A stretch of 64,000 bases of DNA, taken from Planctomycetota bacterium. Its GTDB lineage: Bacteria > Planctomycetota > Planctomycetia > Gemmatales > Gemmataceae. The notes under the pieces are model-generated. The model was not told the origin of the DNA and did no database searches. It saw only the letters and a list, made by a program, of their open reading frames with translations. Position 1 is the stretch's first letter, and each line of letters opens with the position of its first letter. Where the stretch lies: contig JACPZP010000051.1 in assembly GCA_016195405.1 (NCBI GenBank), forward strand, positions 1 through 64,000, written 5' to 3'. The position numbers and the translations under genes were made by a program. This document shows, piece after piece, positions 1 through 64,000 of this stretch.

Positions 1-69
1 AAGCTGCTCGCGGTCGAGCAAGCCGCTGCGGAGAATCGATTTCAATAAGCCTTCCGTCGCCAGGGCCAT
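1..69 (-). CDS. N-terminal fragment of a gene running off the left edge
   Basis: Reading leftward from an ATG at 69, 23 codons stay open to the window edge, giving a start like MALATEGLLKSILRSGLL. A purine-rich TTGGAG lies 5 bases upstream of this ATG. Short amphipathic starts with a 'S-G-L-L-D-x-x-Q-L' pattern are common at the N-termini of planctomycete protein kinases and related signalling proteins, but 23 residues cannot establish a family. The gene is downstream of purH on the same strand, 44 bases after its stop, so the two may be co-transcribed. Function is unassigned. Confidence 0.5.
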   Translation of the reverse strand, partial: MALATEGLLKSILRSGLLDREQL

Positions 70-112
70 CGCCGCTCCAACAATACCCGTGGTGCCGCGC
101 CTTGATTTTATT

Positions 113-1690
113 CTAGTGCCGGAAATGGCGCACGCCGGTGAAGAGCATCGCTAGGCCGTGCTCGTTGCAGGCATCGATGGAATCCTGATCGCGCATGGAG
201 CCGCCGGGCTGGACGATGGCCTTTACGCCTGCGCGTGCGGCTTCGTCGATATTGTCGCGGAAAGGGAAGAAGGCGTCGGAAGCCAGGACGCTTCCCTTGA
301 CTCGTTCGCCGGCTTTGCGCACCGCGAGATGCACGGAATCGACCCGGCTCATTTGCCCCGCGCCGACGCCCACCACCATGCCGCCTTTGGCCAACACGAT
401 GGCGTTGCTCTTGACGTGCTTGGCGACCAGCCAGGCGAAGCGCAGGTCGGCCATTTCGTTTGGAGTTGGATTGCGTTGCGTAACCACCTTGGCTTCCTTG
501 AAATCATCGGTTCCCACATCGCGGCTCTGGACCAGCAAGCCGCCGTCCACTTGGCGGAGGCCCAGGGAATGTGGAGGGACTCCAGTTAGTTTCCCAGACT
601 TGAGGATGCGAACGTTTTTCTTCCAGGTCGGGCGGGTGGTTAGGAGTTGGTACGCCGCTTGTGAGTATCCGGGGGCGATAATGCATTCGATAAAACGGTT
701 CGGTTCGGTGATTCGTGTGGCGGTTGCCTCGTCAACTTCGCGATTAAAGCCAAGAATGCCGCCGAAGGCGCTTTGGGGATCGCCTTCGTAAGCCCGTGCA
801 AAAGCTTCCGCCAGAGAGGCTTCTGTCGCAGCCCCGCACGGATTGTTGTGTTTAATACACACGGCGGCAGGCTCGTGAAGCTCACGCACAAGGTTCAGCG
901 CGCTATCAAGGTCGAGGATGTTGTTATAAGACAACTCTTTTCCGTGCAAGACTTCTGCGCTAGCCACACAAGCGTAAATCAGTCCCGGCTCGACATAGAA
1001 CGCCGCTTTCTGATGTGGGTTTTCCCCGTAGCGGAGCGCCTGCTTCTTTTGGAACGACAGAGACAGCGTTGCCGGAAATTCGGCGCCGTTGCCGATGCGC
1101 TTCGCCATGTAGGCCGCGATGGCTTGGTCATAAGCGGCGGTGCGCGTGAATGCCGCGGCTGCCAATTTTTCGCGCGTCGCCAGGCTAAGCGATCCTTTGT
1201 TCGTGCGCATTTCGAAAACGACATCATCGTACTGCTTCGGATCGGTGACGATGGCGACGTCGTGATAGTTCTTCGCCGCCGCCCGCACCATCGAGGGGCC
1301 GCCTACGTCGATGTTCTCGACGATGTCCTCGTGCGTGCTACCGGGCTTGGCGAGCGTCGCCTCGAAAGGATAGAGGTTGCAGACGACCAGGTCGATGGGC
1401 GCGATCTCATGTTCCTTAAGGACAGCCTGGTGCTTCGGATTGTCGCGGACGGCGAGAATGCCGGCGTGTACGCGCGGGTGCAGTGTCTTGACTCGGCCAT
1501 CGAGGATCTCGGGAAAGCCGGTGACCTCGGAAACGTCACGCACGGAAAGTCCGGCGTCAGCGAGCGCCTTGCGGGTGCCGCCGGTCGAGATCAATTCCAC
1601 GCCGAAACCGATCAAGGATCGCGCCAGCTCGACCAAGCCCGTCTTGTCGCTGACGCTCAGCAAGGCGCGCCGGATGGTGCGAAAAGTCAT
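113..1690 (-). CDS. purH: Bifunctional AICAR transformylase / IMP cyclohydrolase
   Basis: This enzyme carries out the last two steps of purine synthesis: formylation of AICAR with 10-formyl-THF and ring closure to IMP, in the cytoplasm. The 525-residue length matches the family (about 510-530). The N-terminal MGS-like cyclohydrolase domain begins with RRALLSVSDKTGL and contains ELISTGGT and DGRVKTLHPRVHAG. The C-terminal transformylase domain carries the catalytic KHNNPCG motif near residue 280, FGGILGFN, and a C-terminal SMRDQDSI segment. The start ATG at 1690 gives the expected MTFRTIRRALLSVSDKTGL. The gene is divergent from the dipeptidase at 1788, so the 97 bases between them should hold both promoters. 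Confidence 0.97.
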   Translation of the reverse strand: MTFRTIRRALLSVSDKTGLVELARSLIGFGVELISTGGTRKALADAGLSVRDVSEVTGFPEILDGRVKTLHPRVHAGILAVRDNPKHQAVLKEHEIAPIDLVVCNLYPFEATLAKPGSTHEDIVENIDVGGPSMVRAAAKNYHDVAIVTDPKQYDDVVFEMRTNKGSLSLATREKLAAAAFTRTAAYDQAIAAYMAKRIGNGAEFPATLSLSFQKKQALRYGENPHQKAAFYVEPGLIYACVASAEVLHGKELSYNNILDLDSALNLVRELHEPAAVCIKHNNPCGAATEASLAEAFARAYEGDPQSAFGGILGFNREVDEATATRITEPNRFIECIIAPGYSQAAYQLLTTRPTWKKNVRILKSGKLTGVPPHSLGLRQVDGGLLVQSRDVGTDDFKEAKVVTQRNPTPNEMADLRFAWLVAKHVKSNAIVLAKGGMVVGVGAGQMSRVDSVHLAVRKAGERVKGSVLASDAFFPFRDNIDEAARAGVKAIVQPGGSMRDQDSIDACNEHGLAMLFTGVRHFRH

Positions 1691-1787
1691 CAGTGCTTCC
1701 TCGAAGGTGCTTCTTGTTGGCGTCTGGAGTCATAATATGCAGGAAGCGACAATGGCCAGCCCATTCCATTCCATTTGAGAGAAGACA

Positions 1788-3116
1788 ATGAAAGCGCATG
1801 CAGCGATTGAGCCCGAAGCGATTGAGCCCGAAGCGCCAGCGAGGACAGGAGCGATCGGGAGTAATTCACGCCTGCTCTCGCTAGCGCTTCGGGCTCAAGG
1901 CATAGCGCTGGCACTATTGCTTTCGGCGCAGCCGGCGCTTGCGCAAGACGAAAATGCCTCAAAACGCAAGCCAGTTGAACTTACCGAAAAAGCCCTCCAG
2001 ATTCACCGTGATGCCTTGCTCATCGACGGCCACAACGACCTACCCTACGCACTGCGAGAAGGCAACGATCCGTTCTTCAAGAAGATCGACATCGCCAAGC
2101 CGCAAAAGAAGCTGCACACCGACATTCCCAGGCTGCGCAAAGGCGGCGTCGGCGCGCAGTTCTGGTCCGCCTATGTCGCCGCGGAGACTGCCAAGATCGG
2201 AACCGCTATCAAGGACACGCTCGCCCAAATCGACCTCATACATCGCATGGTCAAGGCGTACCCGGACACTTTTGCCATGGCGTCCACGGCCGACGACATC
2301 GTTCGGATTCATAAGGAAGGCAAGATTGCGTCGCTCATCGGCGTGGAAGGCGGCCACTCGATCGACAACTCGCTGGCGGTCTTGCGAATGATGTACAGCC
2401 TTGGCGTCCGCTACATGACGCTGACTCACACGGATTCGCTCGATTGGGCCGACTCGGCCACCGACAAGCCGAAAAGCAACGGCCTTTCTCCCTTTGGCGA
2501 ACAGGTCGTCCTAGAGATGAATCGTCTGGGAATGTTGGTGGATATTTCGCACGTCTCCGCCGACACCATGCGGCATGTCTTGCGCATCACCAAGGCGCCG
2601 GTAATTGCTTCACATTCGTCAGCGTTCGCATTGGCCGACCATCCGCGCAACGTGCCGGACGACGTCCTCAAAGGCGTGGCCAAGAACGGCGGCGTCGTGA
2701 TGGTCAACTTCTTTCCGGGCTTCGTCACCGCGGAGGGGGCACGGATCACGAAGGAGATGGTCCCGGTGTGGCGCGAGCTGAAATCGAAGTTTCCCAAGAA
2801 CGAGGAATTCTGGGAAGCGTTCGGTCAGTGGCAAAAACAGAATCCTTTGCCGAAGGGCAGCGTCCATGACGTGGTCGATCACATCGAGCACATCATTAAG
2901 GTTGCGGGCATCGATCATGTCGGCCTCGGCTCGGATTTCGACGGCATCGGTTCGGTGCCCCGACAACTCGAAGACGTCTCTTGCTTCCCGTACATCACAC
3001 AGGAATTGCTCAATCGGGGCTACGACCGCGAGGCGATCCATAAGGTGCTCGGCGGCAACGCCCTGCGGGCGCTGCGCGAGACAGAGCGCGTAGCGGAACG
3101 CGTGGCGAAGAACTGA
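1788..3116 (+). CDS. Exported membrane dipeptidase (peptidase M19)
   Basis: This is a zinc dipeptidase of the renal-dipeptidase family, probably acting outside the cytoplasm. Visible family features are DGHND (about residues 80-84, metal-binding HxD), [10 protein letters not shown], a run ending in [26 protein letters not shown] and GSDFDG near the C-terminus. A signal peptide h-region ([16 protein letters not shown], about 38-53) is preceded by an unusually long n-region. Residues about 7-37 of that region are encoded by a palindromic repeat (1807-1898) holding two tandem copies of IEPEA. The ATG at 1788 is the only start that reaches the signal peptide without using the repeat itself. A phosphodiesterase-like gene follows 24 bases after the stop, suggesting an operon. 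Confidence 0.93.
1807..1898. repeat. Palindromic repeat inside the dipeptidase signal-peptide region
   Basis: The left arm TTGAGCCCGAAGCG, duplicated in tandem as a 15-base unit, is mirrored on the right by CGCTTCGGGCTCAA. The element lies in frame between the start codon and the hydrophobic core of the signal peptide and contains no stop in that frame. It is one of about a dozen palindrome families in the window. Confidence 0.85.
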
Positions 3117-3140
3117 GGTCCCGCTCGCGGGTTAGCGCGC

Positions 3141-4532
3141 ATGCAACCCCTGCTGTTGATTGACACCGTCGGGTTGACGGAACGGCGTCTCGCGCTGGCG
3201 CCGCGGTTGCAAGCGTTGGCCCAAGCCGGTTGGCAACGTCCGCTCGACTCGATCGTCCCCGCCGTGACCTGCTCCACACAGGCATCTCTGCTCACCGGCA
3301 AGCTTCCGCAGGAGCACGGCATCGTCGGCAACGGCTGGCTCTTCCGCGACACGATGGAGGTTCGCTTCTGGCAGCAGTCGAACCGATTGCTCGAGGCCGA
3401 GCCGATTTACGTCACCGCCAGGCGTCGCGCCGCAAGCCGGGGGCGAGTCTTTCGTTGCGCCAAGCTCTTCTGGTGGTTCAACCAGGGCGCGGCAGTAGAC
3501 ATCGGCATCACGCCAAAACCCCACTACGGCGCCGACGGCAACAAGGCGTTCGATATCCTCGCCTACCCTGACGGTCTTGCCGCGGGTCTCAAGAAGGCGT
3601 TGGGCGACTTTCCTTTTCAATCATTCTGGGGGCCGATGGCGGGACTGCCCTCGACGCAATGGATCGCGCGTTGCGCCGCGGAGGTGTTGCGCGGCAAGGG
3701 CGGCCCGCCTGAATTGACGCTAGTTTATCTGCCGCATCTCGATTACGATACGCAGCGGAACGGCCCGGAGAATTGCGACTGGCCCAAGCTCGTCGGCGAC
3801 CTTGATGCGGCTTGCGAGCCGCTACTGGAAACCGCGCGCAAGCTCGGCGTTCGCGTCTGGGTCGTCAACGAGTACAGTCACGTCCAGGTCATTCAACCTG
3901 TTCTAATCAATCGCGCGTTGCGAAAGCTCGGGTGGCTCGTGGGGAGACCGGGCCCATTCGGCGAAACTCTCGATACCTTTGCAAGCCGGGCGTTTGCCGT
4001 TTGCGACCACCAAATGGCGCACGTTTATATGCAGGATCAGGCGGATGGGCCACGTTTGCGCGACCTGCTTGCAAGCCTCGACGGCGTGGATCGCATTTTT
4101 GTCGGACATGAACGCGGAGAAATCGGCCTGGACCATGTGCGCGCAGGCGATCTGGTTCTTCTTTCCAAGCCCAAAGCGTGGTTCGCGTATCCATATTGGC
4201 TCGACGACCGCGCGGCGCCGGATTTCGCCCGCACCGTCGATATTCATCGCAAGCCCGGATACGATCCGTGCGAGTTGTTCTTCGATCCCAAGCTGTTGTG
4301 GGCGAAAGGCCGGGCGATCCGAAAGCTTCTGGCGAAGAAGTTTGGGTTTCGAACGCTTTTCGATGTGGTCCCTCTCGACGCGAACCTGGTAAAAGGAAGC
4401 CACGGATTGGTGCTTTCGGAGCAAGATGACAAGCCCGTAATCATTGGCGACGGCGCACCGCCTGGAGAGGGCAGTTTTCCGATGACATCGGTCCGAGATC
4501 AGGTCTTGCGGGCCCTGTGTTTGGAGAGTTAA
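3141..4532 (+). CDS. Type I phosphodiesterase / alkaline-phosphatase-superfamily protein
   Basis: This is a 463-residue protein of the nucleotide pyrophosphatase/phosphodiesterase type. The N-terminal LLLIDTVGL provides the first metal-binding Asp. PAVTCSTQASLLTGKLPQEHGIVGNGW matches the nucleophile Thr/Ser region and the 'G..P..HGI.GN' hallmark. VYLPHLDYDTQRNGP resembles the 'D..GH.YGP' metal-binding region, and VCDHQMAHVYM supplies a further His/Asp region. The substrate is not evident. No signal peptide is seen, so it is probably cytoplasmic. The short gap after the dipeptidase contains only a small CCCGC/GCGGG hairpin, consistent with co-transcription. Similar proteins occur in eboB-F type clusters, but no such genes are here. 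Confidence 0.8.
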   Translation: MQPLLLIDTVGLTERRLALAPRLQALAQAGWQRPLDSIVPAVTCSTQASLLTGKLPQEHGIVGNGWLFRDTMEVRFWQQSNRLLEAEPIYVTARRRAASRGRVFRCAKLFWWFNQGAAVDIGITPKPHYGADGNKAFDILAYPDGLAAGLKKALGDFPFQSFWGPMAGLPSTQWIARCAAEVLRGKGGPPELTLVYLPHLDYDTQRNGPENCDWPKLVGDLDAACEPLLETARKLGVRVWVVNEYSHVQVIQPVLINRALRKLGWLVGRPGPFGETLDTFASRAFAVCDHQMAHVYMQDQADGPRLRDLLASLDGVDRIFVGHERGEIGLDHVRAGDLVLLSKPKAWFAYPYWLDDRAAPDFARTVDIHRKPGYDPCELFFDPKLLWAKGRAIRKLLAKKFGFRTLFDVVPLDANLVKGSHGLVLSEQDDKPVIIGDGAPPGEGSFPMTSVRDQVLRALCLES

Positions 4533-4553
4533 GGCGCCACCGCATGTCGATAT

Positions 4554-4575
4554 AAACTTTTGTACATATAAGTTT
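4554..4575. promoter_or_regulatory. Inverted repeat upstream of the protein kinase gene
   Basis: AAACTT and AAGTTT flank a 10-base spacer in an AT-rich patch 89 bases upstream of the kinase start. The spacer contains TGTACATATA, which also occurs at the imuA promoter (39840). It could be an operator or part of a promoter. No regulator is assigned. Confidence 0.35.
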
Positions 4576-4663
4576 CCGCGCACGACCTCATTCGTCCCCG
4601 CAATTCGTGACCTACATTTCATCAAAGCACCTCAATCGCCCTTTTCGCCAAAGGTGAGCGTGT

Positions 4664-5992
4664 ATGGTGGGCCGTATCTTCTTGGGCCGCTATGAGGCCA
4701 TCCGTCTGCTCGGAGAGGGTGGCATGGGCAGGGTGTATTTGGCCCGCCAAATGGACCTGGGCCGGCAAGTTGTGGTCAAGGTGATGCATGACCACATCGC
4801 GGCCGACCCCAAATTTCGCGAACGATTTCAACGCGAAACGCTGCTGATGGCCCGCTTTCAACATCCATTCGTAGTTACGCTGTACGATGCCTCTCTTAAC
4901 GATCCGCAGGGTCCATGCATCGTGATGGAATACATCAAAGGCATCACCCTCGACACCTTGCTGACGCGCAACAGTCGGCTGAGTCCGCCGCGCGTGGGCA
5001 GGCTCTTGACCCAGCTGTGCGAGGCCTTACAGGCCGCCCACACGCAGGGCATCGTGCATCGCGATCTCAAGCCGGGCAACCTGATGGTGGTCGACCCGGA
5101 CACGCCCTATGAAAAAATAAAGGTAATGGATTTCGGCCTGGCGAAACTGGTCGATGCCCGCGGGGTCTCTCTCATTCAGAAGCCCAGCGATACCGGGGTG
5201 GATTTCGCCGTCGGCACGCCCGGATATATCTCTCCCGAACAGGTCAAGGGAGCGGAGATGGATCACCGAAGCGACCTGTACAGCGTCGGCATCATACTGT
5301 TTGAGCTGTTGACGGGGCGCTTGCCGTTCACGCGCGACGATACGATGGATGTGCTGTTGGCCCATGCGTCCGAACCGCCGCCGCGCTTCGAGGACGTAAG
5401 TGCCGGCAGCTGGGTGCCGCCCGAGATCGAAGAAGTCGTGCAAGCATGTCTGGAGAAGGATCCGGCGAACAGGCCCGCCGGCGCTTTGGATCTGGCGGAA
5501 CGCTTCGATTCCGCTTTGGAACGCGCGCGTGGGGAAGTCTCGTCCCCGACGACCAACACGCCGCCCGACATTCCTCGGGAAGCGACCCTTATTACGCCGC
5601 CAATCAGAGTTCACGATCCGCATGCTATCGTCCACGAGATGGAAGCTTGGATGCCCGACACCATCGCTTCGTATAAGCTCAGAGGCTTCGTTCATGACTT
5701 CGGCGGCCAGGTCATCGAGAGCGTTCCAGGGCTCATTAAGGTGCAAATCGGCGGTCCCGGCTCGGGCGGAGGCGGCCCGCTCTCGTGGTTCACCAACAAA
5801 AAGAAGGCCGAGTTCGTCGAAATGGAGCTTCATCTCGAACGCAACAATCCGACACAGCAAAGCCTCTTGCGCATCACCGTCGTCATGAACGCCATCGATC
5901 GCAAAACGGCGGTAACGCAGGCGTGGCGCGAACGCTGCAATCAAATCTATTGCGAGCTGCGCGGCTATTTGGCCGGGGCCACCGTTAGTTAA
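4664..5992 (+). CDS. PknB-like serine/threonine protein kinase
   Basis: This is a Hanks-type kinase. The glycine loop GEGGMGRVY is at about 17-25, followed by the ATP-binding lysine in VVVKV (about 39), the catalytic loop HRDLKPGN (about 132-139), DFG (about 156-158), GTPGYISPEQ and the D-x-x-S-D-L-Y-S-x-G segment. The kinase domain ends near residue 280. An acidic linker with prolines leads to a C-terminal module of about 120 residues (from SYKLRGFVHDFGG) that I do not recognise. No transmembrane segment is seen, so it is likely cytosolic, unlike most PknB proteins. The gene converges with the metallophosphoesterase at 5989, overlapping it by 4 bases at the stops. Confidence 0.93.
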   Translation: MVGRIFLGRYEAIRLLGEGGMGRVYLARQMDLGRQVVVKVMHDHIAADPKFRERFQRETLLMARFQHPFVVTLYDASLNDPQGPCIVMEYIKGITLDTLLTRNSRLSPPRVGRLLTQLCEALQAAHTQGIVHRDLKPGNLMVVDPDTPYEKIKVMDFGLAKLVDARGVSLIQKPSDTGVDFAVGTPGYISPEQVKGAEMDHRSDLYSVGIILFELLTGRLPFTRDDTMDVLLAHASEPPPRFEDVSAGSWVPPEIEEVVQACLEKDPANRPAGALDLAERFDSALERARGEVSSPTTNTPPDIPREATLITPPIRVHDPHAIVHEMEAWMPDTIASYKLRGFVHDFGGQVIESVPGLIKVQIGGPGSGGGGPLSWFTNKKKAEFVEMELHLERNNPTQQSLLRITVVMNAIDRKTAVTQAWRERCNQIYCELRGYLAGATVS

Positions 5993-7215
5993 AGGCCGAT
6001 CAAGCTCTTATCCGAATGAGTTCGCAGCATGATCCGTGTCACTTCTGGTCGACAACCATACCGCAAAGGGTGCTGCCCCGCTAAGCCACGGCTGACGTGC
6101 ATGACCGTCGGCGCCTCGAAAAACGTCCCAAAATCATAGCGGCGACTGTAACGGCTCGGCACAAAGATCGAGCCGATCAGGGGCAGGCGAATCTGTCCAC
6201 CGTGCACGTGGCCCGACAGCATCAAATCCACTTTGTTGCGACGCGCCCACGCGATGTTGTCCGGCGTATGGCTGAGACAGAGCCGGAACGCATCCGCCGG
6301 ACTATCCTCCAGATTGGGATTCGGTGTAAACCAGGGCCCTTCATGGCCGACCACGAGCATCGGGTGGCCGCGCACGTCGATACGGCGAGACGAATTTCCC
6401 AGGACGTCGAGGCCGGTTCGCGCCAGACGTCGGCGGATGGCCTTGGCGTCGCGCCAGGCATCGTGATTGCCCAAGATGGCGAAGCCGGCAATGTTCCAGC
6501 GCAGCCGACCCAAAAGCGGCACGATCCAGCGATGGTGCCAGCTTGAATCGACGACGTCGCCTGTAAGCGCCAATAAATCCGGCACGCCCTCGCGCATGCA
6601 CCGCTCGAAAATGGTTTGGTAGAACGCTCGATCCGGCGTCCCGCAGAGATGGAGATCGGTGAGGTGCAGGATCGACAATCCGTTCCATCCGGCCGGCAGT
6701 TGCGGCAGCACCAAAGTCAGCTCGTGAAAATCCACCTCGAACACCTGATTGCCCGGGAGCGATGCCAGCGCGTGGCGTTTGCCGCGGCCCACCGGCTTGA
6801 AGCCCAATTCGCGGGCAACGTCGACGGTCCGTCTCGCGCTGCCGGCGACTTGAGGCGCCTGGCGTCGCAACCAATAGAGGACCTGGGCGAGAGGAGCGAG
6901 AACGAAGCCCGCGATCCAGCACAAAATGACGTACGGCGCCAAGTAGCCGCGCAAAGAATCGGGCCGCCACTGTAGAGTCCGAGTGTCGAAGAAGTCGAGG
7001 GCGTAGAAGAACAGCACCGGCCCAAGGAAGATGACGAGAATGTCGATCTTGCGCGTCAAACGCAGGACATTGTGAGAGAGCGGCCAAGCGTACAGGACGT
7101 TGAGCCCGGTAGTCATGAGAAAACCGTGGCCGATGCACGCCCCAGCGAGCAAAAGCCACGCGGGCAGCGCCGCTTCCAGCGACTGCAATAACGTAATAAT
7201 CGACTGGCCGGTCAT
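5989..7215 (-). CDS. Membrane-anchored metallophosphoesterase (YkuE-like)
   Basis: This is a calcineurin-like phosphoesterase with hydrophobic N-terminal segments (roughly the first 120 residues hold three or four membrane helices). The catalytic domain carries the dimetal motifs LTDLHL (D-x-H), LTGDVVD (GD), LGNHDAW (GNHD), CLSHTPDN and SGHVHGGQ. Such proteins hydrolyse phosphate esters, with UDP-diacylglucosamine and phospholipids among the known substrates of relatives; the substrate here is unknown. The ATG at 7215 is taken as start. A TTG at 7233 would add six residues and lies 4 bases after the stop of the upstream sensor gene, so the two genes are likely co-transcribed. Confidence 0.9.
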   Translation of the reverse strand: MTGQSIITLLQSLEAALPAWLLLAGACIGHGFLMTTGLNVLYAWPLSHNVLRLTRKIDILVIFLGPVLFFYALDFFDTRTLQWRPDSLRGYLAPYVILCWIAGFVLAPLAQVLYWLRRQAPQVAGSARRTVDVARELGFKPVGRGKRHALASLPGNQVFEVDFHELTLVLPQLPAGWNGLSILHLTDLHLCGTPDRAFYQTIFERCMREGVPDLLALTGDVVDSSWHHRWIVPLLGRLRWNIAGFAILGNHDAWRDAKAIRRRLARTGLDVLGNSSRRIDVRGHPMLVVGHEGPWFTPNPNLEDSPADAFRLCLSHTPDNIAWARRNKVDLMLSGHVHGGQIRLPLIGSIFVPSRYSRRYDFGTFFEAPTVMHVSRGLAGQHPLRYGCRPEVTRIMLRTHSDKSLIGL

Positions 7216-7236
7216 GCAAATGGATGTTACCAAGAA

Positions 7237-8910
7237 TCAAGAGTCCGCGGCAGAGCTGACTTTTTGCAAGCTCGAAGAATCCGCGCGCGCGTTGTCCGGC
7301 TTTCTTGCGGCGTCGTCGGGTCCCTGGATGAGGCTCTCCTTTTTTCGGGCGGCGGGTTCATGCGTTTTCGCGCCCGCATCCCGGGCATCCGTGCTTTGGA
7401 GCGCGCTTTGCAACGCATCGAGCATCTGCTCGACCCGGAACGGCTTGTAAAGGATAAAGCGCAGTCCTTCTTGGCGCGCTTTCACCAACGAGTGCGACGA
7501 ATCATAGCCGTAGCCGGTCATGAGAATCACGCGCGCCTTGGGTTGAGCCTGGCGGAGGGCACGATAGACGTCGATGCCGGAGAGGTCGGGCAAGCGGATG
7601 TCGGCCAGCATCGCATCGTAGTTGCTGAGGCGGGCCATCGTCAGAGCTTCCTTGCCGTCGCGGGCGGTCTCGACGATGCATCCCAACCGGCCGAGAAGTC
7701 CATGCGCGGATCGGCGCACGCGTTCGTCGTTGTCCACCATCAGAACGCGAATGCCGCGGAGCTGGCTCGGCGTCTCAACGGTCGGCGCCGCCAGCGGACC
7801 CGCAACCGGAATCAGGTCCTCGCCAACTTTTTGAATGCTCTGCTTGATGGATCGGGCGCCGGCCAAGATCTTCCTGAGCTTCTCGGCCATTTCAGGCTCG
7901 TGCCCGATCCAGCGATCCAAGATTGCCGTCGCCGCGGTCAGGATTTCGTCCACCGGCAGGGCGACCTCCCGGCTGATCGCCTCGATTGATTGGCTGGTGG
8001 TCGCGCGTTTTTCAACGAGAAGCAATTCGAGGGTGTGCAATGCCGAGGACAGTTCGCGGCAAAAGATCTCCGTGAATTGCACGGCCTCGGGACCGAAGGC
8101 GTTGGGCTGCGGGCTTTCGACATTGAAAGTGCCGATGACCTTCTCGCCCCAGTTCAACGGGATCGTAAGCGAGCTGCGCGCGCCCTGGGCGCCTTCGATA
8201 TAGTGCAGATCGCCGGCCGTGTCCGCGCAGACATAGGTCTTACCGGTGGCGGCGACGTAGCCGGTGACGCCGTTTCCCTGTTCGCGCGCATACAGCACCC
8301 GCTGGGCCGCTTCCGGCATCATGCCCTCGGCCAGAAGGGGATCGAGCCGGCCAGTGTTGCCGTCGAGCAGACGAATCTCGATCACGTCGTATTGCAGTAG
8401 GTCGTGAGTCAGTTTGCGAAGATTCTGCTTTAACAGCTCGACGCGTTCCTCGACGTTCATGTCAGCCAGTTGATCGGCGCTCAGCGAGGCGAGTTCACGC
8501 CCGGCATCGTGAAGAGCATCGAGCTTTTGTTGCTTTTGCACTTCGGCAGTGACGTCGCGGCACAGAGCGACGAGACGTTCTACGTGTCCGACAGCGTCAA
8601 AGAAGGGAGTCAAACGCAGGTCGAGATATTGATTATTGTCGCGGCGGTTGAGACGTGTGCTGAAACTTTGACTTGGAAATGTCGGTGGAGGCGGTAATTC
8701 GGGGCCGGTGATCAGAGGTGAGCCGAGGGCTTGCAAGAAATCTCGGTCAATCGGGTCGCCGGTGCACCATTTCTCGAATGTGGCGTTGACCCAGGCGATG
8801 CGATGGTCGGGATGGAGAATCGCCACGCCTTCGCCGAGGACTTCGAGGATCGATTCGGCAGGCCGGTTTGGCAGAGGATTACACGGTCGCTCAGGCAACG
8901 CTCTCTCCAC
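7237..8910 (-). CDS. PAS-GAF-receiver signalling protein lacking a kinase domain
   Basis: Domain order is PAS (about 18-125, with ILEVLGEGVAILHPDHRIAWVN), GAF (about 140-290, with GNGVTGYVAATGKTYVC), a helical stretch resembling a histidine-kinase dimerisation region (about 300-365), and a receiver domain (about 390-510). The receiver has the acidic pocket (MVDNDE), phospho-acceptor Asp in LADIRLPD, MTGYGY and YKPF. There is no HATPase core, so it cannot autophosphorylate as a normal hybrid kinase. It probably takes phosphate from another kinase. The start is a GTG at 8910; no strong Shine-Dalgarno sequence was seen. The gene is divergent from the secreted-protein gene at 9001. Confidence 0.85.
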   Translation of the reverse strand: MERALPERPCNPLPNRPAESILEVLGEGVAILHPDHRIAWVNATFEKWCTGDPIDRDFLQALGSPLITGPELPPPPTFPSQSFSTRLNRRDNNQYLDLRLTPFFDAVGHVERLVALCRDVTAEVQKQQKLDALHDAGRELASLSADQLADMNVEERVELLKQNLRKLTHDLLQYDVIEIRLLDGNTGRLDPLLAEGMMPEAAQRVLYAREQGNGVTGYVAATGKTYVCADTAGDLHYIEGAQGARSSLTIPLNWGEKVIGTFNVESPQPNAFGPEAVQFTEIFCRELSSALHTLELLLVEKRATTSQSIEAISREVALPVDEILTAATAILDRWIGHEPEMAEKLRKILAGARSIKQSIQKVGEDLIPVAGPLAAPTVETPSQLRGIRVLMVDNDERVRRSAHGLLGRLGCIVETARDGKEALTMARLSNYDAMLADIRLPDLSGIDVYRALRQAQPKARVILMTGYGYDSSHSLVKARQEGLRFILYKPFRVEQMLDALQSALQSTDARDAGAKTHEPAARKKESLIQGPDDAARKPDNARADSSSLQKVSSAADS

Positions 8911-9000
8911 GAGGACGGGGGTTCACGCCGGCGGGTTCGTGAAAATCTTCCCAATTATAATAGTTCTGTACGTCCCAAACAAGACAGAGAGGATTCGGTT

Positions 9001-11712
9001 ATGATACCGAGTCGTGCGCGAAACCGCCGAGCGAGCGCGCCGACACAGCAAGTGGAATCTTGGCGCATCGGCAGCGCAATCGCGCTCGCTCGGCAGTTTC
9101 GCGCACGCAACGAGCAGACCATGCTGGTGCTTCTCGGAATCGTAGTCGTCCTCGCGAATCCCCTCTTCGGCGTCGCCGAGGAAGCCATGACGCGTGACGG
9201 CCGCCGCCTCAACGGGAATCTCGCTTTTTCCGCGCAAGGCGGCCAGTTTATCTGCCCCGATGGGAAAAAGCAGCCGCTGAGCACGCTCGCTTGGGTGCGA
9301 TATCCCGAAGCGACAGTCCTGGCGCCGGGGAAAGGCCGCATAATCCATCAATTGCGATTTTCAAGCGATGAGCGAATTGCCGGAGAGCTGATACGTCTGG
9401 ACGAGAAACATTTCACGTTCCGCACTGCCTGGGGAGATACGCTGCGGGTTCCTCGTAACAAGGCGGCCGCTGTCGTTTCGGCCGACGACTACTTGTCTCT
9501 CGTGATCGATGGGCTCAACGACGTTAAGGCCTTCGAGCGCGAAGGCGCCAAGCCGGCATTCGCGGATCGCGAAGCATTCACGGGAAAAAAGAGCCTGACG
9601 CTCGAGGCCGGGCAAGAGGAAGTCCGCTTCGTGTGGAAAAAGCGCCTGGCGCGCTGTGGGCGCGTGAGCTTATGTTTCCGTGACCCCGGCGACTTACGCG
9701 ACGGCCAATGGACAATCGCTTTTCGTAACAAGTCCACGGGCATCGTGGCTCTGACGGGGAACAGCGTTTCCTACCGGGCGGATGCTTCTGACGGCCAATC
9801 GATCAAAGCGACGGCCGGCTGGCATCAGTTGCTGATGGAGTGGACAGACCGTGAATTCAAGCTCTTCGTGGACGATTATCTGCTTGCACACCGGCGTCAC
9901 GCGGAGGATTGCCGACCAACGGTGTTCGCGTTTGCCGCTGTCACGAAAGACAAGTCGAGGCAAGCCGATTCACTTGGCGTGGACGATTTGCAGATCGCCG
10001 CCAAAGCGGATTCACTGCCACGGCCTCTAGGCGTCGACGATCAGGATGAAATTTGGCTCGACACCGGCGATCAGGTCTTCGGCGAAATCGTCGAAGCGAG
10101 CACCAGCGACATCGCTTTGAAGAATCGCTTTGGAAAGAAGGTATTCTCTTGGAGCCGCGTTCGCGGAATCTACTTTCGTCCGCAAAAGGAAACTGCGGCT
10201 CAAACCGAAGTTTGGTTTCGCTCAGGACCGGGAATCTCCGCCGACATTCTACACGGCGAAATCCTGGATCTCAACGACAAGCGGCTCCTTTTGCGCCACG
10301 AGATACTCGGCGTAATGGTCATCGAGCGCGGCCGGCTCGAGCGCCTGATCTTCCCCGAGCCGCCCAAAAAATCACCGCGCTTGGTCACCATTTGCCCAGA
10401 GCTCATCAACCATGCCATGAGGAGAGGTGGGACCGGCGTCCCGCCGGTCCAGACAGGCGAGACGCCCGTCCCACCGGAAGGAAGCCCACCGGAAGGAGGC
10501 CCGCGAACGCGAAACACAAACGGAAAGAAACAGCGGCATAGCGGTTGCTCCCGGATTACAATGACCACGACATCCAATCTTGATGGGAGATGTTCCATGA
10601 AATGCCGCTTAGCTGCCGTCCTCTTTGCCGCCGTCGCGCTGCCGATCGTTCTTGTGAACCCGAGCCAGTCGGGGCAGAACGACCTTGGCCCCAACGCGAA
10701 GGACGTTCGTGAGGTACTCGACAAGGCGCTCGCGTTCCTGAAATCGAGCCAGGGCAGCGACGGCAGCTTTTCGCCCAAGCTCGCCGGGCCTGGCATCACC
10801 GCCGTGGTCGTCGCGGGACTGGCCAAGAACGGCGTTAGTCCGAAGGAGCCGGTGATGGCCAAGGCATTGGAATACCTGGAGAAGCAAGTAAACAAGGACG
10901 GCGGCATCTACAACAAATTTCTCGCCAATTACACGACCAGCGTCGCCCTCATGGCCTTCAAGGAAACGAACGCCGACGGCAAATACGACGGCATCATCAA
11001 GAATGCGAGCAACTTTCTGAAGGGCTTGCAGCAGGAAACGGAACAATCGGACGTCAAGCACGGCGGCTTCGGCTACGACAAAAAGAGCCGGCCCGACCTG
11101 TCCAACACGGGCTTCACCGTCGAAGCCTTGATTGCCGCCGGGATTCCCAAGGACGATCCGGCCATCAAAAAAGCCATCCAATTCATGAGTCGATGCCAGA
11201 ATCTGCCCGGCGAGACCAACGATCAGCCGTTCGCCAAGAAAACGACCAAGGAAGATGAGGGAGGCTTCACCTATCATCCTTTCGAAGACGACAAGAACCA
11301 ATATAAAACCGAAGCCGGCGGTTTGCGTTCGCTGGGCGGGATGACCTACGGCGGCCTGAAAAGCTTCCTGTATGCCGGCGTCAGTAAGGACGATCCGCGC
11401 GTCAAGGCGGCGATCGGTTGGATTCGCCGACATTACACGCTCGATGAGAACCCCGGCATGGGCAAGGCGGGCTTGTACTATTATTATCACACGTTCGCCA
11501 AGGCGATGGATGCCTTAGGCGAGGAGCGCTTTGCCGGCAACGACGGCAAGAAGCACGATTGGCGCAGGGAACTGTTTGAAGCGCTGAAAAATCGGCAATC
11601 GGCCAATGGTAGCTGGCGCAACACCGGCGAGAAAACCTTCGCCGAGGACAACCCCGATTTGGCGACCGGCTTCGCGGTTATGAGCCTAAGTTACACGCTG
11701 AAGAAGCGCTAG
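9001..11712 (+). CDS. Secreted protein fused in frame to a prenyltransferase-repeat protein
   Basis: An uninterrupted frame runs from an ATG at 9001, preceded by GAGAGGA, to 11712. The first part has a signal peptide (MLVLLGIVVVLANPLFGVAEE, met codon at 9121) and about 440 residues with repeated 'D-G-x-x-x-x-G' surfaces and a LamG-like middle (WTIAFRNKSTGIVAL through LFVDDYLLAHRR). Its N-region (9014-9106) is encoded by a palindromic repeat. Its C-terminus runs without a stop through another repeat (10426-10475, translating as GGTGVPPVQTGETPVPP) into the signal peptide of the next gene. I infer two ancestral genes. Whether a 904-residue fusion is made, or translation restarts at 10597, is open. 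Confidence 0.7.
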   Translation: MIPSRARNRRASAPTQQVESWRIGSAIALARQFRARNEQTMLVLLGIVVVLANPLFGVAEEAMTRDGRRLNGNLAFSAQGGQFICPDGKKQPLSTLAWVRYPEATVLAPGKGRIIHQLRFSSDERIAGELIRLDEKHFTFRTAWGDTLRVPRNKAAAVVSADDYLSLVIDGLNDVKAFEREGAKPAFADREAFTGKKSLTLEAGQEEVRFVWKKRLARCGRVSLCFRDPGDLRDGQWTIAFRNKSTGIVALTGNSVSYRADASDGQSIKATAGWHQLLMEWTDREFKLFVDDYLLAHRRHAEDCRPTVFAFAAVTKDKSRQADSLGVDDLQIAAKADSLPRPLGVDDQDEIWLDTGDQVFGEIVEASTSDIALKNRFGKKVFSWSRVRGIYFRPQKETAAQTEVWFRSGPGISADILHGEILDLNDKRLLLRHEILGVMVIERGRLERLIFPEPPKKSPRLVTICPELINHAMRRGGTGVPPVQTGETPVPPEGSPPEGGPRTRNTNGKKQRHSGCSRITMTTTSNLDGRCSMKCRLAAVLFAAVALPIVLVNPSQSGQNDLGPNAKDVREVLDKALAFLKSSQGSDGSFSPKLAGPGITAVVVAGLAKNGVSPKEPVMAKALEYLEKQVNKDGGIYNKFLANYTTSVALMAFKETNADGKYDGIIKNASNFLKGLQQETEQSDVKHGGFGYDKKSRPDLSNTGFTVEALIAAGIPKDDPAIKKAIQFMSRCQNLPGETNDQPFAKKTTKEDEGGFTYHPFEDDKNQYKTEAGGLRSLGGMTYGGLKSFLYAGVSKDDPRVKAAIGWIRRHYTLDENPGMGKAGLYYYYHTFAKAMDALGEERFAGNDGKKHDWRRELFEALKNRQSANGSWRNTGEKTFAEDNPDLATGFAVMSLSYTLKKR
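9014..9106. repeat. Palindromic repeat between start codon and signal peptide
   Basis: GTGCGCGAAACCGCCGAGCG on the left is mirrored by CGCTCGGCAGTTTCGCGCAC on the right, with one or two mismatches. It sits in frame, four codons after the ATG at 9001 and just before the hydrophobic signal sequence. A second copy of the family is at 51291-51383. Confidence 0.85.
10426..10475. repeat. Palindromic repeat removing the stop between two genes
   Basis: GGTGGGACCGGCGTCCCGCC and the later GACGCCCGTCCCACC form a nested palindrome. It translates as GTGVPPVQTGETPVPP, a pattern I know from many planctomycete and verrucomicrobial protein predictions. It lies at the 3' end of the first half of the 9001-11712 frame. 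Confidence 0.8.
10597..11712 (+). CDS. Exported prenyltransferase/squalene-oxidase-repeat protein
   Basis: This 371-residue protein has its own signal peptide (MKCRLAAVLFAAVALPIVLV) and a GGGAG ribosome binding site about 10 bases before the ATG, so it is likely translated independently of the upstream frame. The mature part is built of alpha/alpha-barrel repeats typical of the prenyltransferase/squalene-cyclase fold: LAFLKSSQGSDGSFSPK, ALEYLEKQVNKDGGIY, GGFGYDKKSRPDLSNTGF, GGFTYHPFE, GGMTYGGLKSF and NRQSANGSWRN. The Asp-rich catalytic DxDD or zinc ligands of true cyclases and transferases are not evident. A structural or binding role is therefore more likely than catalysis. Such exported repeat proteins are frequent in planctomycetes. 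Confidence 0.82.
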   Translation: MKCRLAAVLFAAVALPIVLVNPSQSGQNDLGPNAKDVREVLDKALAFLKSSQGSDGSFSPKLAGPGITAVVVAGLAKNGVSPKEPVMAKALEYLEKQVNKDGGIYNKFLANYTTSVALMAFKETNADGKYDGIIKNASNFLKGLQQETEQSDVKHGGFGYDKKSRPDLSNTGFTVEALIAAGIPKDDPAIKKAIQFMSRCQNLPGETNDQPFAKKTTKEDEGGFTYHPFEDDKNQYKTEAGGLRSLGGMTYGGLKSFLYAGVSKDDPRVKAAIGWIRRHYTLDENPGMGKAGLYYYYHTFAKAMDALGEERFAGNDGKKHDWRRELFEALKNRQSANGSWRNTGEKTFAEDNPDLATGFAVMSLSYTLKKR

Positions 11713-11720
11713 TTTGATAC

Positions 11721-11782
11721 GTAGCCGCACTTGTCAAAGTGCGGGTCGCCCGGGCAGCCCGCGTTCTGGTGAACACGGCTAC
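11721..11782. repeat. Dispersed palindrome (GTAGCCG family)
   Basis: GTAGCCGCACTTGTCAAAGT with an internal CACTT/AAGTG hairpin begins 9 bases after the upstream stop and closes with CACGGCTAC. A related GTAGCCGCAG...CTGCGGCTAC element lies at 27668. Confidence 0.7.
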
Positions 11783-11813
11783 CGAGGAATCCCATGAGCC
11801 ATGGAGGTTCTCG

Positions 11814-12683
11814 ATGATGCGCCATGTCGCCGCGGTGTTCGCTCTCGGCTTTCTTGCAACGGCCCTGCGCGCCGATTCCTTCGACAACTACACGAACCCA
11901 ATTCTCGCCAAAGTTCCCGCCTCCAAGGGAACGCAGTCGATCAAGAAACTCACTCCCGATGCCATGGTGGAGCATTCCCGAGCTCTGCCCGGCATGACCG
12001 CCGCGTTCGTGGTGATAAAGACTAACGAAGGCCGGCTTGCAAAGCTCCTAGTGCAGCCCGCCAAGCAGAAAATCTCCGCGGAAGAGTCGGCGCCGATTCT
12101 GCTGATCGAGCGCTACGTCACCTTCCGCGAAGGCGAGGAAAAGACCGTTCACGCCAAGGGCGAGAATGTCCGCCTCTTCGACGGTTTTCGTTTCAACCTC
12201 GACATGGGCCAGGTAGTCCCGGAAAAAGCCGGCGGCGACATCCGCATCGGCATCGAGAACGGCGAGATGTTCGTCGAACCTGTCGGCAAGGCGGAGATGT
12301 TTCTCGTCACCAAGCACTTGCCGGAAGCGAACCCGAAGAAGTCGCCAAGGCCGACGATCGGCGAGAAGTTCGAGCCGCGCTTTTTCAACGGTACTTACAA
12401 GCTGCACGACGACGGCCGGCGCTCCGGTACGTTGAAGCTGACGGTAACCGACGACGGCATCGTCAGCGGCTACTACTATTCGGGCAAGGATGGGCAGAAA
12501 TACGAGGTGGCCGGCAAGGTCGAAAACCCACCCTACACCATCAAGTTCCGCGTCACCTTTCCGCGCACGATTCAGGACTACAGCGGCTTCATGTTCACCG
12601 GCGACGGCAGCGCCATTGCCGGCACGTCCCGGCTGCAAGATCGCGAGACGGGGTTTTACGCAGTGCGATTGGAGACGGAGTGA
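11814..12683 (+). CDS. Exported protein of unknown function
   Basis: A 289-residue protein with a clear signal peptide (MMRHVAAVFALGFLATALRA) and GGAGG 8 bases before the ATG at 11814, which decides the start. The mature part contains a segment of acidic and basic strands (LLIERYVTFREGEEKTVHAKGENVRLFDG) and a C-terminal beta-rich repeat (GTYKLHDDGRRSGTLKLTVT, then GYYYSGKDGQKYEVAGKV). The latter resembles small beta-barrel modules with alternating 'G-x-Y' turns. I recognise no named family. The 3' end overlaps the convergent gene at 12656 by 28 bases. Confidence 0.75.
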   Translation: MMRHVAAVFALGFLATALRADSFDNYTNPILAKVPASKGTQSIKKLTPDAMVEHSRALPGMTAAFVVIKTNEGRLAKLLVQPAKQKISAEESAPILLIERYVTFREGEEKTVHAKGENVRLFDGFRFNLDMGQVVPEKAGGDIRIGIENGEMFVEPVGKAEMFLVTKHLPEANPKKSPRPTIGEKFEPRFFNGTYKLHDDGRRSGTLKLTVTDDGIVSGYYYSGKDGQKYEVAGKVENPPYTIKFRVTFPRTIQDYSGFMFTGDGSAIAGTSRLQDRETGFYAVRLETE

Positions 12684-13432
12684 TATACCCTACCCTCGCT
12701 CTGCTCTTGCGAGGTTGGATTCTGCAGAATTTGAATGACCATTTCTTTGTCTCCCGCGTAAGTGCGTACGTCGCCGATGAAAGCATCAAAACCGGGTCGG
12801 CATACCTCGGACGCGTCGATGGCGTATGGCCAGCGGTTGCCCCTGACCTTGAAGATCGCCAGCCGAACCGGACCGTCCCATTGAGCACGCTCCAAAAAAC
12901 CGGGCCTCAGTATTGGCATGTCTCGGGGGTAGAGTTTTGCCCAAACTTCCTCTTCATGTTTCGCGGTTAGTTCTCGCGGCGAAACTAGCCAGCATTCAAT
13001 CGCATCCCATTCCATGTGGTGCTTACGTACTCCGAACCAGAGAATCCACGTGATGCCGTTTTGGTCCAACTCCACGCTGGGAGACAGGAGCATTTGCCAT
13101 CCCAGCGCTACCACGAAAGCGCCTCCCGCTATGAATAGGCCGAAAAAATACCACGACTCCAAACCGATATGGATGAATGCAGCGAGCCCGATCTCCGATA
13201 CGAAAAGCCCGATGATCAGAGCAATGATCCCATAGGCGCGGCTAGCGCGGTAAACCGTTCGCTTAATTGAAGGAATGTGGCTCTGAATCGGCGTCGGAAC
13301 CTGGAAGGCCATGTTCGGGACCGTATTGATGGGCTCGTCGGCTTGGATTTCATGAGACGGCCTGTACACTGGCGCATGTGGCGCGATTTTATAACATTGG
13401 TCAAAACGTGGTTCGTCGGACAGCGCCTTCAT
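12656..13432 (-). CDS. Membrane protein of unknown function
   Basis: A 258-residue protein. The ATG at 13432 is preferred over a GTG at 13444 because GAGGCG lies 5 bases upstream. Two adjacent hydrophobic segments (AYGIIALIIGLFVSEIGLAA and FGLFIAGGAFVVALGWQ, about residues 65-115) form a hairpin in the membrane. They are followed by a soluble C-terminal domain with VELDQNGITWILWFG and WDAIECW. That layout resembles PH-like membrane-associated domains (two helices, then a beta-rich domain), but the match is only by eye. It is convergent with the secreted protein upstream in the window. Confidence 0.7.
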   Translation of the reverse strand: MKALSDEPRFDQCYKIAPHAPVYRPSHEIQADEPINTVPNMAFQVPTPIQSHIPSIKRTVYRASRAYGIIALIIGLFVSEIGLAAFIHIGLESWYFFGLFIAGGAFVVALGWQMLLSPSVELDQNGITWILWFGVRKHHMEWDAIECWLVSPRELTAKHEEEVWAKLYPRDMPILRPGFLERAQWDGPVRLAIFKVRGNRWPYAIDASEVCRPGFDAFIGDVRTYAGDKEMVIQILQNPTSQEQSEGRVYHSVSNRTA

Positions 13433-13468
13433 TTGTCGCCTCACATTACGATCGATATTCTGTCGCCC

Positions 13469-13783
13469 TCACGGTTTAACACAATGCTTCGCCTGGATAG
13501 TTGCTGTCATAAGCGAACCGGCACGACGCATGCGATACGGCTCTTCTTCGCGCCCTACACAGATCATGTAGGGATGTTCGGCCACCTGATGGGCAGCATG
13601 GAATACGACCACGGGACGGGTGCCAGAGGCGATAATCCTGCCATTGGCGAAGCCGATCCAAAGTCCTTGGTACTGAGCGAGCAGCTGGTCGCGGACGGCC
13701 CAGTATTCAGCCTCGTGCTTGCGCCAGTCGGGATGGATTTGTTGAGCAATATGAATTGGTAATCCGTCAGCAAGGCTTTTCAT
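13469..13783 (-). CDS. Small DUF5678-like protein
   Basis: A 104-residue soluble protein starting at ATG 13783 with GGGG 7 bases upstream. The core LLAQYQGLWIGFANGRIIASG resembles the short DUF5678 motif ('L...Y.GKWVAF..G.VVA.G') found in planctomycetes and cyanobacteria. The N-terminal half is helical (HPDWRKHEAEYWAVRDQL). Function is unknown. It is 36 bases upstream of the membrane protein gene on the same strand, so they may be co-transcribed. Confidence 0.6.
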   Translation of the reverse strand: MKSLADGLPIHIAQQIHPDWRKHEAEYWAVRDQLLAQYQGLWIGFANGRIIASGTRPVVVFHAAHQVAEHPYMICVGREEEPYRMRRAGSLMTATIQAKHCVKP

Positions 13784-13794
13784 TCGTCACCCCT

Positions 13795-13807
13795 GTTAAC
13801 TGTTAAC
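13795..13807. promoter_or_regulatory. Perfect 13-bp palindrome upstream of the DUF5678-like gene
   Basis: GTTAACTGTTAAC is an exact palindrome with a single central base. It lies 12 bases upstream of the ATG at 13783, overlapping the zone just before its ribosome binding site. It could be an operator. No matching site was noticed elsewhere. Confidence 0.4.
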
Positions 13808-14196
13808 AACTCTAGCCTATTCACGCCTTTTCCACATTTTACAACCAGTGTGCATCATGGGATGCATTCGACGTCGGCGGTTCCCGAAAACATGGCAGCG
13901 GCGCGCGGAGAATTGTCACTTCCCGGCCTTCCCCTCGGGCAGCGACCAAAAACCGCACCGTGCCGTCCTTGCCGCCGGAGACGACGCAACGCCTCAGCGG
14001 CAATTAGTTTCATGCGCGGGAATACGTTTCACGACGTGATCGCCGTCGTAAAACGAAACGAATCTCCTGCAAACAGAGATCCAACTTACGGCGGAATCTT
14101 CAAATGCGTTTCATAGATTTCACGAGCGGGAATGCGTTTCACGACGTCGTGCGTGTGCGTGAAATGAAAAGAATATCACGGCCGTTTCCGTGTTCC
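13808..14196. other. Non-coding region with a 20-base direct repeat
   Basis: This stretch of about 390 bases has no convincing gene. GGGAATACGTTTCACGACGT at 14018-14037 recurs with one change at 14128-14147. The first copy is followed by a mirror CGTCGTAAAACG, so each could form a hairpin. A short open frame at 13850-14116 has no family features and a composition unlike its neighbours. A small RNA or decayed sequence are both possible. Confidence 0.4.
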
Positions 14197-15141
14197 TTAA
14201 GACACGTCTTGTTCGGGCGGGCCGCTTTCGTCCTTTGGTTCAGCCGGCGCGGCCGTCTCTCTGCCGTCATCCATATCCCGGTTCACGACCAGCATTCGCC
14301 CCGTCGGTTTCGGCCGCGCGGGTCGCCGCCGCCGGCCGCGCGACGTTTTCTTGGCAGGCGCCGCTTCCGCGGTGGTGGGCCCAGCCATCTCCGAGCCAAA
14401 GCGCGTCACCACGTAGGTCCGGCTGCGCTTATCGGTGTCCAATTCCAACAACCCTTCCTTGGCGGCGTCTTCCAATAGCTCGCTGAACGTGCGGTAGCCA
14501 TGGTAGGCTTCGTTGAAGCTCGGTTTCTTGCGCTTTATCGTGTCTTTGACCATCGACGACCAAAGCACCTCCTTATTTTCGCGGCGCAGAGCTAGGAGCG
14601 ATTCCAAGAGCAGTTCGAATGCCTTGCGCTTGCCCTCCGGCACCTGCGCGCTAATGGATGGGCTGAGGGTCTTCGTCTTGCCGAGATCCTCGTAGTAGAT
14701 GAATTCGTCGCAGTTGTCGCGCAGCAGGTCCGAGGTCGATTCCTGCATGCCCAGGCCGATGACGTGCTTGCCGTTCTCTTTGAGCTTGGAAACGAGCGGC
14801 GAAAAATCGGAGTCGCCGGAGACGACGACAAACGTGTCGATGTGTTCTTTGGAATATGCTAAGTCCATCGCGTCCACGCACAGCCGGATGTCGGCCGAGT
14901 TCTTGCCCGTCTGGGAACGTTTGGGGATTTCCACCAGCTCGATGGCGGCTTCGTGCAACGGGCCGGTGTATTGGCCGAACCGGCTCCAGTCGGCGTAAGC
15001 TTTTTTGGCGACGATCTTGCCCTTTTCGACGAGCCGCTCGAGGACGCGTGCGATCTCAAAGCGATCCCGCCGACCCTGAAAGCCAAGGGCCAGATTCTCA
15101 AAGTCGATGAACACGGCCAACGCGCGTTCGCCGTCAGGCAT
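14197..15141 (-). CDS. NYN-domain protein with a C-terminal OST-HTH/LOTUS-like domain
   Basis: A 314-residue protein starting at ATG 15141 (AAAGGA 6 bases upstream). The N-terminal NYN/PIN-like nuclease fold has AVFIDFENLALG, KAYADWSRF, KNSADIRLCVDAMDLAY and FVVVSGDSDFSPLVSKLKE. It supplies the expected acidic metal-binding residues (D in FIDFEN, D in SADIR, D in SGDSDF). Residues about 180-250 (RKAFELLLESLLAL through YVVTRFGSEM) fit an OST-HTH/LOTUS RNA-binding domain. The basic tail (KKTSRGRRRRPARPKP) could also bind nucleic acid. This LabA-like architecture suggests an RNase or RNA-associated protein, probably cytosolic. Its 5' end is overlapped by the extended 3' end of the gene at 14859-15986. 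Confidence 0.88.
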   Translation of the reverse strand: MPDGERALAVFIDFENLALGFQGRRDRFEIARVLERLVEKGKIVAKKAYADWSRFGQYTGPLHEAAIELVEIPKRSQTGKNSADIRLCVDAMDLAYSKEHIDTFVVVSGDSDFSPLVSKLKENGKHVIGLGMQESTSDLLRDNCDEFIYYEDLGKTKTLSPSISAQVPEGKRKAFELLLESLLALRRENKEVLWSSMVKDTIKRKKPSFNEAYHGYRTFSELLEDAAKEGLLELDTDKRSRTYVVTRFGSEMAGPTTAEAAPAKKTSRGRRRRPARPKPTGRMLVVNRDMDDGRETAAPAEPKDESGPPEQDVS

Positions 15142-15986
15142 GCCGGATCCTTTCTGGAGATTTGTTCGCAAGTTAATGTAGCAAGTTTCCCGTTTAGCCG
15201 CGAGCCTACGGCGAGCGCGGGGCCCGCGCTCGCCGTAGGCTCGCGGCTAAACTTAGTTCGGTGCGAAGGTGAATGGACGGGCAGGAGCGTCTGCGCGTCG
15301 AGGTAGAGGTGGCAGGTCTGCGCGGGCCTCGCAAGCCGTGAAGCTTGCGGGATGGACGCGCATTCGCCATTAAGTTTGCCGCTAATTCGAAGCACCGCGC
15401 TCCCATTTAGCAGGCCCGAAATTAGCTGTGGCTCTTTGATGCGGGCTTTCAGATCGGCGAGCATTGCATGAGGGCCGCCGCACCCCTTTTCCACCAGCAG
15501 GCGCTCGCGTTCTTCCAGAACCGCCTTGTTGGACTCGATGAAAGGCGGCAGCGTCATGCCGTTGGTCTGCGGCTCTTGACCGGGACGTCGCAACGCGTGG
15601 CCCAGTAGCGTGCCATCGCTGACGATGAGAACATGGGCCGGCATTCCTCCCGTTTTCAGCGTGGTTTCAAGGCGCGCGCAATGGTTGGGACCGCGGACCA
15701 GGCTGCTCAGGGCTTCGAAAGCGATGTCGTCCGTCCGCGCCCGCTGAAGGATTTTCATCGATTGCCACGGCGTCTTTCGTGGATCGAGAGTCTCGATCGC
15801 CAGTTCGAGGATTCTCTCCGGTTGGCTTTCCAGTCCATCCAGCCGTTTGTCGAACAGCACAGCTTGGGCAACGAAGGCAACCGAGGCGGGAGCGGATGAC
15901 GATTGAGTTTGCAAGTTGAGGCCGCCGGTCGCCAGCACCAACGTCACGGCGCCGAGCGGGACGAAGAGGGCGTGAAGGCGGGACAT
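14859..15986 (-). CDS. Exported LolA-like protein with a repeat-extended C-terminus
   Basis: This begins with a signal peptide (MSRLHALFVPLGAVTLVLAT, ATG 15986). The 220-residue mature part includes LETTLKTGGMPAHVLIVSDG and YLDAQTLLPVH, loosely like the LolA-fold secreted proteins of planctomycetes. I cannot name a family. At its natural 3' end the frame enters a near-perfect palindrome (15191-15252, read as FSREPTASAGPALAVGSRLN) and loses its stop. It continues about 110 codons into the start of the NYN gene in another frame, ending at 14859. The tail is almost certainly not ancestral. The functional protein probably ends near 15250. Confidence 0.6.
   Translation of the reverse strand: MSRLHALFVPLGAVTLVLATGGLNLQTQSSSAPASVAFVAQAVLFDKRLDGLESQPERILELAIETLDPRKTPWQSMKILQRARTDDIAFEALSSLVRGPNHCARLETTLKTGGMPAHVLIVSDGTLLGHALRRPGQEPQTNGMTLPPFIESNKAVLEERERLLVEKGCGGPHAMLADLKARIKEPQLISGLLNGSAVLRISGKLNGECASIPQASRLARPAQTCHLYLDAQTLLPVHSPSHRTKFSREPTASAGPALAVGSRLNGKLATLTCEQISRKDPACLTANARWPCSSTLRIWPLAFRVGGIALRSHASSSGSSKRARSSPKKLTPTGAGSANTPARCTKPPSSWWKSPNVPRRARTRPTSGCAWTRWT
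15191..15252. repeat. Near-perfect palindrome, family TTTAGCCGCGAGCC
   Basis: Arms of about 28 bases (CGTTTAGCCGCGAGCCTACG and its mirror) surround a very short loop. Other copies are at 19271-19374 (intergenic) and 41894-41982 (inside imuB). The same translation, FSREPTASA...LAVGSRLN, is used here and in imuB. Confidence 0.9.
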
Positions 15987-16082
15987 GGGAAGATTTTCCG
16001 GATTTGACGAAAGTTCCGTCGGAGGCTGGCCGAGTATAACGTCAGGCGACGAAGGGATAAAGCCGAATAGGGGGATCGTTCC

Positions 16083-17606
16083 ATGAGGCGAAAAGCCGCA
16101 GCCTGGGTTATGTTGGCCGCCCTCGGGGGTCTGGGCGGATGTACATCCGGACCGGAAACGAGCGGGGGCTTCATGGCCCATAATGGCAAGCAATACGGTC
16201 CACCGAACGTGCCCGGCCTCGTTGGCCCGTATGGCCAGCCCGTGGCTATGGCGGCGCCTTACAACCTGGTCCCGCCGGCCTCGAACTACCAAGCACAACA
16301 GATGATGGCACACAGCGTGCCTCTGGACATGGTTCGGATGAACGGTTGCAACGGCCCGAACTGCGGCATTGGCGCCGCGGGCGGTGCTATGCCTCCTACC
16401 ATGTTGCCGCGCGGCGGTGTGCTGTCGCCTCCAGGAATGCCGTACGCTCCTGGCGTGCCCGCCGGTCCCGCGGTAACGTCCGCCAGCTTCATGCAGAATC
16501 CCTACGGCGGCAGCGGCGTCGTCAACGCCAACATGCCCGCCGGCATGATGGCTCAGGGCGGCATCCAACTCGCTCAGGCTGGCCCCGGCGCCGCGCCGAC
16601 GGCACAGGGCGTTCGCTTTCAGTCGCAGCGCACACAGGTCCGCTTTACTCGTCCTACAGGCATGAAAGTCTCCTGGTTCACGCAAGGTCCTGGCGGGCCG
16701 ATGTATTCGACCACGCCGATCGAAGCCCCCGGCCGTTACAACTTCTCCCAGGCCGCCATTTATCGGCTCAAGCTCAGCAACATCGAAGGCCGGCCCGGTC
16801 TCGAAGTTTACCCGACCATGGAAGTCGTGCCGTGCAATCCGAAGACCGAGGCATTCTTGGCCCACAGCGCCGTCCCAGTCGAGTTCACCGCCGAGGACTT
16901 CAAGCAGATCGCCGATGGCAACTACGTCATCAAGGTCATCTACCTGCCCGATCCGCAATTCCAGGATTTGGCGGGCACCGGCACCGACGAGATCCTGTCG
17001 ACGCGGCTCGAGCCGGGCGCCGATCCGATCCAGGAAGCTCTGCGTCGCGGCAGCATCCTGCTCGTGATCCGCATGGGCAACGTCGATCAGGAAGCCCCGA
17101 ACACGCCGCCCTTGAACGCTCCGGGTCCGAACGCTTCTGCGATTCCGCAAATGATGATGCCTCCGGGCGGCGGCGGAATCCCAGGCGGCGTCGGCATCCC
17201 GGGAACGAGAATGGGCATCCAGGTGCCGTACTACGGCGTGCCCCAAACGCCGCCGAACGCTCCGAGTCATCCGCTGCTTCACGGCGGCAACGTTCAGGGC
17301 AGCAACATGCCGTCGGGCGCCACGAGTCCACTGTCGATTCCGAATGTGCCCAGCGTGCCGCTCTCCGGCAATGGCCTGAACCTGCCGAAGGCGCCGCCGG
17401 TGGATGCAGTGAACCCTGGCGTCCCAGTGGTGCCGACGAGCAAGGGTTCGCTGGATAATTCCACGGCGCCGGCGTTCCCACCGCCCGCACCGAGCACGAC
17501 GCCGACTACGACGCCAATGCCGCTGCCGCCTCCGCCCACGAGCAGCCTGCCGGCGACGATGCCGACAACGAGCCAGCTTGCGACCGGCGCCGGCCAGTCA
17601 CGTTAA
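16083..17606 (+). CDS. Proline/glycine-rich lipoprotein
   Basis: A 507-residue protein with a lipobox (LAALGGLGGC, Cys about residue 20), so it is probably lipid-anchored. Residues about 25-165 and 345-500 are low-complexity (Pro, Gly, Met, Ala). A folded region between them (about 175-330) begins GVRFQSQRTQVRFTRP and includes MKVSWFTQGPGG, YRLKLSNIEGRPGLEVYPT and TAEDFKQIADGNYVIKVIYL. I have seen similar central domains in planctomycete predicted proteins of unknown function. A surface or periplasmic structural role is likely but unproven. A hairpin at 17624-17651 follows the stop and may terminate transcription. Confidence 0.82.
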   Translation: MRRKAAAWVMLAALGGLGGCTSGPETSGGFMAHNGKQYGPPNVPGLVGPYGQPVAMAAPYNLVPPASNYQAQQMMAHSVPLDMVRMNGCNGPNCGIGAAGGAMPPTMLPRGGVLSPPGMPYAPGVPAGPAVTSASFMQNPYGGSGVVNANMPAGMMAQGGIQLAQAGPGAAPTAQGVRFQSQRTQVRFTRPTGMKVSWFTQGPGGPMYSTTPIEAPGRYNFSQAAIYRLKLSNIEGRPGLEVYPTMEVVPCNPKTEAFLAHSAVPVEFTAEDFKQIADGNYVIKVIYLPDPQFQDLAGTGTDEILSTRLEPGADPIQEALRRGSILLVIRMGNVDQEAPNTPPLNAPGPNASAIPQMMMPPGGGGIPGGVGIPGTRMGIQVPYYGVPQTPPNAPSHPLLHGGNVQGSNMPSGATSPLSIPNVPSVPLSGNGLNLPKAPPVDAVNPGVPVVPTSKGSLDNSTAPAFPPPAPSTTPTTTPMPLPPPPTSSLPATMPTTSQLATGAGQSR

Positions 17607-17623
17607 GGAATCTGTCAACGAAT

Positions 17624-17651
17624 CGGCCCGATCCCGCTACGGATCGGGCCG
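17624..17651 (+). terminator. Candidate terminator hairpin after the lipoprotein gene
   Basis: CGGCCCGATCC and GGATCGGGCCG form an 11-bp perfect stem around a 6-base loop, 17 bases after the stop. There is no clean T-run behind it, so it could instead be Rho-assisted or a processing hairpin. Confidence 0.5.
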
Positions 17652-17671
17652 CGTTCGTTCCGATACATCTC

Positions 17672-17751
17672 GTAGGACGGATTTGCAATCCGTCCACCTC
17701 AGGAGGAGTTGCGCTCCGTCCATCCAAGGTCGGTTGGCAAAACCGTCCTAC
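17672..17751. repeat. Dispersed palindrome (GTAGGACGG family)
   Basis: GTAGGACGGATTTGCAATCC carries an internal GGATT/AATCC hairpin, and the element closes with AACCGTCCTAC. A related GTAGGACAGGCTGCCAGCCT element is inside imuB (40690). Confidence 0.75.
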
Positions 17752-17773
17752 TTCTAGTTTGGGAACTCGGCAA

Positions 17774-19249
17774 ATGCGACCAATCGTTGCCATCCTGAGC
17801 GTCCTCGGGCTCTTCGCCACCGTCAGCGCAGCCCCGGCGCAAACGCCCGGCCAGCCGTTCCCTCCCCGGCCACAGCCCGCCGTCCAATTGCCGCCGCTTC
17901 TGTATGTGAAATTGATCGGCCCCAAGGGAACGCAGACGACTTTCTATCGTGGCACCACCACTCCGCAGACTTTTGACTTGCCATGCACGATCGGTGTGCG
18001 ACCCGGGTATTGCTGCCGTTTCGCAGTCAGCGGCATTCCCGGCTTCGGTAAAGAGGTGTTCTTCGCATCGCTTGAAGTCCACGGCAGCTTGATGCTCGCC
18101 AACGGCGTTCGCAACGCCGACTTCCCCGCCGCGCTTGTCTTCATCGATGACGATTTCGCCAAGGTCCGCTCCGACATCTCGCTCAAGAGGGTGATCGTTC
18201 TGGAGCGTCCCGAGACCGCGATCCCGAAGGCCAGCAAAGCCGACGACCCGCTCGAAGTCAACGTGCAGCCCAACCGCGATCCGATGGTCGAGGCGCGTGG
18301 CCGGGGGGCGCCGCTCTTGATTTTCAACATGGGTGAGCGGAGGTTTTCGGCGGAAGAATTAGCCGCCGAAACGGTGCCCGGATCGTTGCTGCTTCCGGGA
18401 GAGAAGACGCTGGGGATGCCGACACAAGGTCCGTGCCTGCCGTGGAACTGCTACCCGGTGTCCGATCCGATACTGGGCCCGATCAGCCCCGCGGAATTGA
18501 TGGCGATTCCCGACGGCGGCGACGTGGGATTGCCCGCCGGGGTCACGCGAAATGGCAAGATCTTCGGACTCGATCCGAGCGACACCGTGGCCTCCTTCGC
18601 CGACAGCCAGGGCACGCGGCGGCTGGTGTGCTCCAACCGAGTGCATTTGTGCGTGCCGCGTTTCATTGTCATCAAGGCGGAAATCGCTCCTTCCACCCAA
18701 GTCGCCCTGCTCGGCGTCGGCGACACCCACGCATTCAATGCCCACGCAATGTTCAATGCCCGGCAACCGGTGCTGGAACAATCGCAACGGCAGATGCTCG
18801 AAGTCTTCGGCGGCCGCAACCGCGCGAGCGGCACGGTGCAGACGATAGGCACCGCGATCACCGGCCGCATCGACGGCGTGGACATCCGAGGCAGCTTGAG
18901 CGGCCCGCGCGGCATCGACGCCCAATGCCAAAAGCTCGGGCCGGAGCCGCCGGAGGGATGCCTCCTGGTCAACAAATGGCCCGATAAGTGCGGCGGCATT
19001 GTTGGAGACATCATTAACTTCACGCTGAGATACACCAATACCGGCGGCCGGCCCATCAGCACCGTCGTCCTTACCGACAGCCTGACCAACCGCCTGGAAT
19101 ACATGCCCGGCACCGCCAAGTCCGATCGCGATGCCGTCTTCACCACCCAGATCAACGACGCCGGCTCCCTGGTGCTGCGCTGGGAGTTCTCCGGCTCGCT
19201 GTTGCCGCGCGAGAGCGGCATCGTCACCTTCCAGGTCAAGATCCGTTAG
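17774..19249 (+). CDS. Exported DUF11-domain protein
   Basis: A 491-residue protein. ATG 17774 gives a proper signal peptide (MRPIVAILSVLGLFATVSA followed by APAQ), with GGGA about 10 bases upstream; a TTG at 17759 is less likely. An N-terminal domain follows (LLYVKLIGPKGTQTTFYRG). The central part contains PCLPWNCYPV and an ARQPVLEQSQRQMLEVFG stretch. The C-terminal 90 residues form a DUF11 beta-sandwich (DIINFTLRYTNTGGRPISTV, VLTDSLTNRLEYMPG, LVLRWEFSGSLLPRESG, ending VTFQVKIR). DUF11 proteins are typically cell-surface. No enzymatic motif is visible. Confidence 0.85.
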   Translation: MRPIVAILSVLGLFATVSAAPAQTPGQPFPPRPQPAVQLPPLLYVKLIGPKGTQTTFYRGTTTPQTFDLPCTIGVRPGYCCRFAVSGIPGFGKEVFFASLEVHGSLMLANGVRNADFPAALVFIDDDFAKVRSDISLKRVIVLERPETAIPKASKADDPLEVNVQPNRDPMVEARGRGAPLLIFNMGERRFSAEELAAETVPGSLLLPGEKTLGMPTQGPCLPWNCYPVSDPILGPISPAELMAIPDGGDVGLPAGVTRNGKIFGLDPSDTVASFADSQGTRRLVCSNRVHLCVPRFIVIKAEIAPSTQVALLGVGDTHAFNAHAMFNARQPVLEQSQRQMLEVFGGRNRASGTVQTIGTAITGRIDGVDIRGSLSGPRGIDAQCQKLGPEPPEGCLLVNKWPDKCGGIVGDIINFTLRYTNTGGRPISTVVLTDSLTNRLEYMPGTAKSDRDAVFTTQINDAGSLVLRWEFSGSLLPRESGIVTFQVKIR

Positions 19250-19270
19250 AAACGGCATTATCCACACAAC

Positions 19271-19374
19271 CGTTTAGCCGCGAGCCAACGGCGAGCGCCA
19301 ACCGGGCCCCTTGCGTGGGATTTGCGTCATGCAACGGGTCCGGTTCGCGCTCGCCGCAGGCTCGCGGCTAAACG
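19271..19374. repeat. Palindrome, family TTTAGCCGCGAGCC, with a longer loop
   Basis: The outer arms are CGTTTAGCCGCGAGCCAACG and its mirror. The 50-base centre holds an additional AACCGG...CCGGTT pairing. It lies between the DUF11 gene and the thioredoxin-like gene at 19453. Confidence 0.85.
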
Positions 19375-19452
19375 CGCCATTGACGAATGGCAATGGCCCG
19401 TGCATTGTGGAAGTGGGTTATTGTTTCTCACTTCGACCGGAGCGCGACGGCC

Positions 19453-20097
19453 ATGCGGCAAATCTCTGCGGGACTGGCGATACTGTTCATCGGCAGCATG
19501 ATCCTTGCCCAGGACGACGGCGACAAGATCGCGTCGGGCCTTGGCGTGGGCAAGATCTTGCCGGGTTCGTTCGATAGCCTCATCATTAACGGCAAATACA
19601 AGGGCAGGCAGCATTGCCTGGTGTGCGAGCACGGGCTGAATCCCGCCGTCGCGGTGTTCGCGCGCGAGCCCGGCGAAGGCAAAGACGGTCCGCTCAACGC
19701 ACTTCTTTCGAAGCTCGACGAAGTCGTTGAGCGCCATCCGGATGAGAGCCTGGGCGCCTTCGCAATCATCCTCAGCCCCGATGCCAAGAGTTCCGCCAAC
19801 AATCCCGACGAGACCGATGCCGCCAAGCTCGTCGAGGAAGCCCGTGCCCGCGACGAATTGGTCAAACGCCATTCCGCCCGCACCGAGAAGCTGAAATCCC
19901 TGGTCGTCGGCTGCCTCCTCCCGGAAGGGCCGAAGGGCTACAACATCAATCCTAAAGCCGAGGTGACGGTGCTGCTCTACGAACGTCACAAGGTAGTCGC
20001 CAACTTCGCCTTCGCACCGGGTAAGATGAGCGACGCGGACGTGGGTCGGATCGTCGCCGCGGTGGAGAAGATGGCGACGGGCAGCGCGGCGAAGTGA
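19453..20097 (+). CDS. Exported thioredoxin-like protein, CxxC paralogue of the predicted selenoprotein
   Basis: A 214-residue protein with a signal peptide (MRQISAGLAILFIGSMILAQ). The redox motif HCLVCEHG lies at about residues 57-64 and is followed by PAVAVFARE. The C-terminal half ends PKAEVTVLLYERHKVVANFAF. The same layout recurs in the gene at 24784-25335. That gene reads SGL-x-VG, then CLV-TGA, then SPVAMIFARE, and ends DADVTVVLYNKRTVEANHTF. The two are paralogues, and this one has Cys where the other has an in-frame TGA. A periplasmic redox or peroxiredoxin-like role is inferred. Upstream in-frame codons from 19387 lie in repeat-adjacent sequence and are not taken as coding. Confidence 0.85.
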   Translation: MRQISAGLAILFIGSMILAQDDGDKIASGLGVGKILPGSFDSLIINGKYKGRQHCLVCEHGLNPAVAVFAREPGEGKDGPLNALLSKLDEVVERHPDESLGAFAIILSPDAKSSANNPDETDAAKLVEEARARDELVKRHSARTEKLKSLVVGCLLPEGPKGYNINPKAEVTVLLYERHKVVANFAFAPGKMSDADVGRIVAAVEKMATGSAAK

Positions 20098-20134
20098 TCG
20101 CTCCGCGACCCGGGTGACTCTTTTGGAGTCGGCT

Positions 20135-20626
20135 ATGGGCGCTGCTGCTCTTGGAATAATTCTTAAGTACGCGATCTTTCCTTTAGCACTGATCCTTCTC
20201 TCGTTCGTCGCCTTGACAATAGTTCGGACACTCAACGGACGGCGCATCATATATGGGATCAGGCATCCACAGCGCTTAACGGCAGGCAGGAACTGTCCGA
20301 ACTGCGATCGCGACATCGGCGTTTGGGCGGTCCTCTTCGCCGATCCGCTCATTCGAATCTGGTGCCCGCATTGCACATCATGGCTTACGTATAGGAATGC
20401 TCTGGACCTCAACCTCGTCCGTCTATCTGTCGCGTTGATTGCAGCCCTGTTCGTTCTTTATCGATTGCGGACGTTTATCCCGTTGCCCTATTTTCTCGAG
20501 GTGAACATTCTCGCGTTCTTAATCGTGGCCTTCGTTACTTGGATTCTTGCTGCTTTACCCACCGCGCTGTTGTTGCGGAGTACCCGGCAACTCGAAATTC
20601 TCTACAGGGGACGCAGACCCGATTAA
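20135..20626 (+). CDS. Small membrane protein with a CxxC pair
   Basis: A 163-residue protein starting at ATG 20135 (GGAG 7 bases upstream; a GTG at 20114 is in frame). One hydrophobic N-terminal helix and two C-terminal helices (LSVALIAALFVLYRL and VNILAFLIVAFVTWILAALP) flank a hydrophilic loop. The loop carries NCPNCD and WCPHC, a zinc-ribbon-like pattern of four cysteines. No family is recognised. It follows the thioredoxin-like gene on the same strand, 37 bases after its stop. Confidence 0.65.
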   Translation: MGAAALGIILKYAIFPLALILLSFVALTIVRTLNGRRIIYGIRHPQRLTAGRNCPNCDRDIGVWAVLFADPLIRIWCPHCTSWLTYRNALDLNLVRLSVALIAALFVLYRLRTFIPLPYFLEVNILAFLIVAFVTWILAALPTALLLRSTRQLEILYRGRRPD

Positions 20627-20797
20627 CGAGGGTCAACATCGCTTGCATTTCATGAATCTCACAAATCTCTTGGGTTTCTCGAGTCGCTTGGCTCCCTTGG
20701 CTCTCTCGAGTTTCTTGAATCTCATAAGTTGGACATCTGTTAGATTTAAGCGTGTGGTGTGACGTGAGATGATGATGAAACGCCTGAATGTGCTTCC

Positions 20798-22792
20798 TTA
20801 ACAGGGATTCGGCCCGTTCAAGTCAAAAAACCTGCTCGTGTCATGGTATTTCGCTCCCAGTTCCGCCGCGAAGTCCGCATCGCTTTTCATGTCGCCGACC
20901 ACCACCAGATGGTCGCGTGCCAAGCGGTGACGTTCCATGAGCATTACGCCTAACCCCGGAAACGGCTTCCGGCAGAAGCAGCCGACCGGGAACGCGGGGT
21001 GGGGGCAGTAGGCGATGTCGGCAACCGGCAGCTTGAGCAGCTCGACGGTGCGGCGGAAAGCGGCGTCGGCGGCCTCGCGCGACAGCTTTGCGGAAGCGAT
21101 GCCGCTTTGGTTGGAGACGAAAAACAAGAGGTAGCCGGCATCGATCCAGCGGGCCAGCGTGTCGCGCCGGCCGGGGAGCAGCTCGACGTCATCGGGATCG
21201 CGGGGATAGATTTCACCGCTCCGCGTTCTCCGCAAGGTGCCGTCCACGTCCAAGAGCAAGCCTTTGCGCGTGTGGCCGGGATCGACTTGGCGCACGAACG
21301 GGATTGGATCGACGGCCGAGAATCCTTCGTCAAGGGCGGGCGTCTCATAACTTCCAATCCAGCGCGCCAGCGCTGCCGGGGGCGGCAAATTCGGATCGGT
21401 TTTTGCCAGTACCTTCATGTCGTCGGGGCCGAGCAACTTGTCGTATTTCCGCAACATACGGATGACGATGTTGATCCGAGCCTCTCCGGGCGGGGTCTGA
21501 AGGTTTCGGCAGCGGACCGGAACGCCGTGCGCATGAGCAACCGCGATCACCGGAGCGCGTGAGAGCCTGCTTGGGTAAGTATTGTCGAGAACGACTCGAT
21601 TGCGGCCGGAGGCTAAGTGCTCGCGGAGGCGTGGAATCAAATCGTCGAGTTTGCCACCTTCGATGTCGCGATTGAGCCGGACGTAGCCTTTGTCGACGTA
21701 CTCTGAGACCAGCTGCGATTTGCCCGCGCCCTGGATGCCCATGAGGATGACGACCTCAGGCTTGTCTCCCGGCCCTGCGCCCGCTCCTAGAGTCGGCAGG
21801 CCAACAGGCGTCGCCGTTGGTGTTAAGGCGCTCACGGCGTCGGGACCCGGCGTGAACGGAAACTTCACGCTGAGTGCGGTTCGGTCGCTCACATCCAGCT
21901 TGATTCCAAGTGCGGCCAGCGACGAACGAACGCTCTCGACTCGCGTGGCGCCGCTGAGCGGCACGACATGAGGAGCGGCATCGAGCAGCGTCGCCAGCGC
22001 GATCTCGTGCGGCGTGGCTTTGTGGCGTTCAGCCAGCGGCGCGAGAACCTTGTCCTTGGCAAGACGGGCGACCTTCGCATAGCCTCCGAGCGGGCGATGC
22101 GCCAGGAAGGGAACGCCCTTTTGTCGCGTCAGCTCGACCATGCCATCGGTGGCCGACTTGCGATTGAGCACGCTCAATTCGTTTTGCACAGCGGCGATCG
22201 GGAAGTGACGCATCGCTTGCTGAAACTCGCCGGGCCCAATGTTGCACAGTCCGAGGTGCTCGACCTTGCCTTGTTTCTGCAATTCCGCCAGGGTTGCAAG
22301 AATCTCTTCGAAAGGCACTTGTGGATCGCGCGCGTGCAGTTGCAGCAGAAACAGGCGCTCGACGCCGAGTGCTTCCAAGCTCCGGTCAACGGCTTTGCGG
22401 AGCTGTTCGGGTTTGCCGCGCGGCATCCAGCGGCCTTTCGGGCGGGCGAGGCCGACTTTCGTAAGAATTCGGACCTCGTCGCGAGGGCCTTTCCACGAGT
22501 CGAGTGCGGCGCGTACGAGGCGTTCGCCGTAGTGGAGATCGGATTCGTCGAGGCAGTAGACGTCGGCGGTGTCGAGGATGCGGATGCCGTAGTCAAGCGC
22601 GAAGTGAATGACGGCGACGGCGTCCGCTTCGGAAGGCCGGCCCTCCGTACAAAGGCGCAATAAACCGAGCCCGAGCCGGCACTTCAGGTCGCCGAGAATA
22701 GTGACGGCCTTTGGTGTGCTTGGCGGACTCTTTGGTTTCCCAGATTTGGATTTATCTTCTTCGGATTTGTTTCGGATTTCGCGTTTCGACAT
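20798..22792 (-). CDS. Three-domain fusion: aldo-keto reductase, P-loop kinase, HAD phosphatase
   Basis: A 664-residue protein from ATG 22792; upstream in-frame codons run through the rpsR region and are not coding. Residues about 25-310 are an aldo-keto reductase (CRLGLGLLRL, ILDTADVYCLDESDLHYGERLV, LTKVGLARP, LFLLQLHARDP, GLCNIGP, AHRPLGGYAKV, PLSGATRVESV). Residues about 350-500 are a P-loop kinase (VVILMGIQGAGKSQLV, RDIEGGKLDDLI, VVLDNTYPSR) resembling polynucleotide kinases. Residues about 515-660 are a HAD-IIIA phosphatase (LLLDVDGTLRRT, FFVSNQSGIA, CRKPFPGLG, VVVGDMKSDADFA). The last two together resemble PNKP-type end-healing enzymes in reversed order. Fusion to a reductase is unusual. 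rpsR lies upstream, 14 bases away. Confidence 0.85.
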   Translation of the reverse strand: MSKREIRNKSEEDKSKSGKPKSPPSTPKAVTILGDLKCRLGLGLLRLCTEGRPSEADAVAVIHFALDYGIRILDTADVYCLDESDLHYGERLVRAALDSWKGPRDEVRILTKVGLARPKGRWMPRGKPEQLRKAVDRSLEALGVERLFLLQLHARDPQVPFEEILATLAELQKQGKVEHLGLCNIGPGEFQQAMRHFPIAAVQNELSVLNRKSATDGMVELTRQKGVPFLAHRPLGGYAKVARLAKDKVLAPLAERHKATPHEIALATLLDAAPHVVPLSGATRVESVRSSLAALGIKLDVSDRTALSVKFPFTPGPDAVSALTPTATPVGLPTLGAGAGPGDKPEVVILMGIQGAGKSQLVSEYVDKGYVRLNRDIEGGKLDDLIPRLREHLASGRNRVVLDNTYPSRLSRAPVIAVAHAHGVPVRCRNLQTPPGEARINIVIRMLRKYDKLLGPDDMKVLAKTDPNLPPPAALARWIGSYETPALDEGFSAVDPIPFVRQVDPGHTRKGLLLDVDGTLRRTRSGEIYPRDPDDVELLPGRRDTLARWIDAGYLLFFVSNQSGIASAKLSREAADAAFRRTVELLKLPVADIAYCPHPAFPVGCFCRKPFPGLGVMLMERHRLARDHLVVVGDMKSDADFAAELGAKYHDTSRFFDLNGPNPC

Positions 22793-22806
22793 TCGAATTT
22801 GCGCGG

Positions 22807-23049
22807 TTATTCGCCGACGTACGGCATCAGCGCCATGAACCGGGCCCGCTTGATCGCGTCTTTGACCGCCCGCTGGAAAGCGGCGCAGTTGCCGCTGCGC
22901 TTGCGGCTGAAGAGCTTGCCCTGGCTGGTACACATCTTCTTGAGGCCCTGGACGTCTTTGTAATCGACAAACGCGGGCCGCGGACAGCCTTCCTTCGTGC
23001 AAAACCGGCACCGATTCTTGCGGCCACGACCCAGCTTCTTGCGAACCAT
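22807..23049 (-). CDS. rpsR: 30S ribosomal protein S18
   Basis: An 80-residue S18 of the small ribosomal subunit, starting at ATG 23049 with GGAGG 7 bases upstream. The core VDYKDVQGLKKMCTSQGKLF and the basic C-terminal segment (RAVKDAIKRARFMALMPYV) are characteristic. The N-terminus carries CRFCTKEGC, and with a further Cys this makes a zinc-binding ('C+') version. It is not in an rpsF-ssb-rplI cluster here. It sits alone upstream of the AKR/kinase/HAD gene on the same strand. Confidence 0.96.
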   Translation of the reverse strand: MVRKKLGRGRKNRCRFCTKEGCPRPAFVDYKDVQGLKKMCTSQGKLFSRKRSGNCAAFQRAVKDAIKRARFMALMPYVGE

Positions 23050-23137
23050 GCGGGAACCTCCAGAAAGATGCAAAGCGATAATGTACAGCTTGGCTTGTCG
23101 TGAGGCAAGAATGGAACGCAGATGAACCGGATACGCA

Positions 23138-23214
23138 CAAGCCCGCACGCGAGTCTTCGAACGCGCGGGATCCTGTCGGTACCCCGCGCGCTCGAAGACT
23201 CGCGTGCGGGCTTG
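23138..23214. repeat. Long palindrome, family CAAGCCCGCACGCGAG
   Basis: CAAGCCCGCACGCGAGTCTT is mirrored by AAGACTCGCGTGCGGGCTTG. The arms pair over about 31 bases with one mismatch around a GATCCTGTCGGTAC loop. It lies between the divergent rpsR and MFS genes. Confidence 0.88.
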
Positions 23215-23261
23215 TAGTGATCCATCTGTCGCCGTGTTTCGTTTCTTGGTACGCTTGCTCC

Positions 23262-24605
23262 ATGTTGACGACGGAAGGAACCTCGGGAAATCGCGCCCGG
23301 TTGGCTTTGATTTTGCTGCTGGCGATCAACTTCTTCAATTACGTGGATCGTCAGGTATTGGCCGCCGTGGAGTCCGAGATCGAGAAGACGTTCTTTCAAG
23401 CCGGCGAATACGACCGAAACGACGATGTCACCCGCGCGATGATCGAGGGCGCTTTGGGTTCGCTCAACCTTGCGTTCATGATCTCTTACATGATCGCCGC
23501 GCCGATCTTTGGCTTTCTGGGCGATCGCATGGCCCGCTGGCTGTTGATCGGCATCGGCGTTTTGATGTGGACGGCGGCCAGCGGCGCTTCGGGCCTGGCC
23601 GGCAGCTTTACGATACTTTTTCTCACGCGTTGTTGCGTCGGCGTCGGCGAAGGGGCATACGGACCGGTGGCGCCCACGATCATCGCCGATCTATATCCAG
23701 TCGAAAAACGCGGGCGGAAGCTTGCCTGGTTCTATGTGGCCATCCCTGTCGGCAGCGCGTGCGGCTACATTCTGGGTGGCCGGACCTTTGCGCTCACGAA
23801 CGATTGGCGCTGGGCATTTTACATTGTGGTGCCGCCTGGAATCTTGCTGGGTCTTTGGTGCTTTCTGATGCGCGATCCTCCGCGCGGGCAGTCCGACGAC
23901 GCCACGCCAAAGAAGAAAGTTACGATTAAGGATTACTTGATGATCCTGAAGACGCCTTCATATGCGCTCAATACCGCTGGGATGACCGCCATGGCCTTCG
24001 CTTTGGGCGGGATTGGCTTTTGGATGCCGCGTTACATCCGAGATCGCATTGTGAATCCGCTTGAGTCTGCTGGAACAGTTCTTTCCGTACAGGAGAAAGC
24101 GGACATCCTCGCCGACGTGAACTTTCATTTCGGCGTCATCGTGGCCATCGCGGGTTTGACCGCGACTATCGCCGGCGGCTGGCTGGGGGATGCTCTGCGC
24201 AGCCGGTTTTCCGGTTCTTACTTCTTGGTCTCGGGGGCCGCGATGATCTTGGGCGTGCCCTTCGTTTTGCTGGTGCTTGCGTTGCCGTTCCCACTGGCGT
24301 GGGTGTTTGTATTTCTGGCGTGTTTTTGCTTGTTTTTCAACACCGGGCCGACCAACACCATATTGGCAAACGTCACCCATCCGGCGGTGCGCGCCAGCGC
24401 ATTCGCGCTGAATATCTTCATTATCCATGCTCTGGGCGACGCTGTTTCCCCCACAATCTTGGGGGTAATCAATGGCTATACGCGGAACATGAACGTCGGC
24501 TTCATGGCGGTGACGGCGATGTTCTTGGTCGGCGGGATTTGTTGGCTGCTCGGCGCGCGTCATCTCGAGCGCGACACCACCTTGGCGCCAGGGCGTCTTC
24601 ACTAG
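23262..24605 (+). CDS. MFS transporter, spinster-like
   Basis: A 447-residue major-facilitator protein with 12 predicted helices. The start ATG 23262 gives MLTTEGTSGNRARLALILLL. Helix 1 ends in NFFNYVDRQVLAAV, the signature of the spinster-like subfamily. The loop 2-3 motif appears as GFLGDRMARWLLIGIGV. VGVGEGAYGPVAPTIIADL and a second-half GGWLGDALRSRF follow. Spinster relatives move lysolipids or organic acids; the substrate here cannot be told. In-frame codons upstream of 23262 lie in a palindromic repeat and are not taken as coding. Confidence 0.9.
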   Translation: MLTTEGTSGNRARLALILLLAINFFNYVDRQVLAAVESEIEKTFFQAGEYDRNDDVTRAMIEGALGSLNLAFMISYMIAAPIFGFLGDRMARWLLIGIGVLMWTAASGASGLAGSFTILFLTRCCVGVGEGAYGPVAPTIIADLYPVEKRGRKLAWFYVAIPVGSACGYILGGRTFALTNDWRWAFYIVVPPGILLGLWCFLMRDPPRGQSDDATPKKKVTIKDYLMILKTPSYALNTAGMTAMAFALGGIGFWMPRYIRDRIVNPLESAGTVLSVQEKADILADVNFHFGVIVAIAGLTATIAGGWLGDALRSRFSGSYFLVSGAAMILGVPFVLLVLALPFPLAWVFVFLACFCLFFNTGPTNTILANVTHPAVRASAFALNIFIIHALGDAVSPTILGVINGYTRNMNVGFMAVTAMFLVGGICWLLGARHLERDTTLAPGRLH

Positions 24606-24621
24606 AAGGCGGTTTCAGCGG

Positions 24622-24693
24622 ACGGGCGCGGATCACAACAACTCGTTCGATCCGCGCGCTTCCGCCCGATCCGCGTTTATCCGCGTTCCCTCT
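24622..24693. repeat. Dispersed repeat (GCGGATC family)
   Basis: A patch of repeated GCGGATC/GATCCGCG words forms overlapping inverted repeats (GGCGCGGATC...GATCCGCGCG) after the MFS stop. A better-formed copy of a related family is at 26537-26625. Confidence 0.5.
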
Positions 24694-24700
24694 TGCCACG

Positions 24701-24738
24701 GAAACAAAAAAACGCCGTCGCTCCACTTGCGACGGCGT
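24701..24738 (-). terminator. Intrinsic terminator for the predicted selenoprotein gene
   Basis: On the minus strand, ACGCCGTCG and CGACGGCGT form a 9-bp stem with a 9-base loop. It is followed directly by TTTTTTTG, starting 45 bases past the stop at 24784. This is the cleanest Rho-independent terminator in the window. Confidence 0.88.
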
Positions 24739-24783
24739 CCGTTGGGAATGATCCGATCGAATGAGTGAGAAACCCGGGCGGAA

Positions 24784-25335
24784 TTACTTGAGGATTTTCT
24801 TCAAATCCCCCACCACCTTCTCGACGGCGGCGGTGTTGAGTTCGCCCTTGCGAAACGTATGGTTCGCCTCAACGGTGCGCTTGTTGTAAAGCACGACGGT
24901 GACGTCCGCGTCCTTGGCAATTTTGTAATCCTTGGGACCGGCGACATTGTCAACGGCGAAGACCAGTTTCTTGAGGCCTGCCTTCTCCGCCACTTTCTTG
25001 AGCTTGTCGGCCGCCCCCTCCTCGTCCGTCAGGAAGGTGACAAAACTGCACATGCTCTTGTCCTTGTTCTCAACGGTTGCGGCGTCAATCTTCTTGACCA
25101 AACTGGTCAAGGAGTCGCTGGCTTCGCGCGCGAAGATCATAGCGACCGGGCTTCCGCCGGAACTTCAGACCAAGCAGTTCTTCTTGCCGGCCTGCGACCC
25201 CGTCAAATTGAGCGGGTGGAACGGCGTGGGGTGTTCGCCGACTTGCAGGCCAGATTTCAGAGCGTCTCCTGCCCAGCCGCTGGCTGTCACCAGCGCGGCG
25301 AGCATGAGGCCCCCCACAGCTAAGCGATGTTTCAT
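24784..25335 (-). CDS. Predicted selenoprotein: exported thioredoxin-like protein with CxxU motif
   Basis: From ATG 25335 (AGGAGG 11 bases upstream) a signal peptide (MKHRLAVGGLMLAALVTASG) leads in frame to K-K-N-C-L-V at codons 51-56. A TGA follows at codon 57 (25165-25167). The same frame continues as SSGGSPVAMIFAREASD to a TAA at 24784: 183 residues if TGA is read as Sec. The paralogue at 19453 has HCLVCEHG at this place, so TGA replaces the second redox Cys. Both sides of the TGA are conserved in the paralogue, which argues against chance adjacency. Hairpins lie downstream of the TGA (see 25113-25147). Followed by an intrinsic terminator; rtcA is upstream on the same strand. Alternatives are a nonsense mutation or sequencing error. 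Confidence 0.78.
25113..25147 (-). promoter_or_regulatory. Candidate SECIS-like hairpin after the TGA of the thioredoxin-like gene
   Basis: In the mRNA, GGUCGCU (starting 18 bases after the UGA) pairs with AGCGACU. Inside this, CUUCG and CGAAG pair around a four-base loop about 35 bases after the UGA. A competing small hairpin, AGC-CCGGUC-GCU, would put a GGU loop only 17 bases after the UGA. Bacterial SECIS elements lie just 3' of the UGA with a G/GU-containing apical loop. Which fold is used is unknown. Confidence 0.45.
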
Positions 25336-25431
25336 CGTAAACCTTGCCTCCTAGTGGAATTGGAGTTACGGGATCATTCCCAAACCTTTTCATAGGTTTA
25401 GGCTTTTAGACGTACGGGACAATGATTCGTT

Positions 25432-26499
25432 TCAAACTTTTTCAGGCGTAGATTCAGTCGCAGTCTGCGGCGTGATCGCAACACGGCCCGCTTCCCCTTC
25501 GGCGCCTTCAACACGAACCTCTGTAGCGACAAAGCGACGGATGACTTCGACATTTGTTAAGAAATGCTGAGTAAGGGACGCAACCGGAAACCTTGAAGGC
25601 TCTTGCGCCAAAGCCAACGGCAAAAGAAGCTGGTCGGCGCTGTGCGCATCCACGCCCAAAATCTCCGCGTCGAGATACGTTTCCACTTGCTGGGCGGCTT
25701 CATCGGCGACTTTCTCGGCCGGTTTGCCGCGCTCGCCGAGAGCGAAAAAAGAAGTCGGCGCCGGCTTCGTGTTCAGCTCCAGAAAAAGGACCGTTCCCGG
25801 ACCGTGCGGCCACGCCTCTTCACGAATATCAACCGGCAGCTTATAGCGTGAAAGCCGCTGGCGCGCGCGGTCGGCCTGGCGACGGGCGATGCTTGCGGGC
25901 AATCCGGCAGCGATACTAAGGCCGGTAATGTGAGTCACTTCGCCGAGTGACTCCAGTTGAAGGCCGCCGATCCGCGCGCTCGGTGAAATACTCGCATCGA
26001 TGAGTCCACCGCCGCGCGGAAAGAAGCCCGGCCGATGCAGACGGAGATCGATGTTGATACCGAGTTGAGCCAAGTACGCGCGCCAAGTGACTTCGAGAAA
26101 ATGGAAGCACGGACTGGCTTTGACATGCGTGCCGCCCTCGATCATGACGGTGCTTGGCGCCTGGGCGCGGGCCAGCGGAAGGTAGACGGTATGGAGGACG
26201 AGTGCCGTTGCACCGGCGGTGCGAATGGGGAAGTGATAGGTTCCGGGAACGACCGCGCCGGGTTCGAAGACGAGGTCAATGCTGCCAAGGCTCGCGCCGC
26301 GCATTTTCGCCTGACCGATGGCGGCTGATGCTTGGACGCTCATTAGGTGCTGCGGTTGCAGCCCTGGCTTTGACCGCCGCGCGCGGATATTGCGAAGATG
26401 AAACGCCTTGCCCGTGATGAGCGCAAGCGCGAGGCTGGTGCGCAGAATCTGCCCGCCGCCCTCGCCGTGAGAACCATCGAGTTCGATCATGCTGGCCAT
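25432..26499 (-). CDS. rtcA: RNA 3'-terminal phosphate cyclase
   Basis: RtcA converts RNA 3'-phosphates to 2',3'-cyclic phosphates using ATP through a covalent His-AMP intermediate. The N-terminus IELDGSHGEGGGQILRTSLAL is the family signature. RSKPGLQPQHLMSVQA, EGGTHVKASPCFHFLE and GFFPRGGG follow. The catalytic His lies in the C-terminal SLTQHFLTNVEVI. Length (355) is slightly above the usual 340. Two starts are possible, ATG 26499 and ATG 26490, the latter giving the classical MIELDG. No RtcB ligase or RtcR is nearby. The gene is followed on the same strand by the predicted selenoprotein. Confidence 0.95.
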   Translation of the reverse strand: MASMIELDGSHGEGGGQILRTSLALALITGKAFHLRNIRARRSKPGLQPQHLMSVQASAAIGQAKMRGASLGSIDLVFEPGAVVPGTYHFPIRTAGATALVLHTVYLPLARAQAPSTVMIEGGTHVKASPCFHFLEVTWRAYLAQLGINIDLRLHRPGFFPRGGGLIDASISPSARIGGLQLESLGEVTHITGLSIAAGLPASIARRQADRARQRLSRYKLPVDIREEAWPHGPGTVLFLELNTKPAPTSFFALGERGKPAEKVADEAAQQVETYLDAEILGVDAHSADQLLLPLALAQEPSRFPVASLTQHFLTNVEVIRRFVATEVRVEGAEGEAGRVAITPQTATESTPEKV

Positions 26500-26536
26500 G
26501 ATACCAGGACGTGTCAGCTACCGGTGAAGTTCGCCA

Positions 26537-26625
26537 TAGAACGCGGATGAACACGGATTTTTCTGATTCACGCGGATTTTTCGGATCCGCGCGCATCCGC
26601 TTGATGCGCGTCAATCCGCGTTCTA
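26537..26625. repeat. Palindromic repeat supplying the stop codon of the neighbouring lipoprotein gene
   Basis: TAGAACGCGGATGAACACGG on the left is mirrored by ATCCGCGTTCTA on the right, with internal GCGGAT/ATCCGC pairs. The right edge, read on the minus strand, begins TAG, and this TAG (26625-26623) is the stop codon of the lipoprotein gene. Confidence 0.8.
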
Positions 26626-27516
26626 TTTCTGGCCGCTCGCGCGAACAGAAGTCATGCCGGCTTGGACGGCGAGGCAGGGGCTATGGCTGGCGCGAGCCAG
26701 ATCTTCGAGCGTCGGTTCGCCGGTGTCGCCGCCTGCCGGCGAACGGCTCGTGCGAATCACTAGCAGACGTTGCACACGATTGGCGCCTTCGTCCTCCACG
26801 AACGAGCGATGGCCGAGCGTGTTCTCGCATTCGTTCCGGGCGCCGATGACGAGAAACTCGCCAGGGGCCACGGTGACTTCCCAGCTCACGTTCTTGAACG
26901 TTCGACAGGGACGATCGACGTTCATCGTCCATGTCGATTTATCCGGATCGGGCTGGTAGGGGAACATGGTCTCGCCCGTCTCGACTTTAGGCGTAAAGCA
27001 CAATCGTGTTTTGCCGTCCGAAGTAAGGACGGCGGTGACGTCGAGACAAAAGCGGGCCTGGATGAGCGTGAATTCTTGGGCTCGCGATTCTTGATGCACG
27101 GTGAACGTGGTCTGGAGTTTGTCGCCGCCGAGGATTTGCGTGACCGCATGACCGGAGAGAACCAGCCGGCGGCGCGGATTGATGCAGGCCCGCGGCGATT
27201 TGAGCAGTGTCTGCAATCCGGCCGGCGTGCCGCCCACAAGTTGGCCGACGCGATAGCCGTTTTCCTCGACGACGCCTTTACGCTCGATGTCGACGATCAT
27301 CTCGTCGGTGTGCGTCCACAGCTCTTTGTTGAGGAAATCGTCGCCGAGAGGGCGTTCGATGAGGGCGACGTCGACCTGCACGACATTGGCGTCGAGCGCC
27401 GGCGCGCGCGTGCGTTTGAGCCAGCTCGTCGCCTTGCTGGTGTCCTGCAAGACGGCGCAGCCTCCGAGACCCAAGAACAACAAAGGCGCAACGCGCAGCC
27501 AAGAACTTTTGGTCAC
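26623..27516 (-). CDS. Lipoprotein of unknown function
   Basis: A 297-residue protein. The GTG at 27516 gives a compact lipoprotein signal peptide (TKSSWLRVAPLLFLGLGGC) with Cys about residue 20; in-frame starts further upstream (ATG 27564) would give an over-long n-region. The mature part includes NVVQVDVALIERPLGDDFLN and ACINPRRRLVLSGHAVTQ. The second half is beta-rich (RFCLDVTAVLTSDGKTRLCF, EVTVAPGEFLVIGAR), suggesting an envelope-associated domain such as those in secretin-like or pilus-associated proteins. The family is not recognised. Its stop codon TAG is formed by the edge of a dispersed repeat. It lies upstream of rtcA on the same strand. Confidence 0.7.
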   Translation of the reverse strand: MTKSSWLRVAPLLFLGLGGCAVLQDTSKATSWLKRTRAPALDANVVQVDVALIERPLGDDFLNKELWTHTDEMIVDIERKGVVEENGYRVGQLVGGTPAGLQTLLKSPRACINPRRRLVLSGHAVTQILGGDKLQTTFTVHQESRAQEFTLIQARFCLDVTAVLTSDGKTRLCFTPKVETGETMFPYQPDPDKSTWTMNVDRPCRTFKNVSWEVTVAPGEFLVIGARNECENTLGHRSFVEDEGANRVQRLLVIRTSRSPAGGDTGEPTLEDLARASHSPCLAVQAGMTSVRASGQK

Positions 27517-27667
27517 AAAGGTTTCCGCACTCCCCCGATTTTGGAAATGAAGGCGGAGGACCATATCGCGGCGTGAAAGCGCGGTCAAGGCCAAACCGCT
27601 TGTCTGCGTCCGCGATTCTGGTAGTTTGGGAGAACCCGGCTTGCGGATTGGAGGGTATTGAAGATTA

Positions 27668-27719
27668 GTAGCCGCAGCCTTCAGGCTGCGAATCTCCGCA
27701 GGTTGAAACCTGCGGCTAC
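27668..27719. repeat. Double-hairpin repeat, GTAGCCGCAG family
   Basis: GTAGCCGCAGCCTTCAGGCT contains one hairpin and CGCAGGTTGAAACCTGCGGC contains another; the outer ends GTAGCCGCAG and CTGCGGCTAC also pair. It lies 35 bases upstream of the SDR gene. Confidence 0.8.
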
Positions 27720-27754
27720 GAATTCTGGAATGCGTCTAACACCTGGAGGCAATC

Positions 27755-28519
27755 ATGTTCAAGGAGCTTTTCAATCTCAACGGCAAGGTGGCTCTGGTGA
27801 CGGGCGGCAGCAAGGGGCTTGGCAAGGCGATGGCCCGCGGACTGGCGGAAATGGGCGCCGACGTCGTGATTTCCAGTCGGCACGAGGAGGAACTGCGGCC
27901 GGCCCTCGACGAAATTGTCCGCGACACCGGCCGCAAGGGGCGCTTCATCGTTGCCGACATGGCTAAGCGCGCCGATGTCCGCAAGCTGGCGCAGACGGCC
28001 CTCGAGCAGATGGGCAAGATCGACATTCTGATCAACAACGCCGGCACCAACGTTCCGCAGCCGATTGATCAAATCAAGGATGAAGACTGGGACCGCGTCA
28101 TGGAGATCAACTTGAATTCGATCATGGTGCTGACGCGCGCCCTCGTTCCTCAAATGAAGACGCGGCGGTGGGGACGCATCATCCACATCTCATCCGTCAT
28201 GGGCTTTGTCTCCAAGGGAGGCCGCAATATCTATTCGGTGACGAAGTCGGGGCTTCTCGGTTTCGCGCGGGCGACGGCTTTGGATCTTGGCGAGCACGGC
28301 ATCACTGTCAACTGCCTGGCGCCTGGACCGTTTCTGACTGATCTTCCCGGCAAGCTGCTTTCGGCCGAGGAAAAAGCGAATTTCGCCCGCATGACCGCAA
28401 TGAACCGTTGGGGGGAACCGAAGGAGTTGGTAGGCCCCGCGTTGCTCTTGGCGACGGAAGCGGGCAGCTACATCACCGGCGCGACGCTGATCGTCGACGG
28501 CGGCTTTACATTACAGTAG
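27755..28519 (+). CDS. SDR-family oxidoreductase
   Basis: A 254-residue classical short-chain dehydrogenase/reductase. It has the nucleotide-binding TGGSKGLG (about residues 16-23), an acidic/basic cofactor region SSRHEEEL, and the NNAG motif (about 89-92). Catalytic Ser is in IHISSV, with Y-x-x-x-K in YSVTK, and the tail reads ITGATLIVDGGF. The overall sequence is close to gluconate 5-dehydrogenase-like and FabG-like enzymes; the substrate cannot be fixed. The stop codon TAG at 28517-28519 is part of the edge of a palindromic repeat (28516-28587). Confidence 0.92.
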   Translation: MFKELFNLNGKVALVTGGSKGLGKAMARGLAEMGADVVISSRHEEELRPALDEIVRDTGRKGRFIVADMAKRADVRKLAQTALEQMGKIDILINNAGTNVPQPIDQIKDEDWDRVMEINLNSIMVLTRALVPQMKTRRWGRIIHISSVMGFVSKGGRNIYSVTKSGLLGFARATALDLGEHGITVNCLAPGPFLTDLPGKLLSAEEKANFARMTAMNRWGEPKELVGPALLLATEAGSYITGATLIVDGGFTLQ

Positions 28520-28587
28520 GTCCGGCGAGCCGAGCCGGACCCATGGAGGCCGAGGTGAACGGGTCCCGCTCGGCTCGCGGGACCTAC
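28516..28587. repeat. Palindrome, GTAGGTCC family, at the SDR stop codon
   Basis: GTAGGTCCGGCGAGCCGAGC is mirrored by GCTCGGCTCGCGGGACCTAC. The TAG inside the left edge is the stop codon of the SDR gene. A half-copy with the same relation to a stop codon lies at 35460-35502. Confidence 0.88.
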
Positions 28588-28607
28588 GAATTTCCGCGGA
28601 GAACACC

Positions 28608-29450
28608 ATGAGACCGTTCCGTTGGTCTTTTCCCTTGCTTGCATTTCTTTTCGCTGGACCTGTTTGGGGACAGGAAGCCAAAGCTACACCGACGCCGGTT
28701 CCCTACAAGCTGACCGACACGCAGCATGTGATGGTGCGCGTCAAGATCAACGGCAAGGGGCCGTTTAACTTCATTGTCGATACCGGCGCTCCCATGGTCA
28801 TTATTTCGACGCCGATCGCCAAGAAGCTCGGTTTGGAAACTGACGCCAAAGGTTGGGCGACTGTCGACACGCTGGAATTGGAAGGCGGGCTGAAGCAGGA
28901 GAAATTCAAGTGCCTGGTGACCTCGCCGTTTCAACTTGAGGGGATGAACGGTATGGGCCTAGCGGGGGTCGAATTGCACGGCATTCTCGGCTACATGCTG
29001 CTTGCCCGATACCGCATGGAATTCGACTTCACCAAGGACAAGATGAATTGGACCGCCCTCGACTTCAAACCGCCGCCGCCCGAAGCAATCGCCGGCAAGG
29101 GCAATCCCACCGCGGGATTGGAAATACTTGGGGGCTTAATGAAGTTCCTCGGCGCCATGGCTGGTATGAAACCCGCTGAGGCGCCGCTGCCGCGCGGCTT
29201 CGTCGGCCTGGAATTAGCGGAAGCCAAGGACGGCGTGGAGGTCAAGGCGATACTCCCGCAGAGTCCGGCCGGGATGTCCGACGTCAAAGCGGGCGATCGC
29301 TTGGTGGCCATCGGCGACAAGGATATCAACACGTTTCAGGACGCGCAAAAACAAACCGCCCGCGTGCTCCCAGGTCAGGAGGTTCGGTTAACCGTACTGC
29401 GTAATGGAGAGAAAAAAGAAATCAAAATCAAAGCGGGGGAGGGACTGTGA
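28608..29450 (+). CDS. Exported retropepsin-like aspartic protease with PDZ domain (copy 1)
   Basis: A 280-residue protein with a signal peptide (FPLLAFLFAGPVWGQ). A retropepsin-type domain has the catalytic FNFIVDTGAPMVIIS (DTG, about residues 64-66) and the flap/loop region LGLETDAKGWATVDT, followed by HGILGYMLLARY. A C-terminal PDZ domain (about 205-280) reads GVEVKAILPQSPAGMSDVKAGDRLVAIG. The single-DTG domain would work as a dimer. It is translationally coupled to a paralogue starting at 29450, sharing one base at the stop/start (TGATG). Confidence 0.88.
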   Translation: MRPFRWSFPLLAFLFAGPVWGQEAKATPTPVPYKLTDTQHVMVRVKINGKGPFNFIVDTGAPMVIISTPIAKKLGLETDAKGWATVDTLELEGGLKQEKFKCLVTSPFQLEGMNGMGLAGVELHGILGYMLLARYRMEFDFTKDKMNWTALDFKPPPPEAIAGKGNPTAGLEILGGLMKFLGAMAGMKPAEAPLPRGFVGLELAEAKDGVEVKAILPQSPAGMSDVKAGDRLVAIGDKDINTFQDAQKQTARVLPGQEVRLTVLRNGEKKEIKIKAGEGL

Positions 29451-30295
29451 TGAAGCAACAATGGATATTCCTGACATTTGCCACGACATTACTTTTGTCC
29501 GCAAATGTCCGAAGCCAAGAAAAAAGCGACGATCCGAAGCCCGAAGTCAAGCCGGTCACGGTCCCTTTTGAGCTTCTCAAGACGCAGCACATGGTGGTTG
29601 AGGCGAAGATCAACGGCAAGGGTCCGTACCGGCTCATCTTCGATACGGGAGCGCCGATCAATCTTCTCAACAACAAAGTCGCAAAGGAAGCGGGTCTTTT
29701 TCCGAAGAACTTCAAGGCGCCGCCTTTCGCATTCTTCGGCTCGATGGGACAGTTCAAGATCGGCAGCCTTGAAGTGGGCGATTTGAAGGCGGAAAACCTC
29801 AACTGCATGGTGATGGATCATCCTACGGTCAAAGCGATCTCCGACGCCTTGGGTCCCATCGAAGGCATCGTCGGCTTTACGTTTTTCGCCAAATACCGGA
29901 TGACGCTGGATTACCAAGCAAAGACGATGTCATTCGTGCCGGTGAACTACCGGCCGGTGGACATGATGGAAGCGATGATGAAGATGATCATGTTTAGCCG
30001 GCAAGAACGCCGCGTTGCCGCTCCCATGGTGCTGGTCGGCATCCAAGTGGAGAAAAAGGCCGACGATATGGATCCCGGGGTCACCATCAAGGAAGTGCTT
30101 GCCGAGAGCCCCGCCGCTAAAGCAGGGTTGAAGCCGGGCGATCGGCTGCTGACGCTCGATAGCCGATGGACGGATAGCGTGGTCGATACGTACATCGCCA
30201 CGAGTCAACTGCGTCCCGGCGCCGCGGTCGTCGCCGATTTCTTGCGCGACGGCAAACGGATGGAAGCGAAAGTGAACGTCCGAGCCGGAATCTGA
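29450..30295 (+). CDS. Exported retropepsin-like aspartic protease with PDZ domain (copy 2)
   Basis: A 281-residue paralogue of the preceding gene, with the same layout. A signal peptide (IFLTFATTLLLSANVRSQ) is followed by LLKTQHMVVEAKINGKGPYR, which closely matches copy 1, then catalytic IFDTGAPINLLN and GIVGFTFFAKYRM. The C-terminal PDZ domain contains TIKEVLAESPAAKAGLKPGD. ATG 29450 is used, with GGGAGG about 6-11 bases upstream; the two proteins may form a heterodimer sharing one DTG each. A PQQ-like membrane protein follows 18 bases after the stop. Confidence 0.88.
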   Translation: MKQQWIFLTFATTLLLSANVRSQEKSDDPKPEVKPVTVPFELLKTQHMVVEAKINGKGPYRLIFDTGAPINLLNNKVAKEAGLFPKNFKAPPFAFFGSMGQFKIGSLEVGDLKAENLNCMVMDHPTVKAISDALGPIEGIVGFTFFAKYRMTLDYQAKTMSFVPVNYRPVDMMEAMMKMIMFSRQERRVAAPMVLVGIQVEKKADDMDPGVTIKEVLAESPAAKAGLKPGDRLLTLDSRWTDSVVDTYIATSQLRPGAAVVADFLRDGKRMEAKVNVRAGI

Positions 30296-30313
30296 GACAG
30301 AGAGGCGCCCGTC

Positions 30314-31930
30314 ATGTCCAGCGTTATTGCTGAATCTTCGCCCAAAAAGCGTTCCTGGAAGCGGCGGTTTGCAGCGCCGTTGATCGCGCTGACGGTGCCG
30401 ATATTCCTCCTCGTATTGCTGATCCTTTGGGATCGGTTCGACTGGGATCCGGCCGCTCAAATGCCGTTGGGCATGGCATTCTTCTTTAGCATGTTGCTGG
30501 CGATTGTTGTCATCGTGATCTGGTGGCTGTTCTTCTCCGGTTTCTCTTGGCTGACCCGGCTAAGCGTGTTCTGCGTGATCCTTGCGGTTCCGATCGGCGC
30601 CAGCCGTATCATTCGCAAGGTCGATTTCAAGGGAAACATGACGCCGGTTTTCTTTTTCGTTTGGCAAGACAGCCCGGGCGCGCACTTTGGGTCGAGCATG
30701 GCTCCACGAGGAGAGCAAGACGGCCTTCCCGCAATCGACCTTTCGATTTCTGCGCAGGATTTTCCTCGCTATCGAGGAGTGAACGTCGATGGCCACGCTT
30801 ACGCTCCTTTTCTGGCTACCGACTGGGTGTCCCAGCCGCCGAAGGTGCTCTGGAAGCAGCCGTGCGGCGGCGGCTACTCGGGGTTCGCGGTGGCCGGCAA
30901 TGTCGCGGTGACGATCGAACAGATTGGCGGCGACGAAGCTGTGATCTGTTACGACCGGGACACGGGACGAGAACGCTGGCGGTTTGCCTATCCAGCGTCG
31001 TTCGAGCAGACGCCAAACATGGGCGGCGACGGTCCGCGCTCGACGCCGACCATCGCCGACGGCGACGTGTACAGCCTGGGGGCCAAGGGCGATTTCGTCT
31101 GCCTCGAAGGGGCGACCGGCAAGCCGCGCTGGAAGACCAACATTCTCGACGACGCGAAAGCCGAGATCCTCACCTGGGGAATGACCGGTTCGCCGTTGAT
31201 CGTGGGCGACATGGTGATCGTGAATCCGGGCATCGCGCTGGAAAAGAACTTCGGCAAGGCGGTGGTCGCCTACGATCGCAAAACCGGCAACATTCGTTGG
31301 GCCAACGGGACGCTCAAAGCTGGCTACAGTTCGCCGCAGCTAGCCAAACTCGCAGGGGTCGAGCAGATTGTGCTCTTCGACGGCGCCGCCCTCACGGGAA
31401 TCAGTCCGAAAGACGGCAAGAGGCTCTGGGAGCAGTTCTGGCACACCTTCCAAGACATGAACATCGTCCAGCCGGTCGTTCTCTCGGGCGATCGCGTGTT
31501 CATCTCGACGGAAACAACGAACGGTTGCGCGATGTTCAAGGTGAGCGAAGACGGCGGTAAGTTTTCTGTCATTGAAGTCTGGAAGAACAGGCGGATGTAT
31601 TCACGCTTCGCCAACCCTGTCGCTCACAACGGGCACATCTATGGCTTGACGAACGGCAAGCTGGTTTGCCTGGCCGACGACACGGGCGTCCAAAAGTGGA
31701 AGGACGGCGACTACGGCAGCGGCCAGCTGCTGATCACGGGGGACACGTTGATCATCAGCGATGAAAGCGGCACGGTCCATCTGGTCGCGGCCGATCCGAC
31801 CCAATTCCGCGAACTCGCCCAGTTGGAAGTGCTCAATAGCAAGACTTGGAATACTCCTGCCCTCGCTGGACAGCAACTGTTCGTGCGCAATCACTTGGGG
31901 ATGGCGTGTTTGGAACTTCCCCGCAAGTAA
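30314..31930 (+). CDS. Membrane-anchored PQQ-like beta-propeller protein
   Basis: A 538-residue protein. Three N-terminal hydrophobic segments (ALTVPIFLLVLLILW, GMAFFFSMLLAIVVIVIWWL, LSVFCVILAVPIGA) anchor it. The remaining 400 residues form a PQQ-type beta-propeller. FPRYRGVNVDGHAY is the 'W.RG...G' entry motif, and repeats such as VICYDRDTGRERWRF, FVCLEGATGKPRWKT, VVAYDRKTGNIRWAN and LVCLADDTGVQKWKD follow. Such proteins are abundant in planctomycetes, and no bound cofactor is implied by the fold. It probably belongs to the same transcription unit as the two aspartic proteases. Confidence 0.9.
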   Translation: MSSVIAESSPKKRSWKRRFAAPLIALTVPIFLLVLLILWDRFDWDPAAQMPLGMAFFFSMLLAIVVIVIWWLFFSGFSWLTRLSVFCVILAVPIGASRIIRKVDFKGNMTPVFFFVWQDSPGAHFGSSMAPRGEQDGLPAIDLSISAQDFPRYRGVNVDGHAYAPFLATDWVSQPPKVLWKQPCGGGYSGFAVAGNVAVTIEQIGGDEAVICYDRDTGRERWRFAYPASFEQTPNMGGDGPRSTPTIADGDVYSLGAKGDFVCLEGATGKPRWKTNILDDAKAEILTWGMTGSPLIVGDMVIVNPGIALEKNFGKAVVAYDRKTGNIRWANGTLKAGYSSPQLAKLAGVEQIVLFDGAALTGISPKDGKRLWEQFWHTFQDMNIVQPVVLSGDRVFISTETTNGCAMFKVSEDGGKFSVIEVWKNRRMYSRFANPVAHNGHIYGLTNGKLVCLADDTGVQKWKDGDYGSGQLLITGDTLIISDESGTVHLVAADPTQFRELAQLEVLNSKTWNTPALAGQQLFVRNHLGMACLELPRK

Positions 31931-31960
31931 ACGTCCCGCCGGACGTGAGATTCAACTCTA

Positions 31961-31989
31961 TTGCCGGTATATAAGATGAAAGTTATAAT
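31961..31989 (+). promoter_or_regulatory. Sigma-70-type promoter upstream of the DUF1501 gene
   Basis: TTGCCG and a perfect TATAAT are separated by exactly 17 bases. The -10 ends 79 bases before the DUF1501 start, in AT-rich intergenic DNA. It probably drives DUF1501 and the co-directional dapF-DUF374 genes. Confidence 0.65.
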
Positions 31990-32068
31990 TTTGCTTGCGA
32001 CTCACTTACCTCACCTTTAGGATGGGGCGTGTTCGGTGAGTTGCCTGTTTTTCTTGGGGGGTTCCATA

Positions 32069-33355
32069 ATGTTCAACATCTGGGGCGTAAAGCAGAGGTT
32101 TTGCGACGGCCTATCCCGCCGCAACTTCTTGAAGATCGGTGCGTTCGGCACGGGTTTGACCCTGGCCGACATGTTGCGGAGCAAGGCACGCGCCGAAAAC
32201 AACACAGCGCCGGCGACATCGACCAACAAAGCCGCCATCATGATCTACCTGCCCGGCGGTCCGTCGCACATGGATATGTACGACTTGAAGCCGCAGGCGC
32301 CGGCGGAATATCGCGGTGAATTTCGGCCGATCGCCACCAACGTCGCGGGCGTGCAAATCTGCGAGCATTTCCCGCGGCAGGCACGCATGTTCGACAAGTT
32401 GGCGGTCGTCCGCTCGATCGTCTCGGTCGACGAGCACTCCGACTCGCTCGTCATGACCGGATATAGCGAGAACACCAATCGCACCGCTCACCATCCGTCG
32501 ATCGGCGCCGTCGTCTCGCGGATGCGCGGCAGCGCCAACCCGGACATTCCGCCTTTCGTGAGCCTCTACGGCATGACGATCGGCAATGAGCCCGGCTTCC
32601 TCGGCGTCTCCCATCGCCCCTTCACGCCGAATGGCCCCGGCCAGGCCAACCTAAGCCTTCCCGGCGGGGTGACCATGGACCGCAGCCGCGATCGCCGCGC
32701 TTTGCTGGACAGCCTCGACGATGTTCGCCGCGACATCGATGCCTCCGGCGCGATGCGCGGCTTGGATGCGTTTAGCGTTCGCGCGTTCGACATGGTCGCT
32801 TCCGGGGCGGCGCGCCGAGCGCTCGATCTCAACAACGAAGAGCCGCGCGTTCGCGATCGCTATCGCGGGATCGAGCAATTCTTGACTGCGCGCCGCCTGA
32901 TCGAAGCCGGCGTGGGCTGCGTCACCTTGGCTTACGGCGGCTGGGACACGCATGACCGCAACTTCGTGACGCTGCGCCGCCAGCTTCCGGAGCTGGACCG
33001 CGGCCTTTCCAACTTGATCCAAGATCTGTGCGACCGCGGCATGGATCGCGACGTCGTCACCGTGGTCTGGGGTGAATTTGGCCGCACTCCGCGCGTCAAC
33101 GGCAACGCCGGCCGCGACCACTGGTCGCCGGTCATGTCTGCGATGGTCGCCGGCGGCGGCTTGCGCATGGGCCAAGCAATCGGCTCTTCCAGCGCCCGCG
33201 GCGAGGTTCCGCGCGAGGGCCGCGTCACCGCCCCGCGCCTGCTCAGCACCGTCTATCGCGCTCTGGGAATCGACCCGGCCACCACGTTCCCCAATCAGAC
33301 GGGTCGGCCGATGTACGTTCTCGACGACCGCGAACCGATCACGGAATTGCTTTAG
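32069..33355 (+). CDS. Tat-exported DUF1501 protein
   Basis: A 428-residue DUF1501 protein, a family related to sulfatase/alkaline-phosphatase folds and greatly expanded in planctomycetes. The N-terminus carries a twin-arginine signal ([19 protein letters not shown]). Family motifs visible are [63 protein letters not shown] and GRDHW. ATG 32069 lies behind a GGGGGG tract and a good promoter at 31961. The usual PSD1 (DUF1549/1553) partner gene is absent here. dapF starts 8 bases after the stop. Confidence 0.95.
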
Positions 33356-33363
33356 GACGAGAG

Positions 33364-34194
33364 ATGCGCTTCACGAAGATGCAGGGCACGGGCAACGATT
33401 ACATTTACCTCGATTGCATCCACAATCCGCCGCCCAAAGACCCCGCGGAAATGAGCCGGAAGATCGCCGACCGCCATTTCGGCGTGGGCGCCGACGGCTT
33501 GATTCTCGTCTGTCCATCCACCCAAGCCGACGCCCGCATGCGGATGTTCAACGCCGACGGCAGCGAGTCGGAGATGTGCGGCAACGGCGTCCGGTGCGTT
33601 GCCAAGTACGTGTATGATCACGGTATCGCCAAGAAACCAACTCTGACAATCGAGACCGGCCGCGGGGTCCTCACGCTGGAGCTGGAACTTGGCGGCGGCA
33701 AGGTTCGGCAAGTCCGCGTCGACATGGGCGAGCCGATTCTCGAAGGGTCTAAGATACCGACGACACTGTCCGGGAATCCGCCGCGCGAGGCGCCGTTGCC
33801 GCGTTTCGATTTTCGCGTCACCTGCGTGTCGATGGGCAATCCGCACTGTGTCACTTTCGTGAACCAGATCACCGATCAGATGGTGCTCGGCATAGGCCCC
33901 AATATTGAGGTCGATGCTCTGTTCCCGCGACGCACCAACGTTGAGTTCGTGAAGGTGAACCGGCCCGACGACATCACCATGCGCGTATGGGAGCGCGGCT
34001 CGGGCGAAACGCTCGCCTGCGGCACGGGGGCTTGCGCCGTTTGTGTCGCCGGGGTTTTGACGGGCCGCACGCAACGGAAAATCACCGCGCATCTTCGCGG
34101 CGGCGACCTGCTTCTGGAATGGTCCGAGAGCGACAACCACGTCTATATGACCGGCCCGGCAGTCGAGATCTTCAGCGGCGAGTGGCCGGATTGA
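33364..34194 (+). CDS. dapF: Diaminopimelate epimerase
   Basis: DapF interconverts LL- and meso-diaminopimelate, for lysine and peptidoglycan. At 276 residues it has the expected length. The start [17 protein letters not shown] is typical. The two catalytic cysteines are in EMCGNGVRC and LACGTGACA, and FGVGADGLI and MGNPHCV complete the signature. A cytoplasmic DAP pathway enzyme in a planctomycete fits evidence that the phylum makes peptidoglycan. It is co-directional with DUF1501 and the acyltransferase gene. Confidence 0.97.
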
Positions 34195-34209
34195 AATCAG
34201 GACGATTCA

Positions 34210-34241
34210 CTGAATCATGAAGATTCTGAATCATGAAGATT
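34210..34241. repeat. Tandem duplication at the start of the DUF374 gene
   Basis: The 16-base unit CTGAATCATGAAGATT occurs twice in a row. It places two ATGs 16 bases apart, in different frames. Only the second (34233) opens the acyltransferase frame. Confidence 0.85.
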
Positions 34242-34892
34242 CGCAGTCCTTTGGTCATCAAGTGGATCTCCCTTTTAGGCGCCTGGCTCATCAAGGTCTA
34301 CATGGGCACGATCTGCGTTCGCGTTCGATCTCTCGTTGGCGAATTCGATCCGCGCCACAAGAACCTTGAAGGCCGTTTCATCTACGCGTTTTTTCACGAA
34401 GGCATCCTGCTGCCGTGCTCGCTGTTCGCGCGGCGGAACATCCACGTCCTCATCAGCCAACATGCCGACGGCGAATTGATCGCGCGCGTTTGCGGGCACT
34501 TAGGCTTTAGCACGATTCGCGGCTCCACGACGCGCGGCGGCGCCCGAGCCTTGCGCCAAATGATCGACGTGGGCCGCACCGGCCATATCGCGGTCATTCC
34601 AGACGGTCCGCGCGGCCCGCGCCGCCACGTCGAGCAGGGGCTGATTTATCTTGCCGCCCGCACCGGCATGGCGATCGTTCCGGTTGGCATCGGTTACCGC
34701 AAGCCCTGGCGTTTGCCCACCTGGGACAAGTTCGCCATTCCCCGCCCCTTCAGCGAAAGTTGGGCGCTGGCGGCGGAGCCAATCGCCATTCCGACGGACT
34801 TGGAAAAAAAGCAACTCGAAGCATTTCGCCTGTCCGTCGAAGCCGCTCTCAACCGCATCAACGAAATAGCGGAACGTGTGGCGAACCGATGA
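34233..34892 (+). CDS. DUF374 lysophospholipid-acyltransferase-like protein
   Basis: A 219-residue DUF374 protein, a relative of LPLAT/LpxL acyltransferases. After a short N-terminal hydrophobic helix (WISLLGAWLIKVYMG), FIYAFFHEGILLPC replaces the usual NHxxxxD-like block with a conserved His. LISQHADGELIARVCGHLGF, IRGSTTRGGARAL, VIPDGPRGPRRHVEQGLIYLA and IVPVGIGY follow the DUF374 pattern. It probably acylates a lipid A precursor or other lipid at the inner membrane. Start choice is complicated by the 16-base tandem duplication. Confidence 0.88.
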   Translation: MKIRSPLVIKWISLLGAWLIKVYMGTICVRVRSLVGEFDPRHKNLEGRFIYAFFHEGILLPCSLFARRNIHVLISQHADGELIARVCGHLGFSTIRGSTTRGGARALRQMIDVGRTGHIAVIPDGPRGPRRHVEQGLIYLAARTGMAIVPVGIGYRKPWRLPTWDKFAIPRPFSESWALAAEPIAIPTDLEKKQLEAFRLSVEAALNRINEIAERVANR

Positions 34893-34898
34893 GTCGGT

Positions 34899-35462
34899 TT
34901 GACCCATTTTGGAAATCGCCTTAGATTAACGAAGGGTGCCGTCTGTTTGCTCTTGCATCGCGAAAGGTTCGACGCTATCGTCCCCCCTCCCGTGTCGGAA
35001 TATGAACATGTTCAGGCCCATCGGCGGCGCCTAGCGCTTTGGGTGCGCCTGGCATTAGTGGGAATCGCGCTGGGACTGGTGGTTGTTTTCGGCATCGCGC
35101 TCAGGCTTAACCCGAATCAAGGGGATCGGGTTTGGCTAAATGAAACACACACGCAGCTTGGACTGCCTGACTGCACATTCAAGTCGCTGACCGGCTTGCC
35201 TTGCCCGTCGTGCGGCATGACCACCAGCTTTGCTTGGTTGGTTCGCGGCAACGTGTGGAACTCGCTCCGGGCCAACTTCGTCGGCACCTTGCTCGCCCTG
35301 GTGGCCCTAGCTTATATCCCATGGGGATTCTTGTCCGCCGCCAAGGGACGGCTTTTGGGCATCGGTTATTGGGACGTTTGGCTCATCCGCTTGGTGCTCG
35401 GCTTCTTTGTTCTGATGTTTGTCCGCTGGGGCGTCGTGCTCGCCCTAACGACTTTGGAATAG
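34899..35462 (+). CDS. DUF2752 membrane protein
   Basis: A protein of up to 187 residues with three membrane helices (LALVGIALGLVVVFGIALR; ANFVGTLLALVALAYIPWGF; WLIRLVLGFFVLMFVRWGVV) and the DUF2752 motif LTGLPCPSCGMTTSFAWLV. Function is unknown. The start is uncertain: a TTG at 34899 or a GTG at 34992, the latter giving 156 residues and a more typical length. The stop codon TAG (35460-35462) coincides with the edge of a GTAGGTCC-family repeat. Confidence 0.82.
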   Translation: MTHFGNRLRLTKGAVCLLLHRERFDAIVPPPVSEYEHVQAHRRRLALWVRLALVGIALGLVVVFGIALRLNPNQGDRVWLNETHTQLGLPDCTFKSLTGLPCPSCGMTTSFAWLVRGNVWNSLRANFVGTLLALVALAYIPWGFLSAAKGRLLGIGYWDVWLIRLVLGFFVLMFVRWGVVLALTTLE

Positions 35463-35502
35463 GTCCGGTTTGGAGTAGGTCCGGCGAGCCGAGCCGGACC
35501 TT
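35460..35502. repeat. Partial GTAGGTCC-family repeat at the DUF2752 stop
   Basis: TAGGTCCGGTTTGGAGTAGG is followed by TCCGGCGAGCCGAGCCGGAC, which contains a short perfect hairpin. The first TAG is the stop codon of the DUF2752 gene, as at 28516. Confidence 0.8.
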
Positions 35503-35525
35503 AACGCACTCATGGAGGAGTGATC

Positions 35526-36224
35526 ATGGCCGCCGCAAAGCCCAAAATCAGGCGTTTCGAATTGTGGACTATTGCGATCCTGGGCCTGACGTGGCTTGTG
35601 ATCGGCTGCAACCCGGCCACCCTCAATTACCTCTTGATGCCGTTCTCCGACGACCGCGTGCCGCCGGAGTGCAAATTGGCGTCGAAGGACAAGGAAGTCC
35701 AAGTCGCCATCATGACCACGTTTGCCTACTTGCAGACCCAACCTGAGCTGCTTCCCGTCGAAATGGAATTGAGCGAAAAGCTCGCCCAGACTTTGCGTGA
35801 ACGCTGCAAGGACAACAAGGAAAAGATCAAGATCATCCCCGCCGCCAAGGTGAAGAGCGCCGTCAACGCCGCCGGTCAAGCCGTATCGCCGCACGAGATC
35901 GGCAAGCAGCTCAAGGCCGACTACGTGATCAGCCTCGAGATTAACAACATGACTCTCTACCAGCGCGGCAGCAGTCAGACGCTGTATCGCGGCAACACGG
36001 AGATCAACGTCAACGTGTTTGAAATCGCCAAACCGAACGGCGAAGCCAGGATTTGGGGTCCAAAGATCTATAGCTGCGAATACCCCGGCTCGCGCGGTCC
36101 GATTTCCGCGACAGACTCGAGCTGTCAGGCGTTCCGAGCGATATTCATGAACAAGATTGCTCGTGACATGTCGCGCTACTTCAGTAGCTCAGCACCCGAC
36201 GAAGACCGCCGCATGAACGATTAA
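35526..36224 (+). CDS. Lipoprotein of unknown function
   Basis: A 232-residue protein starting at ATG 35526 with GGAGG 7 bases upstream. The hydrophobic helix ending ILGLTWLVIGC gives a lipobox with Cys about residue 28. The mature part contains VQVAIMTTFAYLQTQPEL, an ELSEKLAQTLRERCKDNKEK helix, VSPHEIGKQLKADYVISLEI and GNTEINVNVFEIAKPNGEAR. The 'K-x-D-Y-V-x-x-L-E-I' strand pattern resembles TolB-N/CsgG-like outer-membrane lipoproteins. I do not assign a name. Confidence 0.72.
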   Translation: MAAAKPKIRRFELWTIAILGLTWLVIGCNPATLNYLLMPFSDDRVPPECKLASKDKEVQVAIMTTFAYLQTQPELLPVEMELSEKLAQTLRERCKDNKEKIKIIPAAKVKSAVNAAGQAVSPHEIGKQLKADYVISLEINNMTLYQRGSSQTLYRGNTEINVNVFEIAKPNGEARIWGPKIYSCEYPGSRGPISATDSSCQAFRAIFMNKIARDMSRYFSSSAPDEDRRMND

Positions 36225-36286
36225 GCGCAATGCCGTTCACGTTTCGCGCATGCCAACAAGGCAATCGAAAATGCAAGTCGGAAAAA

Positions 36287-36721
36287 CTAGGACGAACCTT
36301 CAATCGGCTGTTTGACCACCAGTTGAAGGTCACGCCATAAGCCCGGCGACACGTCTAACCCAGCATGAGAATTGACCGTCGCGATGGCGTCTGCAGGAGT
36401 CAAGTTGAAGGCCATCGCGAGTGCCGCAGCCGATATAGCGGGCGAGCGACTGATGCCGCCGCCACATATTACCAGAGTCGAAATCCTGTTTTCGAGCAGC
36501 TTAGCCAACGTATGAACAGCCAGGAGCAAAAGATTATTGTCGTTGCCGCTGCCATCGACTAAAGGAAATCGGCAGTAAATCAATTCGCGCGGACAAGCCA
36601 GGGGCGGCTCTTCGATCGCTAGCTGCACAATGGCCCGTATCCCCGCTTGATGGACCTGTTTGAAATCTCGCCCATCGCCGGCGTGCCCAATCCAAAGGCA
36701 ATGAGGAATGATTTGCTTCAT
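36287..36721 (-). CDS. Dual-specificity-phosphatase-like protein
   Basis: A 144-residue protein with a DSP fold: LWIGHAGDGRDFKQVHQAGI, YCRFPLVDGSGNDN and the P-loop-like VICGGGISRSPAISAA. The C-x5-R of protein tyrosine phosphatases is present (C-G-G-G-I-S-R), and the residue before the Cys is Ile, not the usual His. That may alter Cys acidity. It probably acts on phosphoserine/tyrosine or small phosphates in the cytoplasm. The gene is divergent from tRNA-Ala. Confidence 0.78.
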   Translation of the reverse strand: MKQIIPHCLWIGHAGDGRDFKQVHQAGIRAIVQLAIEEPPLACPRELIYCRFPLVDGSGNDNNLLLLAVHTLAKLLENRISTLVICGGGISRSPAISAAALAMAFNLTPADAIATVNSHAGLDVSPGLWRDLQLVVKQPIEGSS

Positions 36722-36736
36722 GGCCGTTCGCTCTCC

Positions 36737-36765
36737 TTGTCCGCGCCCAACCCCCGCTGTAGAAT
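36737..36765 (+). promoter_or_regulatory. Promoter of tRNA-Ala
   Basis: TTGTCC and TAGAAT are separated by 17 bases. The -10 ends 13 bases before the first base of the tRNA, a normal distance for a short leader. Confidence 0.6.
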
Positions 36766-36778
36766 TCTACAATCCTCA

Positions 36779-36851
36779 GGGGCCGTAGCTCAACTGGGAG
36801 AGCGCAGCGTTCGCAATGCTGAGGTTAGGGGTTCGATCCCCCTCGGCTCCA
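36779..36851 (+). tRNA. tRNA-Ala (anticodon CGC)
   Basis: A 73-base cloverleaf with acceptor stem GGGGCCG/CGGCTCC, D-arm GCTC...GAGC, anticodon stem CAGCG/TGCTG with loop TTCGCAA, and T-arm AGGGG-TTCGATC-CCCCT. The anticodon CGC at 36812-36814 reads GCG. The G3-U70 wobble pair, the main identity element for alanyl-tRNA synthetase, is present. The 3' CCA is not encoded. Confidence 0.96.
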
Positions 36852-36929
36852 ATTCTCCTTCTCGATCGGCGACGTTGGGCCGCGACAAAGGCCCAACTCG
36901 CTTCCGCCAACCCCCTTCATGGTGTCGCC

Positions 36930-39146
36930 ATGATTCTAAAGACCGGGAGAGCGTGCGGCTCATTCTTTCTCGTCATTTCCTTAATCGGCCTCACACTTTC
37001 CGCGAGCTTGGCCCAGCAACCGGAAAAGCTTCCCAGCCCCGCCGAGGTCAGAGTTCTTTTGCAGAAGGAGCCGATCACGCTGCCGACTTGGCCCGTTTGG
37101 CGCGAACGGCTTTTGAAGTGGTTTGATGATCGCAGCCATCAGACGGATGAGGCATACAAGGCTGTCGCTGATTTCATGAAAAGTGAGCAGGATGCCCAAG
37201 GTCAGCTTACTGATGAGTTGGCACGCGATCCCCTGGCCTGGTACTTCTTGGGAAATTATTATCTGAAGTCGGATGCGAAGGGCGACGCGGCGGCGCGGAA
37301 CGCAGGCAAAGCGGAGGCTGCCCTGCGCAAATCAATCGAGCTGGATGACGGCTTTGCCCGCGCCCATCGCAACCTGGCAGTGGCGTTGATGTTTCAGGAT
37401 AGGGGCAACAAACCGGGCAGCCCACAACTCCAAGCCGCTCGAGAAGAACTCACTCGGGCTGCCAAGCTCGATCCCAAATTGCCGCTTGGCGAATTCGAGG
37501 CTGAGCTGGCCATGCATGAAGGACGGTTCGATCAAGCGGAGCGCCTCCTGCAAAAGGTCTGGGAGGGCGGAACCAAGGAGCCGGGCGTCGCCTTGTTGTG
37601 GTCCTATGCCATCGTGCTGCGTCAGGGAAACCTCGGTGTACACGCTGCGAAGATCGGCGAGTTCGTCGAACTGTTCCCACAAGACGGCCACCTTGCCTGT
37701 CTGCACGGAATCGCATTGGCACGCGACAACCAAATGCGGCAAGCGGCCGCGGAACTGGGGCGGGCGCGCAGTCTCGGCGTGGATCCCGAAGGGCTTTTTC
37801 CACCGGACGTCATCCGCAAGATCGAAGAGGAAGGCACGCCGGGTTTCTCTGAGCGGTTTCTCTGGATCCTGGCTTATTTCACCGGATTCTATGCCGTGGT
37901 CATGGCGCTAATGGCCCTGGTCGGCGTCGCGCTCGCCAGTCGGACGCGCGGCGCCAAGGCCCTTGACCTGCTCAGCCCCGAGGAAGGCGAGCTGGTGTCC
38001 GCCGGGCAGGTCGCGCGCATTACGGGGGAAAGCGGCCTCGCCAAGCTTTACGGCTTCGCGCTGGTCGCCGGGTTGGTTCTGTTCTACGCGGCGATTCCAT
38101 TCATCATCGGCGGTTTGATCATGGTGACGTGGTGGCTGTTGCAGCTCATCTTTTTGATGGGCAGAATCCCCGTCAAGCTCGTCGTCATCGTGGTGGTGGT
38201 TGGCATCGGCGGCGCTTGGGCCGTGTTGAAGAGCGTGTTCTCGAAACCGGTGTCCGGCGCTTTCGGTTTGCCCAAGACCGCTCAGGAATGCCCGCGCGTT
38301 CATCAGATGCTGGCCGAAGTTGCCGGCCGCGTCAACACCGATCCGATCAATGAAGTGTTCATCGCTCCGGGAGCGGCCATCGGCGTCCACCAGGAAGGCA
38401 AAGGCCCCTTCGGCATCTTCGGCGTCAAGCGGCGGGTGCTGACACTTGGCCTGTCGACGATGCGCTATCTTTCCGTCGCGGAGCTGAAGGCCATCCTTGC
38501 CCATGAATACGCTCATTTCAGCCACAACGACACGTTCTATGGCCGCTTTATTTACCAAGTGCACATGTCGATCGAGCGCGCTTTGTACGGTATGGGAACG
38601 TCCGGCGGAGTGATCAATTACGTCAATCCGTTCTATTGGTTTTTGTTTCTGTACTACAAGTGTTATTCGCTCTTGGCGGCCGGGTTCTCACGTTCACGCG
38701 AGTTTTTAGCCGACCGTATGGCCTGTTCGCTTTACGGCTCGGACGTCTTTGCCACCGGCCTCATCAAAGTCAGCACCGACGGCACGCTGTTCGAGAAGAC
38801 GATTTACGACAACATCAGCAAGCTGCTGGCCGAGCAGCAAGCCTTCGTGAACATGTACGATTCGTTTCAGAGCTTCCGCGATCAACAGTTGAGTGCCGAT
38901 GAAAAGGAAAAGATGTACCGCGAGATCCTGGAAGAGAAAGGCTCCTTGTTCGCGTCGCATCCAACGATTGGCGAGCGCCTGTCCGCGGTCGAGGGGCTGC
39001 CGAAAGCCCATAATCCCGACACCGCGCCTGCCCGGACGCTCTTTGATAATCCCGAAGAGATTGAAAAAGAGCTGACGCAATTTCTCACCGATTACATGGC
39101 GTACATCCACCATTTGCAGGCGCAGGCGGCCGCGGCGGCGAATTGA
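36930..39146 (+). CDS. Exported/membrane M48-family zinc protease with N-terminal helical repeats
   Basis: A 738-residue protein from ATG 36930, with a signal peptide (FFLVISLIGLTLSASLAQQ). Residues about 60-310 are TPR-like helices (EAALRKSIELDDGFARAHRN, ALARDNQMRQAAAELGRARS). Three or four membrane segments follow (ILAYFTGFYAVVMALMALVG; YGFALVAGLVLFYAAIPF). The M48 peptidase domain is C-terminal, with ILAHEYAHFSHND (HExxH, about residue 526) and the downstream zinc ligand Glu in SREFLADRMA. A role in envelope protein turnover is inferred. Codons upstream of 36930 overlap the tRNA and are not coding. Confidence 0.9.
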   Translation: MILKTGRACGSFFLVISLIGLTLSASLAQQPEKLPSPAEVRVLLQKEPITLPTWPVWRERLLKWFDDRSHQTDEAYKAVADFMKSEQDAQGQLTDELARDPLAWYFLGNYYLKSDAKGDAAARNAGKAEAALRKSIELDDGFARAHRNLAVALMFQDRGNKPGSPQLQAAREELTRAAKLDPKLPLGEFEAELAMHEGRFDQAERLLQKVWEGGTKEPGVALLWSYAIVLRQGNLGVHAAKIGEFVELFPQDGHLACLHGIALARDNQMRQAAAELGRARSLGVDPEGLFPPDVIRKIEEEGTPGFSERFLWILAYFTGFYAVVMALMALVGVALASRTRGAKALDLLSPEEGELVSAGQVARITGESGLAKLYGFALVAGLVLFYAAIPFIIGGLIMVTWWLLQLIFLMGRIPVKLVVIVVVVGIGGAWAVLKSVFSKPVSGAFGLPKTAQECPRVHQMLAEVAGRVNTDPINEVFIAPGAAIGVHQEGKGPFGIFGVKRRVLTLGLSTMRYLSVAELKAILAHEYAHFSHNDTFYGRFIYQVHMSIERALYGMGTSGGVINYVNPFYWFLFLYYKCYSLLAAGFSRSREFLADRMACSLYGSDVFATGLIKVSTDGTLFEKTIYDNISKLLAEQQAFVNMYDSFQSFRDQQLSADEKEKMYREILEEKGSLFASHPTIGERLSAVEGLPKAHNPDTAPARTLFDNPEEIEKELTQFLTDYMAYIHHLQAQAAAAAN

Positions 39147-39220
39147 GGTTTGCAAGCGTACGCGGTGAATTGCGACGTGTGTGGTAGAATTGATTGCGCG
39201 ATTCAAAAGGGAGCGGCTTC

Positions 39221-39541
39221 ATGACTTTGCCCGATTTTCTCACGCAGGATGAGTTTGGAGCGATTCGTATTTCGGGGGGCCGGATCGGTCTGGAGCATGT
39301 GCTTCATTTTTACAAGGAAGGTTATTCGCCGGAGATGCTCTGGAGTGAATACCCGACACTGCCGTTGGCGCTGATCCACAAAGTGATCGTTTTTTATCTT
39401 GAGAATCAGGTAGAAGTGGATGCGTATCTTGCAAGTTTTGAGCGCGAGATGGAAGAGGCAAGGTCGCGGCCTCGCGTCGGACCGGACGTTGAAGAGCTGC
39501 GGCGGCGTTTGGCATCTTTCAGCAAGGCGCAAGGAGCTTGA
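39221..39541 (+). CDS. DUF433 family protein (antitoxin-like)
   Basis: A 106-residue protein with GGGAG 8 bases before ATG 39221. The core ISGGRIGLEHVLHFYKEGYS and SPEMLWSEYPTLPLALIHKV follow the DUF433 pattern ('I.GTRI.....V..Y..G...E.I...YP.L....V'). DUF433 proteins pair with DUF5615 PIN-like putative toxins. Here the next frame, 3 bases away, is a short relic of such a partner. Confidence 0.85.
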   Translation: MTLPDFLTQDEFGAIRISGGRIGLEHVLHFYKEGYSPEMLWSEYPTLPLALIHKVIVFYLENQVEVDAYLASFEREMEEARSRPRVGPDVEELRRRLASFSKAQGA

Positions 39542-39544
39542 GAG

Positions 39545-39718
39545 TTGCCTCTGGCATTCGTCGGCGATGAGAACTTGCCCGGTAGTTTGAATCGCGCAAT
39601 CCAACGGCATAATACACGCGGGCTTTATCCGATCGACTTTATCCGAGTTGGCGGCTCTGAAGACTTGCCTTTGGGAAGCGACGATGAGTGGCGTGATCAG
39701 ATTCGATATGTCCCTTAA
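39545..39718 (+). pseudogene. Truncated DUF5615-like partner of DUF433
   Basis: From a TTG at 39545 the frame gives 57 residues starting LPLAFVGDENLPGSLNRAIQ and continuing GLYPIDFIRVGGSEDLPLG. This matches the N-terminal part of DUF5615 PIN-like proteins ('LLDENLP..L...I......D..RVG..DLPLG'). Full-length members run to about 110-120 residues and contain a 'ILVT.D..' block, absent here. After SDDEWRDQIRYVP the frame stops. The partner therefore looks truncated and probably inactive. Confidence 0.6.
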
Positions 39719-39778
39719 CGCCGCGTGGTATTGTTAGCTGCTCTTTCCTCTGCCCTCTGACGTTTACCCAAATCCAAA

Positions 39779-39872
39779 AGCTGGGACCAATTCCAACACT
39801 TCGAAAATTTTATTGACAAACCCTCTTAACTGAACGTATGTACATATAGCCTGGCGCGGAGTGGTCCCAGCT
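39779..39872. repeat. 11-bp inverted repeat flanking the imuA promoter
   Basis: AGCTGGGACCA (39779-39789) and TGGTCCCAGCT (39862-39872) are exact mirrors enclosing the promoter and LexA-like site. In the transcript the second arm lies near the ribosome binding site. Confidence 0.7.
39813..39843 (+). promoter_or_regulatory. imuA promoter with overlapping LexA-like operator
   Basis: A perfect TTGACA (39813-39818) and TATGTA (39837-39842) lie 18 bases apart. Overlapping the -10 is GAACGTATGTAC (39832-39843), one base away from the GAAC-N4-GTTC core of Gram-positive-type SOS boxes. The position, on top of the -10 of a DNA-damage mutagenesis cassette, fits LexA repression. The identity of the regulator is inference. 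Confidence 0.6.
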
Positions 39873-39899
39873 GCGCAGCTGGAGATTTGAGGCATTCCC

Positions 39900-40673
39900 A
39901 TGAAACGCGACTTCCTTTTGCGCGATTTGGCTCAACGCATCCATGACATCGAGATCGAGGAGCATCATCTTCACCAGGCGGCGAACCCGTTGGCCGTTCC
40001 GGGGTTGGAGGAGGTTTTGCCTGATGGCCAGTTGCCGGCCGGAGCGATCGTTGAGTTTCTGTCGGCTCACGAAGGCGCCGGCGCCTGGACGCTAGCACTG
40101 ATTATGGCCCGGCAGGCGTGCGGCGAACATAAGGTCTTGGTGGTCCACGATGGACAGAAATGTTTCTATCCCCCCGCTGCTTCTCAGCTGGGCATTGATC
40201 TTCGCCGCGCCATCGTCATCAGGCCTCATCGCCAAGCCCAGGCGCTGGCCGCACTGGTGCAATCGCTGCGCTGCCCGGCGGTGGGAGCGACCATCGGCGC
40301 CTTTGACGGCCTGGCAGCTGTCCCGTTCCGGCGCTTGCAGCTGGCAGCCGAGACTGGCGGCGGCATCAGCTTCCTCATGCGGCCCGCGTCGGTGCTGCGT
40401 CAACCGTCGTTCGCCGCGGTGCGCCTGCTGGTGACACCCTGGCGAGCCGGGAGCGTAAGCGACCGGAGGACTCCAAGGTCGAACACTCCGGTCGCCTACG
40501 GCTCCCCGCTAAACGATGTGCGCTGTGTTCGGATCGAGATCGTGCGCTTCCGCGGCGCCAAGGCTGGCCGATCGTTTCTGGTGGAGATCGACGATGAAAA
40601 GGGTGATGTGCATTTATCTGCCCGGCTGGCCGCTGCAAAGACGCTGGCGCGATCGGCCCGAGCTTCGGGATAA
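39900..40673 (+). CDS. imuA: ImuA-type RecA-like protein of the mutagenesis cassette
   Basis: A 257-residue protein starting at ATG 39900 (GAGG 7 bases upstream). A RecA-like fold with GLEEVLPDGQLPAGAIVEFL, GAGAWTLALIMARQA, VLVVHDGQKCFYPPAASQLG and IGAFDGLAAVPFRRLQLAAE is typical of ImuA. It is a non-catalytic partner for ImuB and DnaE2 in translesion synthesis. Residues about 181-205 (WRAGSVSDRRTPRSNTPV and following) come from a palindromic repeat inserted in frame before a basic C-terminal strand (RIEIVRFRGAKAGRSFLVEI). The 3' end overlaps imuB by 80 bases, so translation is likely coupled. Confidence 0.9.
   Translation: MKRDFLLRDLAQRIHDIEIEEHHLHQAANPLAVPGLEEVLPDGQLPAGAIVEFLSAHEGAGAWTLALIMARQACGEHKVLVVHDGQKCFYPPAASQLGIDLRRAIVIRPHRQAQALAALVQSLRCPAVGATIGAFDGLAAVPFRRLQLAAETGGGISFLMRPASVLRQPSFAAVRLLVTPWRAGSVSDRRTPRSNTPVAYGSPLNDVRCVRIEIVRFRGAKAGRSFLVEIDDEKGDVHLSARLAAAKTLARSARASG
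40440..40511. repeat. TGGCGAGCCGGGAGCG-family palindrome inside imuA
   Basis: TGGCGAGCCGGGAGCGTAAG is mirrored by CGCCTACGGCTCCCCGCTAA with some decay. It is read as WRAGSVSDRRTPRSN in the imuA frame, the same frame as the copy in imuB (41134). Confidence 0.88.
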
Positions 40674-42267
40674 ACCGCTGGCCATTGTCGTAGGACAGGC
40701 TGCCAGCCTGTCCGTGGGAAGGATTGCCGGCCCCATTCGGGCAGGTTGGAAACCTACCCTACGGCGGGGCAAGATCGTGATCCACTGTTCCGCTCGTGCG
40801 GCTCAGGCCGGCGTTCGCCCCGGCATGACGTTGGCCGAGGCTCGTACCATCGCCACGCATCTTCTCGTCGAAGAAGACGAGCCCGCCGCAGATATTCAGG
40901 CATTGCGGCAACTGGCGACCTGGGCGGAGCGTTACAGCCCCATCGTCGCCTTGGAAGAAGGACCGAGGCCGGAGAGCTTGTTTCTCGACATCACCGGTTG
41001 TGCCGCCTGCTTTCACGGCGAGGATCGGCTCGGCCAGCAGGCGCTCGACGAGTTGCGCGCGCAAGGCTGGCATGCCCGCAGTGCCATCGCCGGCACCATG
41101 AACGCGGCGTGGGCATTGGCACATTACCAAGACTGGCGAGCCGGGAGCGTAAGCGACCGGAGGAATAGTGACGGGCTTCCTCCGGTCGCTAACGCTCCCG
41201 GCTCGCCATGTAAGAGTCTTCCCATCGCGGCTTTGCGCTTGCCGGACGAAACCATCCAGATCTTGGCCGATCTCGGCATCGAGCGCATCGGGCAGCTCGT
41301 GGAATTGCCGCGTCCTAGCATCGCCGACCGTTTCGGCGCGCTGGTGGTGGAGCGGCTCGATCAGATGTTCGGCCAATTGCCGGAATCGATCGTGCCCCAT
41401 CGCTCGTTGCCGGATGTGGAGGCGAGTTGCTCGTTCGAGTATCCCGTCGAGCGACACGAAGCCGTCTGTCGGGCTTTGGAAAAACTGCTGGAACAGATCG
41501 AGGAAATGCTGCAGAAGCGTCACGTCGGCGCTCGCTGCTTGGAGTGCTGGCTCTATCACGAGACGGCGGCGCCGTTGCGGATCGAGGTCGGCTTGTTTCG
41601 CCCCGGCCGGGCCGCGCGCTATTTAGGGAAGCTGCTGCGCACCCGGCTGGAGCAGATCCGATTGGAGGAAGCAGTCACCGGTCTACGTCTGCGCGTTCCC
41701 ATCGTGGAAACGATTGCCGAGCATCAGCTCGATCTCTTCGAGAGCGATGAGGCGCCGAGCGTTCATGCTCTGCCGGCGCTCATTGACCAGCTCACCAGCC
41801 ACTTGGGCCGCGACGCGGTGACGTTCGCCACGTTGGTTGCCGATCACCAGCCGGAATATGCGTGCCGTTTTGAGCCGGCGGTGTTTAGCTACCCGTTTAG
41901 CCGCGAGCCAACGGCGAGCGCGGACGGGATGCCACGCCGGCCCGGTATCCCGCCCACGCTCGCCGTGGGCTCGCGGCTAAACAGTGGGGGATATTTTGGG
42001 CGGCGTCCGTTGCGGGTGTTGCCGGCGCCGGCGCCGATTGAAGTGATGTCGGTCATTCCCGGCGGCGCTCCGCTCGTCATTCGGCGTGGAGCGGAAAAAC
42101 ACGCCGTCGAGCGTTCCTGGGGGCCGGAGCGCATCGAGACCGGCTGGTGGCGCGGGCAGGACATCCAACGCGATTACTACGTCATCGAAACCGAAGAAGG
42201 CACGCGCTTCTGGATCTTTCGCCGCTTGGACGATGGCCGCTGGTTTCTGCATGGATGCTTTGATTGA
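40594..42267 (+). CDS. imuB: ImuB, inactive Y-family polymerase of the mutagenesis cassette
   Basis: A 557-residue protein from ATG 40594 (GGAG 8 bases upstream). The N-terminal palm begins MKRVMCIYLPGWPLQR, lacking the catalytic Asp of active Y-family polymerases as is normal for ImuB. Next come PGMTLAEARTIA, ALEEGPRPESLFLDITGCAA, a fingers/HhH region (ILADLGIERIGQLVELPR) and a long C-terminal tail. The tail contains HQLDLFE, a beta-clamp-binding-like motif. Three palindromic repeats are inserted in frame, adding about 25, 25 and 30 residues and explaining the extra length. ImuB bridges the beta clamp, ImuA and DnaE2. Confidence 0.93.
   Translation: MKRVMCIYLPGWPLQRRWRDRPELRDKPLAIVVGQAASLSVGRIAGPIRAGWKPTLRRGKIVIHCSARAAQAGVRPGMTLAEARTIATHLLVEEDEPAADIQALRQLATWAERYSPIVALEEGPRPESLFLDITGCAACFHGEDRLGQQALDELRAQGWHARSAIAGTMNAAWALAHYQDWRAGSVSDRRNSDGLPPVANAPGSPCKSLPIAALRLPDETIQILADLGIERIGQLVELPRPSIADRFGALVVERLDQMFGQLPESIVPHRSLPDVEASCSFEYPVERHEAVCRALEKLLEQIEEMLQKRHVGARCLECWLYHETAAPLRIEVGLFRPGRAARYLGKLLRTRLEQIRLEEAVTGLRLRVPIVETIAEHQLDLFESDEAPSVHALPALIDQLTSHLGRDAVTFATLVADHQPEYACRFEPAVFSYPFSREPTASADGMPRRPGIPPTLAVGSRLNSGGYFGRRPLRVLPAPAPIEVMSVIPGGAPLVIRRGAEKHAVERSWGPERIETGWWRGQDIQRDYYVIETEEGTRFWIFRRLDDGRWFLHGCFD
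40690..40762. repeat. GTAGGACAGG-family repeat inside imuB
   Basis: GTAGGACAGGCTGCCAGCCT has an internal hairpin, and the element closes with GGTTGGAAACCTACCCTAC. It is read in frame as GQAASLSVGRIAGPIRAGWK, splitting the palm domain between LAIV and KIVIHCSARA. Confidence 0.85.
41134..41208. repeat. TGGCGAGCCGGGAGCG-family palindrome inside imuB
   Basis: TGGCGAGCCGGGAGCGTAAG is mirrored by GCTAACGCTCCCGGCTCGCC, better preserved than the imuA copy. It is read as WRAGSVSDRRNSDGLPPVAN after the GTMNAAWALAHY segment. Confidence 0.92.
41894..41982. repeat. TTTAGCCGCGAGCC-family palindrome inside imuB
   Basis: CGTTTAGCCGCGAGCCAACG and its mirror frame a GGGATGCC...GGTATCCC inner pair. It is read as FSREPTASADGMPRRPGIPP, followed by TLAVGSRLN, in the C-terminal region of ImuB. 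Confidence 0.92.
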
Positions 42268-42278
42268 TTCAAAAAGAC

Positions 42279-45200
42279 ATGTCGCGCCAAGACCGCTACG
42301 CCGAGTTACAATGCAAAACGAACTTTTCGTTTCTATGCGGCGCTTCGCATGCCGAGGAACTGGTCGCGCGGGCCGTCGAGCTGGGCCATCACGCGCTGGC
42401 GATCACCGACGTTAACACGCTGGCCGGCGTGGTGCGGGCCCATGCGGCGGCCAAACCGGCGGGACTCAAGCTGCTCATCGGCGCGGAGATTCAGCTTTTC
42501 CCCTCGCCCCTCAGGGGAGAGGGGTTAGGGGTGAGGGGCGATGCCAGCCCACCCGGCGTATTGCTTTACGCCCCCGACATCACGGCTTATCGCAGGCTTT
42601 CCACTCTTATCACGCGCGGCCGGCGGGCGGCGAAGAAAGGCGAGTGCCATCTCACCTTCGAGGATGTCGCCGAGCATGCGGATGGTCTGATCGCCGCAAT
42701 ATTGTCCCCCTCTCCCCCCGCCTGCCGAAACACAAATGATTCAGCGCATGTGTTGGCGGGGGGAGAGGGCCGGGGTGAGTGGGGAACACGACAACACAGC
42801 GGACAGCCACCCTCACCCCCAACCCCTCTCCCTCCGCCCATCGAGTCACTGACGCTGCCATGTCACTCCGGGCGGAGGGAGAGGGGGGCGGATCTCAGCC
42901 ATTCCAAAATCACACACGATCATTTGGACGATGAACTGCGCGTCCTTGCCGCATATCGCGACATCTTCAAGGATCGCTGCTATCTTGCCGTCTCGCTGCA
43001 TCATGGCTCGCGTGATGCAGAGCTGCTCGAACGCTCGATAACCCTTTCCCGGCAAGCGCGGCTGCCGCTTCTGGCGACCAACGACGTGCATTATCATCAT
43101 CCCGAGCGCCGGCCGCTCCACGACGTATTGACGGGCGTTCGCCACGGCGCCACGGTCGCCGAGTTGGGCATGTTACGTTTCGCCAACGCCGAGCGGCATC
43201 TGAAATCGGCCGTCGAGATGGCCGAGTTGTTCGCCCGCTGTCCGCAAGCCCTGGCCCATGGCATCGACATCGCCGACCGCTGCACCTTCAGCCTCGATGA
43301 ATTGCGCTACGAATATCCCGAGGAATTGTGCCCGCCGGGAACGACGCCCAGCCGGCACCTCGCCGAACTTACTTGGAACGCGGCCAAGTTGCGCTATCCC
43401 GGCGGCATTCCCGACAAGGTCGTCGCCCTGCTCCGCCACGAATTGAACCTTATCGAAGAGCTGCGTTACGAGGCGTTCTTTCTCACCGTTTGGGATTTGG
43501 TGAAGTTCGCGCGCAGCCGCGGCATCCTTTGCCAGGGACGCGGTTCGGCTGCCAATTCCGCCGTCTGCTATTGCCTGGGCATCACCTCGGTCGATCCGGA
43601 CCGCACCGATCTGCTCTTCGAGCGTTTTGTGAGCCGCGAGCGCAACGAAGCGCCCGACATCGACGTCGATTTCGAGCACGAGCGCCGCGAGGAAGTGTTG
43701 CAGTACATCTACCAGAAGTATGGCCGCGACCGGGCCGGCATCGTTGCCGAGGTGATCTGCTATCGGCCGCGCTCGGCGGTGCGCGACGTGGGCAAGGCGC
43801 TGGGGTTGTCGCTGGACGGCGTCGATCGGCTCGCCAAGGTGCTCGATCAATGGTCCGACGCCGAAGACATCCCGGCGCGCATCCGTGAAGCCGGCTTTGA
43901 TCCGCGTTCTCAGGGCGTCGTGCAACTTGTCCAACTCGCGACCGCGCTCATCGGCTTTCCGCGGCATCTGTCGCAGCACGTCGGCGGCTTCGTCATCACG
44001 TGCGGCCCGCTCTCGGAGCTGGTTCCCATCGAAAACGCCGCCATGCCGGAGCGCACGGTCATCGAATGGGACAAGGACGACCTCGATACCCTTGGCATCC
44101 TCAAGGTCGATTGCCTCGCGCTGGGCATGTTGACGTGCATTCGCAAATCGTTCGACCTGATCGACCGGCATCACGGGACGCGACTGGAACTGGCAACAGT
44201 GCCGGCCGAGGATCCCGCGGTCTATGAGATGATCTGCCGGGCCGACACGGTGGGCGTCTTCCAGATCGAAAGCCGAGCGCAGATGAGCATGTTGCCGCGC
44301 CTGTTGCCGCGCTGCTTCTACGACTTGGTGATCGAAGTGGCGATCGTGCGGCCGGGACCCATTCAGGGCGGCATGGTGCATCCGTTTCTGCGGCGGCGCA
44401 ACGGCGAGGAGCCGGTGACTTATCCGAGCGCCGAGGTCGAAGAAGTGCTGGCGAAAACGCTCGGCGTGCCGCTCTTTCAGGAACAGGTGATGCGGCTGGC
44501 GATGGTTGCCGCGGGCTTCACGCCGGGCGAGGCCGATCAGCTCCGCCGAGCGATGGGGGCGTGGAAGCGGCTCGGCATCATCGATAAGTTTCGCTCGAAG
44601 CTCCGCGACGGTATGCTCGCTCGCGGCCTGCCCGTCGCATTCGCCGATCAATTATTCGAGCAGGTGCGCGGCTTCGGCTCGTATGGTTTTCCCGAATCGC
44701 ACGCCGCCAGCTTCGCTCTCTTGGCGTACGTGTCGGCGTGGTTGAAGCACCACTACCCGGCCGCGTTCGCTTGTGCGTTGCTTAACAGCCAGCCGATGGG
44801 CTTCTACGCGCCGGCTCAGATCGTCCGCGATGCGAACGAACACGGCGTCACGGTTCATCCCGCCGATGTCAACGAAAGTGATTGGGACTGCACGCTGGAG
44901 TTTGAGCCCGAAGCGCTGAGGCTCGGCCTGCGGCTGATTCGCGGCATGCCGAACGCTCAGGCGCTGGCAATCATCGAGGCGCGTCAACGCGGCTGGTTTC
45001 GTTCGCTGATCGATCTCAAACGGCGTGCGTCCGTGGGCCGGCCGCTCTTGGCTCGTTTGGCCGCGGCCGATGCGTTTGGTTCGCTCGGCCTGAATCGCCG
45101 CACGGCACTCTGGCAGGTTCTCGAACTCGGAGAAGAGTTGCCGCTCTTCGCCGAATTGGATGAGGATAATGAGCCAACGCCGTTTTTTGCCGAAATGCCG

Positions 45201-45617
45201 ATGGACCGGCAAGTCCGCGCCGACTATGAAACGACGGGCCTATCGCTCAAAGCACATCCGATTGGCCTCTTGCGCGAAGAATTGTCGAAGCTCAACGTGA
45301 CGCCCGCTTCTGCACTAACGAATATGCCCGACAAGGCATCGGTGACGGTCGCCGGCATGGTCCTGGTCCGGCAACAGCCCTCGACTTCAAAAGGCACAAT
45401 TTTCATGACGCTCGAAGATGACACCGGCGCCATCAACCTGGTGATCTGGCCGCACGTCTGGAAGCGCTTCCGTCCCCTAGTCCGCAGCGCCGTCGCAGTT
45501 TTGGCCCAGGGCAAGATCGAGCGGGTATCACGGGTGATTCACATCATGCCGCAGAAGATGGAGGATTTGTCGAAGTCGCTACGGGGATTGATGACCAAGT
45601 CACGGGATTTTCATTAA
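42279..45617 (+). CDS. dnaE2: Error-prone DNA polymerase DnaE2
   Basis: A 1112-residue C-family polymerase. The PHP domain opens with YAELQCKTNFSFLCGASHAE and ALAITDVNTLAGVVRAH. The catalytic palm contains ILCQGRGSAANSAVCYCLGI and the Asp pair in APDIDVDFEHERREEV. EVAIVRPGPIQGGMVHPFLR, LGVPLFQEQVMRLAMVAAGF and GFGSYGFPESHAASFALLAY are strong DnaE2 hallmarks. A C-terminal OB fold reads VTVAGMVLVRQQPSTSKGTI. Two repeat insertions in the PHP region (42500-42538 and 42715-42889) add about 13 and 58 residues, accounting for the above-average length. It performs translesion synthesis with ImuA/ImuB; the start lies 11 bases after the imuB stop. Confidence 0.96.
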   Translation: MSRQDRYAELQCKTNFSFLCGASHAEELVARAVELGHHALAITDVNTLAGVVRAHAAAKPAGLKLLIGAEIQLFPSPLRGEGLGVRGDASPPGVLLYAPDITAYRRLSTLITRGRRAAKKGECHLTFEDVAEHADGLIAAILSPSPPACRNTNDSAHVLAGGEGRGEWGTRQHSGQPPSPPTPLPPPIESLTLPCHSGRRERGADLSHSKITHDHLDDELRVLAAYRDIFKDRCYLAVSLHHGSRDAELLERSITLSRQARLPLLATNDVHYHHPERRPLHDVLTGVRHGATVAELGMLRFANAERHLKSAVEMAELFARCPQALAHGIDIADRCTFSLDELRYEYPEELCPPGTTPSRHLAELTWNAAKLRYPGGIPDKVVALLRHELNLIEELRYEAFFLTVWDLVKFARSRGILCQGRGSAANSAVCYCLGITSVDPDRTDLLFERFVSRERNEAPDIDVDFEHERREEVLQYIYQKYGRDRAGIVAEVICYRPRSAVRDVGKALGLSLDGVDRLAKVLDQWSDAEDIPARIREAGFDPRSQGVVQLVQLATALIGFPRHLSQHVGGFVITCGPLSELVPIENAAMPERTVIEWDKDDLDTLGILKVDCLALGMLTCIRKSFDLIDRHHGTRLELATVPAEDPAVYEMICRADTVGVFQIESRAQMSMLPRLLPRCFYDLVIEVAIVRPGPIQGGMVHPFLRRRNGEEPVTYPSAEVEEVLAKTLGVPLFQEQVMRLAMVAAGFTPGEADQLRRAMGAWKRLGIIDKFRSKLRDGMLARGLPVAFADQLFEQVRGFGSYGFPESHAASFALLAYVSAWLKHHYPAAFACALLNSQPMGFYAPAQIVRDANEHGVTVHPADVNESDWDCTLEFEPEALRLGLRLIRGMPNAQALAIIEARQRGWFRSLIDLKRRASVGRPLLARLAAADAFGSLGLNRRTALWQVLELGEELPLFAELDEDNEPTPFFAEMPMDRQVRADYETTGLSLKAHPIGLLREELSKLNVTPASALTNMPDKASVTVAGMVLVRQQPSTSKGTIFMTLEDDTGAINLVIWPHVWKRFRPLVRSAVAVLAQGKIERVSRVIHIMPQKMEDLSKSLRGLMTKSRDFH
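42500..42538. repeat. CCCCTC/GAGGGG-rich repeat inside dnaE2 (first)
   Basis: CCCCTCGCCCCTCAGGGGAG is followed by AGGGGTTAGGGGTGAGGGG, giving nested hairpins. It is read in frame as SPLRGEGLGVRGDASPPG between IGAEIQLFP and VLLYAPDITAY. Confidence 0.88.
42715..42889. repeat. CCCCTC/GAGGGG-rich repeat inside dnaE2 (second, composite)
   Basis: About 175 bases with nested arms: CCCCCTCTCCCCCCGCCTGC near the left end, GGCGGGGGGAGAGGG in the middle, CCCCAACCCCTCTCCCTCCG, and finally CGGAGGGAGAGGGGGG. It looks like two overlapping copies. It is read in frame as a Pro/Gly-rich loop of about 58 residues in the PHP domain. Confidence 0.85.
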
Positions 45618-45631
45618 TCGCGGACTACACC

Positions 45632-45895
45632 TCAATCCGGAGGTGGATTTTCTGCTGAAGCGGCGCCCGAACCACGTGGTGGAGTCCGAGGAACGACTAC
45701 GGGGTTGTCCGTTTCCCCATCCGGTTCCGGGCCGCTACGCTTAATAGCACGTTCGATAATCTCACGGTCTTCCGGTCTAATCGTGCTCAAAGCGTTAGGA
45801 ATGTTAAGTCCGTACCGGTGCGCAACAGACAAGACAGACTCGAAGTCCACATTCAATTGACGCGCCAAGGCATAAACTCTTATAGACGGTTTCAT
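45632..45895 (-). CDS. Small IF-2 N-terminal-domain-like protein
   Basis: An 87-residue protein. Residues 5-50 (IRVYALARQLNVDFESVLSV and GLNIPNALSTIRPED) match the small helical domain found at the N-terminus of bacterial translation initiation factor IF-2 ('VRVYELAKELN....LL..L...G..V...S.L'). The rest is a Pro-rich tail. A free-standing copy is unusual. It is separated from the upstream DUF433 gene by 6 bases and is in the same frame. Whether it binds nucleic acid or the ribosome is unknown. Confidence 0.65.
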   Translation of the reverse strand: MKPSIRVYALARQLNVDFESVLSVAHRYGLNIPNALSTIRPEDREIIERAIKRSGPEPDGETDNPVVVPRTPPRGSGAASAENPPPD

Positions 45896-45901
45896 GCCCG
45901 C

Positions 45902-46243
45902 TCATGAAGTTCGAATCAGATGTTCGACCAAGGCAAGGGAATTGGCACTCGCCCGTTGCCACGCCGCCAACTCTTCCCGCAATTCTAAAGGAATCTTAAA
46001 CGCGTTCGATGCGACCACTTCTAAAGCTTTCCCAGCCAGACGAACCGCTTCCGCAATTGCCGGTCGCCTCACGGCTCCGCGCCATTGTTCCGAAATCGTC
46101 TCCCAGGGCAAGCCCTGGGCCACCTGTTCCAGCACGTCATGCACGAGCACGCGAGTGCCACGAAATGTTGGCTGTCCGTGACATATATCCGAGTCAACAA
46201 CAATGTAACGCCCCAGCCGCTTTCGCATTTCATACTCCGTCAT
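45902..46243 (-). CDS. DUF433 family protein
   Basis: A 113-residue protein. YIVVDSDICHGQPTFRGTRV and LVHDVLEQVAQGLPWETISE are a clear DUF433 core. The C-terminal helix (KIPLELREELAAWQRASANS) is longer than in the gene at 39221. Starts at ATG 46243 or ATG 46228; GGAG precedes the second. No DUF5615 partner is adjacent; the downstream gene is the IF-2N-like protein instead. Confidence 0.85.
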   Translation of the reverse strand: MTEYEMRKRLGRYIVVDSDICHGQPTFRGTRVLVHDVLEQVAQGLPWETISEQWRGAVRRPAIAEAVRLAGKALEVVASNAFKIPLELREELAAWQRASANSLALVEHLIRTS

Positions 46244-46264
46244 TGCACAAAGTCACTGCTCAAC

Positions 46265-46753
46265 TTACACGCATTTCGACGCCGTTCCTAGCCGAATCTG
46301 GTTTCCTCTTTTACGAGCGACGAAAAGCAGAACCACGCCCGCGACCAACATCTGCACCGCCGGCAAATCGGTATTGCACGCCAGCGCGTAAGCCATCCGC
46401 TGCCAGATATATCGCCGCAGATCAGCGGGAACATCCATGTACCACGTCAGCAACTCGTGCACGCATTGGCCGGCGATTGCAAGGATGCCGAGGCCGAGGA
46501 GCGAGTAACCGGCGATGCGAATGGCAATCGGCCTCCACGTGCGCGCGGCCCATGCCACAAATGGAAGCAGGACGAGAATCCAAAGCCCGTGCATCGCCAC
46601 TAGCGCTTGTAAGGGCGGCAGACAGCCCCAATGACCGCAAAGCGAATAGCCGTAAATGGAATGGCCGACGTCTCCGGGCAATTCGCCGAACCACAATAAC
46701 GCGCCGGCAGCGACGAACCACAGGATCAGCCAGCCAATGATCTTGATTCGCAT
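46265..46753 (-). CDS. Small membrane protein of unknown function
   Basis: A 162-residue protein with four hydrophobic segments (IIGWLILWFVAAGALLWFG; GLWILVLLPFVAWAA; IAGYSLLGLGILAIAGQCV; VQMLVAGVVLLFVARK). A loop with GYSLCGHWGCLPP and a later AC pair might form disulfides. No named family is recognised. The gene is divergent from the methyltransferase at 46840. Confidence 0.65.
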   Translation of the reverse strand: MRIKIIGWLILWFVAAGALLWFGELPGDVGHSIYGYSLCGHWGCLPPLQALVAMHGLWILVLLPFVAWAARTWRPIAIRIAGYSLLGLGILAIAGQCVHELLTWYMDVPADLRRYIWQRMAYALACNTDLPAVQMLVAGVVLLFVARKRGNQIRLGTASKCV

Positions 46754-46839
46754 AAGAAATCTCTTCGAACATTATTCTCGTCTCGGTTGGGTCTCGTCAA
46801 TGTCGCAAAGTCGGCTGCCTGAAATGAGGTTTCCGTGCC

Positions 46840-47571
46840 ATGCTCCCAAGTGATGTTCCCATTGCCGAAACTCTTGCGTTCCTACGTGCTCAGCTTCGGA
46901 CTCCTCCCGCGCGGATTCTCGAGGTCGGCTGTGGTGACGGCGATCTCGCGGCTCGCATTCAGGAATTAGGTTATCAGGTCGTTGCCGTTGATTGCTCGGA
47001 CACGGCAGTCGCGAAAGCGCGTGGGCGCGGCGTCGATGCAACGGTCGCGTCATGGCCGGATTTCGCCGACGGGTTATTTGATGCGCTCCTGTTCACGCGG
47101 TCACTGCATCACATTCATCCACTGCCGCGCGCGGTCGCGCGCGCGAAGGAAATGCTTCACCCTCACGGCCTTGTTCTAGTCGAGGATTTCGCCGCTTACG
47201 AGATCGATGCGCTTTCAGCACAATGGGTTTACCAGGCGCTCGCTTTGCTCGACGCCGGCGGCCACTTGCGCCGCAATGCGGACACGTTCGCGGAAAAAGT
47301 ACTTCGGGCCGAAGGCGCCATCTCCTTGTGGCACGCCGCACACGAACATGGCTTGCACACTGCGGCCGCGATGGACACTTGCTTGCGCGACTATTTCGCC
47401 GAGGTTTGCCCGTCAAAGGCGCCGTACCTGTACCGTTACATGTGCACCCTGCTTGAGGAATCCCAGCTCGGCTTCGAATTGGCGAGACGGGTGCTGCACC
47501 TCGAAATGCGCTTTGTCGAGACCGCCAATTTGACGTTTTTGGGCCGGCGATGGTTCTGTCGCAATACTTGA
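46840..47571 (+). CDS. Class I SAM-dependent methyltransferase
   Basis: A 243-residue protein. ILEVGCGDGDLAARIQELGY (motif I, SAM-binding), VVAVDCSDTAVAKARGRGVD (motif II, ribose-binding acidic residue) and FDALLFTRSLHHIHPLPRAV (motif IV) define a UbiE/COQ5-like methyltransferase fold. The C-terminal 90 residues (from YFAEVCPSKAPYLYRYMC) probably form the substrate lid. The substrate is unknown. Confidence 0.85.
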   Translation: MLPSDVPIAETLAFLRAQLRTPPARILEVGCGDGDLAARIQELGYQVVAVDCSDTAVAKARGRGVDATVASWPDFADGLFDALLFTRSLHHIHPLPRAVARAKEMLHPHGLVLVEDFAAYEIDALSAQWVYQALALLDAGGHLRRNADTFAEKVLRAEGAISLWHAAHEHGLHTAAAMDTCLRDYFAEVCPSKAPYLYRYMCTLLEESQLGFELARRVLHLEMRFVETANLTFLGRRWFCRNT

Positions 47572-47680
47572 GCGATTCTCAATTCGAGCATTTCCTTCTC
47601 CCGTCCGAAAAGTTGAAATCAATCGTCTTCCCGTGCCCTCTTAATGGGTGGCGATCGTTTTTGCCTGTGGGAAGACATGC

Positions 47681-49000
47681 ATGGCTGGCCAACATTCGAA
47701 CACATTGCTCGCTCAATTGCGCGGCATCGTCGGGCCCCCCGATGCGGGAGAGTCCGATGCGGAGCTTCTGGAGCGCTGGTTGACGCGGCGGGATGAGTCG
47801 GCTTTCGAGCTACTGGTTTGGCGGCACGGCGGCTTGGTGCTGGGCGTGTGCCAGCGAATCCTGCGCCATCCGCCTGACGTTGAGGATGCCTTCCAGGCCA
47901 CCTTCCTGATTTTCGTGCGGAAGGCGTCCACGATCAGCAAAGCCGCTTCCGTCGGGGCATGGTTCTACCGGGTCGCCTATCGCATTGCGCTCGAAGCCAA
48001 GGCCCAAGCGCGGCGGCGCGACGGTGGCTCGCCAACGATGGTTGAACGCGCAGCGCCTTGCAGCCCGGATCCGCTCACCCTGGCCGAACTGCGTCAGGTA
48101 TTGGATGAGGAACTCGACCGGCTGCCTGAGAAATATCGCCGGCCCGTGGTGCTCTGCTATCTGGAGGGCAAAACGACCGACGAGGCGGCCCAGGCGCTCG
48201 ATCGTCCGCGCGGCACGGTGCTGACCTGGCTGGCGCGAGCGCGAGAGAAATTGCAGCGTCGCCTGGCGCACCGGGGAACGGAACTGTCGGCCGTGGCATT
48301 GGGCGGACTGCTTGGAAGCCAGGCGCAAGCAGCCGTGACGCCGGCGCTGGTTCAAGGCGCGGTCAAAGTTGCTTTGGGCGCGGGTGTGTCTCAACAGGTG
48401 CAACTCTTGTCGAAAGGAGTGCTGTGGGCCATGTGGTTATCCAAATTGAAATACGGTGCCTGGGCGACGTTATTGCTCTTAGGCATCGGCGTGGGTACGG
48501 GGCTCTTCTGGCACCGGGCGCTTGCAGCCGATGGCACGGATGATTCCGCTCCCGTCCAGGTCGCGCAACTCGCGAAGGGGGCGAAGAAGGCAACGGGCGC
48601 CGACGAGATCAAAAAGGAACTGGAGAAATTCGTGGGTGACTGGAAGATCGTCGAAATGGAATTCAGCGGACAGAAGGTGCCCGCGAAAGTCGCCGAGCAA
48701 CTCAAGGAGAGCTTCACCACCGAGAAGTTGACCATGGTGGGCGGGCTCGCACAGGGCGGCGGCGAGTTTGTTGTCACCGATCGAACCGAAGAGATTTCGT
48801 TTAAGATCGACCCAACGAAGAGGCCTCGAGCCATAGACCTCCTACTCGCCAACGACAAGAAGTTGCTTGGGATATACGAGTTCAAGGGCGACGCCTTACG
48901 CATGTGCATCGACTACGCGGCCACGGAACGGCCAACGGAATTCACCAGCAAAGGCAAGGAAGGCGTGTCGTATACCGTCCTGAAACGAGAGAAAAAGTAA
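47681..49000 (+). CDS. ECF sigma factor with transmembrane segment and TIGR03067-like domain
   Basis: A 439-residue planctomycete-type sigma factor. Region 2 contains DAELLERWLTRRDESAFELL, RHPPDVEDAFQATFLIFVRK and GAWFYRVAYRIALEAK. Region 4 contains LDRLPEKYRRPVVLCYLEGK and AAQALDRPRGTVLTWLARAR. An alanine-rich linker, a single membrane helix (KYGAWATLLLLGIGVGTGLF, about 255-275) and an exported C-terminal domain follow. That domain reads LEKFVGDWKIVEMEFSGQKV, then SYTVLKREKK, resembling TIGR03067. Fusion of a sigma factor to an outside domain suggests it is released or tuned by a cell-surface event. ATG 47681 is the start. Confidence 0.9.
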   Translation: MAGQHSNTLLAQLRGIVGPPDAGESDAELLERWLTRRDESAFELLVWRHGGLVLGVCQRILRHPPDVEDAFQATFLIFVRKASTISKAASVGAWFYRVAYRIALEAKAQARRRDGGSPTMVERAAPCSPDPLTLAELRQVLDEELDRLPEKYRRPVVLCYLEGKTTDEAAQALDRPRGTVLTWLARAREKLQRRLAHRGTELSAVALGGLLGSQAQAAVTPALVQGAVKVALGAGVSQQVQLLSKGVLWAMWLSKLKYGAWATLLLLGIGVGTGLFWHRALAADGTDDSAPVQVAQLAKGAKKATGADEIKKELEKFVGDWKIVEMEFSGQKVPAKVAEQLKESFTTEKLTMVGGLAQGGGEFVVTDRTEEISFKIDPTKRPRAIDLLLANDKKLLGIYEFKGDALRMCIDYAATERPTEFTSKGKEGVSYTVLKREKK

Positions 49001-49055
49001 TCAACGTACGGCGAACCGGGTGCGCGAGCGAGCGATCGGAATGGATTTCGGGTTT

Positions 49056-49102
49056 CTCCGGTCGCTTACGCTCCCGGCTCGCCAACTGTCCCGGCTCGCC
49101 AA
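49056..49102. repeat. Half-copy of the TGGCGAGCCGGGAGCG family
   Basis: CTCCGGTCGCTTACGCTCCC followed by GGCTCGCCA equals the right arm of the element seen in imuA and imuB. A second short CCCGGCTCGCCAA follows. The left arm is missing. It lies 20 bases upstream of the predicted selenoprotein gene. Confidence 0.75.
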
Positions 49103-49123
49103 CTTAATGCTCGAGGAGGAGTC

Positions 49124-50314
49124 ATGCGTCGCATGCTGTTGGCTTTTGGACTGTTGCCTTGGTGCATCGGCGCCTCCATGGCGGACGATCCGCAGAAGGA
49201 GCGCCTCACCTGTCAGAACACCTCCGCGATTCGGTGGTTTCTGCCCGGTCAATTCGAGGAGGCTCGCGCCCACGCGGAAAAGACGAAGCGAATCCTCATG
49301 GTGAAGGGAATCTCATTTGGGATTGATGCGGTCGGCGCGAAGTGCGCCACTAAAGGAAACTGGTGACCTGGCGCCGAACCGATGCGAGCAGGTTGCTTCG
49401 CAGAGCTGCGGGTCATTCATCTTCTCAATCGTCGCTTTGTGCCGTTCTATTTCAACACCGGCGGACCTGGACTAGGCAAAGATCAGGCGGCCGCCGATTT
49501 CGTCAAAGGGAAAGTCAAGAACAAGTGGGCGCATTTCACGGCTTTCACCGGCAAGGGCGAGGCACTCGACGAAAGCGAGGTTTACGCCGACAAGGATGGG
49601 ATCTTCGACTTTCTCATGAGCTTGTTGCGCAAACACCCTGAGTTCGATCACATGACGGAGACCGAGAAGAAAACGCTTGCTACCGCCAAGGAAAATCTTA
49701 AGGACGACGCTTCGCAACTAGCCGCCGGCGAGTTGCTTGAGGAACTTGGCCGTTACGCCGAAGCGGGACCGTATTATCAGCGAATACTGGATGGCGAAGG
49801 CGGCGGCGCTGCCCGTGCCGACGCCCATCGCGGCTTGGCTCGCATGGCGCGTTACGAGAAGAAGTGGGACAATTTGGAGAGAATTCTCGCAATCGCCGAA
49901 AAAGAGAATGCCGGCAAGCGCCTTGGGCTCGAAGGCGACGTCGCCACGGAACGCGCCTACCGTCTCCTTGCCGACAAGAAGTACGAGGAAGTGCGCGCGC
50001 TGTTGGACAAGCACATCAAGGCGCATCCAGATTCGAAGCGCATGGGTGAGATGCACTTCAATGCCGGCGTGGCATGCTTCTTCTTGAAGGACCTTGATTG
50101 GGCCTACTATCACTGGTGCTGGGTCGTGGAGAACATTCCCGACGATCACATGCAAAGGCGCTGTTACATTGCCGCCGCTCACAAAGGAATGCCCTATCCC
50201 AATCCCGAGCTGGGCGGCTTTCAGAGCAACCAAAAGGGCGGCAACATCCAGGTTATCCAGGCCGCCTATGCCAACGGCCGCAAAGTGTACGAGCGGTTGA
50301 AGAGCAGTTATTGA
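49124..50314 (+). CDS. Predicted selenoprotein: thioredoxin-fold domain (WU-PGA) plus TPR repeats
   Basis: From ATG 49124 (GAGGAGGAG just upstream), a signal peptide (MRRMLLAFGLLPWCIGASMA) leads to KRILMVKGISFGIDAVG and KGNW. TGA at codon 81 (49364-49366) is followed in frame by PGAEPMRAGCFAELRVIHLL, then NRRFVPFYFNTGG, to the stop at 50314: 396 residues if TGA is Sec. 'W-U-P-G-A-E-x-M-R' matches the WC-x-x-C site of thioredoxin-like proteins, with Sec at the first Cys. The C-terminal 220 residues are TPR-like helices (ELLEELGRYAEAGPYYQRIL; NAGVACFFLKDLDWAYYHWC). A hairpin with a GGU loop lies 24 bases after the TGA (49383-49402). It follows the ECF sigma gene on the same strand. Confidence 0.82.
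49383..49402 (+). promoter_or_regulatory. Candidate bacterial SECIS element
   Basis: UGCGAGCA and UGCUUCGCA form an 8-bp stem with one bulged U, capped by a GGU loop that begins 25 bases after the UGA. The apical part GCAGGU closely resembles the GCAGGUCUGC apex of the E. coli fdhF SECIS. Position and loop fit the bacterial rule. The hairpin contains the ATG (49382) that a gene finder would use to start the downstream fragment. Confidence 0.7.
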
Positions 50315-50338
50315 ACACCCCGACCGGTGCGCGCGAAT

Positions 50339-50410
50339 ACTCCCTGTACGGTTGGCGTCGGACTTAAGGGGCAACGCAATATGCACGCCCACCAGCCGCC
50401 GTACAGGGAG
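50339..50410. repeat. CTCCCTGTACGG-family palindrome
   Basis: CTCCCTGTACGG on the left is mirrored by CCGTACAGGGAG on the right, with weaker inner pairing. It ends 6 bases before the VOC gene start. Confidence 0.8.
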
Positions 50411-50415
50411 CTTTC

Positions 50416-51291
50416 ATGTCCAGCCAAAATCCTCGAACTTCGCGCAGGAGTTTTCTCGCCGGCGCATCCGCATTCGGCGCCGTGCTGGCCGCGCATCAAA
50501 TTGGCGCAGGCGGCGGAACTACGCAGGAAGGGCAGAAAGCGAAATCCAAGGCGAACGGCTCGGAATCGCCTGACGCGCCGCGAATTCTCAGCCTGGAACT
50601 TCTGACCGCGGCACCCTTGCCGCGGATGAAGGAGTTCTATCACGATTCTCTCGGGTTGCGGGTCGTCGAAGACCGGCGGGATAGGCTCACGATTGCGGGT
50701 GGCCAGACCAACATTACCTTCGTCCCAGCGCCGAGTGACGCGGGTCAGCCTTTCTATCACTTTGCCTTTAACATCCCGGAAAACAAGATTCGAGCAGCGC
50801 GGGACTGGCAGCGCGAGCGCTCGCCGCTTTTACCGATTCCCCAACGACTGCGCCACGCCGATTATCCCAACGACGTCGTCAACTATAGCCATTGGAACGC
50901 TCATTCAATCTTCTTCTTCGACCCGGCGCAGAACGTCGTCGAGTATATCGCCCGGCACGATCTGCGCAACCGCGCACACGGCGGTTTCGAGAGCCGCGAC
51001 ATCCTCTATGCCAGTGAGGTCGCGTTTGTCGTCGATGACGTCGCCGCGGCCGTTCAACGCATGCGCGAGTCGGTCGCGCTAGAACAGTACCGCGGCGGCG
51101 ACAGTCAATTCCGGGCCATCGGCGATGAGCGCGGCCTGCTGCTTGTCATGCGCCGAGGCCGCGTCATCAGCTTCGATGCCACGGAGCGAAAGGCGGTGGA
51201 CGTCTTCCGCACGACGGCGCGGATTCGCGGAGCGCGCGCGGGAAACCAACGCGTGACCGGCTTTCCGTATGAATTAGCGATTGAAGCTTGA
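50416..51291 (+). CDS. Tat-exported VOC-family protein
   Basis: A 291-residue protein with a twin-arginine signal (SRRSFLAGASAFGAVLAAH). Two vicinal-oxygen-chelate beta-alpha-beta-beta-beta units follow (LSLELLTAAPLPRMKEFYHD; then the half around ASEVAFVVDDVAAAVQRMRE). HWNAHSIFFFDPAQNVVEYI and NVVEYIARHD supply the His/Glu metal-binding pattern expected in glyoxalase/dioxygenase-like proteins. The catalytic role is not determined. Export through Tat suggests a cofactor- or metal-loaded enzyme outside the cytoplasm. It ends 1 base into the repeat that follows. Confidence 0.85.
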   Translation: MSSQNPRTSRRSFLAGASAFGAVLAAHQIGAGGGTTQEGQKAKSKANGSESPDAPRILSLELLTAAPLPRMKEFYHDSLGLRVVEDRRDRLTIAGGQTNITFVPAPSDAGQPFYHFAFNIPENKIRAARDWQRERSPLLPIPQRLRHADYPNDVVNYSHWNAHSIFFFDPAQNVVEYIARHDLRNRAHGGFESRDILYASEVAFVVDDVAAAVQRMRESVALEQYRGGDSQFRAIGDERGLLLVMRRGRVISFDATERKAVDVFRTTARIRGARAGNQRVTGFPYELAIEA

Positions 51292-51383
51292 GCGCGCGAA
51301 ACCGCCGAGCGAGCAACACTGCGCAACAGACGGGACGCGTCCCACCGGCTGCGTCGTGTCGGTCGCTCGGCGGTTTCGCGCTC
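51291..51383. repeat. GCGCGAAACCGCCGAGCG-family palindrome between convergent genes
   Basis: AGCGCGCGAAACCGCCGAGC is mirrored by GCTCGGCGGTTTCGCGCTCA. The left edge touches the VOC stop and the right edge overlaps the stop of the dehydrogenase gene by 2 bases. The first copy of this family is at 9014. Confidence 0.88.
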
Positions 51384-52380
51384 ACAGCGCCCGTGCAATC
51401 GCCTCGGCCATCTCCGAAGTGCTCGCGTCCCCCCCGAGATCGCGCGTGCGAACGCTCCCTTGAGTCAGAACCTTTTCGACCGCGCGAAAAATTCGCCCTG
51501 CCGCCTCTTTCTGCCCCACGCACTCCAACAGGTCGATTGCCGGCAGAATCAGCGGCAGCGGATTGGCGCGGTTGGCGCCGATGCTCTCGCGGGTGCCGCC
51601 GTGGAACGCTTCAAACACCTTGATGCCGTCGCCGACGTTGATGCCGGCCGTGGCGCCGACACCGCCGACCACGCCTGCCCCCAGGTCGCTGACGATGTCG
51701 CCATAGAGATTGCCCATTGCCAGCACGTCGAACTGCTGGGGCCGTGAAACCATTTGCATGCAGCAGTTGTCGACGATGATTTCTTTTGGCTGCATCTCCG
51801 GAAAGTCCTTGGCGACGGCGCGAAAGGCATCGAGAAAGAGACCGTCGGCGAGCTTGAGGATGTTAGCCTTGTGGACACAATGGATAGTCTTGCGCGCGGC
51901 AGCGCGGGCCCATTCGAAGGCGAACTGGAAAAAGCGGCGGCTGGCCGTTTCCGTTACCACCTTGATGCTCTGCACGACGCCGGGAACGATCTGATGCTCA
52001 ACCGAGGCATACAGATCCTCGGTCAGCTCGCGGATGACAAGCATGTCGACGCCCTGAAATCGGGCGGGCAAACCTTGAATATTCTTGAGAGGCCGCACCG
52101 ACGCGAACAAGCCTAACGCGCGACGGAGCAGCACGTTGTGGTTCGTGTGCGGCGAACTCGGCGGCGAAAGAAGCTTGGTCTTGAGTGCCAAGCCGGTCTT
52201 ATGAATCGAGTCGAGCATGGCGGCCGGCAAGGCGTCGAGCCCCTTCGCAACGGCTTCCTGACCGGCGAGGTGCTCGTCAAACTCGACGGCGACACCGGCA
52301 GCGTCAAGGATTCGCCGCACCGCCGGGATGAGGTCGTAGCCGATCCCGCCGCCTTGGATCAAAGTAACACGAAGCGTCAT
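51382..52380 (-). CDS. Isocitrate/isopropylmalate-dehydrogenase-like protein, divergent copy
   Basis: A 332-residue protein from ATG 52380. The fold follows NAD-isocitrate dehydrogenases: VTLIQGGGIGYDLIPAVRRI, LFASVRPLKNIQGL, PGVVQSIKVVTETASRRFFQ, CVHKANILKLADGLFLD, MGNLYGDIVSDLGAGVVGGV and RTRDLGGDASTSEMAEAI. Several active-site blocks differ from the neighbour at 52402: RELTEDLYASVEH instead of RENTEGLYAGLEH, and HGGTRESIGANRANP instead of HGSAPDIAGKGLANP. It may be a regulatory subunit, as in eukaryotic NAD-IDH, or act on another substrate. Start 52380 is 21 bases after the upstream stop. Confidence 0.8.
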   Translation of the reverse strand: MTLRVTLIQGGGIGYDLIPAVRRILDAAGVAVEFDEHLAGQEAVAKGLDALPAAMLDSIHKTGLALKTKLLSPPSSPHTNHNVLLRRALGLFASVRPLKNIQGLPARFQGVDMLVIRELTEDLYASVEHQIVPGVVQSIKVVTETASRRFFQFAFEWARAAARKTIHCVHKANILKLADGLFLDAFRAVAKDFPEMQPKEIIVDNCCMQMVSRPQQFDVLAMGNLYGDIVSDLGAGVVGGVGATAGINVGDGIKVFEAFHGGTRESIGANRANPLPLILPAIDLLECVGQKEAAGRIFRAVEKVLTQGSVRTRDLGGDASTSEMAEAIARAL

Positions 52381-52401
52381 GAATGATTCCACTTCCACTC
52401 G

Positions 52402-53403
52402 CTAATGCGGCAAATTCGCGATTAGCTCCTCGGTGATGGTCGCGGTTGTTCCGTCGCCGCCGAGGTCGCGTGTCAGTCCTTTCTTGATTTGTAGCGTTCG
52501 GCGAACCGACTCTTCGATCCTGCGGGCGGGTTGACGCTGGCCAATGTGGTCGAGCATCAACGCCGCGGAGCGCACCAGGGCGATCGGGTTGGCCAGGCCT
52601 TTGCCGGCGATGTCGGGGGCGCTGCCATGGACCGCTTCGAACAGGGCGTAGCGCGTGCCGATGTTCGCTCCGGGAACGATGCCGAGTCCTCCGACCAGGC
52701 CGGCGCAAAGGTCGCTGACCACGTCGCCGAATAGATTCTCCATTACAAGTACGTCGAATTTCGCCGGGTCCAGAGCCAGTTCCAGAGCGAGCCGGTCGAT
52801 AGGCTTATCGCTGAATTCCAGGAACGGGAAGTCGTCGGCCACCTCTTGGGCAATGTCGAGGAACAAACCGTCGGATAAGGGAAGCACATCCGCTTTGTGA
52901 ACGACCGTCAAATGCCGGCGGCCCTGCGTCCTCGCTAATTCGAAAGCGTAACGGATAATGCGCCGCGCTGCATCCCGGGTCACAATCCGCAGGCTTTCCA
53001 CGACGCCGGGAACTACGAAATGCTCGAGGCCCGCATAAAGTCCTTCGGTGTTCTCGCGGACCACCACCAGGTCCACGTTCGTGTAGGGCACATGGATGCC
53101 GGGCAACGTCTGAACGGGTCGAATGCTTGCAAACAATTCCAATTCTTGGCGAAGCCGGACGTTGATGGAGCGAAATCCCTTGCCGATCGGCGTGGTGCAC
53201 GGTCCCTTGAGGGCGACGCGGTGCTTGCGGATAAGATCCAGCGTCAGCTTGGGAAGCGGTTCGCCGTGACTTTCGACAGCGCCGAGGCCCGCCGGGGCTT
53301 CGATCCAGTCAATGCGGGCGCCGGCAGCGCCAAGAAGTTTCTGCGTGGCCGCCATGACTTCGGGGCCAATGCCGTCGCCGGCGATCGTGACTACAGGAGT
53401 CAT
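52402..53403 (-). CDS. NAD-dependent isocitrate dehydrogenase (isocitrate/isopropylmalate dehydrogenase family)
   Basis: A 333-residue beta-decarboxylating dehydrogenase. It has VTIAGDGIGPEVMAATQKLL, ELFASIRPVQTLPG, VVVRENTEGLYAGLEHFVVP, TVVHKADVLPLSDGLFLDIA, LVMENLFGDVVSDLCAGLVG, EAVHGSAPDIAGKGLANPIA and LTRDLGGDGTTATITEEL. All catalytic and metal-binding blocks of NAD-IDH are in place (Arg in VRLRQELELFASIRP, the Lys in HKAD, the Asp in GDVVSD). It probably supplies 2-oxoglutarate. The gene precedes the divergent copy at 51382 on the same strand. Confidence 0.88.
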   Translation of the reverse strand: MTPVVTIAGDGIGPEVMAATQKLLGAAGARIDWIEAPAGLGAVESHGEPLPKLTLDLIRKHRVALKGPCTTPIGKGFRSINVRLRQELELFASIRPVQTLPGIHVPYTNVDLVVVRENTEGLYAGLEHFVVPGVVESLRIVTRDAARRIIRYAFELARTQGRRHLTVVHKADVLPLSDGLFLDIAQEVADDFPFLEFSDKPIDRLALELALDPAKFDVLVMENLFGDVVSDLCAGLVGGLGIVPGANIGTRYALFEAVHGSAPDIAGKGLANPIALVRSAALMLDHIGQRQPARRIEESVRRTLQIKKGLTRDLGGDGTTATITEELIANLPH

Positions 53404-53466
53404 GCTACCATTCCAAGAGAGGTCGCGTTCTCCGCAGCCTTGCCCTACAATGACGGTTCAGTGCCG

Positions 53467-53511
53467 CTCGATGGGCCGACTCTCGATGCGCCGACTCTCG
53501 ATGCGCCGACG
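53467..53511. repeat. 15-bp tandem repeat upstream of the M48 gene
   Basis: CTCGATGGGCCGACT, CTCGATGCGCCGACT and CTCGATGCGCCGACG are three adjacent units, ending 12 bases before the start at 53524. Confidence 0.85.
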
Positions 53512-53523
53512 TAGGATCAGTCT

Positions 53524-54972
53524 ATGCCTTTTGTCCTGTTGTTGCTTCTTTCGTTGACGCGCCTGCAGCCGCAGTGGAATAGGCCGGATTGGCTGGGATT
53601 GGACTCGCTGGGCTGCGCGATCCTCACTTGGGTCGGGATCGTGGTGTTGTGGTTGGCCGCCGCCTTGGGCAGCTTTCACTTTCGACGCCGCCTGTTGCAA
53701 GAGCCGGGGAGGCGCGGCTTTTGGATGCGGCGTTTCGCGGCTTGGAAGCGTTATCATCTTCTCGCGCTCTTGTGCTTTTACCTGGGCGCACTCTATTTTC
53801 TGGGTTGGGGTTGGACGATCAAGGAGACCCTCGCTGGTGCGCGGTGGGCTCAGCCAAGCATCGAGTTGGCGATGCTGGCGCCCATCTTTATGGGCCTGTT
53901 GGTGTGCTGGACACACTACTACGACCTGGAACGCGCGGCGCACCAAGCCGCGGTCTTCCCCGACGACTCTCCCTTCGTGGGCCGCTGGGGTTACGTTCTC
54001 CTGCAGGCACGCCACAATTTGCTCCTCATTGTGCCGCCGTTGTTCGTGATCGTCGTGGAGCATGCAATCTTCGCCGCCTTCCCCGGTTTAGAGGCCGACA
54101 GCTCATTCACGTTGTACATGGTGATCGGCATCCTGCTGATCGCTTTCTTCTGCATCCCCCTCTTGCTGCGTTGGTTCCTAGGCTTGAAGCCGCTTCCTTC
54201 GGGCCCCTTGCGCGACCGCCTCGAAGCTACGGCACGCGGCTTGCGCTTTCGTTACAACGACATTCTGCTTTGGAATACGCGTTCGACCATCGCCAACGCC
54301 ATGGTTACGGGCGTCGTTCCGTGGATTCGCTACATCGTCGTCAGCGATCGCTTGGTGGAGCACTTGACGGAGGAGGAAATCGAAGCCGTTTTCGGACACG
54401 AGGTCGGTCACATCAAGCACCATCACATGACGTTCTACATGGTCTTTTTGATGGCCAGCTTGATTGCCCTGGGCCTCGCTTGGTTCGGCGTGCTGGCGCT
54501 GGGTCAATGGCTCTTGCCCGAGGCGGAAGGCTGGACCGCCTTCTTTCAGCTCCATTCGGTGTTGCCGCAACTGCTCCTGTTTGCCGTGTACATGGTGGTC
54601 GTGTTTGGTTACCTGTCGCGCCGTTGCGAACGTCAAGCGGATATCTTCGGCTGCCGCACGGTCTCGGCCCCAAGCTTCATCAGCGCTCTGGAAAAAGTAG
54701 CCGTCCTCAACGGCATCCCACGCGAACGGCCGGGCTGGCTGTCGTCTTGGCAACACGGCACGATCGCCCAGCGCGTGGCATTCTTGGAGCGCATGCAGGC
54801 GGAGCCGGAACTCGAGTCGCGTTTCCAGCGCCGCTTGGGCGTCTTCAAATGGGGCCTGGCCGCGGGACTGCTCGGCCTGACGGCATTAGGTTGGATCATT
54901 CTCGGCCCGCACCGCGTTGGCGAAATCCTAAACTCCGGCACGCCGCCGCCCGTGGCATCCGCACGGAGTTAA
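53524..54972 (+). CDS. M48-family membrane metalloprotease
   Basis: A 482-residue protein with about six membrane helices (LLLLLSLTRL; AILTWVGIVVLWLAAALG; LALLCFYLGALYFLGWGW; LIVPPLFVIVVEHAIFAAF; FLMASLIALGLAWFGVLAL; LLLFAVYMVVVFGYL). The active site FGHEVGHIKHHHM (HExxH) and the downstream third zinc ligand in SRRCERQADIFGCR are in place. HtpX/Ste24-like topology suggests a role in membrane protein quality control. It is unrelated in domain layout to the M48 protein at 36930, which has N-terminal helical repeats. Confidence 0.9.
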   Translation: MPFVLLLLLSLTRLQPQWNRPDWLGLDSLGCAILTWVGIVVLWLAAALGSFHFRRRLLQEPGRRGFWMRRFAAWKRYHLLALLCFYLGALYFLGWGWTIKETLAGARWAQPSIELAMLAPIFMGLLVCWTHYYDLERAAHQAAVFPDDSPFVGRWGYVLLQARHNLLLIVPPLFVIVVEHAIFAAFPGLEADSSFTLYMVIGILLIAFFCIPLLLRWFLGLKPLPSGPLRDRLEATARGLRFRYNDILLWNTRSTIANAMVTGVVPWIRYIVVSDRLVEHLTEEEIEAVFGHEVGHIKHHHMTFYMVFLMASLIALGLAWFGVLALGQWLLPEAEGWTAFFQLHSVLPQLLLFAVYMVVVFGYLSRRCERQADIFGCRTVSAPSFISALEKVAVLNGIPRERPGWLSSWQHGTIAQRVAFLERMQAEPELESRFQRRLGVFKWGLAAGLLGLTALGWIILGPHRVGEILNSGTPPPVASARS

Positions 54973-54975
54973 TTC

Positions 54976-55971
54976 TTACGGCAACACCACAACCTTTCCC
55001 GACAGAGTTCCCGCTTTGTGCAGCGTGTTCTCTTCAAGGAAACGATGCGCCGCGGCTGCTTCTGCCAATGGGAATGTGCGGCCGATTTGGACGTGAAGCT
55101 TCTTTTCTGATTGCCAGCGGTTGATGTCATTGGCGCATTCGCGCTGCTCCACCGGCGTGGCTTTGAACATCGCGAAACCGAAGAGCGATAAGTCCTTGGT
55201 GTAAAACGCCCCCACCGGGAAAAGCGGCTGCGCCTGTCTGCCGGCCATGACGATCATGCGTCCACGCCAGGCGAGCAAATCCATGGTCTTAAAAAAATCG
55301 GGCTCGCGCTGGGTTTCGTACCAAACATTGACGCCCTGCCCTTTCGTGTAGTCCTTGATGCGGGCCGAGATGTCGTCGGTCTTGTAGTTCAGAACGAGGT
55401 CCGCTCCCCAGCGACGGCATTGATCAGCTTTCTCCGGCGAACCAACCGTGGTGATAACCCTGGCGCCGACGGCCTTAGCCATCTGCACGACCATGGCGCC
55501 GACGCCGCCCGTGCCGCCGTTGACGAATGCGATTTCGCCGGCCTTGAGATGTGCGCAGCGAAACAGACCCAAATGTGCCGTGATGCCGACAAGTGCAGAA
55601 GCGGCAGCTTCTTGGTCCTTTACGTTATCCGGAGTTGGATAGATCCATTCCTCACCGACGCATGCGAATTCGGCGAATGTGCCCTGTCGCCCAAGCAGCC
55701 CCTGGTTGGATCCCCACACGCGATCGCCGGGCCGGAAACTCTTGACCCCGGGACCTACTTCGGCCACCGTGCCGGCCAAATCGCAGCCGGGGATGAACGG
55801 TTTAGGCAAAGGCATGCTCACGAGACCGGAACGAATATAGGTATCAATGGGATTAAGCGCGGCGGCGCCGACGCGAACGAGTATCTCGCCCGCTTTAGGC
55901 GTGGGTTGCGGCAAGTTGCCGAATTGGATGACTTCCGCGGGGCCGGTCGTTTCGAGATAGGCGGCTTTCAT
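54976..55971 (-). CDS. Quinone-oxidoreductase-like MDR enzyme
   Basis: A 331-residue medium-chain dehydrogenase/reductase of the zinc-free quinone reductase type. The N-terminal catalytic domain includes VRVGAAALNPIDTYIRSGLV, IPGCDLAGTVAEVGPGVKSF and GDRVWGSNQG. The cofactor domain has FVNGGTGGVGAMVVQMAKAV (NADPH loop) and RWGADLVLNYKTDD. The Cys/His zinc ligands of alcohol dehydrogenases are absent. It probably reduces quinones or enones with NADPH in the cytoplasm. Convergent with the M48 gene, with 3 bases between the stops. Confidence 0.9.
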   Translation of the reverse strand: MKAAYLETTGPAEVIQFGNLPQPTPKAGEILVRVGAAALNPIDTYIRSGLVSMPLPKPFIPGCDLAGTVAEVGPGVKSFRPGDRVWGSNQGLLGRQGTFAEFACVGEEWIYPTPDNVKDQEAAASALVGITAHLGLFRCAHLKAGEIAFVNGGTGGVGAMVVQMAKAVGARVITTVGSPEKADQCRRWGADLVLNYKTDDISARIKDYTKGQGVNVWYETQREPDFFKTMDLLAWRGRMIVMAGRQAQPLFPVGAFYTKDLSLFGFAMFKATPVEQRECANDINRWQSEKKLHVQIGRTFPLAEAAAAHRFLEENTLHKAGTLSGKVVVLP

Positions 55972-56034
55972 GGCGCAGCTCCTGGTGTTTTAATGGAAGT
56001 ATTGTAGAGGCGAAAATGAACCTGCTGTAATGAA

Positions 56035-56204
56035 GTAGGGTGTGTCAAGCGTACTCGCGCCGACGCACCGCTCCACCGCGGGGCCACGGATGGAGTCTGG
56101 GCGCCCGCCGCTACGGATGGTACTCTATTTTACATCGCGGATTCATGGGCCACATACTGCCAACGTTCCGGTGCGTCGGCGCGAGTACGCTTGACGCACC
56201 CTAC
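56035..56204. repeat. Long-armed palindrome, GTAGGGTGTGTCAAGCG family
   Basis: GTAGGGTGTGTCAAGCGTAC continues to CGCGCCGACGCACC and is mirrored after about 95 bases by GTGCGTCGGCGCGAGTACGC ending TTGACGCACCCTAC. Arms are about 35 bases with one mismatch. No coding capacity of note lies in the spacer. Confidence 0.88.
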
Positions 56205-56314
56205 CCGTTGCTTATGTCACTCGATCTAGTGCGCCGGGTGTTGCAAGAAATCCATGAACACTTCGTCGTCATTCGAATGATTGTGCTAGGGCGCCCAAGA
56301 GGAGTGGCCCGCCG

Positions 56315-57646
56315 ATGTTGAAAGGGCGCTACATCCTGGCGACACTCGCGGCCGCTTTGGCTGCCGCGGCGGTGTGGTGCTGGCCGGTGCAACCGTTGTG
56401 GCAAAGCGGACCGAATGCTGGAACTCTGCTAGACTTCAGCCCGGACGGGCAACTCGTTGTCACGTATCTCTGGTCCTGGTCTGGAATTCCATTTGTCAGC
56501 CGTTGGGACGCCGCAACAGGAAAGCTGCTCAGTCGAGTTGAATTTCCGCGGGCCTATCCGGGCAATCCTGGGACGTTTTGGCCCTCACCCGATGGCCGCA
56601 GGGCGGTATTGGGCGAAAGTCCAAAAATGAACCCCGATCCCCAAGATTTAACCTTCAGGGGAGGGGAATTGCGGCTTTTCGACGCAGTCACGGGAAAGCA
56701 ACTCGCAGGTCCATTCGCCGGTTTGACAATGCTTGAACACGAGGGCGCGTTCTCCCCTGATGGTCGATGGTTCTGGGGAATACGCGGGTTCTGGGGAATA
56801 CGCGGCGCGACGCGTGCGGGCTTTGACGGCTCCGACGGCATTGATTTTTATTCTGCCGACACGGGCGATCACCTTTTTGGACTACACGGCGACTCCCGTG
56901 CGGGAACCTGTCTCTTTGCTCACGACGGCATGACCGCGGCTGTGGATCTGATTCGAAACAAAAGCAAACGCGAGCAGGACGCGCGCACGATTCGCATCAT
57001 TGAGTTGCCCTCCGGCCGCGAGCGACGCCGTTTCCAATTGCCGCCGGGACCGTGGATACGATACGACAACTGGGACGGCCGCTATTTTGACGCAGTGGCC
57101 AGGGAGCCAAAAGGTCCGCACGGTAAGCGGTTTTGGTTCACTTGCCGGTTTGACACCGATCAAGATCTATTGGGAGAGGGAACAAAAGATCCGTTGTTGC
57201 AATGGGACGAAGCCATCGAAGGCGAAACGGGAAGTTGGATGGATAGCTCCGACTGCGTCGGCTACTTCCGAATCGCGTCGCGCGATGAACTGTCGAAAGA
57301 GAGTCCGTGGTTTGCTTGGTTCAATAAGCAGCTTGGCCTAGAGCTCCCACCGTTCTACAGTATGCCGATGAGCGTGCGTTTTGTGGATCGGGCAACCGGC
57401 CAGACGCGCCACGAATTACCACGCTTGGTTGGCCATCCTCCACGCCTTTCGCCGGATGGCCGCCGATTCGCTTGTCATACCGGCAGCGGAGACGCTATCG
57501 AGGTTTGGGATACGCATCCGCCCGTGCGGTGGCATAAGGCATTTCTCGCCGGCTTGGCCGCAGCGGGCGGCGTGCTAGCTATCGCGGAATGGCGTCGAAG
57601 CCGACGGATTGCGAAACCGTCAAGCTTGACGAACCCTACGGGTTGA
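56315..57646 (+). CDS. Membrane-anchored WD40/beta-propeller-like protein
   Basis: A 443-residue protein with an N-terminal hydrophobic anchor (YILATLAAALAAAAVWCW) and a C-terminal membrane helix (FLAGLAAAGGVLAIAEW) before a short basic tail. The middle is a beta-propeller of WD40 type with LLDFSPDGQLVVTYLWSWSG, FVSRWDAATGKLLSRVEF, WPSPDGRRAVLG, GAFSPDGRWFWGIRG and RLSPDGRRFACHTGSG. The hexapeptide FWGIRG is duplicated (FWGIRGFWGIRG). Probably an interaction scaffold in the envelope. Related genes in planctomycetes are of unknown function. Confidence 0.8.
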   Translation: MLKGRYILATLAAALAAAAVWCWPVQPLWQSGPNAGTLLDFSPDGQLVVTYLWSWSGIPFVSRWDAATGKLLSRVEFPRAYPGNPGTFWPSPDGRRAVLGESPKMNPDPQDLTFRGGELRLFDAVTGKQLAGPFAGLTMLEHEGAFSPDGRWFWGIRGFWGIRGATRAGFDGSDGIDFYSADTGDHLFGLHGDSRAGTCLFAHDGMTAAVDLIRNKSKREQDARTIRIIELPSGRERRRFQLPPGPWIRYDNWDGRYFDAVAREPKGPHGKRFWFTCRFDTDQDLLGEGTKDPLLQWDEAIEGETGSWMDSSDCVGYFRIASRDELSKESPWFAWFNKQLGLELPPFYSMPMSVRFVDRATGQTRHELPRLVGHPPRLSPDGRRFACHTGSGDAIEVWDTHPPVRWHKAFLAGLAAAGGVLAIAEWRRSRRIAKPSSLTNPTG

Positions 57647-58007
57647 CTTCACTCATTCGCGTTTTCGCCCGACGGAGTGACCGTCGCCGCCCCGGGGAAC
57701 GATATACTTCTGGAAGCTGCCGAAGGAAAAGTAGGGCTTACACTTCTTGTTTGGAGCGCGCGCGCGGCGCGCGCGCCGCAGCGCAATGCAATCCATTGGA
57801 TAAAAGGTGTTTCACCACCATGCCGGATTGTTTCAGCGATATGCCGAATTGCTTCACGCGAAGGCCGGATTCATTCAGCAGAGTGCCGGATTGCATCTGT
57901 CCCAGCGCCGTGCTGAAACCATTTCTCTAAGCTAAAGATCTGAATAGGGTTGCGCTTGAAAAATTGATTTTTTGCCTCCTGAAACCATGTGCGGGGGCAG
58001 GTGAGCG
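57647..58007. other. Mostly non-coding stretch with a GC palindrome and a 21-base tandem repeat
   Basis: About 360 bases. A GCGCGCGCGGCGCGCGCGCC run near 57757-57776 could form a strong hairpin. Four 21-base repeat units lie at 57820-57903. No convincing protein family is seen; the small frame at 57820-57930 is listed separately. Confidence 0.6.
57820..57930 (+). CDS. Possible 36-residue Cys/Pro heptad-repeat peptide
   Basis: An ATG frame gives MPDCFSD, MPNCFTR, RPDSFSR, VPDCICP and then SAVLKPFL. The four heptads come from four 21-base tandem units (57820-57903). No clear ribosome binding site precedes it. It could be a real small peptide or simply a repeat that happens to be open. Confidence 0.25.
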   Translation: MPDCFSDMPNCFTRRPDSFSRVPDCICPSAVLKPFL

Positions 58008-58340
58008 ATGCCGCGGTTCGTCATTCTGGAGCACGACCACCCAGAATTGCACTGGGATTTCATGCTCGAAATGGATGGAATTCTGAAGACCTGGCGTCTT
58101 GGTTCGCCTCCCGTAATCGACGGAGACGCCATTGCCGCGACGCCGCTGCCCGATCATCGTCTGCTCTATCTCGATTACGAAGGCCCGGTGAGTGGCGGCC
58201 GTGGTACGGTCAAGCGCTGGGACGGCGGCGAATACGACGGTCAGCCGACCGACAAGGGTTGGCGCGCGCAATTGAGGGGAGGAAAGCTCCAGGGCTGGGC
58301 GGTCATGGACGCGGAGATGACCGTGCGTTTCTGTTCTTAG
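58008..58340 (+). CDS. Stand-alone LigD-type 3'-phosphoesterase domain protein
   Basis: A 110-residue protein matching the DNA polymerase/ligase LigD 3'-phosphoesterase domain: RFVILEHDHPELHWDFMLEM (the H-D...H metal-binding block), DGILKTWRL, LLYLDYEGPVSGGRGTVKRW and WDGGEY. In LigD this domain trims 3' ends during non-homologous end joining. Free-standing copies are known in planctomycetes. No Ku or ligase gene is adjacent. Convergent with the gene at 58337, overlapping by 4 bases. Confidence 0.85.
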   Translation: MPRFVILEHDHPELHWDFMLEMDGILKTWRLGSPPVIDGDAIAATPLPDHRLLYLDYEGPVSGGRGTVKRWDGGEYDGQPTDKGWRAQLRGGKLQGWAVMDAEMTVRFCS

Positions 58341-59053
58341 TTGCCGGAAGGCGTCAGCGCCCTGGGTTCGGCGAGAGTTTGGGGCTCATTGGAATTTCCC
58401 TTCAACACCAACAGTCCGGGCCGCGTGTCCAAGCCGGTGAGCTTCGCCGATGGGCGCGCCTGCTCTTGGAGGAAGCGGACCATCGCCACGGGGTTGCCGT
58501 TGTTGCGATACCAGGCGACATCGAGATTGCTGCGCCGGGCCACCTCGGAAATCTCATTCAAGAGCGATTGAGAGGAAATCGGCAGCCCGCCGGCGTGGTG
58601 GCCTTGAATCTCGATCATGACCACGTTCATTTCCTTGGGTGCGAGCCAAAGCTTGAGATCGTAGGAAACGACCGTGCTCCACAGCCCCGTGCCGTAGCGA
58701 AACGCCAGACGAAAATGATCTTGCTCGAAGCTGACGCACGGCTCGGAAATACCGTGCTTGCGAAGCGTTTCGGCTTCTCCAAAGCGAAGGAAGCCTTCGT
58801 GGAAGTAGCTGTTGATTTGCGCTTCCGAAAAGCCGATTTCCCAACCGCCTTTGCCTTCCTTCCAAAATACATGCAACTTTGCCATGTTGCCCACGAATTC
58901 GTTGCTGAGCTTGACTCGGTCCTGACCCTGGCCGACGGCAGCGCGGCGGTAAAAGCTTGGTTCGTGCTTGATCAACAGACCGAAGGCGAGCAGCGCGCCA
59001 AGAACTGCCGCACAGCCAAGGCTTGTCCACCAAATCTTTCTCTTTCTGCCCAT
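58337..59053 (-). CDS. Membrane-anchored protein of unknown function
   Basis: A 238-residue protein with a single N-terminal membrane helix (WWTSLGCAAVLGALLAFGLLI) and a soluble outside domain. Segments such as VKLSNEFVGNMAKLHVFWKE, SEAQINSYFHEGFLRFGEAE and LWLAPKEMNVVMIEIQGHHA point to an alternating strand-helix fold. Similar 'K-x-G-W-x-I-x-F-S-E-A-Q-I-N-S-Y' proteins are common in planctomycetes. I do not assign a function. Confidence 0.72.
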   Translation of the reverse strand: MGRKRKIWWTSLGCAAVLGALLAFGLLIKHEPSFYRRAAVGQGQDRVKLSNEFVGNMAKLHVFWKEGKGGWEIGFSEAQINSYFHEGFLRFGEAETLRKHGISEPCVSFEQDHFRLAFRYGTGLWSTVVSYDLKLWLAPKEMNVVMIEIQGHHAGGLPISSQSLLNEISEVARRSNLDVAWYRNNGNPVAMVRFLQEQARPSAKLTGLDTRPGLLVLKGNSNEPQTLAEPRALTPSGN

Positions 59054-59118
59054 CGCCGGCCTCCTGCAATTGGACTACGGTCGCGGACTATACCGCTCGC
59101 GCTAAGCATGGTCAAGGA

Positions 59119-59475
59119 TCATTGTGTACTTGGCAAGCCGCGGAACATGAAGAAGACCGCGCCCAAAATGCACAGGGCCGCCCACACGTAGTCCCAGCGA
59201 AAGGACTGCTTGAGAAAGAGCACGGCAATCGGCACGAACACGGTCAGGGCGATTCCCTCTTGCAGAATCTTGAGCTGATAAAGCGAAAACTGGGAATTGC
59301 CGACGCGATTGGCCGGCACTTGCAGAAGGTATTCGAATAAGGCAATCCCCCAGCTGACGAGGGCGGCGATGAGCCAGGGTTTCTCGCGCAGTCCGCCCAA
59401 GTGCCAGTACCATGCCAAGGTCATGAACACATTGGACAGGACGAGGAGCACAACGGTTTGCAGCAAGACCGGCAT
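59119..59475 (-). CDS. DUF486 (DMT-superfamily) small membrane protein
   Basis: A 118-residue protein with four membrane helices: VLLQTVVLLVLSNVFMTLAW, WLIAALVSWGIALFEYLLQV, LKILQEGIALTVFVPIAVLF and YVWAALCILGAVFFMF. The 'F-E-Y-x-L-Q-V-P-A-N-R' and 'L-K-x-x-Q-E' patterns are DUF486. These are single-unit relatives of the drug/metabolite transporter superfamily; the substrate is unknown. ATG 59475 is used over a GTG at 59496. Confidence 0.85.
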   Translation of the reverse strand: MPVLLQTVVLLVLSNVFMTLAWYWHLGGLREKPWLIAALVSWGIALFEYLLQVPANRVGNSQFSLYQLKILQEGIALTVFVPIAVLFLKQSFRWDYVWAALCILGAVFFMFRGLPSTQ

Positions 59476-59499
59476 GTAAAGTCCAACCCTGACCAAGAC

Positions 59500-60711
59500 T
59501 TACGCGGCCAGACTTAGGGGGGCGCTTTGGGCGGCCATCCAATTCAGGCACCGCGCCCAGTTCGCGCTGCTTCCCGGCGTAAAACGCCCCAGGAGCCGTG
59601 GGCCGGCCGCGCCGGTGACGTTCGGCAGGTTGGCCGGCACGCCATCCATGGCCAGCGCTGCCAATCCGGCATGTGCTAATGCGTTGCGCGCATCAACCGG
59701 CACGCCATGCGCATCCGTTTTTTCCACGGGGACGGCGCCAATGCCTTGCTCAAGCAAGCGCCACAGAAGTCCGTTGCGAACGCCGCCGCCGCTCAGCAGC
59801 ACCCGATCGGGCGGCTTGGGAAGGAACTGCTTGATCGCTTGTAAGATCGCGCGGGCCACGAAGTGATTGGCGGTGCAGAGCAGGTCGTGCAGGCTGCGGC
59901 CTTCGTGCGTGGCCTGCCGAGCCGCCTGGTGAATGAACTCGCCGCCGAAATCCTGCGCCGACAAGTGGCGCGGCGGCTGCTTTTGGAAGAAAGGATGCGT
60001 TAGCCAGCGCTCGACCAAGGACTCGATACAGCGGCCCTGCACCGCATGGGTGCCGCCCGCGTCGATCATTTCACGGCCTCCGGTGAGCAGGCCCATCAGA
60101 CCGTCCAAAAGGAGCGTGCCTGGGGCTGCTGGGAAGCCGATCACTTGCCGTGTGTCCGTTCCTTTCGGGAGCCAAACAATCGTGGCGATCCCGCCCAAAT
60201 GGAGCAAAAGACGGTTCTCGTTCGGTTGATGAAAGTGCAGGTAATCGATCAGCGGCGTTAGCGGCAGACCGTGCCCCCCGGCGGCCAGATCGCGCGTTTT
60301 GAAATCGCTGACAACACTCATGCCTGTCCTCTCAGCGACAATCTCGCTCATGCCGAGGTCCAACACGGCAGGATACCGTGCTTCGGGAAGATGCCATAGC
60401 GTGTGCCCTGAGCTGCCCGTGCACAGAATTCGCTGCATGGGAAAACGGGCCTGTTCCACAACCGTCCGTGCCGCGCCGGCGAAGGACTCGCCCAAATAGC
60501 GGTGCAACAGAACGACCTGTCGTGGATTGAGGGCCTGACCGGCCGATGCGCGCAGCAACCATTCGCGCAACTCGCGCGCGTGCGGTTGATGCAGATGATG
60601 CACGATTCGACAACGCCATTCCATGCCCGTGCCTGCGGACTCCACCAGGACCGCACTAACCCCTGTTTGGCTTGAGCCGGAGGAAAGTCCGACAATCCAG
60701 CGCTGCGACAT
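59500..60711 (-). CDS. Anhydro-N-acetylmuramic-acid-kinase-like protein
   Basis: A 403-residue protein of the AnmK family, which phosphorylates and hydrolyses anhMurNAc for peptidoglycan recycling. Visible blocks are SDFKTRDLAAGGHGLPLTPL, LLHLGGIATIVWLP, GTLLLDGLMGLL, SAQDFGGEFI, RVLLSGGGVRNGLLWRLLEQ and GVPVDARNALAHAGLAALAM. The N-terminal ATP/substrate block is GLSSGSSQTGVSAVLVE, whereas standard AnmK has G-x-M-S-G-T-S-x-D-G-V-D. The two acidic positions are replaced by Thr and Ser. Activity is therefore uncertain. Confidence 0.78.
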   Translation of the reverse strand: MSQRWIVGLSSGSSQTGVSAVLVESAGTGMEWRCRIVHHLHQPHARELREWLLRASAGQALNPRQVVLLHRYLGESFAGAARTVVEQARFPMQRILCTGSSGHTLWHLPEARYPAVLDLGMSEIVAERTGMSVVSDFKTRDLAAGGHGLPLTPLIDYLHFHQPNENRLLLHLGGIATIVWLPKGTDTRQVIGFPAAPGTLLLDGLMGLLTGGREMIDAGGTHAVQGRCIESLVERWLTHPFFQKQPPRHLSAQDFGGEFIHQAARQATHEGRSLHDLLCTANHFVARAILQAIKQFLPKPPDRVLLSGGGVRNGLLWRLLEQGIGAVPVEKTDAHGVPVDARNALAHAGLAALAMDGVPANLPNVTGAAGPRLLGRFTPGSSANWARCLNWMAAQSAPLSLAA

Positions 60712-60780
60712 GGTTTGAAGTTCCGAAAAATCCTAGTTACGCTAACCCGCAAGCGGGTCGCGCTAAACCGCGAGCCGTGT

Positions 60781-61554
60781 TCAGGCGGCTGCACGCGGAC
60801 GGGCGACCGCATCTTGATCGATGCCAGCGCGAACAGCGGCCTGCAGGAAGCACTCGAACAGTTGCATGTCGAGGGCCGACGCCGATTCCGATTCGGGCTG
60901 CCATTGCACGCCGATGGCGAACCAGTTGGGATCGGTCGCTTCAATGGCTTCAATAACTCCGTCGGGCGCCTTGGCACAAACGCGGAAGCGCGGCCCGACT
61001 TGTTTGACGGCCTGATGATGATTGCTGTTGACGCGAATTTCTTCGCCGCCATAGATTTCTTCGAGCCGCGTGCCGCGCTCCAAGAGCACCGCGTGACGAT
61101 GCGGGCCGCTGCAGGAGGGATCGCAGTGCGGCAAGGCCCGCGGCATCTCCTCCGGAATGTGCAGGATCAGCGTTCCTCCGCAAGCCACGTTCAGCTGGTG
61201 CATCCCGACTCCAGTTCCCAAAACAGGCATTTGCCTGTGCATCAGGAGACGCACCAGCACGCGGTCGTTGTCTTCGCGGCGCTCCGCCATCGGCTGAACC
61301 GAGGCGTGTGTGCGCAGCCCTTGCTTGCGCGGATCCATATCCATGCCGGTCGACAGCACGAACCCGTCTACGCGATCGAGAAACGCGCTGATCTCCGCCT
61401 CTTTGCCATAAGGAGGCATCAAGATGGGCAGGCCTCCCGCGGCGAGAACGGCGTCGAAGTAGCCGGCGCTCAAGCGTATATGCTCGCGCGTGAGCTTGTT
61501 GGCAGGGAAATAATCAACATTCACGCCGATGAGCGGCCTGTTCGGATGGCGCAT
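60781..61554 (-). CDS. Glutamine-amidotransferase-like (peptidase C26) protein lacking catalytic Cys and His
   Basis: A 257-residue class I amidotransferase-like protein of the gamma-glutamyl-GABA hydrolase (PuuD) type. It has PLIGVNVDYFPANKLTREHI, LPILMPPYG, FLDRVDGFVLSTGMDMDP, NVACGGTLILHIPEEMP, NSNHHQAVKQVG and WFAIGVQWQPES. The nucleophile elbow, normally G-x-C-R-G-M-Q, reads LGTGVGMHQLN, with Gly replacing Cys. The catalytic His of GVQWHPE is Gln (WQPE). Both changes were read directly from codons (GGA and CAG). A binding or scaffolding role is more likely than hydrolysis. It is upstream of the AnmK-like gene on the same strand. Confidence 0.82.
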   Translation of the reverse strand: MRHPNRPLIGVNVDYFPANKLTREHIRLSAGYFDAVLAAGGLPILMPPYGKEAEISAFLDRVDGFVLSTGMDMDPRKQGLRTHASVQPMAERREDNDRVLVRLLMHRQMPVLGTGVGMHQLNVACGGTLILHIPEEMPRALPHCDPSCSGPHRHAVLLERGTRLEEIYGGEEIRVNSNHHQAVKQVGPRFRVCAKAPDGVIEAIEATDPNWFAIGVQWQPESESASALDMQLFECFLQAAVRAGIDQDAVARPRAAA

Positions 61555-61823
61555 TCCAGTTTCCTCCTTGGCATGGAGCGCGAGGGGAGGTTGTCCGGCG
61601 GGTTCCGGTCCGCCAAAGCGGGCGGAGTATAGCGGCGGTTGTTACGAGTAAACAAGGCCGGTTGCACGAATCGGGATGTGTACAAATCAATAGCTGATTG
61701 AGCCGTGGGATAGGTGCTCAAGATTGGAATTCTGCGCTACGTGACTTGCCGATTTTCGTGGTCAACCTATTGCGGGCGAAGCAGTTATATTATAGCATTG
61801 CCAAAAGAGATTCTCGCTCCGCC

Positions 61824-62465
61824 ATGGTTCGCGCATTTTGGCGGATCCTTGGAAGGCACTCGCACGTGGCTTGTTCCCCGGTCATGCCTCCACAACTGAT
61901 CGCGATCACTGAGGGTCCGGATATACTCTTGGACAAGCCGATTGTCTTGATCGGCCGACACCAGGAGTGCGACATTCAGATCCCCTCCCGCAAGGTGTCG
62001 CGCCGTCATTGTTGCCTCGCACAGGTCAATGGCCACGTCGTTGTTCGCGATCTGTGCAGCACCAACGGCATTCGCGTCAATGGCATTCGCATCCAAGAGG
62101 GAAACATAAAGCCCGGCGATGAATTGACGATCGGCAGCCACAAATATTACCTGGCCTGGCCGAGTCAAAACGTGGCGCCGGTTCAGATGCCGGCCGCGGT
62201 GGGTAGGCCGCAGCTGCCTCACCTCGTGCCGCTCGAGGAACGCGAAGGTCTCGAATCCTGTGAAGAGCCGGTTGCGTTGCCCGAACCCCAGCCGATGCCC
62301 GCGAAAAATCCGTTTCTCCCGGCCGCCGTCATGCCCACTTACCAGCCGAAGCCGAAGCGAGACCCCCTGCCGCCGCCCGAAATGCCCTCACTTGGCATTC
62401 CAGAAGACATGGCCTTGCAGCCGATGGTCGATTCGAAAATCGTCCCGCCAATCAAGCTGAATTGA
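61824..62465 (+). CDS. FHA-domain protein
   Basis: A 213-residue protein. Residues about 25-115 are an FHA domain: KPIVLIGRHQECDIQIPSRK (Gly-Arg-His), VSRRHCCLAQVNGHVVVRDL (S-x-x-H) and CSTNGIRVNG (S-T-N-G), the phosphothreonine-binding residues. The C-terminal half is Pro-rich (PEPQPMPAKNPFLP; PLPPPEMPSLGIPED). It probably reads Ser/Thr kinase phosphorylation. Start ATG 61824 or ATG 61884 (MPPQLIAITEGPD); neither has a strong Shine-Dalgarno sequence. Convergent with the ATPase at 62466; the stops abut. Confidence 0.85.
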   Translation: MVRAFWRILGRHSHVACSPVMPPQLIAITEGPDILLDKPIVLIGRHQECDIQIPSRKVSRRHCCLAQVNGHVVVRDLCSTNGIRVNGIRIQEGNIKPGDELTIGSHKYYLAWPSQNVAPVQMPAAVGRPQLPHLVPLEEREGLESCEEPVALPEPQPMPAKNPFLPAAVMPTYQPKPKRDPLPPPEMPSLGIPEDMALQPMVDSKIVPPIKLN

Positions 62466-64000
62466 TTATGGGCAAGGCATGCAAACTTGCTCGAGCAGCT
62501 TTTCACAGCGTTCTTGAAGCAGGTCGGCGAGATTAGGCAACGGCTGGCCGGCCGGCAAATCCTCACCAAGCGCCGTCAGCCAGCGCGGAAACCCGTACAA
62601 GATCGTGAAATGCTCGGCGCTGACCGGCTCCAGCCGTGCATGTCGCCCGCGCTTCTCCGCGTCTTGCCAGACCGTCTTGCTCTTACCGGTCAGGGCAAGG
62701 TCGTCGTCGGGCCGCAGCAAGATCAAATGATCGATCATCGGCGGCGTGGCTTCAAGCGACGATAGCTTGATTTCAAGGTCTTTGGGCTTGCCGGCGCCTC
62801 GGCCAAGGAAGAGTCCGACGCCGACTTTCCACGGTTGGCCATCCTTGCACACCCAATGCGCGATGCTGATGACGCCGTAGGTCGGATGCTCGCCGAAGGA
62901 CCATTCGGGCACGACATGTTGCAGCCGCCACGGGCCGACTTTGACGCCATGCTCGTGGCAAATTCGGAGGAAGGATCCCAGTCCCGCCTGCAGTTCCCGC
63001 GTCGCTCCCGTGACCGAGCCTTCCGGTCCCAGCTTCGCCTGCGCCTCCGCCATGGCGCGGTCCCAGGCCTCGCCGGCGCCGGCCATCGTAAGGCCGGTGG
63101 AGTCCGTCGAATTGGCGGGCGTCTCCACCATGACGACCGACTTGATTCTCGCAGGCTCCTCCTCAACCGGAGCGATGCGCAACCTGGGTACCGGATTGGC
63201 CCGTAGCGGCGGGCTCTCGTCGTACGCCGTCTTCTCAACTTCTCCATAGACCAGGTGATCGAACAGGTGCCGGAACTGTTGCAGCATGTCGCGCAGGGTC
63301 GGCTCGGTCCGGGCTACCTGGTCGACTTGTTCCTCAGTGAACGGGAAGAACGCAGGCAACTCTTCCTTTTCGCCGAGTTTGTCGAAAAGCCCCGACAGCC
63401 GCGCAGCAGTCACGCGCCGAACCAACTCCGCCGGCGGCGCTTCCAGTCGCAGCGCTTTGACCGTGCCGTGCCCCGGAACGTGTACAGGATTGTTGAGTCG
63501 ATCCTGGATATAACCGTCGAGCGAAGGGATAAACCGGTTCCAAAGCCCGCGCTCGGCAAACACCAGAAAACACACGCCGCTTAGCTGATGCATCGCTTGA
63601 ACGATGCCTGCGAAAAATGCCTCGGCCGTGCGATGGCCGTCGTCCGCTCGGCGGGCGAGCAGCAAGTCCTCGAGCTGATCGAATGCAGCCACCACCGGGA
63701 TATTCAAGCTCTGAAACACCTCCAAGAGCACCTTGAAAAGAGATAGCACTAGATCCTGGCGCGTCGGCTGCACCTTGACTTCCAGCTCCGCGAAGCCGTA
63801 GGTGAGGAAGTTGGCCAATTCGCTCTCGTCTCCCACCATGGCGGCGCGGGCGAAGCCCTGGTGCAGGTGCCGGCGCATGAGGCCGGCGGTGTTGTGCTCT
63901 TCCTCGGTCTTGTCGATGTGCCGGCAGACAAATTCCGAGGCGCGCTCGCCGTCAAGATGGCTCTCCGCGCACAATCGGCGTAACTGCGCGAACCCGCCTT
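62466..64000 (-). CDS. AAA/P-loop ATPase-like protein, N-terminus beyond the right edge
   Basis: The frame is open from 64000 down to the stop at 62466 (more than 511 residues), so the start lies outside. The part seen contains a Walker-B-like IPVVAAFDQLEDLLLARRAD and a sensor-like stretch SGVCFLVFAERGLWNRFIPS. APPAELVRRVTAARLSGLFD and EPTLRDMLQQFRHLFDHLVY are helical lids typical of AAA proteins. The C-terminal 200 residues include WRLQHVVPEWSFGEHPTYGV and LILLRPDDDLALTGKSKTVW, which I do not recognise. The Walker A should lie beyond 64000. Neighbouring an FHA gene, it may belong to a signalling or defence-like ATPase group. Confidence 0.72.
   Translation of the reverse strand, partial: GGFAQLRRLCAESHLDGERASEFVCRHIDKTEEEHNTAGLMRRHLHQGFARAAMVGDESELANFLTYGFAELEVKVQPTRQDLVLSLFKVLLEVFQSLNIPVVAAFDQLEDLLLARRADDGHRTAEAFFAGIVQAMHQLSGVCFLVFAERGLWNRFIPSLDGYIQDRLNNPVHVPGHGTVKALRLEAPPAELVRRVTAARLSGLFDKLGEKEELPAFFPFTEEQVDQVARTEPTLRDMLQQFRHLFDHLVYGEVEKTAYDESPPLRANPVPRLRIAPVEEEPARIKSVVMVETPANSTDSTGLTMAGAGEAWDRAMAEAQAKLGPEGSVTGATRELQAGLGSFLRICHEHGVKVGPWRLQHVVPEWSFGEHPTYGVISIAHWVCKDGQPWKVGVGLFLGRGAGKPKDLEIKLSSLEATPPMIDHLILLRPDDDLALTGKSKTVWQDAEKRGRHARLEPVSAEHFTILYGFPRWLTALGEDLPAGQPLPNLADLLQERCEKLLEQVCMPCP

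Follow-up and report, generated by a model that had tools for sequence, protein, structure and literature searches.

We propose that the minus-strand frame 24784-25335 encodes a thioredoxin-fold selenoprotein in which an in-frame UGA at codon 57 is decoded as selenocysteine (Sec) under the direction of a two-hairpin SECIS element, composed of a spacer helix, P1, and a distal, SelB-binding hairpin, P2. We consider this reading very likely (probability about 0.87), in the absence of any laboratory test. Throughout, the window denotes the whole stretch of planctomycete DNA that was analysed (64,000 nucleotides), and RNA positions are numbered from the U of the UGA as 0. The features are the following:

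24784..25335, minus strand: selenoprotein gene, 183 aa with Sec57 (C54-L-V-U57), predicted secreted thioredoxin-like protein (frame and homologue comparison)
25165..25167, minus strand: in-frame TGA, codon 57, directly after C54-L-V, read as selenocysteine
25113..25147, minus strand: P1, proposed spacer helix of the SECIS, +20 to +54 (alignment folding and z-scores)
25093..25111, minus strand: P2, distal SECIS hairpin CUUGACC-AGUUU-GGUCAAG, +56 to +74, proposed SelB site (comparative)
25100..25104, minus strand: P2 loop AGUUU, A/G-G-U-U/C-U in most relatives (comparative)
25347..25352, minus strand: Shine-Dalgarno sequence AGGAGG, 11 nt ahead of the ATG
25267..25335, minus strand: probable signal peptide, residues 1-23 (by eye; pLDDT <50)
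24710..24740, minus strand: intrinsic-terminator-like stem-loop, 12-bp stem and T tract (sequence and shuffles)
19453..20097, plus strand: Cys member of the family (HCLVC), within an open frame from 19387

The frame comprises 183 codons from the ATG at 25335 to the TAA at 24786-24784, with the TGA at codon 57 as its sole interruption, and its translation reads MKHRLAVGG...KKNCLVUSSGGSPVAMIFARE.... An earlier sequence-only reading had described exactly this, i.e. a single frame broken only by a TGA after C-L-V, and this held, as did its strong ribosome binding site (AGGAGG at 25352-25347). The signal peptide it had claimed is likely, residues 1-23 resembling one by eye and having pLDDT <50 in the structural model, with no predictor applied. 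The intrinsic terminator is present as a stem with T tract at 24740-24710 but is statistically weak, with one site found against 1.2 expected in shuffles, constituting weak evidence alone. The gene at 19453-20097, named as a Cys paralogue with HCLVCEHG in the same place, was confirmed as a homologue by a two-piece match of the frame 19387/19453-20097(+) to the selenoprotein (E 1.1e-9 and 1.1e-6); a closer Cys paralogue, 55% identical, lies elsewhere in the genome (G000:C114:126730-127251).

The upstream neighbour, 25432-26499(-), is an RNA 3'-terminal phosphate cyclase ending in TGA, and 19387-20097(+) likewise terminates with TGA, showing that UGA is still a stop codon in this genome. Near the cyclase, 20798-23338(-) is a single 846-aa frame fusing an aldo/keto reductase, an AAA_33 kinase and a polynucleotide 3'-phosphatase domain. 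No conserved neighbours common to the TGA members of the family were found: the largest neighbour groups taken as real genes comprise 9 loci among TGA members, and the largest such group of Cys members occurs in 16 loci, one of these with a TGA member. An Rfam search of 24700-25400 gave no match near the gathering score.

Homologues were collected from 41 related genomes, from named genome contigs (79 loci, with titles almost all planctomycete and one Bacteroidales) and from 102 genomes of the order. The set contains fetched matches only, some search matches being left out, and identical copies were removed ahead of counting, reducing 268 hits to 176 (184 to 164 in an earlier set). The codon-57 column could be aligned in 174 of the 176, the remaining two having a gap there. 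Of these 174, 69 carry TGA there, 91 carry Cys and 14 another residue (three each of S and K, two each of T and A, and one each of R, E, Q and V), and interior TGA codons occur in the 174 exclusively at this column, the protein being conserved on both sides. The pairing of an in-frame TGA with Cys in homologues expected of a selenoprotein gene is therefore met and shown by comparison. It also supports CxxU/CxxC being a redox pair with Sec or Cys as its second residue, since the column alternates between the two.

The sequence-only reading had suggested searching for homologues with Cys or TGA at this codon and had named any other sense codon in close relatives as refuting; such codons were met outside the close group only (14/174). 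One of these, L036, carries Arg (CGC) in an otherwise similar motif, CLVR, is 50% identical and lacks P2; the other non-Cys, non-Sec residues are in more distant members. On a tree of 158 members the Sec label must switch 14 times, and well-supported branches force no fewer than 8 of these switches, implying that Sec and Cys were exchanged several times. Neighbouring family copies are found as one Cys and one TGA gene in L181 and as two TGA genes in L033.

The selenocysteine machinery is present in the window's genome, G000 (6.86 Mb, 214 contigs, 90% complete). The check for selA, selB, selC and selD proposed by the sequence-only reading returned selA (563 bits), selB (339 bits, above cut-off), selD (294 bits) and tRNA-Sec (74.8 bits against a gathering score of 47, with 91/91 model positions matched), so that all components expected alongside a selenoprotein gene are there. 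Only the N-terminal part of selB was matched, at 553-1635 of a 5.3-kb contig. The selD gene (L029/L093, G000:C67) lies within a 765-aa open frame, possibly a fusion protein. Across the 41 genomes, a TGA member is present in 22/30 with selB and/or tRNA-Sec versus 0/11 with neither (Fisher p 2.4e-5), the genomes being assigned to loci via a hand-typed list from search tables. Three draft assemblies have TGA members with an undetected component, i.e. tRNA-Sec in G003 and G017 and selB in G011. In L095 (G018:C1405) selB is preceded on its own strand, at a distance of about 200 bases, by a Cys member.

No G-loop (RGK-type) hairpin was found at the usual SECIS position in any of the 69 TGA members. 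A G-loop hairpin about 60 nt past the UGA is present by a relaxed rule in 62/69 TGA versus 0/105 non-TGA members, and by a strict pattern in 51/69 versus 0/105, so that comparison shows P2 being restricted to TGA genes. This displaced SECIS had escaped the sequence-only reading, and the SECIS predictor whose use it had advised would be expected to miss P2 if, as is standard for bacteria, it searched 16-37 nt only. The loops of the 62 are AGUUU (34), AGUCU (18), GGUCU (6), AGUU (2), AGUAU (1) and AGGUU (1). Compensated stems include CUUGGCC/GGCCAAG (L076, L222), CUGAUCC/GGAUCAG (L090, L109) and CUUGGUC/GAUCAAG (L292). The stretch encodes L-T/A-S-L-V-K, in which the Ser codon of the loop is AGT in 45/45 cases versus 7.5% of the Ser codons across 21 frames of the window and the first Leu is TTG in 46/53 versus 22.7% in the window, a skewed codon choice indicating constraint at the RNA level. 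P2 is the best-conserved RNA element of the TGA members.

The relaxed rule detects no hairpin in seven of the 69 TGA members. Inspection by eye revealed variants in four, i.e. a 4-bp stem in L052, a bulge in L082 and other loops in L294 and L219, the variant loops among the rule-failing members being AGACU or AUGUU. No P2 was recognisable by eye in the remaining three genes, i.e. the two tandem TGA genes of L084, located in the draft genome G003 with its undetected tRNA-Sec, and L184. The latter, frame 2943(+), has its TGA at the family column, is similar to CLYC-type Cys members and possibly represents a sequencing error, a decaying gene or a recent change.

For RNA-level analyses we used alignment A2, holding 36 of 38 non-redundant TGA rows; L109 and one L084 row were excluded for their other register. 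As A2 was drawn from the 55/62 rows with at least 5/7 P2 pairs in register, it is biased towards P2 pairing. For the Cys control, A3, 36 rows were hand-picked, to limit shifts, from the 45 best among 79 non-redundant Cys rows. P1 and P2 together are paired in 88.9% of cells in the 36 TGA members, with 40 both-side changes versus 16.7 in shuffles (reached in 0/500), compared with 57.4% of cells and 230/500 shuffles in the Cys control. Covariation of P2 and pairing of P1 above the Cys control are thereby shown by comparison.

Of the 36 A2 rows, 27 went into a covariance model of P2, termed R1. Each of its 25 hits with E <= 0.0017 in the 41 genomes falls in a TGA member. Applied to 60 loci from the order search, many of which duplicate earlier sequences, R1 gave a sense-strand match in 33/34 TGA and 0/26 non-TGA loci. 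Among newly found members, P2 is at +56 in 7/7 with TGA, two as variants, and absent from the five without TGA; one of the seven, L260, from a genome outside the window's class, was found by R1 itself. No convincing match outside the family was obtained with R1 in the 41 genomes. Of the weaker hits, seven were inspected by eye as possible uses of P2 in other genes, and in none was an in-frame TGA visible at the right distance: five lie in plain open frames (e.g. kinases), another where a coding frame ends and the last in sequence without a long frame. The weak hit in G037 (L243, E 0.0025), which was not located by pattern, is not among these seven. A scan of 294 genomes of the phylum gave E <= 1e-4 in only two, the window's and one with a new TGA homologue; with just 26 candidates scored per genome, its absences carry little weight.

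The P2 loop nearly recurs in other selenoprotein genes of the same genome set, where a hairpin with loop GGUCU lies about 18 nt past the UGA in 8/8 fdhA/fmdB Sec genes, a similarity shown by comparison. These genes, recognised by their UH motif, are Sec formate dehydrogenases of the fdhA type (L116, L118, L119, L120, L138) and genes which we take, after PMC4807772, to be formylmethanofuran-dehydrogenase-like (L142, L143 and, from the window's own genome, L141). Planctomycete selenoproteins and Sec genes, fmdB and fdhA included, have been described (PMC4807772). L141 (G000:C114:61000-66500, minus strand), with its UH motif and the canonical hairpin GUGCCC-GGUCU-GGGCAC, is a second selenoprotein gene of G000. 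The shared loop suggests that SelB of these organisms most likely recognises a C-RGUYU-G loop, which P2 places about 42 nt farther downstream than the fdhA/fmdB hairpins do.

The usual bacterial SECIS has a G-containing loop 16-37 nt after the UGA (PMC13188914). P2 meets the further criteria of this model, i.e. a loop of 3-9 nt, a stem of 4-16 bp and an MFE of -7.5 kcal/mol or lower (5 nt, 7 bp and -9.2 for P2), as well as a G in loop position 1 or 2, which is met by the window loop AGUUU and by 62/69 TGA members. It fails only the distance from UGA to apical loop. The linear distance is 60 nt in the window and in 50/54 genes, the other four having 57, 69, 69 and 70 nt, and a conserved helix lies between. 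The same 2026 review lists 119 selenoprotein families or subfamilies and mentions some putative SECIS elements outside the model. Neither the family nor such a spacing was found in passages of PMC13188914, PMC1794560, PMC4807772, PMC1088965 and PMC8659212, and a search of the open-licence literature at title and abstract level, supplements excluded, yielded no recognised account of the family or of a displaced bacterial SECIS.

P1 occupies the interval between UGA and P2. Its region has a median folding z-score of -2.25 in the 36 TGA versus 0.1 in 79 Cys members (p 4e-14). RNAalifold with ribosum scoring returns P1 and P2 in TGA members and nothing comparable in Cys members, and with default settings P2 alone, P1 being absent; the weakest P1 pairs are broken in 13 and 14 of the 36 sequences. 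With P1 folded and the first 15 nt held unpaired, the P2 loop is reached from UGA by a shortest path of 23-31 positions in 54/54 genes (the 54 of 62 TGA genes in which the P2 pattern was found) at linear distances of 57, 60, 69 or 70 nt. As this folded path falls within the ordinary bacterial SECIS spacing, we infer a spacer role for P1.

The thioredoxin fold, a guess of the sequence-only reading, is supported by an AlphaFold model of the protein (pLDDT 89.3) and by structure matches, with a Foldseek E of 2.7e-8 and a match to the DsbE-like 3gl3 (Z 16.9, 2.2 A over 138 residues), the nearest structures being of the DsbE/ResA and peroxiredoxin types. The protein resembles TlpA/ResA/DsbE and peroxiredoxin-like proteins in fold, probable secretion and a two-residue-spaced redox pair. 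Judged by the order of secondary structure only, CxxU lies in a short helix ahead of strand 64-69 and no conserved Cys follows this strand, in contrast to ResA, in which CxxC comes after the corresponding strand. Unlike TlpA/ResA/DsbE proteins, it is matched by no Pfam or NCBIfam model above cut-off. For 21 members these scans, with cut-offs available for the first member only, gave weak matches alone (best E 0.005 and 0.0017), each in at most 2/21, and a PDB sequence search with the family profile gave nothing significant. The CxxU families in table 1 of PMC13188914 share the redox motif and the existence of Cys homologues, but none was recognised as this family and the NCBIfam scans gave none over cut-off. 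The protein likely represents a new CxxU thioredoxin-fold family, its fold being predicted by a model, which is so far nearly confined to loci with planctomycete titles.

In the model we favour, the gene would produce a secreted or periplasmic selenoprotein with a Cys-x-x-Sec redox pair, its UGA being decoded as Sec by SelA, SelB, SelD and tRNA-Sec. P1 (+20 to +54) would fold away about 35 nt between UGA and P2, putting P2 (+56 to +74) at an ordinary SECIS loop path distance from the UGA, and SelB would bind the RGUYU loop of P2. C54 and U57 probably form a selenenylsulfide and take part in thiol/disulfide or peroxide chemistry outside the cytoplasm. The binding of SelB to P2, the spacer role of P1 and the selenenylsulfide chemistry are all inferred.

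The alternative that survives best, though unlikely, accepts Sec decoding but regards P2 as a plain distal SECIS, with P1 a by-product of coding or folding control and SelB tolerating 60 nt. The absence of P1 under default RNAalifold settings and the several P1 pairs broken in many sequences speak for it; the Sec/Cys difference in z-score of the P1 region (p 4e-14) and the collapse of linear distances of 57, 60 and 69-70 nt alike to 23-31 folded positions speak against it. Less plausible still, and very unlikely in our view, is that Sec is decoded with P1 or another element near the UGA as the SelB signal and with P2 as a helper, e.g. for pausing. The apical loop of P1 does start 34 nt past the UGA, inside the published range of 16-37 nt, and TGA members show better P1 pairing than Cys members do; however, the P1 loop (CNCG) stems from conserved FAR codons common to Cys members and has no G in positions 1-2, and it is P2, not P1, that is the best-conserved RNA element with a loop nearly identical to the fdhA/fmdB SECIS loop. 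A sequencing error or a pseudogene whose product stops at C-L-V, for which the lack of protein data and the resemblance of L184 to such a case could be cited, is practically ruled out by the recurrence of TGA at this one codon in 69 distinct homologues with no other interior TGA, by conservation of the protein on both sides and by the limitation of the hairpin to TGA members. The reading of UGA as another residue through a suppressor tRNA, general read-through or a code change is not excluded by direct data but is next to impossible to maintain, with UGA terminating neighbouring genes, Cys being the usual alternative residue and TGA members occurring in 0/11 genomes with neither selB nor tRNA-Sec. 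The claim that UGA encodes selenocysteine is supported by the machinery, the Cys/TGA column, the co-occurrence with selB/tRNA-Sec and the TGA-only hairpin, without protein or 75Se data.

Taking Sec57 with its two-hairpin SECIS as the preferred reading, we lean towards a bolder one, according to which planctomycete selenoprotein genes use a bipartite SECIS in which a foldable spacer helix sets how far the SelB hairpin lies from the UGA, the decisive measure being the path along the folded mRNA rather than the nucleotide count. If true, this would represent a bacterial SECIS class outside the 16-37 nt model. Bacterial selenoprotein finders search for a SECIS just downstream of the UGA, and genes with a displaced, helix-bridged SECIS, if it is real, would have gone unnoticed in planctomycetes and possibly in other groups. 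The roles of P1 and P2, separable with simple reporters, would offer a natural test of how SelB bound to a hairpin reaches the ribosome, and the many exchanges between Sec and Cys, at least eight, make the family a good subject for studying the causes of Sec gain and loss.

Follow-up and report, generated by a model that had tools for sequence, protein, structure and literature searches.

Does a reading frame that is interrupted once by TGA encode a single selenoprotein, two separate genes or a damaged copy of one gene? The question is raised by a locus in the window, by which we mean the whole 64,000-nucleotide stretch of planctomycete DNA that was analysed. Re-reading of the frame showed that the ATG at 49124, the TGA at 49364-49366 and the terminal TGA at 50312-50314 share one register, the TGA at 49364-49366 being its sole interruption, with 80 codons before it and 315 after it. 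This agrees with the preliminary description of the locus; the peptides quoted there were found in the translation, as was the tryptophan (Trp80) immediately 5' of the in-frame TGA. We read the gene as encoding an exported selenoprotein with a redox site at Sec81 and a TPR arm, and give this reading a probability of about 0.85.

Table. Features of the predicted selenoprotein gene, in window coordinates.
Feature	Position	Strand	Remarks
CDS of predicted selenoprotein	49124..50314	+	396 residues including Sec81; terminal stop TGA 50312-50314
Sec-type signal peptide, predicted (MRRMLLAFGLLPWCIGASMA)	49124..49183	+	by inspection; hydrophobic leaders also begin the homologues
Thioredoxin-like domain, residues ~37-172	49232..49639	+	profile to PDB 2kuc and 2lst; AlphaFold domain model against 2lst
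TGA taken as selenocysteine codon (Sec81), site of first Cys in W-C-x-x-C	49364..49366	+	TGA in 25/25 homologues; aligned with the first Cys in 2kuc and in 2lst
Candidate bacterial SECIS hairpin	49383..49402	+	UGCGA-GCA-[GGU]-UGC-U-UCGCA; apical GGU 49391-49393
Codon of invariant Arg88 (U+7)	49385..49387	+	within hairpin; R >=90% conserved in the wider superfamily
TPR-type alpha solenoid, residues ~179-340	49658..50143	+	TPR_14 profile; helix pairs in AlphaFold model

A secreted or periplasmic location had been suggested for the product. The signal peptide, recognised by inspection, supports export, and the protein is very likely to be exported.

Homologues of the whole frame were sought first among 149 relatives, which yielded two proteins at about 54-56% identity (L010 and L011) and one at 35% (L012). 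A paralogue with 29% identity (L017/L083) lies on contig C160 of the host's own genome, and each of these four genes contains one TGA. When 392 genomes of the phylum were searched with a profile, about 20 further strong matches were obtained, nearly all with a single TGA; two of them also have a TAG inside the reported match, and one has three TGAs within the reported stretch. Among the sequences read individually, from other Planctomycetota and with identities down to about 30%, the same codon was TGA in 25 of 25. The motif around it is WUPGAEPMRAG in subfamily A, which includes the window gene, GWUPAAEVLRAGP in subfamily B and WUPAGDALRAVSL in subfamily C. In the tree these proteins form a clade of 23 rows (the WUP clade), all with Sec (support 100/99), and tRNA-Sec is present in the genomes of the three nearest relatives. 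A nearly identical copy of the C-terminal part of the paralogue on C160 (L083, motif WUPAGDATRAV) lies at the end of contig C115 (L095), possibly as a duplication or an assembly edge.

The locus could be read without recoding as two genes, an 80-residue secreted protein followed by a separate TPR protein starting from ATG 49382 or nearby, and an ATG six codons past the TGA does open a frame of 310 residues. However, 25 homologues retain both the frame and the TGA codon, and conservation is strong before, across and just 3' of the stop, including the WUP that lies ahead of any start codon. Each flanking stretch is conserved independently of the other; the part 5' of the TGA alone recovers its counterparts at 46-65% identity (E down to 1e-25), and the pieces before and after the TGA are separated by exactly one codon at each compared locus. 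Moreover, both halves together form one thioredoxin fold, and relatives from genomes without Sec machinery have cysteine at this codon. Homologues that all start 3' of the TGA had been named in the preliminary description as an argument against recoding; the homologues do not start there. Two separate genes are thus very improbable.

A pseudogene or sequencing error, in which the TGA would stand for a Trp, Cys or Gly codon that had mutated or been misread, has in its favour the draft state of the host genome (6.86 Mb in 214 contigs, 90% complete) and the existence of one genuinely broken homologue locus (L073, on contig C684 of genome G348). Against it, the same TGA occurs in every homologue, from independent assemblies, and dN is lower than dS both before and after the codon. 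Purifying selection acts on both sides of the TGA: six subfamily-A genes gave dN of 0.37-0.68 and dS from about 0.9 to saturation in either part, and third positions in the six homologues are near saturation. We consider damage or error at this codon extremely unlikely. At L073 the Sec-bearing loop has been lost by a deletion with a change of frame, and this was the only damaged copy; searches of that genome, which is 77% complete, recovered no SelA and no tRNA-Sec.

The components needed for selenocysteine insertion are encoded by the host. A tRNA-Sec with anticodon TCA scored 74.8 bits, over the cut-off, SelA was found with an E value of 6e-169, and SelD is also present. SelB was detected above cut-off in two parts, the N-terminal part on C166 and the C-terminal part on C127, adjoining selA. 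The selB gene is divided here by contig ends (L019 and L027), and SelD lies within a 765-codon frame on C67, perhaps as a fusion. Absence of this machinery, which had also been listed as fatal to the proposal, is therefore not what was observed.

In some other bacteria UGA is recoded by routes that do not involve selenocysteine, and a suppressor inserting Trp, Gly or Cys would likewise produce a full-length protein here. In the window, however, long ORFs end in TGA more often than in any other stop codon (19 of 43), which argues that UGA has not been reassigned genome-wide. SelA, SelB, SelD and tRNA-Sec are all encoded, and the codon corresponds to the catalytic cysteine of relatives, so that non-Sec decoding has only a very small probability. 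We rejected the two-gene, pseudogene and code-reassignment readings from the evidence of the homologues, of dN/dS and of stop-codon usage. Codon 81 is almost certainly decoded as selenocysteine, as predicted from the sequence, and SelB with tRNA-Sec would insert it, steered by a hairpin just 3' of the UGA.

The published bSECIS model places a G in the first two loop positions at 16-37 nt from the UGA (PMC13188914). In the window the RNA folds as a hairpin with one bulged U, whose apical GGU lies 24 nt past the UGA. Across 11 sequences in one register, pairing was present in 89.6% of cells, with 9 double-change cells, and covariation was 0.481 compared with 0.247 in shuffles, none of 500 shuffles reaching the observed value. 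Sliding the partner by 1-3 columns destroyed the signal. The register varies by subfamily, an AGGG..CCUU type being shifted by two bases. Furthermore, randomisation of synonymous codons gave a mean z of -1.87 for 25 genes and -0.06 at control sites. Hence the SECIS prediction called for in the preliminary description is supported by family-wide covariation and synonymous constraint; for the window gene alone the signal is weak (z -0.84, with 21% of synonymous variants as stable). The generic bSECIS criteria were dropped as evidence because they do not discriminate, passing at 25 of 25 family sites and also at 68 of 99 control sites.

The fold of the region spanning the TGA was examined by profile comparison and modelling. 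A profile of 23 domains matched PDB 2kuc (E 3e-4) with Sec placed over the first cysteine of WCGPC, and a profile of the wider superfamily matched 2lst (E 2e-8) and 2kuc (E 1e-6), as well as 3ira and AGR2. An AlphaFold model of the domain (pLDDT 76.5) matches 2lst with TM scores of 0.61/0.67, and the full-length model has a pLDDT of 78.6, the loop around Sec81 being modelled at pLDDT below 50. Profile alignment and fold search therefore agree on a thioredoxin-like domain across the TGA, as had been proposed, and the suggestion that Sec occupies the site of the first cysteine of W-C-x-x-C is borne out by the alignment of the TGA column with cysteines of solved thioredoxin-fold proteins. A redox site of thioredoxin fold at Sec81 is highly probable. 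The TPR tail was also recovered: a TPR_14 match (E 3.6e-4) lies under the Pfam cut-off, helix pairs in the model are mostly above pLDDT 85, and the tail is conserved across the clade.

The active site departs from the usual pattern in several respects. The second active-site cysteine is replaced throughout the close clade, giving UxxA or UxxG, and a two-residue redox centre (CxxC, UxxC or CxxU) is absent from it. Arg88, at position U+7, does not vary within the clade. Only the closest relatives share Cys91, which is therefore not a resolving residue of general use. Subfamily A (KWAHF) has no proline where the canonical cis-Pro would precede the central strand, and a TP motif is retained in subfamily B (VPTPP).

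An alignment of homologues had been expected to show W-C or W-U at the site; W-U is the only form in the close family, and no W-C was found there, nor any other Cys form of the WUP clade. When one genome for each of 84,980 species was scanned with a narrow pattern that allowed for WCP[GA], which falls short of a full census, just three relatives came back, all with Sec (a Fimbriiglobus MAG, a Gemmatales MAG and a Planctomycetota MAG). A conserved gene neighbourhood or operon that might hint at a substrate was looked for, and none was found.

Since the motif is UxxA and Arg88 is invariant, Sec81, placed where the first active-site helix begins, may function as a single activated selenolate. Its target would be an oxidised thiol, a sulfenate or a peroxide, and the selenium intermediate would be resolved by a different thiol. 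The C-terminal solenoid could hold a client protein or partner, as the chaperedoxin CnoX/YbbN does with its TPR domain. By this analogy, a protein-directed, chaperedoxin-like role in reduction or repair is our first choice, tentatively held. Our second choice, which appears rather unlikely, is a 1-Sec peroxidase acting mainly on peroxide or organohydroperoxide, with the TPR arm as a partner anchor only. The lone Sec without resolving cysteine (UxxA) and the invariant arginine resemble one-Cys/Sec peroxidases chemically, and the predicted export would suit such an enzyme; but the fold is of the Thioredoxin_7/DsbH type rather than that of a peroxiredoxin or GPX, and the TPR tail is kept throughout the clade.

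The domain profile also matches many shorter proteins of the phylum, most with a single TGA, with motifs such as GLUSAGHSLRAVTLS, CUAAGDVLRTVTFS and CUPSGTDLRAGLLS. With a 32-row profile searched against the 392 Planctomycetota genomes, exactly one TGA was counted by hand in 135 of the best 150 matches. SelA, also counted by hand, occurs in 57 of the 63 genomes with superfamily matches, compared with 246 of 392 overall; the six without it are drafts of 67-91% completeness, and one of these has tRNA-Sec. Cysteine occupies the Sec position in two distant groups, one with CANSR and one with [TV]CLG/CCLG, the latter found only in three genomes (G480, G157 and G282), all without SelA and tRNA-Sec. 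None of the superfamily members tested reached the cut-off of a Pfam or NCBIfam family. In an alignment (A6) of loci L110-L149 from other Planctomycetota genomes, the shared motif is U-x-x-[AGS]-x3-R-[AT]-[GV]. Locus L093 (contig C104 of genome G337) carries adjoining domain copies, one with a TGA (RCUGGAYALRAG) and one with Asp-Gly-Gly instead (RTDGGSISLRGG), possibly through loss of Sec after duplication. On balance we lean towards placing the WUP clade as a Sec-only redox family within a radiation of exported, thioredoxin-like selenoproteins that spans the Planctomycetota and shares U-x-x-[AGS]-x3-R. If so, the radiation would be among the largest undescribed bacterial selenoprotein groups, with a monoselenol chemistry that cysteine cannot replace.

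The host appears to make wider use of selenium. A scan of the window for TGA-containing frames gave 19 candidates, and besides the gene at 49124-50314 only 24787-25335 was judged real from its sequence and homologues; the candidate at 60502-61632 was unconvincing by eye. This second candidate, on the minus strand and probably the other one counted in the preliminary description, is an exported, redoxin-like protein of 183 residues with C-L-V-U. Gemmataceae relatives carry homologues of it both with one TGA (58-63% identity) and without interruption. UGA-bearing superfamily members also occur elsewhere in the genome, at C148:11342-11611 (L121, CUGYGEGLRAGPLSD) and C51:8923-9192 (L124, CUPSGTDLRAGLLS). 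With the paralogue on C160, at least four more UGA candidates are present (24787-25335 in the window and those on C160, C51 and C148), in keeping with the earlier suggestion that this organism makes common use of selenium.

Discovery of selenoproteins mostly depends on Cys counterparts (PMC13188914), and a close clade without a Cys form is therefore missed by such methods. Annotation would split all genes of this kind into two truncated parts. For both reasons, Planctomycetota may harbour a large hidden selenoproteome, and the window gene offers a testable case of selenocysteine that cysteine may not replace. For planctomycetes, formate dehydrogenase and formylmethanofuran dehydrogenase are the selenoprotein examples described in the text of PMC4807772. 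The 119 prokaryotic selenoprotein families of a 2026 inventory (PMC13188914) include no WUP or UxxA thioredoxin-TPR family, and NCBIfam release 20 and Pfam hold no family for the window protein, giving weak TPR-type matches only. The family is probably novel with respect to the literature compared, subscription papers and preprints lying outside it.

Two catalogued selenoprotein families come closest. NF041199, a Trx7/PDZ domain-containing selenoprotein, has a Thioredoxin_7 domain and the listed motif CxxU (PMC13188914), whereas the window protein has UxxA and TPR in place of CxxU and PDZ, and has no NCBIfam match. NF041383, the VPGUxxT thioredoxin-like selenoprotein (PMC13188914), similarly lacks a resolving cysteine; its motif differs, however, it has no TPR, and it does not match the window protein, touching a distant Cys relative at E 0.003, far under cut-off.

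The Thioredoxin_7/DsbH-type domains (2lst, 2kuc, 3ira and 7tkv, and AGR2) are alike in fold and in the position of the redox residue. The window protein differs from them in having Sec for the first cysteine, Ala for the second and the invariant Arg at U+7, and adds a loop before Sec and the TPR tail; it did not reach the cut-offs of the Pfam thioredoxin-type models. In architecture it resembles CnoX/YbbN, with an N-terminal thioredoxin fold followed by C-terminal TPR. The YbbN structures of E. coli and Salmonella rank top in a Foldseek search with the full model, with TM scores of only 0.22-0.30 over the whole chain, and because this superposition is poor the chaperedoxin comparison rests on architecture. 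CnoX of E. coli and Caulobacter is cytoplasmic, works with GroEL/DnaK and carries SxxC or WCGPC (PMC6282202); the window protein, in contrast, has UxxA and a signal peptide predicted by inspection. Predicted thioredoxin-fold selenoproteins are well known as a kind, and no new principle is involved. What is new, as far as checked, is the apparent lack of Cys forms, the family itself, its UxxA...R site and the fusion of that site to a TPR arm.
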